Assembly: GCF_000474215.1 (NCBI RefSeq)
Contig: NZ_BAUC01000024.1
Location: forward strand, 1-54,617
Direction: 5' to 3'
Source: Edwardsiella hoshinae NBRC 105699 = ATCC 33379
Lineage (GTDB): Bacteria > Pseudomonadota > Gammaproteobacteria > Enterobacterales > Enterobacteriaceae
DNA: 54,617 bases
Shown: piece after piece, positions 1-54,617 of the stretch
How positions within the stretch are numbered: the first letter of the stretch is position 1
Layout: every line of letters begins with the position of its first letter
Made by a program: the position numbers and the translations under genes
Notes under the pieces: generated by a model
Databases searched by the model: none
Seen by the model: the letters and a program-made list of their open reading frames with translations, nothing else
What the model was told of the DNA's origin: nothing

Positions 1-44
1 TAAAAAAAATACCGTTCGGTTTATTTTTCAACAAATCGATTAAG

Positions 45-593
45 TCAGGCCACAGACTGCGTAGTTTTGGCGACGAAACGAGCAAAATCTCGAGCAAAAT
101 GATCTACCTGCTGCCAATCAGTATATTCAATCTCTTTCGTCGTATCTGTTTCCCCACCGGTCATCTTCATAATCATCTTAATCATCACGCGGTCTAACCA
201 GCCATAACGCGGATAGCGCAATGCGCCAGCGAAGACGGCACATTGCGTCGGTTGCCAAGGCGTCGCCAACAGAAACTTGCGTGTATAACCGTTAGTCTGT
301 GGAGTCCGCTTTTCCGGCTTACGCGCCGTCAGATTAATGGCGAAGAAAGCAGTCGGCATGGCATTCAATTGCTGAACATGACGCTGAGCGAAACGATGCA
401 ACGCGCGAGGGAAGTGGCCATAACGAACCGCTGCTCCAATCGCCACAGCTTGATAGGCGCACAAATCGATATCTGCCGCCTGATCGAGATCCCGTAGTTC
501 ACACTCCAGCGTCTCGCTCATCGCCGTCACGATCGCGGTCGCGATGGCTTTAGTTTGTCCATCATGGCTTGAGTACAGTACTAAGGTTTTCAT
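45..593 (-). CDS. hemG: Protoporphyrinogen IX dehydrogenase (menaquinone), HemG
   Basis: HemG is the flavodoxin-like enzyme that oxidises protoporphyrinogen IX to protoporphyrin IX, passing electrons to menaquinone or ubiquinone at the inner membrane; it is the penultimate step of haem synthesis. The 182-residue protein opens with the FMN phosphate-binding loop (LVLYSSHDGQTKAIA, residues 4-18). It also carries the long insert around residues 125-150 (PRYGWLDRVMIKMIMKMTGG) that distinguishes HemG from ordinary flavodoxins. Length matches the E. coli protein (about 181 residues). It lies 16 bp downstream of trkH on the same strand, as in E. coli, where an rRNA operon follows. That rRNA operon would lie left of this window. 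Confidence 0.96.
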   Translation of the reverse strand: MKTLVLYSSHDGQTKAIATAIVTAMSETLECELRDLDQAADIDLCAYQAVAIGAAVRYGHFPRALHRFAQRHVQQLNAMPTAFFAINLTARKPEKRTPQTNGYTRKFLLATPWQPTQCAVFAGALRYPRYGWLDRVMIKMIMKMTGGETDTTKEIEYTDWQQVDHFARDFARFVAKTTQSVA

Positions 594-609
594 ACCTGAT
601 CCCTATCCA

Positions 610-2061
610 TCAGTTGCGCCAGAAGGTTGGCGTAAAGAGTACCAATAATGTAAAGACTTCCAAGCGGCCAAACAGCATGGTGACCACCAGTATCCATTTA
701 GCGGCATCGTTCATAGAGGTAAAGTTATCGGCCACAACCCCGAGACCCGGCCCCAGATTGTTAAGCGTCGCCACCACGGCAGCAAAGGCAGAGAAGTCAT
801 CAACCCCCGTCGCGATAATGGCCAGCATGCTGATAATAAAGACCAAAGCATAAGCGGAGAAGAACCCCCACACCGCCTCTAGGATACGCTCCGGCAAGGC
901 GCGATTACCCAGCTTAATGGTGTATACCGCGTTAGGATGTACCAGGCGTTTCAACTCACGCGAGCCCTGCAAGAATAACAGCAGTATGCGAATGACTTTT
1001 AGCCCGCCACCGGTAGAACCGGCACAGCCGCCGATAAACGCTGAGCAGAGTAGCAAGACAGGTAAGAATAACGGCCATTTAGCGATGCTGTCGGTGGTAA
1101 ACCCGGCGGTAGTCGCCATTGAGACCACCTGAAAGAAAGCCTGATTCACGGTCTGCCAACCGCTGGCGTACACGTTATGTAACCATAGCACCAGGGTACA
1201 CACGCTGACCAACGTCAGCTGCACCACGATAAACATACGAAACTCGGGATCGCGCCAATAAACCTTGGGGCTCCGCCCGCTGAGAAAAGCGAAATGCAGG
1301 CTGAAATTACAGCCGGAGATTAATAAGAATACTGCAATGATAGTATTGATGGTCGGACTATTGAAGTAGCCAATACTGGCATCATGGGTCGAAAAACCAC
1401 CGATAGCGATAGTCGAAAAACTGTGTGAGATAGCGTCGAATACATCCATTCCCGCGCCCCATAACGCGATAGCGCAGGCAATGGTCAACATCACATAGAT
1501 CAACCACAGGGTTTTTGCCGTCTCGGCGATGCGTGGGCGCATCTTGTTATCTTTCAACGGCCCCGGCATTTCTGCCCGGTAAAGCTGTAGACCGCCAACA
1601 CCCAGGATAGGTAGGATAGCCACCGCTAACACGATGATCCCCATTCCACCTAGCCATTGCAACATCTGGCGGTAGAACAGTATCGCCTTGGGCAGGCTAT
1701 CCAAACCGACCAGCGTAGTTGCCCCCGTAGTCGTCAAGCCTGAGAACGATTCGAAGAAGGCATCGGTTACACTCAGGTTGGGGCGCTCGGAAAACAGGAA
1801 GGGCAGCGCCCCAACGCTCCCCAGTACCGTCCAAAACAGCACCACGATCAGAAAGCCTTCACGCGGCTTCAACTCATGCTTCTGCTTGCGTTGCGGCCAC
1901 CAGAGCAGCATGCCAATCCCGAGGGCGACAAAAAAGGTTTCCACAAAGGCGCGCCCGGCGCCATCACGATAGATTAGCGCCACCAGCCCGGGAATAAACA
2001 TGGTGCCGGAGAAGAGGATAACCAGCAGGCCGACGATGCGAATGATGGCGCGAAAGTGCAT
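610..2061 (-). CDS. trkH: Trk system potassium uptake protein TrkH
   Basis: TrkH is the integral membrane subunit of the Trk potassium uptake system; it works with the NAD-binding regulator TrkA. The 483-residue product has the four pore-loop repeats of the superfamily: GLTTTGATTL, AIGGFSTH, TTAGFTTD and GCAGSTGGG. The conserved glycines of the selectivity filter are present. The reading frame is open 39 codons further upstream. I chose the ATG at 2061 because the protein then begins MHFRAI like E. coli TrkH and an AAGGA sits upstream. The upstream neighbour yigZ ends 49 bp away, so yigZ-trkH-hemG is probably one transcript. Confidence 0.95.
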   Translation of the reverse strand: MHFRAIIRIVGLLVILFSGTMFIPGLVALIYRDGAGRAFVETFFVALGIGMLLWWPQRKQKHELKPREGFLIVVLFWTVLGSVGALPFLFSERPNLSVTDAFFESFSGLTTTGATTLVGLDSLPKAILFYRQMLQWLGGMGIIVLAVAILPILGVGGLQLYRAEMPGPLKDNKMRPRIAETAKTLWLIYVMLTIACAIALWGAGMDVFDAISHSFSTIAIGGFSTHDASIGYFNSPTINTIIAVFLLISGCNFSLHFAFLSGRSPKVYWRDPEFRMFIVVQLTLVSVCTLVLWLHNVYASGWQTVNQAFFQVVSMATTAGFTTDSIAKWPLFLPVLLLCSAFIGGCAGSTGGGLKVIRILLLFLQGSRELKRLVHPNAVYTIKLGNRALPERILEAVWGFFSAYALVFIISMLAIIATGVDDFSAFAAVVATLNNLGPGLGVVADNFTSMNDAAKWILVVTMLFGRLEVFTLLVLFTPTFWRN

Positions 2062-2110
2062 CCAGAAACATTCCTTGCTCAATGAGTACCAAATAACGGG
2101 AGAGCGCGGA

Positions 2111-2728
2111 TTATTGCGAAGTCTTCTGCAATTGCAATGCACCACGACTGACATTGCGTAGTTTCTCGCCAACCTCATCTTGGCGGCCGAGTGGCAAACT
2201 AAGCTGCAACGTCACCTGCGCGGCGAACGTGCTACCTTGCACATGGCCGCCAGCCTGCTCCACAATCCCTTCTACCTGTGCCAACTGGGCATAATCGCAA
2301 CACAGGGTATAATCAGCCATCGGCACCCGCTGCTGACAACGGAGCGCCTGTAGCGCTTGCTGTACCCCGCCACCATAGGCGCGAACGAGGCCGCCGGTTC
2401 CCAACTTGATCCCACCGTAATAACGTACTACCACGGCACAAATCTCCCCAACACCGCTCCCCATCAACTGAGCCAACATCGGCTTACCCGCCGTGCCAGA
2501 GGGCTCGCCATCATCCGAACAACCCAGTTGTTGAGTATCCTCCGGCGCGCCAGCTACAAACGCCCAGCAGTGGTGACGCGCATCGGGATGGCTACACCTT
2601 GTCTCCTGGATAAAGCGCCTTGCCGCCTCAATACCCGGCGTATGCGCCAGCAGCGTAATGAAGCGACTTTTCTTAATCTCCTCGCAGACACTGACGGCCT
2701 GGGCGGGAATGGGGTACGGCTGTAACAT
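2111..2728 (-). CDS. yigZ: IMPACT/YigZ family protein
   Basis: This is a 205-residue member of the UPF0029/IMPACT family. The family signature is visible: DDGEPSGTAGKP around residues 72-83 and VVVRYYGGIKLGTGGLVRAY around 98-117. A C-terminal ferredoxin-like DUF1949 domain follows. The eukaryotic relative IMPACT inhibits the kinase GCN2; the bacterial role is not settled, though nucleic acid or ribosome binding has been proposed. Its ATG overlaps the pepQ stop codon (TGATG), so translation is probably coupled. The order pepQ-yigZ-trkH is the same as in E. coli. Confidence 0.9.
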   Translation of the reverse strand: MLQPYPIPAQAVSVCEEIKKSRFITLLAHTPGIEAARRFIQETRCSHPDARHHCWAFVAGAPEDTQQLGCSDDGEPSGTAGKPMLAQLMGSGVGEICAVVVRYYGGIKLGTGGLVRAYGGGVQQALQALRCQQRVPMADYTLCCDYAQLAQVEGIVEQAGGHVQGSTFAAQVTLQLSLPLGRQDEVGEKLRNVSRGALQLQKTSQ

Positions 2729-4059
2729 CAGGCGAGATGCAGATCGCGCGTCATATTCTCCACGCCATTCGCATGGAAGATCACATTATCTTCAATCCGA
2801 ATACCACCATAAGGACGTAACGCCTCGATACGACGGCGGTCGAAATGGTGAGCGAATTCGCCTGCCAACCACGGTGCCAATAACGTATCGATAAAATAGA
2901 GTCCCGGTTCAATGGTCATCACCATACCTGGCTCCATGATGCGCGTACAACGCAGGTAAGGATATTGTGCGGGCGCGGCCAGGTGCGTCCCCTGCTCATC
3001 CTGCATAAAGCCCGCCACATCGTGTACTTGCAGCCCAAGAGGATGCCCAAGGCCATGCGGCATAAACGGTGTGGTCAACCCTTGGGCCACAGCGGCCTCA
3101 TCGCTGATACCGGTCAGGATGTGATGTTGGCGCAGAATCGCCGCCAGGCGCTGATGGAACTGTAAATTATAGTCGCTATAACGCACACCACAGCGTAAGG
3201 TGGCGATCAATGCCTGTTGTGCTTGGTTCACATCGGCAACCAACGCGGCAAAGTCACTCTGTGCCTGTGCGGCGTAGGTCCGCGTCAGATCCGCTGCATA
3301 ACCATTAAACTCAGCACCGGCATCGATCAAAAAACTATAGTGCTCCGCCGGGGCGCGTCGCTCTAAATGGGTATAGTGTAAGACGGCGGCGTGATGGTTA
3401 AGCGCCACGATATTGTCGTAGGGCACATCGTTATCGCCCTGACCGGTCGCGCTCAGATAGGCTAAGTTAATATCGAACTCACTCATCCCCGCGCGAAAAG
3501 CCTCCAGCGCCGCTTGGTGGCCATCTACCGCAATCCGCTGTGCCTCGCGCATACAGGCCTGCTCGTACTCACTCTTATAGGCGCGGTGATAATGCAGAAA
3601 GTCCAGAACCGATTGGGGATTCAGATGAGCCTCGGCGATCCCTAACGCCCGCGCCCGCTCAGCATTCGGCCCAATGTAGGCTACATTATGGCGCTCGCCA
3701 GGTAGCTGTGCGCCGATCTCATCAACATGGCGCAGTGCCGTCATCGCTACCTGCTCAGTCCAGAATGACTGAGGCAAGGGAGAAACGCTATGCCAATAGT
3801 CTAACGGCGAATAGAACCATAGCCTCGGTTTGTTGACACCATCGATCCATAGCCAGCTATGCGCCACCTGGGTCACTGGGACCCAAGCCTTAAAGTGTGG
3901 GTTTACTTTGAAAGGGTAATCTTGATCATCTAGAAAGCGAGCGAGCGGCTCGCCAGAATGGATCAGTAACGCATCCAGATTATGACGTTCCAGAATGGTG
4001 CGTGCGCGCTGTTGCAGTGTCGCGAGGTGCTTCGTGTAGAGCGAGGCCAGAGTGTCCAT
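2728..4059 (-). CDS. pepQ: Xaa-Pro dipeptidase PepQ
   Basis: PepQ is a cytoplasmic M24B (pita-bread fold) metallopeptidase that splits dipeptides with C-terminal proline and also hydrolyses some organophosphate esters. The 443-residue protein matches E. coli PepQ in length and nearly throughout in sequence. Metal-ligand regions are intact: [18 protein letters not shown] (first Asp ligands), [15 protein letters not shown] (His), and the Glu-containing TIEPGLYF and GIRIEDNV. In E. coli the fadBA operon lies directly upstream and is transcribed the other way. Here the 191 bp upstream of pepQ lead straight to fre, with no trace of fadB or fadA. Confidence 0.96.
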
Positions 4060-4250
4060 GTCATTACCCTTTACAGACGTCGAATGACACCCATCTTAGC
4101 ATAGGGTAGTACGCAAAATCCCCTCTCGACACCCCGGTTGAAGCGATGGTCATGTTCTACATGCCGAGAGGGCTATCTGGGACGCCGAGTGGCCCACCGC
4201 TCCCGGATCGCAGCGAGCGGCAGGCACCCTACGCCTTCCGCTCGACATGA

Positions 4251-4952
4251 TCAGATAAAGGCGAATGCGTCGCCGTAAATATGCTCCGGGTTGGCCTCTC
4301 GCTCATTGCAGAAGCGTTCGCGGGCGATCTTAGCCATCTCGAAACGCCCCGCGATGTAGATATCGTGCCCGGCCAGCGAACCGTAATCTTGCATCACCGC
4401 ACTGATCACCGTACCGGTGCGGCCCGTCCAGTCCGCCTCCGGCTGTTCCACCGTAGGAATGACCTGAAGGTTAGGGTAACGCGCGCACAACATAGATAGC
4501 TCATCCAGATCGTACAGATGCTTCAACTCGCGCCCGCCCCAGTAGAGGGCAATCTCGCGCTGCGGCTGTTGCGCCAAGGCCATCAGCAAGATCGAACGGG
4601 TATAAGAAAATCCGGTCCCGCCGGCAATCAATACCAGAGGACGCTGACTATCCTCGCGCAGCCAGGCATCGCCGTGGGGCATATCGACGCACAGCTCCCG
4701 ATCACGCAGGATGCGATCCATTACCGCCATGGCGTAGAGATTCAACTCCGAGGCACCAATATGCAGTTCGATGCAGTCGCTCTGTAACGGTGTGGACGCC
4801 ATGGAAAAGGGGCGTTTATCCCGCTCATCCATCACCACCATCAGATATTGGCCGGCGCGGAAAGCGACCATCTGCTCAGGCACTAGACGCACGCGATACA
4901 CGGTGTCCGTGATGGCATCTACTGAAGTAACTTTACAGCTCAACATTGTCAT
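4251..4952 (-). CDS. fre: NAD(P)H-flavin reductase Fre
   Basis: Fre reduces free FMN, FAD or riboflavin with NAD(P)H. Reduced flavin feeds ferric reduction, activation of ribonucleotide reductase and, because it lies beside ubiD, probably the prenyl-FMN pathway. The 233-residue protein has the flavin-site motif RPFSMAS (about residues 47-53) and the nucleotide-binding [10 protein letters not shown] (about 110-119) of the ferredoxin-NADP reductase fold, and ends with the typical GDAFAFI. It starts at ATG 4952, 37 bp after the ubiD stop codon, so ubiD-fre is likely co-transcribed. Confidence 0.96.
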
Positions 4953-4989
4953 GTGATTACTCTATCGGCTCATGCGCACAGCATTGAAA

Positions 4990-6480
4990 CTACTGTGCAT
5001 CCTCATCATTGTTGGCAAAAATGTTCAACTCGTTCCAGATGGCGTCTACATTCGCTCGCACGCGCGCATCCATCACGATGGGTTTCCCCCACTCCCGCTG
5101 CGTCTCTCCCGGCCACTTATTGGTGGCATCCAGCCCCATCTTCGAGCCCAAACCGGATACCGGAGAGGCAAAGTCCAGATAATCAATCGGGGTATTTTCA
5201 ACTAATAGCGTATCACGCGCCGGATCCATTCGAGTCGTCAGTGCCCAAATCACATCTTGCCAATCGCGAGCATTGATATCATCGTCACAAACAATCACAA
5301 ATTTGGTATACATAAATTGACGCAGGAATGACCACACGCCCATCATCACCCGTTTGGCGTGACCAGGATACTGCTTTTTCATCGTCACCACCGCCATGCG
5401 ATAGGAGCATCCTTCCGGAGGCAGGTAAAAGTCGACGATTTCGGGAAACTGCTTCTGTAAGATGGGAACAAAGACCTCGTTCAAGGCTAGCCCCAGCACT
5501 GCTGGCTCATCCGGCGGACGCCCGGTGTAGGTCGAGTGGTAAATCGGCTGTTCGCGTCGGGTCAGATGGGTGACGGTAAAGACCGGGAAACGCTCTACTT
5601 CATTGTAGTAACCGGTATGGTCGCCATAAGGCCCCTCAGGAGCCAATTCGCCCGCGTCAATATACCCCTCTAGGACAATCTCAGCACTGGCCGGTACCTC
5701 CAGGTCACAAGAAAGACACTTCACCACCTCACTCTTATGACCGCGCAATAACCCGGCAAACGCATACTCGGAAAGGGTATCCGGCACTGGCGTTACCGCA
5801 GCCAACAGCGTCGCCGGATCGGCCCCTAACGCGACCGCGACGGGAAAACGCTCACCAGGATGCGCCTGACACCACTCCTGGAAATCCAGCGCACCGCCGC
5901 GATGCGAGAGCCAACGCATGATTAGTTTATTCTTGCCCAGTACTTGCTGGCGATAGATCCCCAGATTCTGGCGCACCTTATGTGGCCCCCGCGTCACCGT
6001 TAATCCCCAAGAGACTAAGGGCGCGACATCCTCTGGCCAGCAGTGCATCACTGGCAAGGTCGACAGATCGACCTCCTCCCCCTGATACACCTGCTCCTGG
6101 CAAGGCGCCTTACTCAGACGCTTAGTCGGCATGTTTAAAATCTGCTTAAACTGCGGCAACTTATCCACCAGATCGCGAAATCCTTTCGGTGGTTCAGGCT
6201 CCTTGAGAAAGGCCAACAGCTTGCCGACTTCACGCAATGCGCCAACCTCTTCTTGACCCATACCCAGCGCTACCCGTTGCGGTGTACCAAATAGGTTGCA
6301 TAACACCGGGATGTCATAACCTTTAGGATTTTCAAACAACAGGGCTGGTCCGCCGGCACGTAGGGTGCGATCGGCAATCTCGGTCATTTCCAAATAGGGA
6401 TCGATGGCATGTTGAATACGCTTTAGCTCACCGCGCTGTTCGAGCAACGCGATGAATTCACGCAAGTCACGGTATTTCAT
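4990..6480 (-). CDS. ubiD: 4-hydroxy-3-polyprenylbenzoate decarboxylase UbiD
   Basis: UbiD removes the carboxyl group from 4-hydroxy-3-octaprenylbenzoate in ubiquinone synthesis, using prenylated FMN made by UbiX. The 496-residue product aligns end to end with E. coli UbiD (497). Visible signatures include [13 protein letters not shown] (about 38-50), LGIYRQQ and [11 protein letters not shown] (prFMN/metal region), and the E[11 protein letters not shown] region. I chose the ATG at 6480 (MKYRDLREF), because the frame continues 16 codons upstream without similarity to the family. It is transcribed leftward into fre. Confidence 0.95.
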
Positions 6481-6608
6481 GGCATTCTTATAGATTCGGG
6501 TGGAGATCACATTATAAGCGTTCTTCACCCGACTTGCTGCACTTTTGTTACAAACAGGTAACCCATGCCGAGAAAAAGAGGCGGAAGATGGCGCGCCTCA
6601 GGCTCGGC

Positions 6609-7334
6609 TTAGCGGCAGTGGAAAGGCACCAGCGGCGCCAGCGCCTGGGTATCGTGGTACTCGCGCGCCTCCTCGCCATGACGGAAGACTTTATAGCCCT
6701 GCGCCTTAGCGCTGTAATATTGCAGCGTCTCGCCGCTCACATGCAACAGACTTCCCTCGCGCAGTGCGATCACCGACTCGCTAGGGTTCACCGCGCAAAA
6801 CTCGGCGATGCGCTCATCACGGGTTTCCCCCATATGACCAGTGAGATGAGCATCGATATAGTGTGGGTTAATCTGTACCGGGAATAGTCCCAACGACGGT
6901 AATACCACGCTGTTACGCACCGGCATATCATTGGTGGTGCGGATGCTCGGTGTGGCTACGTTACAACCGGCACTCCAGCCAATATAAGGGATCTCACGCT
7001 CGCGCACCGCACGCTGGATCGGCACAACCAGACCATTCTCATGCAACATCTGGTTGAGCACCCAGGTGTTACCGCCGCTGACCAGGATACATTCCGCCTC
7101 TTCCACGGCCTTCACCGGATCAGCGTGATGATGGATACTCTCCACCTTAATCCCAAGCGAATGCTCCAGTTCGGCAGCACGCGCATCATAGCCGCTACGG
7201 ATCAACGCGTACGGGATCAGCAACGCCCGGCGGATCTTCTTCTCCAGCAGCATCGCCTGGATCATCCCTTTGGCATAGCCCAGCAGTTCAGACTCACCGG
7301 ATACCTTGCCATTACTCAGTAAAAATAACTCCAT
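6609..7334 (-). CDS. pepE: Dipeptidase E (alpha-aspartyl dipeptidase)
   Basis: PepE is a cytoplasmic serine peptidase of family S51 that hydrolyses dipeptides with N-terminal aspartate. The nucleophile motif GWSAGCN lies near residue 120 and the catalytic His motif NPHYIDAHLTGHMGETRDERIAEF near 155-178. The protein has 241 residues against 229 in E. coli. In E. coli pepE is elsewhere on the chromosome; here it sits between ubiD and rfaH, which are neighbours in E. coli, so this is a lineage-specific position. It is divergent from rfaH, with 247 bp between the start codons. It starts at ATG 7334 with a G-rich ribosome site. Confidence 0.93.
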   Translation of the reverse strand: MELFLLSNGKVSGESELLGYAKGMIQAMLLEKKIRRALLIPYALIRSGYDARAAELEHSLGIKVESIHHHADPVKAVEEAECILVSGGNTWVLNQMLHENGLVVPIQRAVREREIPYIGWSAGCNVATPSIRTTNDMPVRNSVVLPSLGLFPVQINPHYIDAHLTGHMGETRDERIAEFCAVNPSESVIALREGSLLHVSGETLQYYSAKAQGYKVFRHGEEAREYHDTQALAPLVPFHCR

Positions 7335-7581
7335 GATTTCCCCCGAGGTAAAGCGTCAACGCCACAACACTGTCCGATGACAGCGCCGACGTCACGCAGC
7401 AGTTTTTCCCGGCCTTTATAACCAAACATAAAATTTATTGATGTGATCTTATGCCGACCTCAGGCAAAAAACAGCGTAAAAGACACGATTCGTCGAGCAA
7501 ATACACACATACGACATGGCATCGCTTCTGCCTGTAGCGCGGGATATGGTAGGCTGCAACGCGTAAGAGGAGTATGACAAT

Positions 7582-8073
7582 ATGGAAGCGTGGTATTTGT
7601 TGTATTGCAAACGGGGACAATTAGAGCGGGCGCGTGAGCACCTGACACGTCAGGAGATCCCCTGCGTGACCCCAATGATCGTCCTAGAGAAAGTGGTACG
7701 TGGTAAACGTATCCAAGTGCAGGAACCCATGTTCCCAAACTACATGTTTATCGAGCTCGATCCCGAACGTATCCACACCACAACGGTGCAGTCGACGCGC
7801 GGCGTCAGCCACTTTATCCGCTTCGGAAAACGGCCCGCCACCGTACCGTTCCGGGTGGTCAAGCAACTGATGACGGCGCCGGTGGCCACGATCGCCGCTC
7901 CCCAAACGCCGATGCCTGGCGATCGGGTACGCATCCTACAGGGGGCTTTTAGCGGACTTGAGGCGATTTATCGCGAGAGCGACGGTGAAAAACGCGCCAT
8001 CCTGCTGTTGAATCTGCTTAATCAAGAAGTGAGTCAGTCGCTGGATAACAGCGATTTCGAGAAGATCCTCTAA
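7582..8073 (+). CDS. rfaH: Transcription antitermination protein RfaH
   Basis: RfaH is the NusG paralogue that loads onto RNA polymerase paused at ops elements and carries it through long surface-polysaccharide, toxin and conjugation operons; its C-terminal domain switches fold to recruit ribosomes. The 163-residue protein has the N-terminal NGN domain (AWYLLYCKRGQLERAREHL) and the C-terminal KOW region (GDRVRILQGAFSGLEAIY, residues about 113-130), ending NSDFEKIL like E. coli RfaH. A GAGG ribosome site precedes ATG 7582. It is the only rightward gene in the first 19 kb and converges on hemB. Confidence 0.96.
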   Translation: MEAWYLLYCKRGQLERAREHLTRQEIPCVTPMIVLEKVVRGKRIQVQEPMFPNYMFIELDPERIHTTTVQSTRGVSHFIRFGKRPATVPFRVVKQLMTAPVATIAAPQTPMPGDRVRILQGAFSGLEAIYRESDGEKRAILLLNLLNQEVSQSLDNSDFEKIL

Positions 8074-8088
8074 CGCCCCACCCAGTTA

Positions 8089-8108
8089 CGGCCCGTCCAG
8101 GCGGGCCG
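8089..8108. terminator. Hairpin between convergent rfaH and hemB
   Basis: A CGGCCCG/CGGGCCG stem of 7 bp with a 6-nt loop lies 16 bp after the rfaH stop and 17 bp before the hemB stop. There is no run of T on either side, so intrinsic termination would be weak; the placement between converging genes is the main support. Confidence 0.4.
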
Positions 8109-8124
8109 CGTCGGATGACGACAC

Positions 8125-9162
<1,038 letters not shown>

Positions 9163-9945
9163 TTATGCCAGCCGAAACAGTCGACGGGCATTGTCTTCGG
9201 TCACCTGCCGCAGCCAACCGGCATCCTCTTGGCGCCAGCGAGCCGCCTGCTCTACGATGTGGGGCAAGAAGCAGGGTTCATTACGCCGCGACTTCGGTTT
9301 CGGTTCTAAATCGCGCGGCAATAAATAGGGGGCATCCGTCTCTAGCAGTAGACGTTCAGCGGGGATGTGCGGTAACAACGCCCGCAACGCCACCCCTCGC
9401 CGTTCATCACAGATCCAGCCGGTAATACCGATAGACAAACCTAGCGCCAGACACGCCTCCAGCTCTTCACGCGTACCGATAAAGCAGTGCACGACCGCAC
9501 CAGGGATCTGCGTCACCCAGGGACGCAACAACGCAATAAAGCGCGGATGCGCCTCACGGCAGTGGAGAAACAACGGCTTGGCCAAACGCGCCGCCAGACT
9601 CAGCTGAGCGTCAAATGCCGCCTCTTGTTGCGCTGGCGACGAGAAATTGCGCGCGAAGTCCAGCCCACATTCTCCGACCGCCACCACCTTGGGGTCGCAG
9701 AGCAATCGCGCCAACGCCGCGGCGCTATGCTTCCCCCAGCGATGTGCCTCATGGGGATGCACACCGGCTGTCGACCAGCAAAATCCGGGATAACGCTGCG
9801 CCAGGCTGCGCGCCTGAACACTTCCCGCGAGATCGGTGCCAGTAATAATCATACCATTTAATCCGACCTGACGGGCGCGAGCAACCACCTGCGGCACGTC
9901 TTGGGCAAACTGGCTACTGGTCAGATTGACTCCGATATCCAGCAT
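9163..9945 (-). CDS. tatD: TatD family metal-dependent DNase
   Basis: TatD is a TIM-barrel metal-dependent hydrolase with 3'-5' exonuclease and endonuclease activity, implicated in DNA fragmentation and oxidative-damage repair; despite its name it is not needed for Tat export. The 260-residue protein shows GVHPHEA, the E-C-G-L-D metal motif, HCREAH and [13 protein letters not shown] chose the inner ATG at 9945 because GAGGAG lies seven bases upstream, whereas the ATG at 9960 has no such site. It lies downstream of tatABC, beyond a terminator-like hairpin. Confidence 0.93.
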
Positions 9946-9991
9946 ACGCAGACTCCTCATGATAGTAAGCGTGCAAGACGCAGAGCCAAAA

Positions 9992-10015
9992 CAAACAGGC
10001 CGCCCTAAGGCGGCC
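9992..10015 (-). terminator. Terminator after tatABC
   Basis: A perfect GGCCGCC/GGCGGCC stem with a 4-nt CTAA loop is followed, in the leftward direction, by the T-rich TGTTTGTTTT. It sits 17 bp beyond the tatC stop codon and would end the tatABC transcript before tatD. Confidence 0.7.
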
Positions 10016-10032
10016 CGTCAAACGCGATCCCG

Positions 10033-10818
10033 TCAGCCTGCTTTAGGCTGCTCTTCATCGGGTTGCGCGTCATCTTCTTCATCTTCTGCATCACGACGCC
10101 GTTTCCCCACATAGAAGCGGGCGAAGAAGACCCCGACCTCAAACAACAAGCACATCGGAATGGCCAGCAGGGTTTGCGAGAACACATCCGGCGGCGTCAG
10201 TAACATACCGACCACAAAGGCGCCGACAATCACATACGGCCGCTTCTTCTTCAACTCGGCCGGCGTGGTCACCCCGGTCCAGCACAGTAAGATGATCGCG
10301 ACCGGCACCTCAAACGACACACCGAACGCCATAAATAGCGCCATAACGAAGTCGAGGTAGTTATTGATATCGGTCGCGATCGTCACCCCGGCTGGCGCGG
10401 TCTTAGCAAAAAAGCCAAATGCCAGCGGGAAAACCACGAAATAGGCAAATGCCATACCGACATAGAACAGCAAAGTGCTGGAGATCAGCAACGGCGTCAA
10501 CATCCGCCGCTCATGCTTATACAATGCCGGCGCCACAAAGGCCCAGACCTGATACAGAATAAACGGAGCGGAGACAAACACCGACACAATCATGGTCAGC
10601 TTAATCGGCGTAAAAAACGGCGAGGCCACATCGGTGGCGATCATACTGGCGCCATGTGGCAACTGACTGATCAGAGGCGCTGAAACCAGGTGATAAATGT
10701 CATTGGCAAAATAGACCAACGCCAGAAACACCACCAGGATACAGACAATAGAATTTAACAGCCGCTTACGCAGCTCGATCAAATGACTAATCAACGGCTG
10801 GGTATCTTCAACGGCCAT
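10033..10818 (-). CDS. tatC: Twin-arginine translocase subunit TatC
   Basis: TatC is the six-helix inner-membrane receptor for twin-arginine signal peptides. The 261-residue protein begins [23 protein letters not shown] and shows the conserved cytoplasmic and periplasmic segments [21 protein letters not shown] and [18 protein letters not shown]. The charged tail ([22 protein letters not shown]) is long and acidic, as in other enterics. Start ATG 10818 overlaps the 3' end of tatB by 11 bp. The frame extends further upstream but only inside tatB. Confidence 0.97.
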
Positions 10819-11344
10819 GCTGCGAACTATCTTGTAAGGTGGAGAGAGACGATGCGGGCTGCGCGTCGGCAGAGGCAGCATCGACGTGAGTGGATGGAGC
10901 AACCGGCCCATCCTCGGGCACCACAGCGACATCCTGCGCCGCGTCCTGCCGCGGCGCCAACGCAGCCTCAGGCTGCGGTTTGATCATATCTGGATGATGG
11001 ATCGTTTCCGCCGCCGAAGACTCCTTGCCCGTATCGGATCCAGTGATCTCTGAATGATAACTGCGCTTCATTGATTCGGCCGCCTGCTTCAGTTCATCCA
11101 TGGAGGCTTTCAGCTCAGGAGTCAGATTCTGCAAGCCGGCCTTCTCTGCTTTCTTGAGGCTATCCTGCAACTCCTGGAGCTTCAATTCCTGCGACAGCTC
11201 GTTCTGAACCGAGGTTGCCAACGAGCGCAACGCCTTGATCCATCCCGCTACCGTCCGCACCGCTACCGGCAACCGCTCCGGCCCCAATACCACCAGGCCG
11301 ATGACCATTACCAGCAACAGTTCACTAAATCCGATGTCAAACAC
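10808..11344 (-). CDS. tatB: Twin-arginine translocase subunit TatB
   Basis: TatB forms the substrate receptor complex with TatC. The 178-residue protein has the N-terminal membrane helix ([22 protein letters not shown]), the amphipathic helix with [24 protein letters not shown], and a variable Ala/Pro-rich tail. The start codon is GTG at 11344, as in E. coli, with AGGTG upstream; tatA ends three bases before it. The tail after residue 100 is poorly conserved and typical of the family. Confidence 0.96.
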
Positions 11345-11347
11345 GGT

Positions 11348-11617
11348 TTACACCTGCTCTTTATTCTGACTCTTGGACTCGTCTTTCTTCACTTCAGGCT
11401 GCTGCTCAGTGATCGATTTAAAATCGGCATCCTGAGGCGCCGCACTGCTGTTTGCATTGCTGGAAGGGGGCGTCTTTTCATCATCGCCAATGGCTTTCTT
11501 AAAGCCCTTGATCGATGCACCCAGATCCGAACCCAGAGTCCGCAGCTTATTGGTGCCAAACAGCAACACCACGATCACTGCAATAATCAACAACTGCCAA
11601 ATGCTGATACCGCCCAT
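11348..11617 (-). CDS. tatA: Twin-arginine translocase subunit TatA
   Basis: TatA polymerises to form the protein-conducting part of the Tat pathway. The 89-residue protein has one N-terminal helix ([21 protein letters not shown]), the F-G hinge, and an amphipathic helix ([19 protein letters not shown]), followed by an acidic/lysine-rich tail. A strong GAGGTGAG ribosome site precedes ATG 11617. It is the first gene of tatABC; the 110 bp between it and the ubiB stop codon probably hold the tat promoter. Confidence 0.96.
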
Positions 11618-11727
11618 TTTTACTCACCTCTATCGCAAGGGGTTATTCGTGACGCCGCATTATACGGTACACTTCGTCATTTTGAACGTCTTTCGGACCT
11701 TTACATCTCCCTAATTCGAGGGATGGA

Positions 11728-13359
11728 TCACCGGGTATAACGCCAGCCTGCGAGCCAGATCACGACTCCAGCAACATACAGGCCCACTGGCCAGAGCGCA
11801 ACATCAGCCATCGTGAGGATGGTACCACTGAGCAACAGGGTGGCGCCAATGCCGAACAGATAACGCGCACGCCCCTGCTTATGACTCTGTTGTCCCAATT
11901 GGCGCGCCATATTATCCATGCTGTATTGCAGACGCCGCTGCTGTTGCAGACTGTCATACAACAGCTCCGGCATCTCCGGCAGCTTCTCCGTCCAGTAGGG
12001 AGCCTTCGCCTTCAGCGCACGCAGCAAGGCTGGTAAGCCGACCTGATCGTGTAGCCAGTTCTCCAAAAAGGGCTTCGCGGTGGTCCAGAGATCTAACTGC
12101 GGGTATAACTGACGTCCCAGCCCTTCGACATACAACAGCGTCTTCTGCAACAAGACCAGCTGCGGCTGAACCTCCATATTGAAGCGCCGTGCAGTGTTAA
12201 ACAGATTGAGCAGCACATGGCCGAAAGAGATCTGATCCAACGGTTTCTCGAAAATGGGTTCGCACACGGTACGAATGGCGAACTCGAACTCTTCGACGTT
12301 CGTGTCCGGCGGTACCCAACCGGAATCGACATGCAATTGCGCTACCTTCCGATAATCTCGATTGAAGAAGGCGATGAAATTTTCTGCCAGATAACGCTTA
12401 TCCGCCTTATTCAGACTGCCGACGATGCCACAATCGATGCCGATATATTGCGGATCCTGTGGATGGTCATAGCTGACGAAGATATTGCCCGGATGCATGT
12501 CGGCATGAAAGAAGCTGTCACGAAATACCTGGGTGAAGAACACCTGCACGCCACGCTCCGCCAACAGCTTCATATTGGTGTTTTGCGCACGCAGTGCCGC
12601 GATATCCGATACCGGAACCCCATAGATCCGCTCCATCACCAGTACCGATTCGCGGCAATAGTCGGAAAACACCTCTGGCACATACAGCATTGGGCTGCCA
12701 TCAAAGTTACGCCGCAATTGGATGGCGTTAGCCGCTTCGCGTAACAGATTTAACTCATCTAACAATGTCTTCTCATACTCACGCACCACCTCACGTGGAC
12801 GTAAACGGCGCCCATCGGGTAGCAGCTTTGGTACCCAGGCCGCTAACCGATACATCAAGCGCACATCCGCCTGGATGATCGGTTGAATATCGGGCCGGAT
12901 CACCTTCAATACCACTTCTCGACCATTCTCCCGTAGCGTGGCGGTGTGCACCTGAGCGATGGAGGCGGATGCCAAGGCTTGACTGTCGAAATCATCGAAC
13001 CACTGGGACAGATCACCGCCTAAGGCCGCCTCAATCTGCTGGCGTGCCAACGCACCGTCGAATGGTGCCACACGATCCTGCAATAACGCCAGTTGATCGG
13101 CGATAGCCGGGGCGAAGAGGTCACGCCGTGTCGACAGCATCTGTCCGAACTTGATCCACACCGGCCCCAACGTCTGTAGCGCTAAACGTAGCCGCTCACC
13201 TAAGGGCTTATCCGCATGACGGTTACGTAACCAAAACAGACAACGGCGTCCAATGCGCAGCGGCAGGGTAATGCGCATCTTCGGGATCAACTCGTCCAGA
13301 CCATAGGCCAAGAAGACACGAATAATTAGACAGAGACGGCGCAACTCGCTTGGCGTCAT
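11728..13359 (-). CDS. ubiB: Ubiquinone biosynthesis kinase-like protein UbiB
   Basis: UbiB is an atypical (ABC1/ADCK) kinase-like ATPase that promotes ubiquinone synthesis, thought to help extract lipid intermediates from the membrane. The 543-residue protein has the family KxGQ motif ([15 protein letters not shown]), the A-rich nucleotide loop ([12 protein letters not shown]), an HADMHPGNI catalytic segment and two C-terminal membrane helices (residues about 500-540). ATG 13359 overlaps the ubiJ stop (ATGA). The frame continues upstream but matches nothing there. It is transcribed with ubiJ and ubiE. Confidence 0.96.
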
Positions 13360-13961
13360 CGGCGCTTCTCCAACTGGGCGAGGCGTTGTGCTAACGCCTC
13401 TTCTTGACGCCGCAAGGCCGCAACCTCGTCCTGAAACCAGGCATACTCCAGCGCGCCGGGGGCCAACTGCCACTCTTCGATCAAGGCATCACGAGCATAG
13501 TCGCGTTGTCGGCACAGCGTAGCGCTAAGCGTCTGCATGCCTTTTTGCAGCGCCGAACACACGCCTTGCGCCACGATATCACCGGTATAGGGGGCGATGA
13601 GCTCAGCCGGCGACCACTCAGCCAAATCAAGTAGAGCAACAAACTGCTGTACCACCTGAATATCCCCGTCGACCCGCAGTTCGCCGGCATGCATCAACGC
13701 CGCCAGACGACGGCGATCACGCAGTTGCGGCAACACCGCTAGACGCGCTCTCACCCGGCAATCCACCGCCCCTTCCCAGGCGGCTAACACATCGACCTGC
13801 CGCTGACTGAAACTGAGGAAGAACGGCTGATCCAGCTCCGCCAGCGCCATCTGTAGCACACGCCCTGCTAGACGTTGCCGGGCACTCTGTAACGCGCGAT
13901 CCCGATACAGCGCACTATTCAGCGCGCGCTCCAATAACGCCGTACATAGAGGAGTCAGCAT
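13356..13961 (-). CDS. ubiJ: Ubiquinone biosynthesis accessory factor UbiJ
   Basis: UbiJ is an SCP2-domain lipid-binding protein that, with UbiK, organises the soluble Ubi complex for the late aerobic steps of ubiquinone synthesis. The 201-residue protein has an N-terminal SCP2 domain (residues about 15-115) and a C-terminal coiled-coil stretch ([23 protein letters not shown]). ATG 13961 has GGAG seven bases upstream; its stop overlaps the ubiB start. In E. coli the 3' part of this gene also yields the small RNA EsrE; I cannot judge whether that holds here. Confidence 0.92.
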
Positions 13962-13976
13962 GCCGTTTCCTTCAGC

Positions 13977-14732
13977 TTAGAACTTATAACCACGATGCAG
14001 GGCCACGATACCGCCCGTCAGATTATCGTAAGAGGTATTTTCAAACCCGGCTTCATCCATCATCGCCTTCAGCGTCTCTTGGTCCGGGTGCATGCGAATG
14101 GACTCCGCCAGATAGCGATAGCTATCGCCATCGTGCGCTACCGCCTCACCAATACGCGGCAACACATGGAATGAATAGGCGTCATATGCCTTGCTCAGCG
14201 CCGCGAATTGCGGCTTGGAAAACTCCAATACCAACAGACGACCCCCCGGCTTCAGAACCCGGAACATGGAACGCAGTGCTTTGTTTTTATCTGTCACATT
14301 ACGCAGACCAAAGGCGATGGTGATGCAATCGAAATGGTTCTCAGGGAAGGGCAAGGCTTCCGCATTCGCCTGTACATAGTTCAAGTTGCCTGCGATACCC
14401 ATATTGCGCAGCTTCTCACGACCGATCTTCAACATCGAATCATTGATATCGGCCAGTACCACCTCGCCTTGCTCACCCACGATACGTGAGAATTTCGCGG
14501 CCAGATCGCCGGTTCCTCCCGCCAAATCGAGTACGCGCTGCCCCTGGCGCACACCGCTGCAATCGATGGTAAAGCGCTTCCACAGGCGGTGGATCCCGAA
14601 TGACATCAGGTCATTCATTAAATCGTACTTACCCGCCACGGAGTGAAAAACCTGCGCGACTTTTCCAGCTTTTTCGGCGGTGGCAACAGTCTTGTAACCA
14701 AAGTGTGTGGTTTCCGGCGTTTGATCTACCAT
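13977..14732 (-). CDS. ubiE: Demethylmenaquinone/2-octaprenyl-6-methoxy-benzoquinol methyltransferase UbiE
   Basis: UbiE is the SAM-dependent C-methyltransferase shared by the ubiquinone and menaquinone pathways. The 251-residue protein has motif [13 protein letters not shown] (about residues 67-78), [10 protein letters not shown], and the family signatures [17 protein letters not shown] and LRNVTDK. ATG 14732 gives [16 protein letters not shown], close to the E. coli start; the frame is open 32 codons further upstream into rmuC without homology. First gene of the ubiE-ubiJ-ubiB group. Confidence 0.97.
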
Positions 14733-14745
14733 TTCTTTCCTTAGC

Positions 14746-16266
14746 CTAAATTGGTGGTTGCATGACACCCGGCCGCGGCAAGGGTGCCTCAACATCGCCC
14801 AAAGGGGACGACTCAGTATCAACATCAACGGGGTGGAGTGCAGGTGTTACCGACGCTGGGGAGGCAGAGAAACGAGCCGGGAACGCGACCTCCGCGCAGG
14901 CTGCCGCAACGCGCTCTCCATCCGCTGACAACGGGCCGGTATCCTGAACCAGCGGCGGGCTGATAGGGCGTTTCACTTCCACGCCTAGCCCGCGAAAACT
15001 TTCCACTTGGCCTATCAGGTTACCACGCCCGTGACTCAGTTTGTTCATTGCCTGACGATAACTTGACTGAGCACGCTCTAAATTTTGCCCGAGTGCAGAC
15101 ATATCATCGACGAATAAGCGTACTTTATCGTATAGCTTAGCTGCACGATCCGCGATTTTTTGCGCATTTTGACTCTGATATTCATAACGCCATAAATTAT
15201 TGATAGTGCGCAGTGCTACCAAAAGGGTGGTCGGGCTAACCAGCATAATATTATTGCGTAGCGCCTCACTAATCAGCTCCGGATCGCGATCAATAGCCGC
15301 TAAAAAAGCCGGTTCGAGCGGGATAAACATCAGAACGTAATCCAGAGTACGCAAGCCGGGCAACCGTTGGTAATCCTTACGCCCCAACTGACGAATATGG
15401 GCGCGTAACGACAAGATATGTTGTTGCAACGCCTGTTCGCGCACAGCGTCATCCTCTGCGTTAAAGAAACGCTCGTAAGCGACCAGCGACATCTTGGCAT
15501 CCACCACCACATCTTTCCCCTGAGGCAAATGCACCACCACATCGGGTTGCATGCGCCCGCGGTCCTCCGTCTGCACGCTGACTTGCGTATGGTACTCATA
15601 TCCCTCGCGCAACCCCGAAGACTCCAATACCCGACTGAGCACAACCTCCCCCCAGTTGCCCTGAGTTTTGTTGTCCCCCTTCAAGGCTCGCGTCAAGTTA
15701 AGCGCTTCACGCGCCATCTGGGCGTGCAGCTGTTGCAGATTGCGGATCTCATGGGTCAAGGTGTGACGCTCACGGGCCTCTTGGCCGAAGCTGTCATTAA
15801 TCTGACGACGGAAACCGTCTAACTGCTCACGCAGCGGCATCAATAGCGCATCAAGACTCTGGCGATTCTGCTCCTCGACCCGCCGTCCGCTGTGCTCGAA
15901 GATCCGGTTGGCCAGGTTCTCGAACTGAACATTGAGCCGCTGCTCGGCATTCAGCAGCAGGCGCTGCTTCTCCTCCGCCCCCATGCGCGTCTCTTCCAGA
16001 CGAATCGTCACCTCGCGCAGCTCCGCCTCCTGCGCACTATTGACCTCACGCAACGCGCGTAGCTCCTGATTCAGACGCTCGCACTCATCATGCCATAACT
16101 GTTGTTGACTGATGCGTTCCTGCGCGGCGGCCAATTGACGCTCTAGCACACCCAGCGCCTGTTCATGTCCGACCCTTGCCTGCTGTGCACGCAGCGAGGC
16201 CGCTAACCAGCCAATCAGCGCGCCAGCCAACACCGCTATGGCTACCCAAATCATCGCGTTATCCAC
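14746..16266 (-). CDS. rmuC: DNA recombination protein RmuC
   Basis: RmuC limits inversions and rearrangements at short inverted repeats; it has a nuclease-like C-terminal domain. The 506-residue protein has an N-terminal membrane helix ([21 protein letters not shown]), a coiled-coil region to about residue 190, then the conserved core [52 protein letters not shown] and [20 protein letters not shown]. The start is probably GTG 16266 (GGAGG just upstream) as in the E. coli alignment; ATG 16254 is an alternative. The last 80 residues are variable and proline-rich. Confidence 0.95.
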
Positions 16267-16365
16267 CCTGCCTCCAGCTCTGTTGCCTCGTTCGACACGG
16301 TAATCAGCGCCTGTATGGATGTCCAGAGATTAACGCCACAGAATGTGAAACAGCACGGCGTGGTC

Positions 16366-16893
16366 TTACCCCATCCACTGCCCCAACCAGCGTATTCCTA
16401 GCATACCGGGGGCCAAGATACCGGCTCCCCAGATCAAGGCTGACAGCAGATTAGCCAGCTGAAAATAGCGTTGCGGCATGGCGCAAATACCGGCGACCAA
16501 CGGCACCGCCGCCCGTAACGGGCCAAGAAAACGGCCGAAGAAAACGCCCCAGAATCCCCAGCGCTCGAAGTAACGATGGCCACGTTGCAAGATATGCGGA
16601 TTGCGCGATAACGGCCAGACATCACCGATCTGCTGTTGATAGTGATACCCCAGCCAGTAGGAGAGCCAGTCACCGAGAAAAGCCCCGCTCGCCGCCGCTA
16701 GCCAGGCGGGGACGAAAGCCACACCGCCCTCGCCCAACAGGGCGCTTAACGCGAAGAGGATCACTGTCGCCGGCAACAACAGGGAAATGAAGGCCAGCGA
16801 CTCACCGAAAGATAAAACGAAAACCAGGGGTAATGCCCACGCTTGATGCTGGCGGACAAACTCGACAGTACCTTGAATCATGCTATCTAACAC
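16366..16893 (-). CDS. DedA family membrane protein
   Basis: This is a 175-residue member of the DedA (SNARE-associated/VTT) family. Some members flip undecaprenyl phosphate or phosphatidylethanolamine; others support membrane energetics and drug resistance. The hallmark F-x-GRF-x-GP-x-R-x(3)-P-x(2)-AG is visible as FFGRFLGPLRAAVPLVAGICAMP (about residues 116-138), with an acidic E (GESLAF) near residue 31 and D (GDWLSYW). Four to five membrane segments are apparent. It starts with GTG 16893, with AGGAG six bases upstream; ATG 16881 is possible. It lies between cstA and rmuC, a position not occupied in E. coli. The subfamily cannot be assigned securely. Confidence 0.85.
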   Translation of the reverse strand: MLDSMIQGTVEFVRQHQAWALPLVFVLSFGESLAFISLLLPATVILFALSALLGEGGVAFVPAWLAAASGAFLGDWLSYWLGYHYQQQIGDVWPLSRNPHILQRGHRYFERWGFWGVFFGRFLGPLRAAVPLVAGICAMPQRYFQLANLLSALIWGAGILAPGMLGIRWLGQWMG

Positions 16894-16946
16894 GCCTCAC
16901 TCCTCATACGACGGCTGGAGGCCCAGCTTACCCGCAGTGAGGGCGA

Positions 16947-16984
16947 GAAAAAACCAACGGCCGCTAAATCGGCCGTTGGTTTTG
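16947..16984. terminator. Bidirectional terminator after cstA-like gene
   Basis: A perfect 13-bp stem, AAACCAACGGCCG (16951-16963) with CGGCCGTTGGTTT (16970-16982), loop CTAAAT, is flanked by A and T runs on both sides. It lies 22 bp beyond the leftward cstA-like stop codon and should terminate that transcript before dedA. Confidence 0.85.
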
Positions 16985-17006
16985 TACTACTCGATAGACC
17001 TGACGA

Positions 17007-18821
17007 TTAGGCCGCCGCCTCAGCTTCGGCCTGGGCGCGTGCCAGCTCACTGCCGCGTTTCACCCAAAGCGTACGCCACTTACGCAACGCCGACAGCAGG
17101 ATCACCATCCCCAACACCAACATGATAATGGAGATAGTGCCGTTGAACAGGTTGTACCCCGCCGCCTGCGGATTGAAATAGACATGTTTTACCATCCAGT
17201 AACCCGCATAGTTCACTGTAATGAACAGGTAAACCAGCGGTAGGATACAGGTCAGCATGTAAACACGTTTCGTCGCCAGACGCAGAATAATCGTTGCGCC
17301 GATGATCAGACCGACAGAAGCCATCAATTGGTTGGAGACCCCGAACAACGCCCATACTGAGTTGATGTCGCCGGAGTTGAGCAGATAGCCCCACAGCAGA
17401 CAGGCGACGATAGAGCAGAAGATCGAACCCGGCAGCCAATCGGTGCGTTTCAGTGGTGCCCACAGATCGCCGAGGAAGTCTTGCAGCAGATAGCGCGCCA
17501 CCCGCGTCCCAGAGTCGACCGCCGTCAGGATGAACACCGCCTCGAACATGATGACAAACTGGAAGAAGTAGGAAGCGAGGCTGCTAAACCACGGCACCCG
17601 GATAAAAATATCGGTCATGCCGACCGCCAGGGTCACCGCCCCGCCGGTACGGCCATACAGATCCAGACCGATCTCCTGGCTTAGTTGTGGCAGGTGAACC
17701 ACCTCCATCCCCAACCCGGCCCAAGCCTGAGCACTGGAGTTAATGGCAAAGTAATCCGCCGGATGCAGCGAGGTGGCGGCGATCAGCGCCATCACCCCGA
17801 CCACACACTCTGCTAGCATCGCACCAAAGCCCACCGGCAGGATGTCGCTCCACTTATCAATCTGCTTCGGCGTGGTACCGGAACCGATAAAGGCATGGAA
17901 ACCAGAAATGGCGCCACAGGCGATGGTAATCGAGATAAACGGCCACACCGGACCGGAGAGTACCGGGCCGCCGCCATGGATAAAGGCTGTGATCGCCGGA
18001 AACTGAATAGCCGGATTGATGAATACCACCCCGACCACCAGCGCACCGAAGACACCGATCTTCATAAAGCTGGATAAGTAACCGCGCGGCGTCAGCAACA
18101 TCCACACCGGCAACGCGGTGGCGAAGAAGGCGTAGGCCGGCAACAACAGGCTCACGGTGGAGGATTTCCAGGTCAGCCACTCACCAAGAGGGGTATGCTG
18201 AATATAAGGACCGGCAAAGACGCACAGGATGATAGCGGCGATACCAACATAGGTCGCCCCTCTCATGCTACCGGTAATGCGCTCCCACAAGCCGACGCCG
18301 ATAGCAATAGGGATGGTCATGAAGACGGCGAAGGTGCCCCACGGGTTGCGTTCTAACGCATGGACCACCACCATCGACAACCCCGCCATGGTGATGGTGA
18401 TGATAAACAGCATCGCAAGTCCAGTACACCAACCGGCGATCGGCCCTAACTCCGCCTTCGCCACCTCGGACAATGATTTACCCTGATGCTTCATCGAGGC
18501 AAACAGCACCACGGTATCGTGTACCGCGCCACCGATGACACAGCCAATCAGCAGCCATAACAGCCCGGGTAGATAGCCGAACTGCGCAGCCAGCACCGGC
18601 CCGACCAACGGACCGGCGGCGGCGATGGCCGCAAAGTGGCTACCGAAGTTGACCCATTTTTTGGTCGGCACATAGTCTTTACCGTCTTCGTAAGTGTGTG
18701 ACGGTGTGACCTCACTGTCGTCGGCACGCAGGACCGTCTTGACGAAGAAGAGGCCGTACAGACGGTAGCAAATCGCCAGAATACATAGCGTCGCCACCAC
18801 GAAGGTAATCGCATGTTGCAT
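17007..18821 (-). CDS. CstA family peptide/pyruvate transporter
   Basis: The 604-residue polytopic protein belongs to the carbon-starvation CstA family (E. coli CstA and BtsT import peptides or pyruvate). Family signatures include KDYVPTKKWVNFGSHFAAIAAAGPLVGPVLAAQFGY (residues about 48-83), HDTVVLFASMKHQGKSL and SGFHAFIGSGTTPKQIDKW, followed by the C-terminal 5TM region. At 604 residues it is shorter than E. coli CstA (701) and BtsT (716), so the exact orthologue is uncertain. ATG 18821 follows a GGGGAGAG ribosome site that is itself part of a hairpin stem. It stands alone between dedA and the udp promoter region. Confidence 0.88.
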   Translation of the reverse strand: MQHAITFVVATLCILAICYRLYGLFFVKTVLRADDSEVTPSHTYEDGKDYVPTKKWVNFGSHFAAIAAAGPLVGPVLAAQFGYLPGLLWLLIGCVIGGAVHDTVVLFASMKHQGKSLSEVAKAELGPIAGWCTGLAMLFIITITMAGLSMVVVHALERNPWGTFAVFMTIPIAIGVGLWERITGSMRGATYVGIAAIILCVFAGPYIQHTPLGEWLTWKSSTVSLLLPAYAFFATALPVWMLLTPRGYLSSFMKIGVFGALVVGVVFINPAIQFPAITAFIHGGGPVLSGPVWPFISITIACGAISGFHAFIGSGTTPKQIDKWSDILPVGFGAMLAECVVGVMALIAATSLHPADYFAINSSAQAWAGLGMEVVHLPQLSQEIGLDLYGRTGGAVTLAVGMTDIFIRVPWFSSLASYFFQFVIMFEAVFILTAVDSGTRVARYLLQDFLGDLWAPLKRTDWLPGSIFCSIVACLLWGYLLNSGDINSVWALFGVSNQLMASVGLIIGATIILRLATKRVYMLTCILPLVYLFITVNYAGYWMVKHVYFNPQAAGYNLFNGTISIIMLVLGMVILLSALRKWRTLWVKRGSELARAQAEAEAAA

Positions 18822-18833
18822 GGTTATACTCTC

Positions 18834-18852
18834 CCCTGAGGATTTCTCAGGG
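18834..18852 (-). promoter_or_regulatory. Hairpin overlapping the cstA-like ribosome site
   Basis: On the leftward transcript CCCTGAG pairs with CTCAGGG across a 5-nt loop (AAATC). The 3' arm merges with the GGGGAG Shine-Dalgarno sequence, so folding would partly hide it. E. coli cstA is repressed by CsrA at its ribosome site. The A-rich loop and GGGGA here are compatible with CsrA control, but that is inference. Confidence 0.45.
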
Positions 18853-18945
18853 ATTAGCCTACCCTCTTCTACACCGCCATCGCGCTATCTCGCGGCTAAG
18901 CGGTAGTCTGGCTTACTAAGCGGTCGAAAAACGTGCTCGAGCGGT

Positions 18946-19012
<67 letters not shown>

Positions 19013-19090
19013 CACACTCGCATGGCCGAGCGCTTCTGCCACTCCGATCACAAGATAGTTGCTTACTATCTCACCGCACTATGCCATTTA

Positions 19091-19106
19091 TGTGAAAATT
19101 GTCACA
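19091..19106 (+). promoter_or_regulatory. CRP site 1 of the udp promoter
   Basis: TGTGA AAATTG TCACA is a perfect match to the CRP consensus. Its centre lies 52 bp upstream of a second CRP-like site, the same spacing known for the CRP/CytR-controlled E. coli udp and deo promoters. Confidence 0.9.
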
Positions 19107-19142
19107 TTATTTTGTCGATTATGAGGTTGTTTCTTCACGCGG

Positions 19143-19158
19143 AGTGATTCAAATCACG
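19143..19158 (+). promoter_or_regulatory. CRP site 2 of the udp promoter
   Basis: AGTGA TTCAAA TCACG is a good CRP-like dyad centred at about 19150.5. A TAGAGT -10 element at 19180-19185 would put the transcription start near 19192, so this site would be at about -41.5 and site 1 at about -93.5. CytR would be expected to bind between them, by analogy with E. coli. Confidence 0.75.
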
Positions 19159-19215
19159 CATTTGTCCGATAAACTTCAGTAGAGTGATCCCTTGTTCCTC
19201 ACTGGAGGATAAACG

Positions 19216-20004
19216 ATGACACAGGAGTCAGCAGCGATGTCTAAACCTGAAGTATTTCACCTCGGACTGGCCAAGAGCGATCTGCACGGCGCCTCACTGG
19301 CCATCGTGCCCGGCGACCCGGAGCGCGTAGAAAAAATTGCCAAACTGATGGAGAATCCGGTCAAGCTGGCCTCGCATCGTGAATTCACCAGCTGGCGTGC
19401 CGAACTGGATGGCAAGGCCGTCATCGTCTGCTCCACCGGCATCGGCGGTCCGTCGACCTCCATCGCCGTCGAGGAGTTGGCGCAGCTCGGTATCCGCACC
19501 TTCCTGCGTGTCGGCACCACGGGAGCCATTCAACCGCATATCAATGTCGGCGATGTCCTGGTCACGACCGCCTCGGTGCGCCTGGATGGCGCCAGCCTGC
19601 ACTTCGCGCCGATGGAGTTCCCGGCTGTAGCCGATTTCGCCTGCACCACCGCCCTGGTCGATGCGGCTCACGCCGTCGGCGCCACGACCCACATCGGCGT
19701 CACCGCCTCCTCTGACACCTTCTACCCAGGCCAGGAACGCTACGATACCTTCTCTGGACGTGTCACCCGTCGCTTCCGTGGCTCGATGAAGGAGTGGCAG
19801 GAGATGGGGGTCATGAACTTCGAAATGGAATCCGCCACCCTGCTGACCATGTGCGCCAGCCAAGGGCTGCGCGCCGGGATGGTCGCTGGGGTTATCGTCA
19901 ATCGCACCCAGCAAGAGATCCCCAACGCCGAAACCATGAAGCAGACCGAATCCCATGCGGTACGTATCGTGGTCGAGGCCGCCCGTCGTCTGTTGGCGGC
20001 ATAA
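19216..20004 (+). CDS. udp: Uridine phosphorylase
   Basis: Udp reversibly phosphorolyses uridine to uracil and ribose-1-phosphate for pyrimidine salvage. The 262-residue protein has the phosphate/nucleoside motifs [37 protein letters not shown] and [22 protein letters not shown] seven bases before ATG 19216 supports this start, giving an extra MTQESAA before the MSKPEVFHL that aligns with E. coli; ATG 19237 is the alternative. Two CRP sites upstream indicate catabolite control. It converges with metE. Confidence 0.96.
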
Positions 20005-20024
20005 GCGCTAGCATCCGCGTTATT

Positions 20025-20047
20025 CAGGCCGGGCATCGCCCGGCCTG
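20025..20047. terminator. Hairpin between convergent udp and metE
   Basis: A perfect 10-bp stem CAGGCCGGGC/GCCCGGCCTG with a 3-nt loop sits 20 bp after the udp stop and 14 bp before the metE stop. No T-run follows on either strand, so it may act with Rho or only protect 3' ends. Confidence 0.55.
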
Positions 20048-20061
20048 ATGCATTGCGTCGC

Positions 20062-22341
20062 TTACGTTACCGCTTGTTCCTCCCGTAAGCGACGCGCCGC
20101 CGCCACCATATTCGCTAAGGATTGGCGCGTCTCCACCCAGGTACGAGTCTTTAATCCGCAATCGGGATTCACCCACAGCCGCTCGGCAGGAATATGCTCT
20201 GCCGCCTTGCGCAGCAAGGCCACCATCGCCGCCTCTTGCGCCACATTCGGTGAATGGATGTCATATACCCCAGGACCAATCTCATTGGGATAGTCGAAAC
20301 GTGCGAACGCCTCCAGCAGCTCCATATCCGAACGGGCCGTCTCGATGGTGATCACATCAGCATCCAGCGCTGCAATTGCCGCCATGATGTCGTTAAATTC
20401 GCAGTAACACATGTGGGTGTGGATCTGCGTGTCGTCGCGCGCCACCGCCGCCGTCAGACGGAACGCCGCCACCGCCCAATCCAGATACGCCGCCCACGCT
20501 TCCTGACGCAACGGTAACCCCTCACGCAACGCCGGCTCATCGATCTGGATGATACCGATCCCCGCCCGCTGCAAATCGTCGACCTCATCGCGCAACGCCA
20601 GGGCCAGTTGGCGCGCGATCACCTCACGCGGCAGATCCTCGCGAGGAAACGACCAACACAACATGGTGATCGGCCCGGTCAGCATCCCTTTCACCGGACG
20701 CGAGGTTTGTGCCTGGGCGAAGGTCGCCCACTCGACAGTGATCGGGGCGGGGCGACTGATGTCACCGATGATCACCGGTGGTTTAACGCAGCGCGAACCA
20801 TAACTCTGAACCCAACCATGGCGAGTGAAGGCAAATCCCGCCAGTTGTTCACCAAAATACTCCACCATATCGTTACGCTCGGCTTCACCATGCACCAAAA
20901 CATCCAGTCCCAACCACTCCTGCTCACGGATGGCCAGGCCGATCTGCTCGCCGATCCCGTGCTGATAGCGCTGTGCAGTCAGCGTACCGCGCCGGAAATC
21001 ACGACGCAGCGCTCGGATAGCCGATGTCTGAGGAAACGAACCGATAGTGGTCGTCGGCCAGCGGGGCAAATGAAAGCGTTGTCGCTGACGGTGCGCCCGC
21101 AGTGGATAGGCGCTGGCACGCTGCATATCCGCCTCAGTCAATGCTGCCAAGCGCTCAGCCAACGCCGGGTTATGTACCCGGGCGGAGTGGCGGCGCCGAT
21201 ACAACGGCGCACTATAGTCCTGTAAAGCGGCCAAACCCTGCTCCGGCGCATTGAGCGCGCGTGTCAGCAACGCCAATTCTGCGCACTTTTGCAGAGCAAA
21301 AGCGAACCAACTGCGCACCTCCTCATCCAGTTCGCTTTCTGCCGCCAGATCGATGGGAGAATGCAGTAATGAACAGGCGCTCCCTACCCATAGTGGACGC
21401 GAACCGACCCAGGGTTGCAGGCGCTGCTGCCAATCGACTAGATCGGCGCGCCAGACGTTGCGCCCGTTGATCACGCCTAACGACAGCACCCAGTCTGGCG
21501 GCAATGCCTGGTGCAGGTGCGCGAGATCATCGTTCCCCTGAACCAAATCAACATGTAGCCCCTGCACCGGCAGCGTGCGGATCAGCGGCAGATGGTGGCT
21601 GATAGCGCCAAAGTACGTGGTCAACAGCAGCTTTACCGTTCCTTGTAGGGAGTGATAAGCCCGTTGGTAAGCTGCGCGCCACGCCGGTGGCAATGTCAGC
21701 ACCAGTGCCGGCTCATCCAGTTGAACCCACGTCACACCGCGCGCGGCCAGCGCCTCCAACACCTGACGATAAACAGGCAGTAACCTATCGAGTAGGCTGA
21801 GACGATCAAAGGGCTCACCCTTCACCTTACCCAACCACAGGTAGGTCAGCGGCCCCAGCAACACCGGCTTCACTCGGTGGCCCAGCGCCAGCGCCTCGTC
21901 GACTTCATCCAATAACTGACACCAGCCTAATGAAAAGTGCTGATCGTGCGTAAACTCCGGCACGATGTAGTGATAGTTGGTGTTAAACCACTTAGTCATC
22001 TCCGCCGCGGCGATGGGCTGGCCTCCTGAGGTGTGACCGCGCGCGATGCGAAACAGAGTATCCAGGTCAATCGCCCCATCGACGCGCCGATGACGTGCCG
22101 GCACATTGCCCAACATCAGACTGGTCGCCAAGACATGGTCATACCAGGCAAAATCGCCTACCGGCAGGAGGTCGACACCAGCCTCCCGCTGTTGTCGCCA
22201 ATGCCGCGCCCGCAGCTCGGCGCCACAGGCCAAGAGCGTCTGTGATGAGGCATTGCCGGCCCAATAATTCTCCAATGCGCTCTTTAATTCGCGTTGTAGA
22301 CCAATGCGTGGAAAACCTAAGGTATGGCTGATTACCGTCAT
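20062..22341 (-). CDS. metE: Cobalamin-independent methionine synthase MetE
   Basis: MetE transfers a methyl group from 5-methyltetrahydropteroyltri-L-glutamate to homocysteine without B12. The 759-residue protein has the N-terminal barrel starting [22 protein letters not shown] and the C-terminal catalytic barrel with the zinc ligands: His and Cys in HTHMCYCEF (about residue 647), Glu in the following ITIETARS segment, and Cys in [11 protein letters not shown] (about 732). It is divergent from its activator gene metR; the 157 bp between them hold candidate met boxes. Confidence 0.97.
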
Positions 22342-22402
22342 CTTCTTTCCCCTCTCAATCTCGCATATCGACCGGCAGTAACTGCAATCGATATGCCATT
22401 AC

Positions 22403-22434
22403 GGATGTTTAGCCATCCAGATGTTTACACATCC
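22403..22434. promoter_or_regulatory. Candidate MetJ boxes between metE and metR
   Basis: Four contiguous 8-bp units, GGATGTTT, AGCCATCC, AGATGTTT and ACACATCC, each match 5 or 6 of 8 positions of the met box AGACGTCT. Tandem 8-bp boxes in the metE-metR interval are where MetJ represses in E. coli. The match is moderate, so this rests partly on position. Confidence 0.55.
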
Positions 22435-22498
22435 ATAATCGACAGGTAGTGTAGAGGACTCAAGCGCAATCTGTTCACACATTGATTGAAGGTTTCTC

Positions 22499-23461
22499 AT
22501 GATCGAACTGAAACACCTCCGGACGCTTCAAGCGCTACATCGCTATGGCTCGCTGGCCGCCGCCGCCGCCCAGCTACACCAGACTCAGTCAGCCTTGTCC
22601 CACCAGTTTAGTGATCTGGAGCAGCGTTTGGGATACCGCCTGTTCGTGCGTAAGAGTCAACCCTTGCGCTTGACTCCCCAGGGAGAAACCTTACTGGCTT
22701 TGGCGCAACACGTGTTGCCGCAAGTTCAACAGGCATTGCAGCAGTGCCAGGCACCGGCATGCCAGACGTTGCGTCTGGCTATCGAGTGTCACAGTTGCAT
22801 TCAATGGCTGACGCCAGCCCTGAACCAGTTTCAGGCCGCCTTCCCTCAGGTGACGCTCGACTTCCATTCCGGCGTCACCTTCAATCCACAGCCAGCGCTG
22901 CAACGTGGTGAGCTGGATCTGGTGCTCACCTCCGATATCCTGCCGCGCAGTACCCTGCACTACGCGTCACTCTTCGACTATGAGGTGCGTCTGGTGATGG
23001 CACCTAGTCACCCACTGGCACGGCGGGCGATGATCCGCCCGCAGGATCTGGCACAAGAGACGCTGTTGATCTATCCGGTGGCGCATCAACGCCTGGATAT
23101 CTGGAGTCATTTTCTACAGCCGAACGGTATTACACCGCGCTGGAAACCGGTCGATAATACGTTGCTACTGCTACAGATGGTGGCCGCGGGGATGGGCGTC
23201 GCCGCCCTACCGCATTGGGTCGCCGATAACGGCGAGCGTCAGGGAGCCTTGCTCACCCGGCCATTAGGCGGGGGGCTGTGGCGACGGCTATATGCGGCGC
23301 TCCGCACCGGCGAACAACGCCAACCGGTGATGCACAGCTTTATTCAGCAGACACGCCGCCATGCCTGCGATCAGCTGCCGTTTGTGCGCGATGTGGCACG
23401 ACCCAGCGCCGGTGTACCCAGAGTGACAGGGCGATCACCGTCCCCCCCAGCGTCAGTCTGA
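22499..23461 (+). CDS. metR: LysR-type transcriptional regulator MetR
   Basis: MetR activates metE and other methionine genes, with homocysteine as co-effector. The 320-residue protein has the LysR helix-turn-helix ([52 protein letters not shown], from residue 1) and the effector domain; E. coli MetR is 317 residues. Its last 122 bp are antisense to the 3' end of bioP. The C-terminal [13 protein letters not shown] resembles the E. coli tail, so the overlap is genuine rather than a misread stop. GAAGG precedes ATG 22499. Confidence 0.95.
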
Positions 23462-24275
23462 GCCAGTCGGGATGCTGCTGCCAAATGGCGAGGTTGACCA
23501 GCAGCCCAGCCGGGATCAACGCATTGTTCATGATCGCCAGAGTGCCGGCATCCACCTGAGTGGCGCCGTAGTTCCACATGAAATATCCCAGCCCTGAGGC
23601 TCCGATACCTAGCCACAGCAAGATCCCCCACTGCACCGGCGTGCTGGGAAGTTGCTGAACATTGCCATACAGCCACCAGGCGGGAAGTGCCACCGCCAGC
23701 GCCCCCAAGTAGAACCAGGAGAAGGCGCGATACTGAGGCAACGGCATCACTTCCATCAGGCGCTTATATCCCACCTGCCCTAGCGCGAAGCATAGGTTGG
23801 CCCCCTGGATCAGAGCGAAGCCAAACAGAAATTGTGAGCTAAGCGGGTTATAACGGATGATCAACGCCCCCAGAACCGCCAGCAGGGCACTGCCCAGATA
23901 ACCAGGACGCAAACGTCGTCCTTGTAACAGATCGTAGATCAGCGTGACATATAACGGTGTCATGATGGTGAACAGTAACACCTCTGGCACTGTCAGATAG
24001 AGGAACGCGGGATAGTAGAACAGGTACATTAGCCCCAATTGACAGGCACCAACCGACATATACGCCAGCGCCTGACGCGGACGGACTCCCCGCCAACGAA
24101 GAAAGGGCAGGAAAACCAGCGCCGCCAACGCGACACGCACCAATACAGCAAACCAGCTATCGACCTGGCCCGCCAGATAGACACCGATCAGACTAAAGGA
24201 AAAGGCCCACAATAGCGTGGTCATCAGCAACAGCAACACGACAGCGATCCATCCATTATCTTCGATGGGCGCCAT
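23340..24275 (-). CDS. bioP: Biotin transporter BioP (YigM), EamA family
   Basis: This 311-residue drug/metabolite-transporter protein with about ten membrane helices is the counterpart of E. coli YigM/BioP, a high-affinity biotin importer. Strongly matching segments include [27 protein letters not shown] near the start, [21 protein letters not shown] and the tail [20 protein letters not shown]. The position beside metR is also conserved. I use ATG 24275; the frame opens three codons earlier at a TTG. The 3' end lies opposite the metR coding sequence. Confidence 0.92.
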
Positions 24276-24349
24276 TCTACCCAAGGACGCGGCACGCCGC
24301 CGTGCGGAGTTGGTTTACCGATGAACAACAATTCGGCTATCACACGCGT

Positions 24350-25483
24350 TTAGCGCTTGCGCGACAGTTGTACGCTATCCTGTTCCCGCGCGAACTCGGC
24401 CAAACGATCGAAATCGCGCCAGGTGTAATAGGCGGCGGGCGTGGGTAGGCGCTTCATCGCATCGCCCGTTAACAGGCGCAACTCACCTAAATCGGCCAGA
24501 TCATAGTGATACAGCCGGGTCGGCAGCATCAGGCGTAGTGGTGGCGCCAGTTCGCCAGGCACCGGTGTCGGCAGGCGATCGACCGCGGTGTCGTAGTTAC
24601 GTTTCAGCACCAGAAATTTCTGCGGCACCGCCTGATGACTGTCCCACCAGCGGCCATCCAGCATGTCAAACTGAAAACGCGTCAATACGGCAGGTTGTGC
24701 CTGGAGCTGGCACAATGCCTGAGGTAACAGCGTCATCATCGCGGCGTTGTATTGCCCCATCGAGGCCAGATGCCCATTCAGGATCAACTGCAACGCCAGG
24801 CGTGTCCCCAACAGATTGGAATACAGATCCTCCGGGGAAAAAGCCGACACTCCCTCGGAAAAGCCACGGATCGACTCGTAACCATACCACTGAGCGATCT
24901 CGTGCCAGGCCGCCACCTGAAATGCCAGCCGCGCCGCCAAGTAGGCCGCCAGAGTATAGCGCTCCTGCGCCTCCATCGGTGGAGTAAAGGCGTTGAACAC
25001 CAGCCAGCGCTGCGCCAACTCATCGCCCAGATCCAACTGAAATGCCTGACCGAGGCGTGGATAGAGTTGACTAAAAATATAGGCCGTCATATCGGCGCTA
25101 TCACGCACATGCGCCATATCGATAAAACCGCCCCGTCGCGTATACAATAGGCCATTGTGTTCATTGCCCAGCCCGGCCAAGCTGGCCAAAGCGCCGAACA
25201 GGCTGTCGTTGTAACGGTGGTTGCCCAGCGTATCCGCTTCAATCACGTTGTTCAGCCGGTAAAAAGGGATCGGAACCCCCAATGCTTCGGCGTTAAGGTC
25301 ATAACCGAAGGCGCAGCAAGGGCGTAAGCCATCCGGGGGCGGCAATGGCGCGCTCACTGGCCAAGCGTGTGTCGCCTGTTGCGGCTGCAACTGCGCCAAG
25401 TCGAGACTCATCGGCAATCCGAAGGCGCCAGCCGTAGCGCTGCAAAGCAGCAGCAACGCGCACCATCCCCGTAGCGTTCCCAT
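24350..25483 (-). CDS. Exported DUF4056-like protein of unknown function
   Basis: The 377-residue protein starts with a signal peptide (about residues 1-20, likely cleaved after ATAGA). It resembles DUF4056 proteins of gamma-proteobacteria; I recognise the family from memory and cannot search. A Cys-Cys pair lies just inside the mature protein (LRPCCAFGYDL). Two acidic/histidine clusters stand out: GFIDMAHVRDSADMTAY (about 115-131) and AAWHEIAQWYGYESI (about 190-204), followed by GVSAFSPEDLYSNLLGTRLAL. The H/D/E residues could bind a metal, but no known catalytic motif such as HExxH is complete. It is the last gene of a three-gene operon; ATG 25483 overlaps the stop of the preceding gene as TGATG. 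It is probably periplasmic. Confidence 0.8.
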   Translation of the reverse strand: MGTLRGWCALLLLCSATAGAFGLPMSLDLAQLQPQQATHAWPVSAPLPPPDGLRPCCAFGYDLNAEALGVPIPFYRLNNVIEADTLGNHRYNDSLFGALASLAGLGNEHNGLLYTRRGGFIDMAHVRDSADMTAYIFSQLYPRLGQAFQLDLGDELAQRWLVFNAFTPPMEAQERYTLAAYLAARLAFQVAAWHEIAQWYGYESIRGFSEGVSAFSPEDLYSNLLGTRLALQLILNGHLASMGQYNAAMMTLLPQALCQLQAQPAVLTRFQFDMLDGRWWDSHQAVPQKFLVLKRNYDTAVDRLPTPVPGELAPPLRLMLPTRLYHYDLADLGELRLLTGDAMKRLPTPAAYYTWRDFDRLAEFAREQDSVQLSRKR

Positions 25484-26616
25484 CAAAACGCCTCTCCCAC
25501 CTGAAAATAAAAGCCGCTGCTCGCACGGCCAATACCATAATCCAAACGAATATTAATGCCCGGCTTAAAGGCAAACCGGTAACCGACGCCGATGGTCGGC
25601 AACCAACGGCTGCTCCCCAGCTCACGCACATTAGGCCCCATGGTGCCGGCCCCCCCCCAAACGACAACGCCATGGCGCCAATTCAGCTTCTGCCGGTATT
25701 CCAACTGCGAACTGATCAAATTACGATCACGATAACGTCCCTGGTAATAGCCGCGCATCCGCTGATCGCTGCCTAGCGATGGCAACATGTTCCATGGTAC
25801 ATCACCCTGGGTAAACTCCCCATCAACCTCCCAGGCCAGCACACGTTGCTCATCCAAAGCATGGTAAGCGCTAAAGCGTGCCATGATGTTATCGAAGCGC
25901 GTATCGCTGCCCACCTCCGGCATGTAGTGGGTATAGCGCAAGCTCGCCAACATACCGCGGCGGGGATTGGGAACGAAATCTCGGCTGTCATACTGAAGTG
26001 ACAGGCTCGGTCCAGAGCTGGATACGGCGCGACCATAAGGGATCTGTGCCAGGCGATCGGTCGACTTGACGTCGGCAGCATGCATCATCGACAGCGACCA
26101 GCCCATACCGACGTACGTCTGGTTCGCCAGACGGTAGAGGACGTCAGGCTGCAAGCGCAGCGACTGCGCCGTGTACTTCTGCCGGCCATCGTCGTCGGCA
26201 CCCGCTCGGAAGCCTTGCCCCCAATAGTAGGTCGGCGTGTCACTGATTCCACCAGTGATAAAAATACGCCACTGATCATCGGCGAAGAAACTGTAGTTAC
26301 GAAGCCCCAAACCGAAAGCGCCGGTCGAGCTGATATAACCGCTGAGGGTGATGCTGGAGTTTTGGCTCACCGTATCCGTCGCATCGGGTCGATAGAGCCC
26401 CGCTACCGCCGCGCCTAACCCAAGCCCCAGCTCGGGATTGAAGAATGGCCCCGGTAACACTCCCCAATCGATCCCCTTGTCGGGGTCGAAACGATCGTCA
26501 CCGCCCAATTGCGTCAACCAGCTATCAACCTGCGCACGTGTCGGTAACAACGCCGCGGCTCCCGCCAACGGCGAGAGCGTGCAGAGCAGAGTCAACCCAC
26601 GCAGGAGATAACGCAT
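25483..26616 (-). CDS. Omp85/BamA-like outer-membrane barrel lacking POTRA domains
   Basis: The 377-residue protein has a signal peptide (cleavage near AGAAA, residues 18-22), a short linker, and a barrel entry segment GPFFNPELGLGLGAAVAGLYRP (about 55-76). The rest looks like alternating beta strands. The segment MRGYYQGRYRDRN (about residues 288-300) resembles the conserved lid-loop motif of Omp85 proteins, and the C-terminal GFYFQVGEAF ends in phenylalanine, as expected for Bam-dependent insertion. POTRA domains are absent, so it is a bacterial-surface-antigen-type barrel rather than BamA or TamA. A run of nine G lies in codons 320-323. It is coupled by TGATG overlaps to both neighbouring genes. 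Confidence 0.82.
   Translation of the reverse strand: MRYLLRGLTLLCTLSPLAGAAALLPTRAQVDSWLTQLGGDDRFDPDKGIDWGVLPGPFFNPELGLGLGAAVAGLYRPDATDTVSQNSSITLSGYISSTGAFGLGLRNYSFFADDQWRIFITGGISDTPTYYWGQGFRAGADDDGRQKYTAQSLRLQPDVLYRLANQTYVGMGWSLSMMHAADVKSTDRLAQIPYGRAVSSSGPSLSLQYDSRDFVPNPRRGMLASLRYTHYMPEVGSDTRFDNIMARFSAYHALDEQRVLAWEVDGEFTQGDVPWNMLPSLGSDQRMRGYYQGRYRDRNLISSQLEYRQKLNWRHGVVVWGGAGTMGPNVRELGSSRWLPTIGVGYRFAFKPGINIRLDYGIGRASSGFYFQVGEAF
25650..25658 (-). repeat. Homopolymeric G9 tract in the Omp85-like gene
   Basis: Nine consecutive G on the coding strand encode the end of Trp320 through the first base of Ala323. The frame is open with nine. Adding one G gives a TAA stop a few codons later. Losing one G shifts into a frame that runs on to about 25299 inside the next gene. 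This is the typical layout of a slippage-prone contingency tract. Confidence 0.95.
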
Positions 26617-27650
26617 CAGAAGCGATACTCTCCGGCGATGAAGAAGCTATTACGCTCGGCGAAGCCCACTTCGGTCGTCAGGTTAAAGTTACGGGTGATT
26701 TCATACTGTGCGCCAATCAGCACGTTCCACGGCGACGACAGATGCTGGCGTACATCGAAGCGACCTTGCCCTTTTGTATTCACCAAATCAATCATTCCCT
26801 GTAGCTCTGACGGCATCGACAGATCGTTAATGTTGCCCTTGAACTCCTGCTGTACATCCTGGTACATGCTGCCGACCCACAGGCTAAGCTTGCCGTTAGG
26901 CAACCCGATGGTATCGATGCCGGGGGTGATGAAGCGGTAACCGACACGCGGCGACAGGGTGAAGGCGTCGATGCTACCGTCGAGAATATCGAAGCGGGTC
27001 TGGGTATAGTTCATATCGACCAGACCGAACCAGTTACCATAGCCGCCGGCGAAAACCGTACCGGCACCGTAGGTAGTTCCCTTAAAATTCAGTTTAAAAT
27101 CGATATTGCTATACAGTGTATGACCATCTCTCAGTAAAACATCGATCTTAGATAGCGAGCTACCTCGCGTATGACCCACTACCCCATAAATATTCATAAA
27201 CGGGAATAGCCACGCATCCAGCTTGATCGTCTCGGTCTTACTCTGTTGACGAGTATTACCCACTTTAATATTAATAAAATCAGATGGTAATGGCACTCCC
27301 GGCAGCCCTGGGAAAGATGGTATTTCTAACCCACTAAAACTAATGCTATCCACCACGATATTCTGGCGCATATTCATATAGTTAACATTAATACCGAAGG
27401 GCTCGGGCAGTTCGTAGCCGCGTGCGCGCGCCTCGTCCCCCCAGATGGGCAACAGCGAACGCTCAACCGGCGACTCGCTAGACTGCGCTGGAACAGAGGA
27501 TTTGCTGCCCGCCGTGTGGGTCTGTTGTGGCAGACCATAGTAAGTAGGGAGAGTGGCACTAACTTCAGACGGGATCTCCTGCGTAGCCGCATGGACAACA
27601 CCGCTCATCAGTACGCCAGACAGGCAGAACAGCAATGCGCGATTATTCAT
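26616..27650 (-). CDS. Outer-membrane beta-barrel protein of unknown function
   Basis: The 344-residue protein has a signal peptide (MNNRALLFCLSGVLMSGVVHA, cleaved after VHA), a Ser/Pro/Gln-rich linker to about residue 65, and then many alternating amphipathic stretches ending in FIAGEYRF. The terminal phenylalanine and aromatic-rich strands indicate a porin-like or receptor barrel. I do not recognise a named family. It is the first gene of the operon; its TGA overlaps the next ATG as TGATG. Around 27060-27380 the DNA is visibly richer in A and T than its neighbours, which hints at transfer or a different selective history. A TGTTATACT promoter element lies about 53 bp upstream. Confidence 0.8.
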   Translation of the reverse strand: MNNRALLFCLSGVLMSGVVHAATQEIPSEVSATLPTYYGLPQQTHTAGSKSSVPAQSSESPVERSLLPIWGDEARARGYELPEPFGINVNYMNMRQNIVVDSISFSGLEIPSFPGLPGVPLPSDFINIKVGNTRQQSKTETIKLDAWLFPFMNIYGVVGHTRGSSLSKIDVLLRDGHTLYSNIDFKLNFKGTTYGAGTVFAGGYGNWFGLVDMNYTQTRFDILDGSIDAFTLSPRVGYRFITPGIDTIGLPNGKLSLWVGSMYQDVQQEFKGNINDLSMPSELQGMIDLVNTKGQGRFDVRQHLSSPWNVLIGAQYEITRNFNLTTEVGFAERNSFFIAGEYRF

Positions 27651-27702
27651 TTTGTTAAGGTGATAAATAATAAATATGGATAGGAATAAAAAGTAGGTGC
27701 GG

Positions 27703-27711
27703 AGTATAACA
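27703..27711 (-). promoter_or_regulatory. Extended -10 promoter of the envelope operon
   Basis: TGTTATACT (read leftward) is a TG-n-TATACT extended -10 element with no good -35 hexamer 17 bp upstream. It is followed by an AT-rich leader of about 45 nt before the ATG at 27650. It lies between the zntA hairpin and the first gene of the operon. Confidence 0.55.
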
Positions 27712-27735
27712 GTAAATGAGTGTAATTTCGTGCAA

Positions 27736-27775
27736 CATAACGTGCGTATCCCCCGCAGGTGATACGCACGTTATG
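27736..27775. terminator. Strong inverted repeat after zntA
   Basis: CATAACGTGCGTATC (27736-27750) and GATACGCACGTTATG (27761-27775) form a perfect 15-bp stem with a 10-nt loop, starting two bases beyond the zntA stop codon. There is no T-run, so it may be a terminator aided by Rho, a 3'-stabilising structure, or an operator for the envelope operon downstream. Confidence 0.6.
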
Positions 27776-27777
27776 AC

Positions 27778-30090
27778 TTAGCGCCGACGCAAGAGACGCA
27801 AGGCGTTGGCCGTCACCAAGGCCGTCGCACCGGAGTCGGCTAATACCGCCAACCACAGCCCGGTGATCCCTAGCAGGCTGGTGATCAAGAAAATCCCTTT
27901 CAGTCCCAAGGCTAAGGTGATGTTCTGACGAATATTGGCATGGGTCGCCCGCGACAGGGTGATCATCTGTGCCAGCCCCAGCAGACGATTATGGGTAAGC
28001 GCCGCATCCGCGCTCTCCAAGGCCACATCGGTCCCTCCACCCATGGCGATGCCGATACTGGCCGCCTTCATCGCCGGCGCATCGTTGATACCATCGCCGA
28101 CCATCGCAGTCTGCGCGCGTTGGCTAAGCGCCTCTACCTCACGTACCTTATCCTCCGGCAACAAGCTGGCACGGTATGCAATACCCAACGAGCCAGCGAT
28201 AGCCGCTGCCGCACGCGGATTATCCCCCGTCAACATCACGGCCTCGATCCCCAGCGCACGTAATGCATCCAGCGCTTCGCGCGCATCCGGGCGCAAGGTA
28301 TCGCTCATGGCGATCACCCCGATGGCCTGACTATCATGCAACACGACCACCACCGTCTGCCCAAGCGCCTCCCAGGCGGTAATCTGCGCCAACATACTTT
28401 CAGATAATATGTCGCTTTCCAAACGCCCCGGTGCCACCACCTGCACCCGCACGCCATCGACCCAGCCCTCGACACCCACACCCGCGCGCGCCTGGCAGGC
28501 CTCAGCCTGCACCACGGCCAGTCCCCGTTGCTCACAGGCCTGGAGCACCGCCTTGGCCAGCGGGTGATGAGAGCCGACCTCCACTGCCGCCGCCAACGTC
28601 AACACCCGTTCGGCAGAGACGCCATCCCGTGCGCTCACCGCACTCACTTGCGGCGCGCCTTGCGTCAGGGTACCGGTTTTGTCAAAAGCGATGGTACGCA
28701 CCCGCCCCAACTGCTCCAGCGCCGCGCCGCCTTTAATTAACGCGCCGTGACGCGAGGCGGCAGCCAAGCCGGAGGTGATGGCCGCCGGCGTCGAAATCAC
28801 TAGGGCGCATGGACAACCGATCAATAACAGCGTCAGCCCACGGTAGATCCAAGTATCCCAGGGCTGGGCAAAGGCCAATGGCGGGATCAGGATCACCAGC
28901 AACGCCAACAACATCACCGCCGGCGTATAGAAGCGACTAAAACGATCGAGGAAGCGCTCAATCGGCGCGCGACGCTCTTCCGCTTCCTCAATCAGTTGCA
29001 AGATCCGATCAATGGCGTTCTGCCCGGGCTGGGAAATTACCCGTAGACGACATACCCGATCGACCACCAGCGCCCCAGCCGGGACGCGCTCGCCTCGCTG
29101 ACGCTCCACCGGTAGCGACTCTCCGGTCAGCGCACTCTCATCGAAGCTAACGCCATCTTGCAACAGTTCGGCGTCGGCGGGTAAGCGCCCGCCAGGGGCG
29201 ACCTCAATCACCATATCAGGGCGCAATGCGGCGACCGGCAGTGTGCGCCGCTCTCCCTGCACAATCACCAGCGCCTCATCCGGCACCAACGCCATCAGAG
29301 CGCTCACCCCCTTGCGCGCCCGGTTGGCGGCGTAAGACTCCAAGCGCTCCCCCAGCATGAACAGCAGCAGTACCATCGCTGCCTCTTCCGTCGCGCCGAT
29401 AAACAAGGCGCCCAACGCGGCGACACTCATCAGAGTCTCGATGGCGAAGTAGCTGCCACTACGTATCAGCCTGAGCGCTTTCAGCGCGATCGGCGCTAAA
29501 CCGACCAAGGTGGTCGCGATAAAGGCCACCCGCCCCCACTGCGGATTCACCCACTCGAGGGCATAACTCAGCGACATCAGCCCGACCAAGAGCAGCAGCG
29601 GAGCTGCCTCGCGCCAATGCCACGCCACGCCTTGCGTCGGCCTAGTCCCGGCGGCTTGCAGACTAAATCCGGCCTGACGTACCGCCCGCTCTACCGCTGT
29701 TGAGATATCTTGCTGAGCATCCACCACCAGACGTTGCGTGGCGAACAACACCGCGGCACGCTCCACACCAGCAAGCTGGCTGACTGCCGTCTCGATCTTC
29801 CGTGCACAGCTGGGGCAATCCATTCCGGTTATCTGCCAGCTAAAACGCTGACGTCCGGAGGTCAGTGGCGGTAGGGGGTGAGGATCGGCGTCCTCCTCGG
29901 CGCCGTCATGACCATGCACAGCCAGACAACAAGCACCGTCGCTTGCAGGGGCCAACGGTGACGCCATGTGGATCGTCAACCCGCGTTTTCCTTGACTCGG
30001 GCGGCTGCAACCATGTTGTGTCGCCGCATGCTGATGGCCGCAACCACAGGCCGCGTCAACGCCATTTGCATGAATAGGGTTATGGGTCAT
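27778..30090 (-). CDS. zntA: Zn(II)/Cd(II)/Pb(II)-exporting P-type ATPase ZntA
   Basis: ZntA pumps zinc, cadmium and lead out of the cytoplasm. The 770-residue protein has an N-terminal Cys/His-rich extension (ACGCGHQH, GACCLAVHGHD), one HMA domain with GMDCPSCARKIE, the transport motif IGCPCALVIST, the phosphorylation motif DKTGTLTQG, and the hinge MVGDGINDAPAM. It is longer than E. coli ZntA (732), mostly at the N terminus. I chose ATG 30090, preceded directly by AGGAGGAGGT; the open frame extends a further 56 codons through the promoter and is not coding. A ZntR-type promoter lies upstream. Confidence 0.96.
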   Translation of the reverse strand: MTHNPIHANGVDAACGCGHQHAATQHGCSRPSQGKRGLTIHMASPLAPASDGACCLAVHGHDGAEEDADPHPLPPLTSGRQRFSWQITGMDCPSCARKIETAVSQLAGVERAAVLFATQRLVVDAQQDISTAVERAVRQAGFSLQAAGTRPTQGVAWHWREAAPLLLLVGLMSLSYALEWVNPQWGRVAFIATTLVGLAPIALKALRLIRSGSYFAIETLMSVAALGALFIGATEEAAMVLLLFMLGERLESYAANRARKGVSALMALVPDEALVIVQGERRTLPVAALRPDMVIEVAPGGRLPADAELLQDGVSFDESALTGESLPVERQRGERVPAGALVVDRVCRLRVISQPGQNAIDRILQLIEEAEERRAPIERFLDRFSRFYTPAVMLLALLVILIPPLAFAQPWDTWIYRGLTLLLIGCPCALVISTPAAITSGLAAASRHGALIKGGAALEQLGRVRTIAFDKTGTLTQGAPQVSAVSARDGVSAERVLTLAAAVEVGSHHPLAKAVLQACEQRGLAVVQAEACQARAGVGVEGWVDGVRVQVVAPGRLESDILSESMLAQITAWEALGQTVVVVLHDSQAIGVIAMSDTLRPDAREALDALRALGIEAVMLTGDNPRAAAAIAGSLGIAYRASLLPEDKVREVEALSQRAQTAMVGDGINDAPAMKAASIGIAMGGGTDVALESADAALTHNRLLGLAQMITLSRATHANIRQNITLALGLKGIFLITSLLGITGLWLAVLADSGATALVTANALRLLRRR

Positions 30091-30130
30091 ACCTCCTCCT
30101 CGCATCGTTCCCCATATCGCGTTATTGCCC

Positions 30131-30162
30131 ACTCTACAGGTTGGAGTCGACTCTAGAGTCAA
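30131..30162 (-). promoter_or_regulatory. ZntR-regulated zntA promoter
   Basis: Reading leftward, TTGACT (30162-30157) and TAGAGT (30136-30131) are separated by 20 bp, the overlong spacer typical of MerR-family promoters. The spacer contains GAGTCGACTCC, identical in its core to the E. coli ZntR operator. The distal half of the dyad (AACCTGT) is degenerate compared with the E. coli palindrome. Confidence 0.9.
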
Positions 30163-30310
30163 GACGCAAATGAGAAATATTCTTTTTCTACTGCTAGCAC
30201 CTGTGCGAGTTGACAATATCGAGGTCAGAAAGCCACCGCCAAACCATGCTGGCGGCACGATTTTTTGTTACACTGAATGACTCCGATAAAGAGTTTATAT
30301 TTCATTGAAA

Positions 30311-31309
30311 ATGAAGAAAAAGCGCCCCGTATTACAGGATATAGCCGATCGCGTCGGCGTCACTAAAATGACCGTTAGCCGCTATTTGCGTAATCCTGAG
30401 CTGGTTTCCGCTCCGCTACGCGGCAAAATCGCCGTCGCGCTGGATGAACTGGGCTATATCCCCAATCGAGCGCCCGATATTCTCTCCAACGCCACCAGCC
30501 GTGCCATCGGGGTATTGTTGCCCTCGTTGACCAACCAGGTCTTCGCCGAGGTGTTACGCGGCATCGAAAGTGTCACCGACCAACACCACTACCAGACCAT
30601 GTTGGCCCACTATGGCTACCGCAAAGAGAAAGAAGAGGAGCGCCTCACCTCGCTGCTCTCTTACAATATCGATGGGTTGATCCTCGCCGAGCGTGACCAT
30701 ACGCCACGCACCCTGAAAATGATCGAGATCGCCGGTATTCCGGTGGTAGAGTTGATGGACAGTGTCTCGCCCTGCCTGGATATGGCAGTCGGCTTCGACA
30801 ATGTCGAGGCGGCGCGGGCGATGACCCAGGCGATCATCGCGCGTGGTCATTGCCACACCGTCTACTTCGGTGCCCGCCTCGACGAACGTACAGTGATGAA
30901 ACAACAAGGCTATGAGTTGGCCATGCGCGCTGCCGGACTGGAGCCGCACAGCGTCATGATCCCACGCAGCTCCTCCTACTCCGTCGGCGGCGAGCTACTG
31001 CGCGAAGCGCTGAAGCGTTATCCGCAGATGGACAGTATCTTCTGCACTAACGATGACCTGGCCGTTGGCGCCGCCTTTGAGTGCCAGCGTCTGGGACTGC
31101 GTATCCCGCAGGATATGGCTATCGCCGGCTTCCACGGTCACGATATCGGCCAAGTGATGGAACCGCAGATCGCCAGCGTACTCACCCCACGCCAACAGAT
31201 GGGACAATTGGCGGCGGAATGTCTGCTGGCCCGCCTACGCGGCGAACCCGGCCACGATGGCGCCATGATCGACCTCGGCTTCACCCTGCTGCACGGCGGC
31301 AGTATCTAA
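30311..31309 (+). CDS. gntR: Gluconate utilisation repressor GntR (LacI family)
   Basis: GntR represses gluconate uptake and kinase genes until gluconate binds. The 332-residue protein has the LacI helix-turn-helix (LQDIADRVGVTKMTVSRYLRNPE, about residues 7-29) and hinge, then NRAPDILSNATSRAIGVLLPSLTNQVFAEVLRGIESVTD, nearly identical to E. coli GntR. ATG 30311 gives MKKKRPVLQD; the open frame begins two codons earlier at TTG. It precedes gntK and gntU on the same strand, separated from gntK by 205 bp containing GntR and CRP sites. Confidence 0.96.
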   Translation: MKKKRPVLQDIADRVGVTKMTVSRYLRNPELVSAPLRGKIAVALDELGYIPNRAPDILSNATSRAIGVLLPSLTNQVFAEVLRGIESVTDQHHYQTMLAHYGYRKEKEEERLTSLLSYNIDGLILAERDHTPRTLKMIEIAGIPVVELMDSVSPCLDMAVGFDNVEAARAMTQAIIARGHCHTVYFGARLDERTVMKQQGYELAMRAAGLEPHSVMIPRSSSYSVGGELLREALKRYPQMDSIFCTNDDLAVGAAFECQRLGLRIPQDMAIAGFHGHDIGQVMEPQIASVLTPRQQMGQLAAECLLARLRGEPGHDGAMIDLGFTLLHGGSI

Positions 31310-31376
31310 CGCGTTATCCCCCTCGCGCACATCTCGACGGTCGCCGCCGCGACCGCCTAGCATCCTCACGATCAAC

Positions 31377-31392
31377 TGCGAGAGGCATCACA
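31377..31392 (+). promoter_or_regulatory. CRP site upstream of gntK
   Basis: TGCGA GAGGCA TCACA matches 9 of 10 CRP consensus positions. It lies about 138 bp before gntK, upstream of the two GntR operators, as expected for catabolite-activated gluconate genes. Confidence 0.65.
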
Positions 31393-31446
31393 CTTATTAA
31401 TCATACTATTTAACATTTGTTGCTAATCTCTCCAGCTCACCAGAGA

Positions 31447-31475
31447 ATGTTACCCATAACAGTTACCAGTAACAT
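31447..31475 (+). promoter_or_regulatory. Two overlapping GntR operators
   Basis: ATGTTACCCATAACAG (31447-31462) and CAGTTACCAGTAACAT (31460-31475) are two GTTACC-N2-TAAC dyads offset by 13 bp. They match the known E. coli GntR operator pattern and lie 40-68 bp upstream of gntK. Confidence 0.85.
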
Positions 31476-31514
31476 TGATTGCGCGGCATCTTGCCGCCAA
31501 CCGGGGAATACAGC

Positions 31515-32045
31515 ATGAGCGCAAGCCAACAACAAAAACACGTCTTTGTTCTGATGGGCGTTTCCGGCAGCGGTAAGTCCGCCGTCGCCAGCGCCGTCGC
31601 CCAGCAGCTGGGTGCCGCCTTCCTGGATGGTGACTTCCTGCATCCACGCGCCAATATTCGTAAGATGGCCGACGGCCATGCGCTGAACGATGAGGATCGT
31701 ACGCCGTGGCTCCAAGCCCTCAACGATGCCGTCTTCGCCATGCAGCGCACCAACGAAGTCTCGCTGATCGTCTGTTCGGCGTTGAAGAAGCGTTACCGCG
31801 ACATGTTGCGCGACGGTAACACCAACCTCTCGTTCATCTACCTCCAGGGGGATTTCGCCCTGATCGAGAGCCGTCTGTCGGCGCGTAAAGGACACTTCTT
31901 CAAGCCACAAATGTTGGTCTCTCAGTTCGATGCATTAGAAGAGCCGACGGCCGAAGAGCGTGACGTTCACGCCATCGATATCAGCCAGTCGCTGGACGGC
32001 GTCGTCGCCAGCACCCTGAACACCATTAAATCCATCATTGCCTAG
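31515..32045 (+). CDS. gntK: Gluconokinase GntK
   Basis: GntK phosphorylates gluconate to 6-phosphogluconate, feeding the Entner-Doudoroff and pentose-phosphate pathways. The 176-residue protein has the P-loop GVSGSGKSAVA, the DGDFLHP substrate motif and CSALKKRYRDMLR. I use ATG 31515 (MSASQQQKHVFVLMG); the frame is open 12 codons earlier but that part overlaps the operator region. The gap to gntU is 11 bp, so gntKU form an operon as in E. coli. Confidence 0.95.
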   Translation: MSASQQQKHVFVLMGVSGSGKSAVASAVAQQLGAAFLDGDFLHPRANIRKMADGHALNDEDRTPWLQALNDAVFAMQRTNEVSLIVCSALKKRYRDMLRDGNTNLSFIYLQGDFALIESRLSARKGHFFKPQMLVSQFDALEEPTAEERDVHAIDISQSLDGVVASTLNTIKSIIA

Positions 32046-32056
32046 GAGCCCTGACG

Positions 32057-33394
32057 ATGAGTACTTTAACCCTCGTAATGACCGCAGTCGGCTCCGTGCT
32101 GCTGCTACTGTTCTTGGTGATGAAAGCGCGTATGCACGCCTTCGTCGCCCTGATGCTGGTGTCCATCGGCGCCGGGATCTTCTCCGGTATGCCCATCGAT
32201 AAAATCGCCCAGACCATGCAAAACGGCATGGGCGGCACGTTGGGGTTCCTCTCCATCGTGGTGGCGCTGGGGGCCATGTTCGGTAAGATCCTGCACGAAA
32301 CCGGTGCCCTGGATCAGATCGCCGTTCGCCTGCTAAAGAGCTTCGGCGAGAAGCGTGCGCACTACGCGCTGGGTATCGCCGGCCTGGTCTGCGCCCTACC
32401 GCTGTTCTTTGATGTCGCCATCGTATTGTTGATTGGCGTGGTGTTCGCCGTGGCACGCCGCACCAACGGCAACGTAGTTAAACTGGCAATCCCGCTGTTC
32501 GCCGGTGTCGCCGGGGCCGCCGCTTTCCTGCTGCCGGGGCCGACACCGATGCTGCTGGCTTCCCAGATGGGTGCCGACTACGGCTGGATGATCTTGATCG
32601 GGCTGTGCGCCGCCATCCCGGGCATGATCCTAGCGGGCCCGCTGTACGGTAACTTCATCAGCAAACACGTCACCCTTGAACTGCCGAAAGATATCCAAGA
32701 GCCGAGCCTGGGCAAGGGCCAACTGCCCTCCTTCGGCTTCAGCCTGGCGTTGGTACTGTTCCCGCTGGTGCTGGTCGGTCTGAAGACCATCGGTGCCCGT
32801 TTTGTCGAGCAGGGCTCCGAACTGTACAAGTGGCTGGAGTTCATCGGCCATCCGTTCACCGCTATCCTGCTGGCCTGCCTGGTCGCCACCTATGGCCTGG
32901 CTATCCGCCGCGGCATGAGCAAGGAGAAGGTGATGGATATCTGCTCCGCCGCCATCCAGCCGGCCGGTATCATCCTGCTGGTCACCGGTGCCGGTGGCGT
33001 ATTCAAGCAGGTCCTGGTGGACTCTGGCGTTGGTCCGGCCCTGGGCAACTCCCTGATCGGTGCGGGCCTACCCATCGCCATCGCCTGCTTCGTCCTGGCC
33101 GCCGCGGTACGTGTCATCCAGGGCTCTGCGACCGTCGCTTGCCTAACTACCGTCGGCCTCGTGCTGCCGGTCATCGGTGAACTGGGCTACAGCGGTGCCC
33201 AACTGGCGGCCCTGTCCGTCTGTATCGCTGGCGGCTCCATCGTCCTGAGTCACGTCAACGACTCTGGCTTCTGGCTGTACGGTAAGTTTACCGGCGCCAC
33301 CGAGGCCCAGACACTGAAGACCTGGTCGGTGATGGAGACCATCCTGGGGACCACCGGCGCAATCGTCGGCATGCTGTTCTTCATGGCACTGTAA
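32057..33394 (+). CDS. gntU: Low-affinity gluconate permease GntU
   Basis: GntU is a GntP-family proton-coupled gluconate importer. The 445-residue, strongly hydrophobic protein aligns throughout with E. coli GntU (446): MSTLTLVMTAVGSVLLLLFLVMKARMHAFVAL at the start, GGTLGFLSIVVALGAMFGKILHETGALDQIA, AAFLLPGPTPMLLASQMGADYGWM, and the C-terminal SHVNDSGFWLYGKFTGATEAQTLKTWSVMETI. AGGAG lies eight bases before ATG 32057. It ends the gntRKU cluster. Confidence 0.95.
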   Translation: MSTLTLVMTAVGSVLLLLFLVMKARMHAFVALMLVSIGAGIFSGMPIDKIAQTMQNGMGGTLGFLSIVVALGAMFGKILHETGALDQIAVRLLKSFGEKRAHYALGIAGLVCALPLFFDVAIVLLIGVVFAVARRTNGNVVKLAIPLFAGVAGAAAFLLPGPTPMLLASQMGADYGWMILIGLCAAIPGMILAGPLYGNFISKHVTLELPKDIQEPSLGKGQLPSFGFSLALVLFPLVLVGLKTIGARFVEQGSELYKWLEFIGHPFTAILLACLVATYGLAIRRGMSKEKVMDICSAAIQPAGIILLVTGAGGVFKQVLVDSGVGPALGNSLIGAGLPIAIACFVLAAAVRVIQGSATVACLTTVGLVLPVIGELGYSGAQLAALSVCIAGGSIVLSHVNDSGFWLYGKFTGATEAQTLKTWSVMETILGTTGAIVGMLFFMAL

Positions 33395-33413
33395 GTCGAA
33401 CGCATAAAACACG

Positions 33414-33444
33414 ACGGGGCGCGAATATCGCGCCCCGTTTTTTT
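33414..33444 (+). terminator. Terminator of gntKU
   Basis: A perfect 10-bp GC-rich stem ACGGGGCGCG/CGCGCCCCGT with a 5-nt loop is followed by seven T. It lies 20 bp after the gntU stop. Confidence 0.93.
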
Positions 33445-33501
33445 CGTTTCCCGCCCCCGCGCAACCGACAATAGCGCCGTTATTTGCGCCCGCGACTCAG
33501 C

Positions 33502-34110
33502 TTAGCGCGTCAGGATCAAATGCAAACCAAAGGCGGTAAACAAGCTCCCGGCGACACCATCGATCCAACGCGCCAAACGCTGGTACCCTCGGCGCATCAC
33601 CGGCAGGGCAAAGACCGACGCTACCAGGCTAAACCAGAGCACCGTCTCGGCGACAATCAACACAAACAGACCGAGACGTTGCCCTACTCCTACCTCATCG
33701 CCGACAAACAACGAGAAGACCGAGCCAAAGTAGATCACCGCTTTAGGGTTAGAGAGATTGGTCAATACGCCGCGCCAAAAGGCGCTGCCATGTAGCGGCG
33801 CCAACCGCGGCGCGTCATCCGACACTGGGCGGCGGGCGGCACATAACATCTGCCAGCCCATCCAACACAGATAGAGACCACCACCGAGCGTGATGATGCG
33901 CTGCAACCAGGCCATCTTCAGTAGCAATAGGTGCAACCCCATCAACGCTACCGCGGCCCACACTACGACGCCCAACGAGATGCCGATCACCGCACGCAAC
34001 GCCTCTGCGCGCGAGCGGCTCAACGCCGTTTGAGAGACAAAGAAAAAATCGGGACCGGGTGTCATCAGCGCCAGCAGATGTACCACGGCAACGGTGAGAA
34101 AGAGCATCAT
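33502..34110 (-). CDS. rhtC: Threonine exporter RhtC (LysE family)
   Basis: The 202-residue LysE-family protein is the counterpart of RhtC, which exports threonine and homoserine. It shows the N-terminal MTPGPDFFFVSQTALSRSR motif, GGGLYLCWMGWQML and LTNLSNPKAVIYFGSVFSLFVGD, closer to E. coli RhtC than to RhtB. It lies next to recQ as in E. coli. The rhtB gene that normally follows is absent; gntU converges instead. Two adjacent ATG codons (34110, 34107) are both possible starts. Confidence 0.93.
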   Translation of the reverse strand: MMLFLTVAVVHLLALMTPGPDFFFVSQTALSRSRAEALRAVIGISLGVVVWAAVALMGLHLLLLKMAWLQRIITLGGGLYLCWMGWQMLCAARRPVSDDAPRLAPLHGSAFWRGVLTNLSNPKAVIYFGSVFSLFVGDEVGVGQRLGLFVLIVAETVLWFSLVASVFALPVMRRGYQRLARWIDGVAGSLFTAFGLHLILTR

Positions 34111-34263
34111 GTGAGGTCGCTCATAGCGTAAGGTTTATCCATGCTAACATCGTTGACAACTGATGTGTGCGCAGATTAATCACCTACTGTCCATTATGTC
34201 GACAATTTGAGCCCACCGCGCCCTGCACACGGATCTTATTACGCCAGGAATGAGAAGCTCGTC

Positions 34264-34443
34264 ATGCACATCGTCGGACTCACCCCACGGCTACTCAGTA
34301 CGCGCTATATCAATAACGCGTTGGCGGCGCAGGCGCTAGTGCGGCAGACCGACTTCAGTCTGCGGGATGGCACCGTCTCCGTGATGGAAGGCATGGCCTG
34401 CGGTTATGGACAACTTCGCCGCCAAGCGGCGTATCGCCTCTGA
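34264..34443 (+). CDS. Possible small protein of unknown function
   Basis: A 59-codon frame (MHIVGLTPRLLSTRYINNAL...) runs rightward in the 376-bp gap between rhtC and recQ, both of which are leftward. A weak GAGAAG lies six bases before ATG. The composition is protein-like but I recognise no family. The gap also holds two small hairpins (GCAGAC-loop-GTCTGC near 34342-34361 and CGCCGCcaaGCGGCG near 34418) and no clear promoter. It could equally be a non-coding spacer. Confidence 0.3.
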   Translation: MHIVGLTPRLLSTRYINNALAAQALVRQTDFSLRDGTVSVMEGMACGYGQLRRQAAYRL

Positions 34444-34486
34444 TGCGGGATGGCAGCTAACGCTGCAAAAATGCCGCAGATCCCGC

Positions 34487-36328
34487 TTATGCCTCACCCT
34501 CATCAAGATGTTCGCGGATCAAGGACATAAAGGGCGCGCCAAAGCGCTCCAGCTTACGCTGACCGACACCGTTGATACTGAGCAGATCGCCCGCCCGTAG
34601 CGGCATCTGCTCCGCCATCTCCAACAAGGTCGTATCGTTAAAGACCACATAAGGCGGGATATTTTCCTGGTCGGCGATCGCCTTACGCAGCTTGCGTAGC
34701 TTGGCAAACAGCTTACGGTCGTAGTTGCCCGCATAGCTCTTCTGTGTGCTGCTACGCGCCTTCAGGTTAATCACGCGCGGCACCGCCAGCGGTAATGCCA
34801 CCTCACCACGCAACACCGGGCGTGCCGCCTCGGTCAGTTGCAACGCAGAATGCAGGGCGATGTTCTGCGTCACTAATCCCAGATGGATCAGTTGGCGTAG
34901 AATACTTACCCAGTGCTCGGTGGTATGTTCACGACCAATACCATAGACCGATAGCTTGTCATGCCCTAACTCGCGGATGCGCGCGCTGTTCGCGCCGCGC
35001 AGGACCTCGACGACATAACCAATACCGAAACGCTGTCCGACACGTGCCACGGTAGAAAGCGCCTTCTGTGCATCGACCAGACCATCATAACGCTTAGGCG
35101 GATCCAGGCAGATATCGCAGTTATTACAGCTCTCCTGACGCCCCTCACCGAAATAGTTCAGCAGGACCAAACGACGGCAGGTCTGCGCTTCGGCGAAGGC
35201 ATTCATCGCATTTAGCTTATGGCGTTCGATCTCTTTCTGCGTTCCCTCCGGTTTCTCCTCCAAGCAGCGGCGTAACCAGGCCATATCGGCCGGATCGTAA
35301 AACAGCAACGCCTCGGCGGGTAAGCCATCGCGCCCGGCACGTCCGGTCTCTTGATAGTAGGACTCGATATTGCGCGGAATGTCGAAATGCACCACGAAGC
35401 GCACATTCGGCTTATTGATCCCCATGCCGAACGCCACCGTCGCTACCACAATCTGTAGATCGTCACGCTGGAACGCCTCTTGTACCTCGGCACGCCGCCC
35501 ATTCTCCAATCCGGCGTGATAGGCCGCGACGCTCAGACCGCGACTCTGCAAACGTGCGGCGGTGTCTTCGACCTTGGCGCGGCTGTTACAATAGATGATG
35601 CCGGACTTCCCTCGCTGCGACTGCACGAAATGCCACAACTGATCCAACGGCTTAAACTTTTCAATCAGGGTATAACGGATGTTGGGTCGGTCGAAACTGC
35701 TGACCTGCACCAGCGGATCGCGCAAGTCGAGCAGACGTAGGATATCTTGGCGGGTTGCGTCGTCGGCGGTCGCCGTCAGGGCGATCACCGGCATCTCAGG
35801 AAAGCGTCGTTTGATCTGTCCCAACGCACTGTACTCTGGGCGGAAATCATGTCCCCATTGCGAGATACAGTGTGCCTCATCAACGGCCAGCAGCGTAGGG
35901 TGCCACTGTGGCAGTGTGTCCAGCAAGTTATCCATCATTAGGCGTTCAGGGGCAATGTACAACAGGCGGATCTCACCGCTGCGACAACCGGCGTAGACCG
36001 CCTGCTGCTGCTCACGGCTAAGGGTCGAGTTCAAGCAGGCGGCATTGACACCATTCGCCTGCAACTGATCGACCTGATCCTTCATCAACGAGATCAAGGG
36101 CGAGACGACAATGGTCAATCCATCCCGCACCAACGCCGGGATCTGATAACACAGGGACTTTCCCCCTCCGGTCGGCATGACGACCAGACAGTCACGCCCC
36201 GCGATCGCTGCTTCGACGATCGCTCGCTGCCCTGGGCGAAATTGCTGATAGCCGAAGGTATCTTTCAATACCCGCTCAGCCAGCCTCTCTGAATCGATCA
36301 CCGCTGCCGTTGCCACACTGCTCCCCAT
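34487..36328 (-). CDS. recQ: ATP-dependent DNA helicase RecQ
   Basis: RecQ is a 3'-5' DNA helicase acting in the RecFOR recombination pathway and in suppressing illegitimate recombination. The 613-residue protein has Walker [13 protein letters not shown], the DEAH box [18 protein letters not shown] with the aromatic-rich loop, motif [12 protein letters not shown], the four zinc cysteines in the RQC region (C-x(16)-C-x2-C-x2-C), a winged helix, and a C-terminal HRDC domain. ATG 36328 is preceded by an in-frame TTG that is a less likely start. Confidence 0.97.
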
Positions 36329-36334
36329 CAAGCC

Positions 36335-36370
36335 AAAAATACCGGCGCTATTTTAGGCGTACACGCCGGT
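36335..36370 (-). terminator. Terminator of pldA
   Basis: ACCGGCG (36341-36347) pairs with CGCCGGT (36364-36370) across a 16-nt loop. Leftward it is followed by ATTTTT. It lies 11 bp after the pldA stop and upstream of recQ. Confidence 0.65.
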
Positions 36371-36381
36371 TTTGTCCCGCG

Positions 36382-37296
36382 TTACAGGATATCGTTCAGC
36401 ATGATGCCGACCCCGAAACGGGTCTGACGGAAGTTATAATCGATCAGCGACTCTCCATAACCGCTAAATAGTTGGGTATAAAAACGTACATGGCGGCTCA
36501 ACGGATAACTCCACCCCAGCTCCGCCGCACCATAGCCGCTGTTCCAGTTGTAGCGGCCACGCAGACTGAAGACGCTCTCGCCCCAGCGATAGCCCATTTC
36601 CGCCTCGTAGTACCCCATATACTTGGTGATGTCCGGGTTATCGTCCTTACTCGGACTCTCCGGGAGGCGATACCACGGCATCAGTTGCAGCTGAAAATTC
36701 CCGTTCTGCGCCAGCAGGCGGGTATAGACCCGGTTCCAGCTACGCGAGGTCGGATCGGCGCGGCCGTTAGACTGATGCACCGCCCCGACCTCGATATCGC
36801 GCAGCGACCAACCGCCGGGTAGCGCATAATCGGCAGCCCAACCGAGGAACAGACGCGGCTCATAGTTAGTCTCACGGAAGGGAGAGGATTCGCTACGGTT
36901 AAAGGCTTGCCACCACGACTGTTGCGTATAGGCAGCACCAAGCACCGAGTTTTCACCCGCGATACCGCGCCAGATAGGAAACGCCAAGCTGATCTGGAAT
37001 TTAATCTCGTTCTTCTTCGCCTGATCGCCCCAATCATAGGAGCTGATCGCCTGCTTGTTGATATCGCTGGTCTGGGTATACAACACATAGTTGGTCGAAT
37101 AGGGGTAGAGCGTGAACGGGTTGTCATACTGCCGCAACATATTGGCGATCACCCCTTCGTTATGTTGCAGTGCCTGAGTCGCCTCTGACTTCTCATCGGC
37201 TTGTACCGCTAACGGTAATAACACAAACCCGGCCACCATCCATGTCCGCCCCGAGATCCTCTGTTTTTTTACTTCATTCATCACCGCATCACTCAT
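36382..37296 (-). CDS. pldA: Outer-membrane phospholipase A (OMPLA)
   Basis: PldA is a calcium-dependent, dimerising beta-barrel phospholipase that removes phospholipids misplaced in the outer leaflet. The catalytic His and Ser are in VHQSNGRADPTSRSWNR, with the Asn in the final SWNR, as in E. coli. The protein ends YNFRQTRFGVGIMLNDIL. A signal peptide is cleaved after AVQA. Start choice is uncertain: ATG 37296 (304 residues) or ATG 37281 (299); both give a workable signal peptide, and the frame further upstream is not homologous. A run of seven A lies just inside the gene. Confidence 0.93.
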   Translation of the reverse strand: MSDAVMNEVKKQRISGRTWMVAGFVLLPLAVQADEKSEATQALQHNEGVIANMLRQYDNPFTLYPYSTNYVLYTQTSDINKQAISSYDWGDQAKKNEIKFQISLAFPIWRGIAGENSVLGAAYTQQSWWQAFNRSESSPFRETNYEPRLFLGWAADYALPGGWSLRDIEVGAVHQSNGRADPTSRSWNRVYTRLLAQNGNFQLQLMPWYRLPESPSKDDNPDITKYMGYYEAEMGYRWGESVFSLRGRYNWNSGYGAAELGWSYPLSRHVRFYTQLFSGYGESLIDYNFRQTRFGVGIMLNDIL

Positions 37297-37523
37297 TGAA
37301 ATACACCGCCCACAACGGGCAAAACATGCCAGAGAGCGCATGGATGGCGCCCGGCACTCCCCTAGCCTCACTCATTGGCATCGCCAGCCGATGCTATTCC
37401 CACTCATCGGCAACGCACTGGCACGCGCAGCATCTGCGCCGCCATTTTAATGCAGAGGCTTTACGGAAAAATACAGTAGACTCCTTCTCTCACTATTCTG
37501 CTGGACGCGACGAGAACACCGAC

Positions 37524-38414
37524 ATGGACACACAACACACCCGCCAGGGGATCCTGCTGGCACTGACCGCCTACCTGATCTGGGGGATCGCGCCGATCTA
37601 CTTCAAGCTGATCCAGCAAGTGCCGGCGACCGAGATCCTAACCCACCGCGTCATCTGGTCATTTTTCTTTATGCTGATCTTGCTGGCCATCGGCCGCAAT
37701 TGGCGACAGCTGTATACCCTGCGCCATAGCCCGGATAAGATCGCCCTGCTCGCACTCAGCGCCTGCCTGATCGGCGGTAACTGGCTGCTGTATATCTGGG
37801 CAGTGAACCATAACCACATGCTGGAAGCCAGCCTGGGCTATTTTATTAATCCTTTGGTCAACGTATTACTGGGAATGCTCTTTCTTGGCGAGCGTTTTCG
37901 CCGGATGCAATGGTTGGCCGTCGGATTGGCCATCATCGGCGTCATGGTGCAACTGTGGCAGTTCGGATCCGTGCCGATGATCGCCCTCGGCCTGGCGTTT
38001 AGCTTCGCCTTCTATGGCCTGCTGCGTAAGAAGATCGCCATCGATGCCCAGAGCGGGATGTTGATGGAGACCCTATGGCTATTGCCGTTGGCACTCTATT
38101 ATCTGTTCGGCGTCGCCGACTCACCGACCAGCCATCTGACGGCTAACTCGGCCTCATTAAACCTGCTACTGATCGCCGCGGGCATCATCACCACCGTGCC
38201 CCTACTGTGCTTTACCGCCGCCGCCACGCGTCTGCGCCTCTCGACCCTGGGTTTCTTCCAATACCTCGGCCCGACACTGATGTTTCTGTTGGCAACCCTC
38301 TACTACGGCGAACAGATGACCAGCGATAAGCTGATCGCCTTCGGCTTCATCTGGAGCGCGTTGCTACTGTTTATCCTCGACGCACTCTACACCCAGCGAC
38401 GCCTACGGCGATGA
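37524..38414 (+). CDS. rarD: EamA/RhaT family transporter RarD
   Basis: The 296-residue, ten-helix drug/metabolite transporter closely matches E. coli RarD: MDTQHTRQGILLALTAYLIWGIAPIYFKLI at the start, EASLGYFINPLVNVLLGMLFLGERFRRMQWLAV and LRLSTLGFFQYLGPTLMFLLA. RarD is linked to chloramphenicol resistance in Pseudomonas, but its substrate is not established. The frame is open 118 codons upstream through the pldA start region; ATG 37524 is chosen by alignment. Its 3' end overlaps the convergent AbrB-family gene by 12 bp. Confidence 0.93.
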   Translation: MDTQHTRQGILLALTAYLIWGIAPIYFKLIQQVPATEILTHRVIWSFFFMLILLAIGRNWRQLYTLRHSPDKIALLALSACLIGGNWLLYIWAVNHNHMLEASLGYFINPLVNVLLGMLFLGERFRRMQWLAVGLAIIGVMVQLWQFGSVPMIALGLAFSFAFYGLLRKKIAIDAQSGMLMETLWLLPLALYYLFGVADSPTSHLTANSASLNLLLIAAGIITTVPLLCFTAAATRLRLSTLGFFQYLGPTLMFLLATLYYGEQMTSDKLIAFGFIWSALLLFILDALYTQRRLRR

Positions 38415-39455
38415 CACGGCATGGCGCGAGATCCAACGCGCCATCGGTGGTCCGATCAACAGGATGGTAAAGAGGCGTAACACCTGTAACGCCATGACAA
38501 AAGCCAGATTCACCTGACTGCCCGCAGCGATAATGGCGATGGTATCCAGCCCGCCCGGGCTGGTCGCCAGGTAGGCACTAAGGGGATCAATGGGTAAAAC
38601 CTGCGTCAGGCCCCACGCCATCATGGCACACAACACCATCAGCGTAGCGATCGACAGTAGGATCTGTGGCAAGGTACGTAACGCTAGAATAAAAATAGCC
38701 CGGGTGAACAGCAGGCCGACATGCCAGCCGATCAAGGTATAGGCGATAACCAACAGCCACTCCGGCGTCTGTGGCATCAGTATCCCTGTCATATTGCACA
38801 ACGCGCCGATCAGCATCGGAAGCAACAGCGCGCCAGCGGGAATATGCAGGCGCCTCCCTAGCCAACCTCCCGCTCCAGCGATCAGCAGCGTCGCGGCAAA
38901 CTCCCACCCCAAGGGGGGAAACCAAGGCGGTGTGCTACCCGCATGCGGCGTATCGCCCACGCCGAGACGCACCACCAACGCCGCCGCTGTCGCAACGAAC
39001 AACACCCGCAGATACTGCATAAAAGCCACCAGTCGCACATCGGCACCGAACTCACCAGCCATCGCCACCATGGCCGATGCCCCACCGGGCGACGATCCCC
39101 AAGCTCCCGTCGGCCCCGGAAGATCGCTCAAACGAACCAATAGCCAACCGGCCACGGCGCTACATAGCTGGGTACATAGCAGTACCAGCAACACGATCGG
39201 CCAGTCATCCAGCAGAGGAGTTAACAGCGAGAGAGAAAGTGACCGGGCGATCATGCAGCCCAAGATAGACTGCGCCAACGGCATCGCCAAGCCATGAACT
39301 CGAATGGTGGCCCCGCGTAATCCCATCACCACGGCGGCTAGCATCGGCCCCAGCAATAGTGCCGCAGGTAGACGTAGCCACAGAAACAACATACCTAGCG
39401 CCAGAGAAAAAGCCGCCAGCACCGCCCACTGCCCCTGTGTGCGCAACCGCTCCAT
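38403..39455 (-). CDS. AbrB family membrane protein
   Basis: The 350-residue protein has about ten membrane helices and the duplicated GxxLGPMLAAVV / AGALLLPMLIGAL motifs of the AbrB (ammonia monooxygenase-like) family, plus SSPGGASAMVAMAGEFGADVRLVAFMQYLRVL and ATSPGGLDTIAIIAAGSQVNLAFVMALQVLRLF. E. coli AbrB affects aidB expression, but its transport role is unknown. GAGGAGGGAG directly precedes ATG 39455. It sits between rarD and corA, where E. coli has other genes. Confidence 0.88.
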   Translation of the reverse strand: MERLRTQGQWAVLAAFSLALGMLFLWLRLPAALLLGPMLAAVVMGLRGATIRVHGLAMPLAQSILGCMIARSLSLSLLTPLLDDWPIVLLVLLCTQLCSAVAGWLLVRLSDLPGPTGAWGSSPGGASAMVAMAGEFGADVRLVAFMQYLRVLFVATAAALVVRLGVGDTPHAGSTPPWFPPLGWEFAATLLIAGAGGWLGRRLHIPAGALLLPMLIGALCNMTGILMPQTPEWLLVIAYTLIGWHVGLLFTRAIFILALRTLPQILLSIATLMVLCAMMAWGLTQVLPIDPLSAYLATSPGGLDTIAIIAAGSQVNLAFVMALQVLRLFTILLIGPPMARWISRHAVSSP

Positions 39456-39510
39456 CTCCCCTCCTCGTTTTCAGATGATGATAAGCGCTGTTCTCCCCTT
39501 GGATTGCAGC

Positions 39511-39539
39511 AAAAATAATAACGGCCCACTCGGGGCCGT
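39511..39539 (-). terminator. Terminator of corA
   Basis: ACGGCCC (39521-39527) pairs with GGGCCGT (39533-39539) across a 5-nt loop. Leftward it is followed by TATTATTTTT. It lies 25 bp after the corA stop. Confidence 0.8.
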
Positions 39540-39564
39540 CATCAGTAAGAGGAGCAACGGCTGT

Positions 39565-40515
39565 TTACAGCCATTTCTTACGCTTAAAGTAGAGATAGGG
39601 TGCCAAGCCCGCCAGGATCATCAACAGAATGGCACCGGGATAACCGAATGACCACTTCAATTCGGGCATAAACTCAAAGTTCATCCCATAACTGGAAGCC
39701 ACCAGCGTCGGCGGCAGGAACACCACGGATACCACCGAGAAGATCTTGATGATGCGGTTTTGCTCGATGTTGATAAAGCCCATCGCCGCTTGCATCAAGA
39801 AGTTCACCTTCTGGAATAGCGATTCATTATGCGGCAACAGCGACTCGATATCGCGCAGCACCTCACGCGCCTGCTCCAGTTGGCTAGCCGGTAAACGCGC
39901 TTTACGCACCAGGAAGTTAAGGGCGCGTTGCGTATCCATCAGACACAGCCGTACCTTCCAGCCGATATCTTCCAGCTCCGCCAAGGTCGAGAGCGCGTCA
40001 TCATATTCGTCGCCTTGTTGCCCCTCCATGATCACTCGGCTCAACTTCTCCAGATCGCTGTAGATGTTTTCGATCTCATCGGCCAACTGTTCAATCTTGG
40101 TCTCAAACAGATCCAGCAACAGCTCATAGGCGTTGCCATCCACCAGCGTCTGATTGCGCGCCCGCATGCGATAGAGGCGGAATGCCGGCAACTCACGCTC
40201 ACGCAGGGTAAATAGACGCCCTTCACGGATGGTAAAGGCGACGGTGGAGTTGCCCGCATGATCTTCCGCGTCTTCATAGTAGAAGAAGGAGTGAATGTGC
40301 AGGCCATCCTCATCTTCGAAGAAACGCGCGGAGGCCTCGATGTCGTCAAGCTCGGGACGGGTGGCCAGGCTCTGGCCCAGCTCGCGCTGTACGCGCTGAC
40401 GCTCATCCTCTTCTGGTTCAACCAGATCCACCCACAGCGATGCCGTGAGATTGTCTGTGTCATCCAGCTCCATACGGGATAAGCGGCAGTTATCTAAACG
40501 AAATGCACTTAGCAT
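39565..40515 (-). CDS. corA: Magnesium/cobalt transporter CorA
   Basis: CorA is the pentameric constitutive Mg2+ channel of the inner membrane. The 316-residue protein has the acidic N-terminal funnel domain, two C-terminal helices and the diagnostic pore motif [11 protein letters not shown] (about residue 279), ending YFKRKKWL. Length matches E. coli CorA exactly. It is preceded by a roughly 240-nt leader with a sigma-70 promoter, a possible leader peptide and a stem-loop, in line with the translation/Rho-linked leader control described for Salmonella corA. Confidence 0.97.
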
Positions 40516-40645
40516 GCTTTAACTCCGTTGCGGTGACTTCAGGATCACGCATGGAGCACGGGAAACAAACCGGGGGTACGTCACCTGCCTGTTTCAGACC
40601 ATATCAGATCTGACTCTGCGACGCATAAAAGGTCGCTGACAACCA

Positions 40646-40677
40646 CTAAGGCCATCAGCATCGGTGGATAGCCTTAG
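40646..40677 (-). promoter_or_regulatory. Stem-loop in the corA leader
   Basis: CTAAGGC and GCCTTAG form a 7-bp stem with an 18-nt loop. The 5' arm on the leftward RNA overlaps the stop codon of the 18-codon leader frame, so a ribosome finishing that frame would disrupt the stem. Function is inferred from layout. Confidence 0.55.
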
Positions 40678-40730
40678 AAGTTGCACCCGCGTACGGGTCC
40701 AATGAGCCAGCATCTACTGGGTGTGTCCAA
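40674..40730 (-). CDS. Possible corA leader peptide (CorL-like)
   Basis: A TTG start seven bases after GGAGA opens an 18-codon frame (MDTPSRCWLIGPVRGCNF) that ends inside the leader stem-loop. Salmonella corA is known to have a short leader frame, corL, whose translation controls Rho-dependent termination. Whether this is the same peptide I cannot check. The good ribosome site and the stop-in-stem position are the support. Confidence 0.5.
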   Translation of the reverse strand: MDTPSRCWLIGPVRGCNF

Positions 40731-40762
40731 GGCGTATCTCCTCACAGATTATTCGTGCGCGC

Positions 40763-40792
40763 ATGTTACGCCGACAAGAAAAAGGCTGTCAA
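40763..40792 (-). promoter_or_regulatory. Sigma-70 promoter of corA
   Basis: TTGACA (40792-40787) and TAACAT (40768-40763) are separated by 18 bp, reading leftward. Transcription would begin near 40756, giving a leader of about 240 nt before corA. Confidence 0.8.
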
Positions 40793-40812
40793 CAGACTTC
40801 CGCATAAATCAC

Positions 40813-40834
40813 CGGCCCGCATCGTAGCGGGCCG
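40813..40834 (-). terminator. Hairpin after uvrD
   Basis: CGGCCCGC and GCGGGCCG form an 8-bp stem with a 6-nt loop, 11 bp beyond the uvrD stop codon. Only a weak T-rich stretch follows, so termination strength is uncertain. Confidence 0.55.
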
Positions 40835-40845
40835 AACGGCGCCTG

Positions 40846-43008
40846 TTACAAGGTCTCTAACCGAGCATAGGCGGCGACCAACCACTTGATCCCCTCGCCT
40901 TTAAAAGCGATCTGTAGACGGGTATGTTCACCACTCCCCTCCAGGTTGATGATCGTCCCCTCGCCAAACTTGGCATGGACTACCCGCTGCCCCAGACGAT
41001 AGCCACTGTCACTCTGACTGAGCGGTGTCCCGAGACGGGCATGACTAACAGGACGCGACACGCTGGCGCGCAACCGGACCTCCTCGACACACGCCTGCGG
41101 TAACTCGCCGACAAAGCGTGAAGGTCGGTGATACACCTCTTTGCCGTACAGACGGCGACTCTCGGCGTAGGTCAGGGTCAACTTGCGCATCGCACGGGTT
41201 ACCCCGACATAGGCCAGACGGCGCTCTTCCTCCAGTCGTCCCCCTTCATCCAGCGACATCTGGCTGGGAAACATCCCCTCCTCCATGCCGACGATAAACA
41301 CCTGGGGAAACTCCAGCCCCTTGGCGGAATGCAGGGTCATCAGTTGCACCGCATCCTGGTAGGCATCAGCCTGCCCCTCTCCGGATTCGAGGGCAGCATG
41401 GGACAAAAACGCTTGCAGCGGCGGCAAATTCTCGTCGTCATCCTCATAACTGAACTGGCGCGTCGCCGTCACCAGCTCCTCTAAGTTCTCGATACGCGTC
41501 TGCCCCTTCTCACCCTTCTCCTGCTCATACATCTGGCGCAGACCAGAGTCACGGATCACCCGATCGGTCTGGACATGCAACGGCAAATCGAGGCTCTCCT
41601 GCTCCAGGGCGTCGATCAGCTCCAGGAAGCGACGCAAGGCATTGGCCGCGCGTCCAGGGAAGACCTGCTCCTGCAACAGCGCACGTGTCGCCTGCCACAA
41701 CGTGAGCTGGCGGTCGCGCGCCGTTTGGCGCACCACATCCAACGTCCGATCGCCGATGCCGCGTACCGGAGTATTCACCACCCGCTCGAAGGCCGCATCA
41801 TCGTTACGGTTGGCCAGCAAACGCAGGTAGGCCAAGGCATCTTTAATTTCCTGACGCTCGAAGAAACGCATCCCACCATAGATACGGTAGGGCGTCGCCG
41901 CCTGTAGCAATGCCTCTTCCAGCACGCGCGACTGGGCGTTGCTGCGGTACAGAATGGCGCATTCTTTTAACGCACCGCCGTTATCCTGCCAGGCCTTGAT
42001 GCGATTCACCACGAAGCGTGCCTCATCCAACTCGTTAAAGGCGCAATACAACGAGATAGGCTCCCCTTCGCCATCCTCTGTCCACAACTTCTTACCCAGA
42101 CGCCCATCGTTATTCTCGATCAAGGCGTTGGCCGCACGCAGGATATTGCCGCTGGAGCGATAGTTCTGCTCCAGGCGAATAGTCTGTGCACCGGGGAAGT
42201 CATCGAGGAATTTCTGGATGTTCTCCACCTGAGCACCACGCCAGCCATAGATCGACTGATCATCGTCGCCGACGATCATTACCCGCCCACTGTCGCCGGC
42301 TAACATGCGGATCCACGCGTACTGAATACGGTTGGTGTCCTGAAACTCATCCACGAGAATATTGCTGAAGCGGGCGCGATAGTGGTCGAGGATCTGCGGC
42401 TTGTGCAGCCACAATTCGTGGGCACGCAACAACAGTTCGGCAAAGTCCACCAATCCCGCGCGATCGCACGCCTCCTGATAGGCCTGGTAGATGCGCAGCC
42501 ACGTCTGCTCCACCGGATTGCCATAGCTCTCAATGTGCTGTGGGCGTAGACCGTCATCCTTCTTACCGTTGATGTACCACATGCCCTGACGCGCCGGCCA
42601 CTGCTTCTCATCCAGATTCATCGCCTTGATGAGTCGCTTGAGTAGACGCAACTGATCCTCGCTATCGAGGATCTGAAAGTCCTGCGGCAAACCGGCATCC
42701 AAATGATGAGCTCGCAGCAAACGATGCGCCAAGCCATGGAAGGTGCCTATCCACATTCCCCCTTGGCTGGTGCCGATCAGGGCCTCGATGCGATGACGCA
42801 TCTCCGCCGCCGCCTTGTTGGTAAAGGTAACCGCCATGATGGAAAACGGTGAGCAGTGCTCCACCGCCAGTAACCAGGCGATGCGGTGTACCAGGACGCG
42901 TGTCTTACCGCTGCCCGCTCCCGCCAGCACCAGCAGGTTGCTACGGGGCGCGGCAACCGCCTCGCGCTGTTTATCGTTCAGGCTTTCAAGCAGGTCAGAT
43001 ACGTCCAT
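40846..43008 (-). CDS. uvrD: DNA helicase II UvrD
   Basis: UvrD is the 3'-5' helicase of nucleotide-excision and mismatch repair; it also removes RecA filaments and backtracks RNA polymerase. The 720-residue protein has Walker A LAGAGSGKTRVL (about 29-40), motif II VDEFQDTN, GDDDQSIYGWRGA, QNYRSSGNIL, the C-terminal MTLHSAKGLEFPQVF and the terminal Tudor-like domain (YRLGQRVVHAKFGEGTIINLEGSG). Length equals that of the E. coli protein. A LexA box lies about 50 bp upstream of ATG 43008. Confidence 0.97.
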   Translation of the reverse strand: MDVSDLLESLNDKQREAVAAPRSNLLVLAGAGSGKTRVLVHRIAWLLAVEHCSPFSIMAVTFTNKAAAEMRHRIEALIGTSQGGMWIGTFHGLAHRLLRAHHLDAGLPQDFQILDSEDQLRLLKRLIKAMNLDEKQWPARQGMWYINGKKDDGLRPQHIESYGNPVEQTWLRIYQAYQEACDRAGLVDFAELLLRAHELWLHKPQILDHYRARFSNILVDEFQDTNRIQYAWIRMLAGDSGRVMIVGDDDQSIYGWRGAQVENIQKFLDDFPGAQTIRLEQNYRSSGNILRAANALIENNDGRLGKKLWTEDGEGEPISLYCAFNELDEARFVVNRIKAWQDNGGALKECAILYRSNAQSRVLEEALLQAATPYRIYGGMRFFERQEIKDALAYLRLLANRNDDAAFERVVNTPVRGIGDRTLDVVRQTARDRQLTLWQATRALLQEQVFPGRAANALRRFLELIDALEQESLDLPLHVQTDRVIRDSGLRQMYEQEKGEKGQTRIENLEELVTATRQFSYEDDDENLPPLQAFLSHAALESGEGQADAYQDAVQLMTLHSAKGLEFPQVFIVGMEEGMFPSQMSLDEGGRLEEERRLAYVGVTRAMRKLTLTYAESRRLYGKEVYHRPSRFVGELPQACVEEVRLRASVSRPVSHARLGTPLSQSDSGYRLGQRVVHAKFGEGTIINLEGSGEHTRLQIAFKGEGIKWLVAAYARLETL

Positions 43009-43056
43009 AGGGCACCGTCTTTTCGCTGGGAGAATGGCACCACTGGGGCCATTTTA

Positions 43057-43072
43057 CTGGAGATTTATACAG
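43057..43072 (-). promoter_or_regulatory. LexA (SOS) box of uvrD
   Basis: CTG-N10-CAG (CTGGAGATTTATACAG) lies in the 77-bp gap between yigB and uvrD, where E. coli uvrD also has its SOS box. The core is AT-rich as required. Confidence 0.8.
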
Positions 43073-43085
43073 ATTCTGCTGGGAA

Positions 43086-43802
43086 TTATATCAGTGCGAG
43101 CAGCGAAGCCAACCGCGAAATCTCAACATGGGGCAACAGGCGGCTATCGGCGGCATGCATTAACGAGCGGGCGCGATCGTTAATCCAGCACGCCTGCACG
43201 CCGCTACGCAGTGCGCCAGCGACGTCGGTCGTCAAATCGTCACCGACATGCAGTAACTGAGCGGGAGCCAAGTACAAACGGCGAGCCGCAGCCAGATACA
43301 TGTCACCGTAAGGTTTGGCACGCCCATCTGGGCCGGCGCGTAACACGAAGCGAAAATAGTCGCCCAGTCCACAACGCGCCGGATCGGCATTGCCGTTAGT
43401 GATCGCCACCAGCGGCAGCTGTTGGGCCAGCAATCCCAAGACGCGATGGGTCTCGTCGGGTACCGCGATGCGGCTACGCCACTCAGCAAAGTGGGCCAAC
43501 GCTTCATCGGCGCCATGGCGACACGCCGGTAGTGAGAAGCCTGCACGCCGCAATGCCTCATGCACCGCACGCCAACGCCATTGGGTCACGTCATGGTAGA
43601 TTTCCGCATCGCTGGCTCGCAGCTCAGCGCGTAGCCGCTGCCAGTCAGCGCTCTGGAAATCCTGCAACGGCGCAAAACGATGGCGCAAGAAGTCGAGCGC
43701 AGCCTGCTCGCTGCGCACGATCACCGGATGATTATCGTACAGCGTATCGTCGAGGTCGAAAGTCAACGCCGCGGGACGCTGCAAAGCTCGGTAGAAATGC
43801 AT
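43086..43802 (-). CDS. yigB: FMN phosphatase YigB (HAD family)
   Basis: YigB dephosphorylates FMN to riboflavin. The 238-residue HAD-superfamily protein has motif I LTFDLDDTLYDNHPVI (about residues 13-28), motif II VAITNGNAD, and motif III/IV LLHVGDDLTTDVAGALRSG, close to E. coli YigB to the last residues SRLASLLALI. ATG 43802 overlaps the xerC stop as TGATG. Part of the xerC operon as in E. coli. Confidence 0.94.
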   Translation of the reverse strand: MHFYRALQRPAALTFDLDDTLYDNHPVIVRSEQAALDFLRHRFAPLQDFQSADWQRLRAELRASDAEIYHDVTQWRWRAVHEALRRAGFSLPACRHGADEALAHFAEWRSRIAVPDETHRVLGLLAQQLPLVAITNGNADPARCGLGDYFRFVLRAGPDGRAKPYGDMYLAAARRLYLAPAQLLHVGDDLTTDVAGALRSGVQACWINDRARSLMHAADSRLLPHVEISRLASLLALI

Positions 43803-44716
43803 CACGTTTTCCCTCTTTTCGCGCGGGGATGGGCCGCATCATACACGTTAGCCAGATGCTGGAAATCGAGGTGGGTGTAGATTTGCGTCGTCGAAAGATT
43901 GGCATGCCCCAGCAGCTCCTGCACGGCCCGCAGATCGCCGCTCGACTCCAGCAGATGTGTGGCGAAAGAGTGGCGCAGCTTATGTGGATGAATATGGCTG
44001 GTAACGCCCTGCTTCACCCCCCATTCGGCGAAACGCTTCTGTACATTTCGCGGCGAGATGCGTCCACCACGGCTGGAAATAAACAGTGCATCGTCCTGCG
44101 GCTGTAATGCTCCACGCAACGCCAGCCATTTCTCGACCCAACGCACCGCCTCACGCCCAACCGGTAGACGTCGCTCTTTGCTACCCTTACCCACGACCCA
44201 CACCTCGCCCGTTGCCAGATCGAGATGACGACAGTCCAGCCCCACCAACTCGGACAGACGCAGCCCGCCACCGTACATCAACTCCAGCATCGCGCGATCG
44301 CGTACCGCCAGCGTATCACTTTCATCGATCTCCAACAGGCGATTGACGTCATCCACATCTAGATTCTTCGGCAAATGACGCCCCTGCCGCGGCGCTGCGA
44401 CGCCTTTGGCCGGGTTAGCCGCCAACGTACCGCAACTGACTTGCCAATCGAGGAAACTACGCAACGCCGACAACCGTAACGCCAGACTGGCCGGCTCCAG
44501 TCCTTGGCGGCGACTACGGGCCACCAGGGCTCGCACCCGGGCTGAATCCAAAGCGGGCCAATCCGTGACGCCAACCTCCGGCAATAACGCGATGATCGCC
44601 GCCAACTGGCGGCGATACGTGTCAACCGTACGCGGGCTGAGCTGCCGCTCAACACGCAACATTTGCAGGAATGCCGTCACCGGCGCGTTCAACGTCTCGG
44701 GTAACGCATTGTTCAT
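43802..44716 (-). CDS. xerC: Tyrosine recombinase XerC
   Basis: XerC, with XerD, resolves chromosome dimers at dif under FtsK control. The 304-residue protein has the N-terminal SAM-like core-binding domain ([26 protein letters not shown]) and the catalytic residues: Arg in [11 protein letters not shown], Lys in [11 protein letters not shown], HxxR in [12 protein letters not shown], the second His in [11 protein letters not shown], and the nucleophilic Tyr in [11 protein letters not shown] 44716 overlaps the upstream DUF484 stop by ATGA. Confidence 0.97.
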
Positions 44717-45417
44717 TGCCGTTCAATCCAGCGCGTTAGCATGGGAGGAAGTAGGCGGGCCAACTGTGCCAACAGCTCGGTTCCCATCCCCTGTTGATAG
44801 TGCTGAGCATCGGCGCTAGTGAAAATCAACAGCCCGAGATCGGCGAAATCGCCCATCAACGACAACGCCACCGAACCGACATGACGTGCCTGCGGCAACA
44901 GGAGCAATAACTCTTGGCCGTTGAGAGGCCCCAAATAGTGATTAGCATCGCCTAAGCGCTGGATACGTAATAACTCCACATCCGCCCGGGCGATCGCCAG
45001 ATGCGTAAAGCGTGACGGGGCGCCCAGACGCCAGCGGTCAGAGAACAAGCGAACATAAGCGCCAGACAGGCCTAACGAGCGAGCCCAGCGCTGTAGGCGC
45101 TGTAAGCAATCATCCAACGTCGCGGCCGACGCCAGCTGGCTTTGCAGCGTTAATAGGCTAGCGAACAAACGCTCATTGTCCCGCGCTAACTCGATAAGTT
45201 GGTCGATCTCCCGATCCAATGCCGCAATCTGCTGACGCTGACGCCCTAACTGCCACTCCAACAATGACACGGCACCCCGCACCGGATGCGGGATCACCAT
45301 TTGCTCGACCTGACGGGCATTACGGATAAAAAAATCAGGATGCTGCTGCAAATAGGCCACCACCTGCGCGTCAACCAGTTCTGACTGACGGCAGTTGTCG
45401 CTCTCGCTCTCACTCAT
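44713..45417 (-). CDS. yigA: DUF484 family protein (YigA)
   Basis: The 234-residue DUF484 protein has an N-terminal helical region ([67 protein letters not shown] in outline) followed by a GAF-like domain. It always lies between dapF and xerC in enterics, but its function is not known. Its 3' end is coupled to xerC by ATGA, and it lies 13 bp after dapF, so dapF-yigA-xerC-yigB form one operon. Confidence 0.9.
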
Positions 45418-45430
45418 CGCTACCTACCGT

Positions 45431-46255
45431 TTACAAATGGATGAATCCATCATAGACGTGAGTGGCCGGCCCGATCATCAACAGCGGCGTTCCCGGCCCC
45501 GACCAACGGATCTGAAGGCTACCGCCGGGCAACTCGACCCGTACCTGCTCATCCAGCAAGCCTTGTTGAATACCGACCGCTACCGCTGCGCACGCACCAC
45601 TGCCACACGCCTGGGTTTCGCCGGCACCGCGCTCGTAGACCCGCAGGCGAATATAGCCCCGATCCACCACCTGCATAAAGCCGACATTGACCCGCTCCGG
45701 GAAACGCTCATGACTCTCCAATGCCGGCCCTAACAAGGCGACCTGTGCCTGGCTAACATCCTCCACTTGCAATACACAGTGGGGATTACCCATCGAGACA
45801 GCGCCACACAGCACTGTCTGCTGCGCTACACGTAAAATATAGGTTTTTTCTGCCTTAGCCGCCTTAAAGGGAATACGTCCGGGCTCAAACTGGGGTTCCC
45901 CCATGTTGACCGTTACCCGCTCGTCGTCGTCCACATGCAGCGTCATCCGCCCATTCTGTGTGCTGACGCGGATATCACGCCGATTCGTCAACCCTTTGAT
46001 GCGCACGAAGCGCGCGAAGCAGCGCGCGCCATTGCCACACTGGGCAACCTCACTGCCGTCGGCATTAAAGATGCGATAATGGAAGTCGAGGTCGGGATCA
46101 TAAGGGGGCTCGACCACCAACAGTTGGTCAAAGCCTACGCCGGTATGCCTGTCGGCCAGGCGGCGAATTAACTCTGGCGAAAAGTAAACGTTTTGGGTAA
46201 CTGCGTCCACCACCATAAAATCATTACCCAGCCCGTGCATCTTGGCAAACTGCAT
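45431..46255 (-). CDS. dapF: Diaminopimelate epimerase DapF
   Basis: DapF converts LL- to meso-diaminopimelate for lysine and peptidoglycan synthesis, using two cysteines as acid and base. Both are present: [12 protein letters not shown] (about residue 73) and [13 protein letters not shown] (about 217). The 274-residue protein equals E. coli DapF in length. ATG 46255 ([17 protein letters not shown]) is preceded by GGGGTAGGGA; the frame is open 15 codons earlier without homology. Confidence 0.97.
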
Positions 46256-46312
46256 GTCCCTACCCCTTGATGAATATCTGCAAACGTCTACCCTTGGCAC
46301 ACGGTGCGAAAA

Positions 46313-46522
46313 TCAGTGGGCGCTCTCCGCCTCGACGGGTGCCGCCTGCGCCGCCTTCGGCGTTGGCTCTTGCGTCGGGGCCGCTACGTTATAAGCCTCC
46401 GGCGCCTTCTGCGCGGCCGGAGCCTGCTGCGACGGCGGAAAATAGAGCGGTCCTTTCAGTCCGCAACCGCCCAACGCCGCGGCGCACAGCACCAATAGCG
46501 CACTACGGAATTGTCTGTTCAT
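46313..46522 (-). CDS. lptM: LPS-assembly-associated lipoprotein LptM (YifL)
   Basis: The 69-residue precursor has a signal peptide with lipobox LGGC (cleavage before Cys at about residue 20), followed by GLKGPLYFPP, the hallmark of LptM/YifL, and a variable Ala/Pro/Gln tail. LptM stabilises oxidatively mature LptD in the outer-membrane LPS translocon. ATG 46522 (MNRQFRSALL) is chosen over an in-frame start 10 codons upstream because it gives a compact signal peptide. It is divergent from cyaY, as in E. coli. Confidence 0.9.
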   Translation of the reverse strand: MNRQFRSALLVLCAAALGGCGLKGPLYFPPSQQAPAAQKAPEAYNVAAPTQEPTPKAAQAAPVEAESAH

Positions 46523-46599
46523 TGTATTAATGCCTGTGATTCCAGAGTTCAAGCTTTCTATAATCGCAGTTGGATACTGAAAAGCAATAGGAAATGATT

Positions 46600-46926
46600 A
46601 TGAATGACAGCGAGTTTCACCAGTTGGCTGACGCACTGATGCAGTCGTTAGAGGAGGCGCTCGACGCCTACCAAGACGATGCCGACATCGACTGTGAAAC
46701 CAATGGCGGCGTCATGACGCTCAGCTTTGAGGATGGTAGCAAGATAGTGATTAACCGTCAGGAGCCGTTACACCAAATCTGGCTGGCAACCCGCGCTGGC
46801 GGTTATCACTTCGATTATCGTGACGGCCAGTGGCGCTGCTCACGCAGCGCCGCTCCCTTCAAGCAGATCTTAAATGAGGCGTGCAGCGCCCAAGCGGGCG
46901 TGCCGGTGATACTCAACGTGGAGTAA
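46600..46926 (+). CDS. cyaY: Iron-sulfur assembly frataxin CyaY
   Basis: CyaY is the bacterial frataxin that binds iron and modulates IscS during Fe-S cluster assembly. The 108-residue protein has the acidic first helix ([16 protein letters not shown]) and the conserved sheet [43 protein letters not shown] seven bases before ATG 46600 favours this start over ATG 46594. It converges with cyaA, with seven bases between stop codons. Confidence 0.96.
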
Positions 46927-46933
46927 ACCAGCA

Positions 46934-49483
46934 TCAATACACCTTAAAACGTTGGCACGGCGCATCTTCGCCGTCCCCCTCCACCACGGGGGGCGGCACC
47001 GCCTTACTGCGGAATGGGATCACCTGTGGCCGCCCATCCTTCGTCACGATCTGATAAAACTGCGGTAGGTTAAAGTTGATAAAGCTAGAGCCGTAGGTGA
47101 AGCGGTCATGTGACGAGGAATAGAAGCGGCTGACATCACGTACCAACTCCTCCTTACTGCCTTCACAATGGTGATACACTTCGACCCGATTAGACTCATC
47201 CAAGATATAGATGTTAAAACCGTCGCGCTCGCCATCCTCGAAGAAAAACTGGATGATCCCCTCACTGGCATACCCGTCGACCACCGCTGGCAGATGAGCC
47301 TGTTCAGTCTCCACCTGCATCGAGAGGCCATGCAATTTGTTGTTGGAGATGGCACCGTAGAACTCGACAGCATTCTCCAACTTCTGCACCGAGACGCTCA
47401 GGCGCTCGAAGAATAATCCCCAGGTCTGCCCGGCCACGCGTACCGCCTTAAAACGTCCCGGCTCTTGACGCGTACTGGAGAGACGCAGATCAATGCACTC
47501 CGACACCAGTTGCTGCAAGCGTGTGCGGATCAAGCCGCGCAGATGGCGACTGTAGCAGAACACCTCCACCGCCTCTGGCGGCGCAGCATCCTGATGCATC
47601 TTGCCCAGGATGGTCTTCAACGCCTCTAACACCGCTTGCTCACCGCTAAAGTGTAGCGTACGCACCTCATTCCACGAGTTGCGATACAGCAGATCAACGC
47701 TACCGACCAGGCACTGCTGCTGCTCGCCAAAGCTAAACACATCCAATTGGCGGAAGTCGAAGTGCACCACCTGATTACTGAAGGTCGCGGTCGGATCGTG
47801 CTCCAGGTTGACGATAATCGCTAAGTGGCGAATTTCACACGGGCTATACAATGCCTTTGGTGTTGGCGCCGGCAGGCGCAACGGGAAATGGTTGGCCACA
47901 TCACGTACTAACTCGCGCAGCTTATTCAGATCGCACTGGCTACTGTTCGCTTTAAGATGTAACCGCGTCTCTGACGTCAACAGACCATTGAAGTAAGCCC
48001 AAGCCACCAACTTATTCAGATAGCGGTTATACTCCAACGGCTGGTGACTGACGATACTGTCGATAGTCGGCGCCTGGTTATACAGATACCAGCCACTGCG
48101 ATTGGCTCGCCCGACCGGGACATAGATAAAAGTCAGATCGCCTTCAGATAGATCCGGTGAGATTTGCGGGTTAACCAGCGTCACCTTGCCCGGCAACGCC
48201 TCAAAAGCGGCATACAACTTCCGCGTCAACACCCCGATGTCCTGCGGGCTGGCGCTAACACTCAAATTATTGCGCCGAGCGAAACGGATCAGGTTGCGAT
48301 AGCTCTGCATCATCGCATCCAGCAACTCGTTATGTGCCTCACGAACCTGGCCTATCTTCCAATTAGCACGGTTATCCAACGAGCGAATCAACGCCTCGCT
48401 CCACCCCCATTGGGCCACCAATTGGCTGAGGATCTCTCGCCGCCAGCCTACACAGGCACGGGTACGCGACATCTTCTCGCACACCTTCAGATAGAAGCAG
48501 CGTCGCGCTAAATCAAGACGGGCGTGATCGCCTATCTGCTCCAAATACCGGGTAACTCGCTCCAGCATCATGCAGTAGGGGTCGAGCCCGAATGAAACGA
48601 TCTCCCCCTTATGCAAACGATTCTTAATATCCATCGCCAGCAGTTCAGTATTCGGGTACTCCCAAGAGTACGCCTCCAGTAGCAGACTCTTTAGCACCGC
48701 CTTATAGGGCGAGTCGATGCTCTTATACAGCTGCCACAGGCTAGCTCCGAAGTACTCCTCCGCCGACAGCGAGCTCAACCCGCCGAGATCAAGCCACTCA
48801 TTCGGCGTCAACGCGCCCTGAGCATACAGCGAGAGAACATACTCATCGTAATGCTCCTCTTCTTCACAAGGCACCATGCTCCACAGGATACGCTTGCCCG
48901 CCAAACGCACAGCACTACGATAGAATTCATCGAGCAAAAGGATATGTTGCGTCGAACCGCAATCTTCGCCACCCAGGCTGCCGCTCTCGTTATGGCGGAA
49001 ACGGTTCTCATCGATGAGGAAGAAGCTGACTTCGACCCCCAGCGAGGCGGCCCACTTCTCCAGCAGCACGCATTTCTGCTGCAATTGATTGCGTTCGCTG
49101 CTATCCAGCCAGGAGTGGTGACAGACCCAGATATCCAGATCGGAGCTACAGCTCTGGCCAATAGAGGAGGTACTGCCCATGGTATATAACCCGGTGATCG
49201 GCAGCTGGTCCGAGCCCGTCACTGGCGGAATGCTGCCCGGCGCGCGCGTCTCAATATGGTGCAAATAGTGTTGCTGAGCGGCATCCGGCTTGAAGAAACA
49301 GATCCCATGAGGGACATTCCCCTGCAAGTAACCAGGCATCAGTGGATGGTGAAAATGCAATAAGGTAGGCAGCAGCGTATAAACCTGCTGAAAAGCGGGT
49401 CCCATCGCCGACAATGCACGATCAACCCGAAGTTGGTTAATCGCATCCAGTCGTTGCTTCAGTGTCTCGATGTAGAGGTACAA
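46934..49483 (-). CDS. cyaA: Class I adenylate cyclase CyaA
   Basis: CyaA makes cAMP, the ligand of CRP, and is activated by the phosphorylated glucose PTS component EIIA. The 849-residue protein has the class I N-terminal catalytic domain with [26 protein letters not shown] (about residues 98-123) and the C-terminal regulatory region, and aligns over its length with the E. coli enzyme (848). The start codon is TTG at 49483 (TTGTACCTCTACATC), the same rare start used in E. coli, which keeps translation low. A CRP site upstream fits autorepression. It is divergent from hemC. Confidence 0.97.
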
Positions 49484-49584
49484 GACGTTTCGCCTGATTT
49501 TCTGGTGTACGAAAGGGGACTCGTTTCCACGCCCCCCAACAACGGTTCTATTAATAGTAATGATAGAGGGGAAATTGCTGGAAA

Positions 49585-49600
49585 CGTGATCAATTTAACA
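49585..49600 (-). promoter_or_regulatory. CRP site at the cyaA promoter
   Basis: TGTTAAATTGATCACG, within AAGGTGTTAAATTGATCACGTT on the leftward strand, agrees with the CRP site by which E. coli cyaA is repressed by its own product. It lies 102 bp upstream of the TTG start. The remaining part of the 301-bp cyaA-hemC gap must hold the hemC promoter, which I cannot place exactly. Confidence 0.8.
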
Positions 49601-49784
49601 CCTTGCCGATTGACCGTAAAGATAGAAACACCACACACTGAATGTTGAGATTCCCTTCTCGTTGATCTTCCCCGCTTTTCAACCGCATTTCCCGCTCACT
49701 GACGCAACCTATCCCGTGCGCTTACACTGCCTGCTCAGACAACAACATGGTAGGATGAAGACCAGGCAAATGAGGGATATGCAC

Positions 49785-50738
49785 ATGCAATCAACGACTA
49801 CAGCAGCGCCGCAGACGCTGCGCATCGCAACGCGTCAGAGCCCGCTGGCGCTATGGCAGGCACATTATGTCCGGGATCAATTGCTGGCCCACTGGCCACA
49901 GCTGACGATAGTGCTAGTACCGATGGTCACGCGCGGTGACGTGCTGCTGGATACCCCGCTGGCTAAAGTTGGGGGAAAGGGCCTGTTCGTCAAAGAGTTA
50001 GAATTGGCCTTGTTGGAGGGGCGCGCCGACATTGCCGTCCATTCGATGAAGGACGTCCCGGTCGCCTTCCCCGACGGCTTGGGGCTGGTCACCATCTGCC
50101 AACGTGAAGATCCTCGCGATGCCTTCGTCTCATCCCGCTTCGCCTCATTAGATCAGCTACCGGCTGGTAGCATCGTCGGCACCTCTAGCCTACGACGTCA
50201 ATGCCAATTACGTGCCGCGCGCCCCGATCTCCAGATACGTGATCTGCGCGGTAATGTCGGTACCCGCCTGGCGAAACTGGATGCTGGCGAATATGACGCC
50301 ATTATTCTAGCCGCCGCCGGGCTTAAACGCTTGCAGCTTGAGGCGCGTATCCGCGCCCCGCTGTCGCCGGAACAGTCGTTGCCGGCGGTCGGTCAAGGTG
50401 CGGTGGGTATCGAGTGCCGCCTGGCGGACGAGACAACCCGCGCATTGCTGGCCCCGCTCAATCATGAACACACTGCATTACGTGTCAGTGCCGAACGCGC
50501 GATGAATACACGTCTGGAGGGCGGCTGCCAGGTACCGATCGGCAGCTATGCCGAGATCGACGGTGATCAACTCTGGCTACGGGCGCTAGTCGGCCAACCA
50601 GATGGTTCGCTGATCATTCGCGGCGAACGTCGAGGCCCGCTGTACCAGGCGGAAAGTATGGGCATCGATTTGGCCGATGAGCTCTTGGCACGCGGTGCAC
50701 GCGCCATCCTCGATGCTGTTTACCAACAGAACACGTGA
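49785..50738 (+). CDS. hemC: Hydroxymethylbilane synthase HemC
   Basis: HemC links four porphobilinogen units into hydroxymethylbilane. The 317-residue protein has [18 protein letters not shown], the catalytic Asp region [35 protein letters not shown], and the dipyrromethane-cofactor Cys in [15 protein letters not shown] (about 247). I chose ATG 49785 because GAGGGA lies seven bases upstream; ATG 49779 and 49770 are alternatives, and the frame extends to 49662. The first gene of hemCDXY; hemD starts seven bases after its stop. Confidence 0.96.
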
Positions 50739-50744
50739 CCGGCC

Positions 50745-51491
50745 ATGAGCATCTTGGTCACTCGCCCCTCTCCCGCCGGCGAACAGTTGGTCGAACGCTT
50801 ACGGGCGGCGGGGATGGCGGCTTGGCATAGCCCCTTGATCGACTTTGCTCCCGGTACGCAGCTGGCGCAGTTACCCGAACGGCTCGCCGAGCTGGCAGCG
50901 GGCGATCTGCTGTTGGCCGTATCGCGCCATGCCGTCCAGTACGCTGACAGCAGGTTACGGCGTATCGGCCTTGCCTGGCCGCCGGCGCTACGTTACGTTG
51001 CCATCGGCCACACCACCGCCCAGGCTCTCCAAATAGCGTGTGGCCAGCCAGTAATCTCCCCCGACCAGGGGGAGACGTCTGAAGCACTGCTGGCGCTGCC
51101 CGCGCTGCAAACGCTCAGCGCGCAGCATGCCCTGATCCTCCGCGGCAACGGTGGTCGAGAGCTGATCGCCGCTACCCTACGCGCGCGCGGCCTCGCGGTC
51201 ACGCTGTGCGAATGCTACCAGCGTCGCCCCTGTATCCTGCCGGGCAGTGAGCGCTATCGAGATTGGCAGCGACAGAAAATCTCGACACTGGTGGTGACCA
51301 GTGGTGAAATGCTGCAACAGCTCTATGATTTAGTTCCTGAATACGAACGGCAGCATTGGTTACTGCGCTGCCGGCTTATCGTCGTCAGCGAACGCCTGGC
51401 GCAACGCGCCCGCGATCTGGGATGGCAAGAGATCCGGGTGGCCGACAGCGCAAACAACGACGCATTATTGCGCACGCTACAGATCACTTGA
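50745..51491 (+). CDS. hemD: Uroporphyrinogen-III synthase HemD
   Basis: HemD cyclises hydroxymethylbilane with D-ring inversion to uroporphyrinogen III, the branch point for haem, sirohaem and B12. The 248-residue protein has the two-domain fold signatures [32 protein letters not shown] at the N terminus, [30 protein letters not shown] and [14 protein letters not shown]. coli HemD is 246 residues. Gap to hemC six bases; hemX follows. Confidence 0.95.
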
Positions 51492-51508
51492 CCATGGGAC
51501 ATGCCACG

Positions 51509-52675
51509 ATGACGGAACCCACTACCCCGCCAGAAAAGGCGACTAACACCGAGACGGCCAGCGAACACGCGCAGCAGGCGCACAACGCGCAGCCGCAGGA
51601 AGGCGCCCGCCAACCGAATAACCACCGCACTAAGAAATCCTTCGCCAGCGGTCAGACCCTGGGCGCTATCGCCATCGTGCTGGTTATCGCCCTCGGTGGC
51701 GGCCTCTATTACCATGGCCACCAGCAAGCACAGCGCCAGCTCAGCGACGAACAGAACCTACAGGAGCAACTGAGCGCGCTGCATACGGCGCAGGCCCAGG
51801 AGAAGCTACGCCTGGAGGCATTGTTGAATAAGCAGGCTAAGGCACTCGACATCGCACAACAACTCCAGGCGACGCAGTCACAACAGCTGAAAGAGTTAGA
51901 ACAGAAGGTCGCAGCCATCTCCGGCAACGATGCCGCGACCTGGAAACTGGCCCAGGCTGATTTCCTGGTGAAGCTGGCGGAGCGCAAGCTGTGGAGCGAT
52001 CAGGACGTCACTACCGCCATCGCGCTGCTGAAAAATGCCGACGCCACCCTGGCCGGGCTGAATGACCCCAGTTTGCTGAGCGTCCGCCAGGCGATCACCG
52101 AAGATATCGCTACCTTGTCGGCGCTCGGCCAGATCGACTTCGACGGTATCATTCTGCAACTTAACCAGTTAGCCAATCAGGTCGACGATCTGCGCCTCGC
52201 CGACAATGACAGTGACGAAGCGCCAATGGATCAGGATGATGGCGAGCTCAGCGCCTCATTGAGCCAATGGCGCCAGAACCTGGCAAAGAGCTGGCATACC
52301 TTTATCTCCGAGTTTATTACTATCCGCCGGCGTGATAGTAGCGATGAACCGCTACTGGCGCCAAACCAAGACGTTTATCTACGCGAGAATATTCGTTCAC
52401 GTCTGCTGATCGCCGCCCAAGCGGTGCCACGCCACCAGAATCAAATCTACCAGCAATCGCTGGAGAGCGTATCGGCTTGGGTGCGCGCCTATTTCGATGT
52501 CAATGATCCGAGTACCAAGGCGTTTCTTAACCAGATCGATACCCTCAGCCAGCAATCCGTCAGCATGGTGCTACCCGACGCACTCAAGAGCCAACCCTTG
52601 TTGGATAAGCTGTTGCACACCCGTAGCAACGCCCCAATGGCTGCGCCGGCCACGCCCGTGACACAGGGGGAATAA
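51509..52675 (+). CDS. hemX: HemX protein (membrane-anchored, haem operon)
   Basis: The 388-residue protein has an acidic/polar N-terminal tail, one membrane helix (about residues 49-70, [18 protein letters not shown]), a long coiled coil (about 75-140) and a conserved domain with [28 protein letters not shown] and [29 protein letters not shown]. It was once called uroporphyrinogen-III methylase, but no SAM-binding motif is visible, and its role is uncertain. ATG 51509 matches the E. coli MTE start; ATG 51494 is possible. hemY follows after two bases. Confidence 0.92.
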
Positions 52676-52677
52676 CC

Positions 52678-53877
52678 ATGCTCAAGGTTCTGTTGCTGTT
52701 TATCATCCTGATCGCAGGCATCGTGCTCGGCCCACTGTTTGCCGGCCATCAGGGATATGTACTGATCCAAACCGACAACTACAATATTGAAACCAGTGTC
52801 ACGTCGCTGGTGATCATGTTCGTGTTGTTGATGGTCGTACTGTTTGCCTTGGAATGGCTGCTGCGCCGTCTGCTGCGAACAGGCGCCCGCACACGCGGCT
52901 GGTTTATCGGCCGCAAGCGGAGCCGCGCACGTCGTCAGACGCGTGAGGGATTGCTCAAACTGACCGAAGGAGACTATGGTCAGGTCGAAAAGCTATTGGC
53001 ACGTAATGCCGATCATGCCGATCAACCGCTGGTCAACTATCTACTGGCAGTCGAAGCGGCGCAACAGCGCGGCGATGAACTGCGCGCCAATCAGTATCTG
53101 GAGCGCGCCGCTGAGGTAGCCGGCAGCGATCAACTCCCCGTCGACATCACCCGAGTACGCCTCCAGCTCGCGCGTAAAGAATACCATGCCGCGCGTCACG
53201 GCGTGGACGCTTTGCTCAACTACGCGCCGCGTCACCCACAGGTACTACGTCTCGCGGAACAAGCCTATCTCCATACCGATGCCTTCGAACCGCTGTTGGC
53301 GATCCTGCCGGCATTAGCTAAGGCAGGCGAACACAGCGATGAGCAGATCGAAAAGCTCCAGTTGCGTGCCTATATCGGCCTGATGGATCACGCAATGGCC
53401 AACGGCGGCAGTGAAGGGTTAAAACAGTGGTGGAAAGCGCAAGGGCGCAAGACTCGCCATGAGACGGCACTCCAGGTCGCGCTGGCCGAGCACTTGATTG
53501 AATGTAATGACCACGACGCCGCCCAACAGATCGTAGTCGACGGTCTGAAGCGACGCTTCGATGAGCGCCTGGTACACCTGATGCCACGTCTGAAATCCGG
53601 TCACCCTGAACAATTGGAAAAACTGCTGCAACAGCAGATCCGCCAACATGGCGCCAGTGCGCTGCTCAACAGCACCCTAGGACAACTGTTGATGCGCCAC
53701 GGCGAGTGGCAAGCGGCAGCCGACGCGCTACGTGCCGCCTTGAAGCAACGCCCGGACGCCTATGACTACGCCTGGCTGGCCGATGCATTAGATAAACTGC
53801 ATCGGCCCGAAGAGGCCGCCAAAATGCGGCGTGACGGCCTATTATTGACACTCCAGCACGATCACACCGCACACTAA
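52678..53877 (+). CDS. hemY: HemY protein (membrane TPR protein, haem operon)
   Basis: The 399-residue protein has two N-terminal membrane helices (residues about 3-22 and 42-63) and a C-terminal series of TPR-like helical repeats (about 100-390). It belongs to the HemY_N family of gamma-proteobacteria and is unrelated to Bacillus HemY. It is proposed to help organise haem-synthesis enzymes at the membrane; its exact job is open. It ends the hemCDXY operon and is followed by a clear terminator. Confidence 0.93.
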   Translation: MLKVLLLFIILIAGIVLGPLFAGHQGYVLIQTDNYNIETSVTSLVIMFVLLMVVLFALEWLLRRLLRTGARTRGWFIGRKRSRARRQTREGLLKLTEGDYGQVEKLLARNADHADQPLVNYLLAVEAAQQRGDELRANQYLERAAEVAGSDQLPVDITRVRLQLARKEYHAARHGVDALLNYAPRHPQVLRLAEQAYLHTDAFEPLLAILPALAKAGEHSDEQIEKLQLRAYIGLMDHAMANGGSEGLKQWWKAQGRKTRHETALQVALAEHLIECNDHDAAQQIVVDGLKRRFDERLVHLMPRLKSGHPEQLEKLLQQQIRQHGASALLNSTLGQLLMRHGEWQAAADALRAALKQRPDAYDYAWLADALDKLHRPEEAAKMRRDGLLLTLQHDHTAH

Positions 53878-53900
53878 CACGCCACATACTCGCAGATATC

Positions 53901-53924
53901 GGCCCGCTTCGCGGGCCTTTTTTT
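53901..53924 (+). terminator. Terminator of hemCDXY
   Basis: GGCCCGC-TTC-GCGGGCC stem-loop (53901-53917) is followed by seven T. It lies 23 bp after the hemY stop and abuts the convergent glmZ terminator. Confidence 0.93.
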
Positions 53925-53928
53925 AGGC

Positions 53929-54131
53929 AAAAAAAACACCTGCCGGCAGGCAAGTGTTGAAAAAGGACAATCAGATCTTAAGACAACTGATCGGTGCCTC
54001 ACTCAACGACGTGTCCGCGGCGTGCTGATCTCAAACAGCATGATTCGGACTATAGGCACCACAAGTCGGCTCTGCATCATTCTCAGTTTTATGAAGCTTA
54101 CGCAAACATAAGGGGACGAATGAGCATCTAC
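53929..54131 (-). ncRNA. glmZ: GlmZ small regulatory RNA
   Basis: GlmZ base-pairs with the glmS leader to activate glucosamine-6-phosphate synthase translation; RapZ and RNase E cleave it, and GlmY protects it. Leftward from 54131 the RNA would begin GTAGATGCTCATTC and contain CATAAA, ATGCAGAGCCG and CGTTGAGTGA-GCACC, all closely matching E. coli GlmZ as I remember it. It ends with an 8-bp terminator stem (CACTTGCC/GGCAGGTG) and eight T. The location, between hemY and the proM tRNA cluster, is also that of E. coli glmZ. About 203 nt against 207 in E. coli. Confidence 0.9.
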
Positions 54132-54143
54132 GAATACAATTAT

Positions 54144-54159
54144 TGCATAAAACATGCCA
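54144..54159 (-). promoter_or_regulatory. Sigma-54 promoter of glmZ
   Basis: TGGCATGTTTTATGCA has GG and GC separated by 10 bases, as required for a -24/-12 sigma-54 promoter (consensus TGGCACG-N4-TTGCA). It ends 12 bp before the presumed GlmZ 5' end. An AATAAT stretch at 54139-54144 could serve as an overlapping sigma-70 -10. Confidence 0.82.
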
Positions 54160-54210
54160 ATATTTAAAGCCAGCGCATCTCACCTCTGCCTTGCCACGTC
54201 GCGCCAATAT

Positions 54211-54228
54211 CGTCGCCATATGGCGACG
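54211..54228. promoter_or_regulatory. GlrR-type palindrome, promoter-proximal
   Basis: CGTCGCCATATGGCGACG is a perfect 18-bp palindrome. It follows the TGTC-N10-GACA pattern of GlrR (QseF) activator sites with C/G at the outermost positions, centred about 88 bp upstream of the GlmZ start. Confidence 0.7.
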
Positions 54229-54274
54229 CTTATCCATGCCTTAATTAAATTTCATTTAAATACAAATAAATAAA

Positions 54275-54292
54275 TGTCTCCAATTGGAGACA
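54275..54292. promoter_or_regulatory. GlrR site, promoter-distal
   Basis: TGTCTCCAATTGGAGACA is a perfect palindrome and an exact TGTC-N10-GACA match. It is centred about 152 bp upstream of the GlmZ start and 64 bp from the proximal palindrome, inside an AT-rich stretch (54241-54280). Confidence 0.8.
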
Positions 54293-54343
54293 CTTCGTGG
54301 AAAACCGGCCATCAGCCACAGCACAGAAAATAAAAGGATTTAA

Positions 54344-54356
54344 AATCAATGTATTG
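54344..54356 (+). promoter_or_regulatory. Possible IHF site
   Basis: AATCAATGTATTG is an exact match to WATCAA-N4-TTR. It lies about 220 bp upstream of glmZ and could aid looping between activator and sigma-54 promoter, although it is farther upstream than both GlrR-type palindromes. A short AT-rich match can also arise by chance. Confidence 0.35.
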
Positions 54357-54479
54357 ATAAAAGGATCTTACCACGCTAACCACAGACATCACTGGTTAGT
54401 ATAAGAAAAGGAAGGAGCAACCATAGGACAAGACGCGGCATGTGCGAGAACAGTGAGCTACATGAAGGAAAGCAGAAAC

Positions 54480-54502
54480 AAAAAAACCTCGACAATGCGA
54501 GG
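54480..54502 (-). terminator. Terminator of the tRNA operon
   Basis: Leftward, CCTCG-CATTGT-CGAGG is followed by seven T, eight bases beyond the 3' CCA of the tRNA-Pro gene. Confidence 0.9.
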
Positions 54503-54510
54503 AGATGGGG

Positions 54511-54587
54511 TGGTCGGCGAGAGAGGATTCGAACCTCCGACCCACTGGTCCCAAACCAGTTGCGCTACCAAGCTGCGCTACTCGCCG
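54511..54587 (-). tRNA. proM: tRNA-Pro (anticodon TGG)
   Basis: The 77-nt leftward sequence folds as a cloverleaf: acceptor CGGCGAG/CTCGCCG, anticodon stem ACTGG/CCAGT with loop TTTGGGA (anticodon TGG, 54553-54551), T-loop GGTTCGAATCC, discriminator A and encoded CCA. It matches E. coli proM. In E. coli proM is the last gene of argX-hisR-leuT-proM, consistent with the terminator just beyond. Confidence 0.97.
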
Positions 54588-54611
54588 ATTCATTTATATC
54601 CCAGTAGGATG

Positions 54612-54617
54612 TGGTGC
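54612..54617 (-). tRNA. Possible 3' end of the upstream tRNA gene
   Basis: The last six bases of the window read GCACCA leftward, ending in CCA, 24 bp upstream of proM. By analogy with the E. coli order this would be the 3' end of leuT (tRNA-Leu). Only six bases are visible, so this rests on position. Confidence 0.35.

Follow-up and report, generated by a model that had tools for sequence, protein, structure and literature searches.

In 2025 the DUF4056 family was assigned to the Lipocone superfamily; the active members of this superfamily are predicted to split off or exchange lipid head groups that are linked through phosphate (PMC12419801). The chemistry is predicted for the superfamily as a whole, and the available part of that paper gives no specific role or gene neighbourhood for DUF4056. 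TelC, a relative whose activity has been measured, cleaves lipid II and not a phospholipid, and polysaccharide roles have been suggested for several Lipocone families (PMC12419801). YfiM-Griddle and YfiM-DUF2279 resemble the locus described here in that a Lipocone enzyme is encoded in an operon with outer-membrane barrels, and sometimes with patatin-like lipases. They belong to another Lipocone clade, however, and are described as outer-membrane proteins, whereas the DUF4056 clade is predicted to be soluble (PMC12419801). The papers found in the literature searches contained no measured activity of DUF4056 and no functional study of the present operon.

The Omp85 superfamily includes translocators, and a role in membrane-protein biogenesis has been suggested for its 'noNterm' class, in which the barrel has no N-terminal domain (PMC4104836). 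In Vibrio, eptA-dgkA pairs couple an envelope enzyme to DgkA, which recycles diacylglycerol (PMC12064563).

How does the Edwardsiella hoshinae locus compare with these systems? Three genes lie end to end on the reverse strand of the window, by which we mean the whole 54,617-nucleotide stretch of DNA that was analysed. The features of the locus are as follows.

26616..27650, minus strand: gene 1 (B1), 344 aa, exported; predicted beta barrel of about 10-12 strands, no named family (ORF and model)
25483..26616, minus strand: gene 2, 377 aa; Omp85-superfamily barrel, apparently without POTRA (Pfam Omp85)
24350..25483, minus strand: gene 3, 377 aa, exported DUF4056 (CapCone-type Lipocone); predicted lipid head-group enzyme (PF13265 and motif residues)
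26614..26618, minus strand: TGATG stop/start overlap of genes 1 and 2 (sequence)
25481..25485, minus strand: TGATG stop/start overlap of genes 2 and 3 (sequence)
27651..27777, minus strand: region upstream of gene 1; may hold the promoter, judged by eye
27076..27375 (about), minus strand: section of gene 1 that is AT-rich (41.3% G+C) and overlaps variable loops

The open reading frames and the sequence bear out the original prediction of three genes joined by TGATG overlaps, with a single base shared at each junction (26616 between genes 1 and 2, 25483 between genes 2 and 3). Across 80 loci, an overlap of 1 or 4 bases was found at 56 of the 65 measurable B1-Omp85 junctions and at 49 of the 64 measurable Omp85-DUF4056 junctions; the recurrence of these overlaps is more than chance. 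By eye, two named Edwardsiella species have a stretch of almost the same sequence ahead of gene 1, which may mark the location of the promoter. A promoter consensus scan found no promoter-like site in 27651..27777 and two sites in total, against 2.7 in shuffles. The terminator scan returned seven sites against 3.9 in the same kind of comparison, none of which was judged convincing 3' of the last gene. A gene named by eye as encoding a P-type ATPase adjoins the operon; counted within flanks of 6 kb at most, it does so in 5 of the 80 loci (two Edwardsiella, Hafnia alvei, Serratia rubidaea, and Edaphovirga).

All three genes are present in 16 of 60 relatives, and 37 of the 42 neighbourhoods fetched from the order sample keep them clustered, in several gene orders. 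Thus, the tightly coupled, conserved envelope operon that had been proposed is upheld, and the genes were not seen to be mostly apart in other genomes. In the phylum sample the family is carried by 9 of 299 genomes, the source genome included, all from the same taxonomic order. The class sample gave 4 of 369, again with the source genome, the other three being from other orders with weaker and partial matches. None of 14 named control genomes, E. coli among them, gave a match.

The original prediction also supposed a fixed stoichiometry, which the exceptions do not support. DUF4056 lies apart from the barrels in G243, G671, and a Klebsiella pneumoniae genome, and at the thresholds used it occurs without either barrel in a Budvicia genome and in G304 (two of nine outlier genomes); an Omp85 protein of the gene 2 type was not found in four of these nine. 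Another idea is that the Omp85 protein is an accessory assembly factor with B1 as its main client, DUF4056 being a lesser passenger of the operon. Such a factor would fit the biogenesis role suggested for the 'noNterm' class (PMC4104836), and in G166 and the Klebsiella genome B1 and Omp85 are paired apart from DUF4056. However, G228 and G381 have B1 although an Omp85 protein of the gene 2 type was not found in them, and DUF4056 stays in the cluster through many gene orders and retains its motif residues without exception; we regard this explanation as quite improbable.

B1 has no Pfam family over the cut-off, a match to OMP_b-brl at E 0.015 falling under it. The AlphaFold2 model is a beta barrel (mean pLDDT 84.4, 11 strand elements), with OpcA and the omptins as fold-level neighbours. 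In omptins, LpxR, PagL, and OMPLA the catalytic His is expected to be invariant; B1 shows no such invariant residue and was not assigned to any of these families. The lowest 300 bp of gene 1 have 41.3% G+C against 57.1% for the window, with 6 of 2173 sliding windows lower, which confirms the AT-rich section noticed earlier. A milder dip is seen in the same part of the gene in two named Edwardsiella relatives (0.46-0.52, against 0.56-0.58 for the whole gene), and some others of the eight relatives profiled have no clear dip there. As these two relatives dip at the same place, a foreign insert is not favoured. Loop divergence appears the likelier cause, because the section coincides with those barrel loops that vary most.

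The gene 2 product matches Pfam Omp85 at 2.2e-11 (44.3 bits, cut-off 24) and the NCBIfam model NF047779 Omp85_fam at 5.7e-24 (85.3 bits, under that model's cut-off of 200); it also has a weak OMP_b-brl match. Loop 6 of Omp85 barrels is characterised by an RGY/F motif, and R288-G289-Y290 of the gene 2 product is invariant in 26 of 26 sequences. The Pfam match spans residues 141-377 of 377, so that a POTRA would hardly fit in front of it, and on its length and domain hits the protein appears to have neither POTRA nor any other N-terminal domain. In this it would be like the 'noNterm' class, although protein biogenesis is suggested for that class (PMC4104836) and the partners of the gene 2 product point to lipids.

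Could one of the barrels, or both, serve to bring the DUF4056 enzyme to the surface or the outside, along with the hydrolase where there is one, in a split form of PlpD-type Omp85 secretion? PlpD (type Vd) is a single chain made up of patatin, POTRA, and barrel, and resembles the present locus in linking an Omp85-type barrel with a lipid-acting enzyme. The existence of translocators in the Omp85 superfamily (PMC4104836) and the translational coupling of enzyme and barrel genes would both be in keeping with export. By contrast with PlpD, the genes here are separate, the gene 2 product apparently has no POTRA, and the enzyme has another fold; with 377 aa and only Omp85-type and weak OMP_b-brl matches, the gene 2 product is not itself a type Vd protein. 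Furthermore, DUF4056 is present without Omp85 in some genomes, and the lipobox found in about half of its relatives suggests a membrane-anchored protein. Export is, on this evidence, distinctly unlikely.

The gene 3 product is a full DUF4056 protein (PF13265, 4.6e-126, 420 bits against a cut-off of 23.6). The original prediction of a barrel of no known family, a POTRA-less Omp85-like barrel, and an exported 'DUF4056-like' protein therefore stands, the last on firmer ground than before. Residues G119, D122, H125, H194, E195, S213, S216, D219, and N223 are invariant in 125 of 125 full-length DUF4056 ORFs (123 distinct), and the motif residues are also invariant in 26 of 26 in a smaller set. They conform to the CapCone motifs, all defined in one paper (PMC12419801): the H2 His is H125, with Gly at -6 (G119) and xD at -4 (I/L121-D122), and S/GxxSxx (S213, S216) precedes the H4 Asp D219, with Asn N223 at +4. 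Residue 222, the small residue before N223, is S in 123 of the ORFs and A in two. The model is helical with the motif residues at helix ends, and has no match among solved structures. A lipobox pattern is found in 62 of the 125 ORFs, and in none of them is position +2 Asp; the window copy lacks a lipobox but has, by eye, an export-signal-like start. Both the PF13265 match and the published motif residues place the protein in the CapCone-DUF4056 family, to whose description in the available part of PMC12419801 the link with B1, a POTRA-less Omp85 protein, and acyl hydrolases is added here. The earlier view that none of the three proteins has an assigned function thus holds for any DUF4056-specific role, but not for the chemistry predicted for Lipocone proteins.

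A role in type VI secretion has been proposed for distant DUF4056 genes. A DUF4056 ORF of Salmonella SPI-6 has been called an effector candidate (PMC11669294), and in each of the loci L185 and L187 a short, divergent DUF4056-like ORF lies between hcp and a downstream gene for a small hydrophobic protein. These ORFs score 21-22 bits against PF13265, compared with 420 bits for the window protein, which has an export-signal-like start and neither hcp nor a small, immunity-like membrane protein as a neighbour. It was set aside as an Hcp-linked effector, and a type VI function for it is very improbable indeed.

Which other genes accompany the three? An alpha/beta-hydrolase gene is found in 15 of 42 loci, a patatin gene in one (L163), and a FadL-type barrel gene in two (L188, FadL family; L189, a homologue). 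In L127 and L182 the dgkA gene lies directly downstream of DUF4056, 3 and 4 bp away; in L126 and L179 eptA-dgkA is found within 5 kb of the module, like the pairs of Vibrio (PMC12064563). EptA, however, is a sulfatase-fold transferase unrelated to DUF4056. The dgkA link is confined to 4 of 45 carriers; these all belong to one family (f4) and show two arrangements. Next to the window copy there is neither a hydrolase gene nor eptA-dgkA, and the dgkA gene of the source genome is on another contig. Because the motif residues are kept and the module attracts lipid enzymes, the proposal of a passive DUF4056, serving the barrels as partner or substrate, is not supported and is probably wrong.

DUF4056 might instead act on polyisoprenoid- or LPS-linked sugars, in the release or attachment of surface polysaccharide, and not on phospholipids. 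Cleavage of lipid II by TelC and the polysaccharide roles suggested for other Lipocone families (PMC12419801) agree with such a substrate, as does a heptosyltransferase-like gene that adjoins the module in L126. The recurring neighbours, however, are acyl hydrolases and dgkA, and one glycosyltransferase-labelled neighbour was found among the 42 loci, a label sought with one seed so that others may be missed. A sugar substrate is accordingly unlikely.

We consider the chances about even that the three genes form a module for the remodelling or turnover of envelope lipids, in which DUF4056 is the head-group enzyme and works with the two barrels. DUF4056 would be exported to the periplasm and, being apparently a lipoprotein in many relatives, would there probably lie at the inner face of the outer membrane. 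Its Lipocone site (His125, His194/Glu195, Asp219) is predicted to split off or exchange a phosphate-linked lipid head group, the likeliest substrate class being glycerophospholipid. The POTRA-less Omp85 protein would be an outer-membrane partner, either as a barrel with a lateral opening for lipid or as an aid to the assembly of B1, while B1 may serve there as a channel, a docking site, or a barrel that binds lipid; any complex among the three is likewise a prediction. Acyl hydrolases (alpha/beta-hydrolase or patatin) would join the module in other lineages, and DgkA could recycle diacylglycerol from it.

A more specific proposal, tentative and rather unlikely, is an outer-membrane phospholipid turnover machine working beside Mla and PldA. 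DUF4056 would remove or swap phospholipid head groups at the inner face of the outer membrane, the POTRA-less Omp85 protein would handle lipid and not protein, and B1 would be the surface-exposed partner. Diacylglycerol would return through DgkA, and acyl hydrolases would be optional.

This analysis gives DUF4056 a genetic setting that is conserved, predicted catalytic residues that do not vary, and a few likely substrates. If the lipid module is real, it would suggest that a POTRA-less Omp85 protein can handle lipid rather than protein, and that Enterobacterales have a further way to adjust the lipids of their outer membrane.

The window sequence bears out the original prediction of TGATG stop/start overlaps at both junctions of a three-gene set:

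27650-26616, minus strand: gene 1, B1, first of the three coupled genes
26616-25483, minus strand: gene 2, Omp85-superfamily barrel, middle gene
25483-24350, minus strand: gene 3, full DUF4056, last gene

Domain matches agree with the predicted POTRA-less Omp85-like barrel, as gene 2 encodes an Omp85-superfamily barrel with little space left for POTRA, and the protein predicted to be exported and DUF4056-like is a full DUF4056 by Pfam match. It is 83% identical to the Edwardsiella piscicida and E. ictaluri copies, and the genes flanking the module are common to both species.

How constant is this neighbourhood? The DUF4056 profile, PF13265, matched in 50 of 394 genomes of the order, strongly in 45, and neighbourhoods were fetched for 42 of the 45 (all but the window's own genome, G038 and G321, the contigs of the last two having the lengths of loci L050 and L038 in the 80-locus set below). 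The three genes had been expected to form a conserved neighbourhood, and they cluster in 37 of the 42 loci (genome G166 counted with a divergent Omp85) in several orders: B1-hydrolase-DUF4056-Omp85 (12), B1-Omp85-DUF4056 (10), B1-DUF4056-Omp85 (7), Omp85-B1-Omp85-DUF4056 (5) and three single arrangements. Incomplete loci have DUF4056-dgkA (2), Omp85-DUF4056 (1), or B1 and a hydrolase without Omp85 (2). Counting junctions below 1000 bp, all 99 same-strand module junctions are ≤59 bp and 91 are ≤30 bp, with overlap overstated by the use of longest ORFs. Coupling kept through changing gene order speaks more strongly for a shared task than one overlap does.

Among 60 relatives, B1 is present in 17, DUF4056 in 18 and Omp85 (E ≤1e-20) in 17, with all three in 16. 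Partial carriers have DUF4056 without barrels (G304 and, weakly, G340), a weak B1 alone (G162) or Omp85 alone (G334). B1 and DUF4056 co-occur (16/0/1/43; Fisher p ~1e-13, weak matches taken as absent and kinship uncorrected). In the best 80 of 146 confirmed loci, a choice biased to close relatives, 74 hold all three in one cluster, including locus L103 with a divergent Omp85 only and three loci with apparently split genes (Omp85 in L037; B1 in L075 and L084). The other six have DUF4056 alone (three), B1 with DUF4056 (one) or a contig-edge start (two). With corrected starts, 1- or 4-base overlaps join B1 to Omp85 in 56 of 65 measured loci of this set and Omp85 to DUF4056 in 49 of 64.

Of nine genomes picked for breaking the pattern, B1 occurs somewhere in seven and Omp85 (E ≤1e-20) in five. 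Both barrels are absent, at that Omp85 threshold, from G304 and a Budvicia genome; thus, the DUF4056 enzyme can stand without them. In Klebsiella pneumoniae G1035 (the genome of L104), the Omp85 ORF adjoining B1 has an in-frame TAG (C1:4987266-4988390), and DUF4056 lies elsewhere. In G324 one DUF4056 looks split into two frames (C1:1672397-1673178), and an intact second copy lies elsewhere.

What, then, is DUF4056? Its published assignment is to the CapCone-DUF4056 family of the Lipocone superfamily, for which action on phosphate-linked lipid head groups is predicted and whose measured members are PTDSS1/2 and TelC (PMC12419801, 2025). The published CapCone signature places Gly at -6 and xD at -4 relative to the H2 His, and S/GxxSxx before the H4 Asp with Asn at +4 (PMC12419801). 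The window protein carries it as G119, D122, H125, S213xxS216xxD219 and N223, with H194-E195 on the preceding helix. None of these residues varies across the 125 full-length ORFs compared (123 distinct; a 126-aa fragment of L184 is left out), nor do R54 and the adjacent cysteines C56 and C57 of RPCC (residues 54-57; window 24353-25483). The motif residues lie at helix ends in the structure model, which matched no solved structure in structure comparison. A rival reading has DUF4056 acting on polyisoprenoid or LPS sugars.

The presence of an export signal was assessed by eye. A lipobox pattern that is rough, missing some likely cases such as L095, fits 62 of the 125 ORFs and does not fit the window copy; Asp stands at +2 in none. 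Asp at +2 of a lipoprotein is a retention signal. A rival reading has the barrels carrying the DUF4056 enzyme to the surface or outside the cell.

Lipid-related genes recur beside the module. An alpha/beta-hydrolase lies inside it in 15 of the 42 loci (two confirmed by Pfam, the others by similarity), and a slightly wider lipobox pattern fits 11 of these. A patatin follows DUF4056 in L163 and a FadL-family barrel in L188, with a homologue of that barrel in L189. The gene dgkA lies 3 and 4 bp after DUF4056 in L127 and L182, and an eptA-dgkA pair ≤5 kb from the module in L126 and L179. It is present in 36 of the 45 carriers and single-copy in these four genomes, all of one family (f4); they are therefore not four independent cases. 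In the other 32, no dgkA was found near DUF4056 on one contig, draft contigs limiting the search; none adjoins the window module, whose genome has dgkA on another contig. DgkA recycles diacylglycerol made by EptA-type enzymes (PMC12064563). A DUF4056-dgkA pair whose labelled neighbours include no eptA suggests, short of proof, that DUF4056 may yield diacylglycerol.

The window B1 has no Pfam family over the cut-off; OMP_b-brl is a weak match in 15 of 32 relatives. Its structure model is a barrel, and the top solved barrels (VIA ranking) are a designed 10-strand barrel, OpcA and omptins, a likeness at fold level only. No His is invariant among the 32 relatives (nearest H303, 28 of 32); a second enzyme of known outer-membrane kind is therefore unlikely. 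The Omp85 might assemble B1, by analogy with the role suggested for proteins of the noNterm class, which lack an N-terminal domain (PMC4104836), or it could open for lipid. A rival reading makes the Omp85 an accessory in assembly. The clusters of L188, L190, L191, L192 and L194, and also those of L090, L091, L097, L099, L109 and L110, carry a second, divergent Omp85 gene upstream of B1. In L123 a module-type Omp85 (5692-7592) has no B1 or DUF4056 in its vicinity; a 247-aa protein without a Pfam match follows it after 5 bp. Two larger proteins show a B1-like match and hit no Pfam family, one of 568 aa at L163:11273-12979 and one of 520 aa at L129:5374-6936.

Some short DUF4056-like ORFs that show no obvious export signal (L187:5935-7488, L185:5904-7580, L125:6282-7393) are each followed by a small hydrophobic protein and, in L185 and L187, preceded by Hcp (PF05638). 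Each such ORF and its small protein together resemble a type VI effector-immunity pair; for DUF4056 itself, a type VI effector is disfavoured.

Lipocone-barrel operons are already published for the YfiM families (PMC12419801); the three-gene module with DUF4056 was not found in the literature searched, the source data of PMC12419801 lying outside that search. Most likely, the module is an envelope lipid-remodelling or turnover unit, with DUF4056 as the predicted head-group enzyme.
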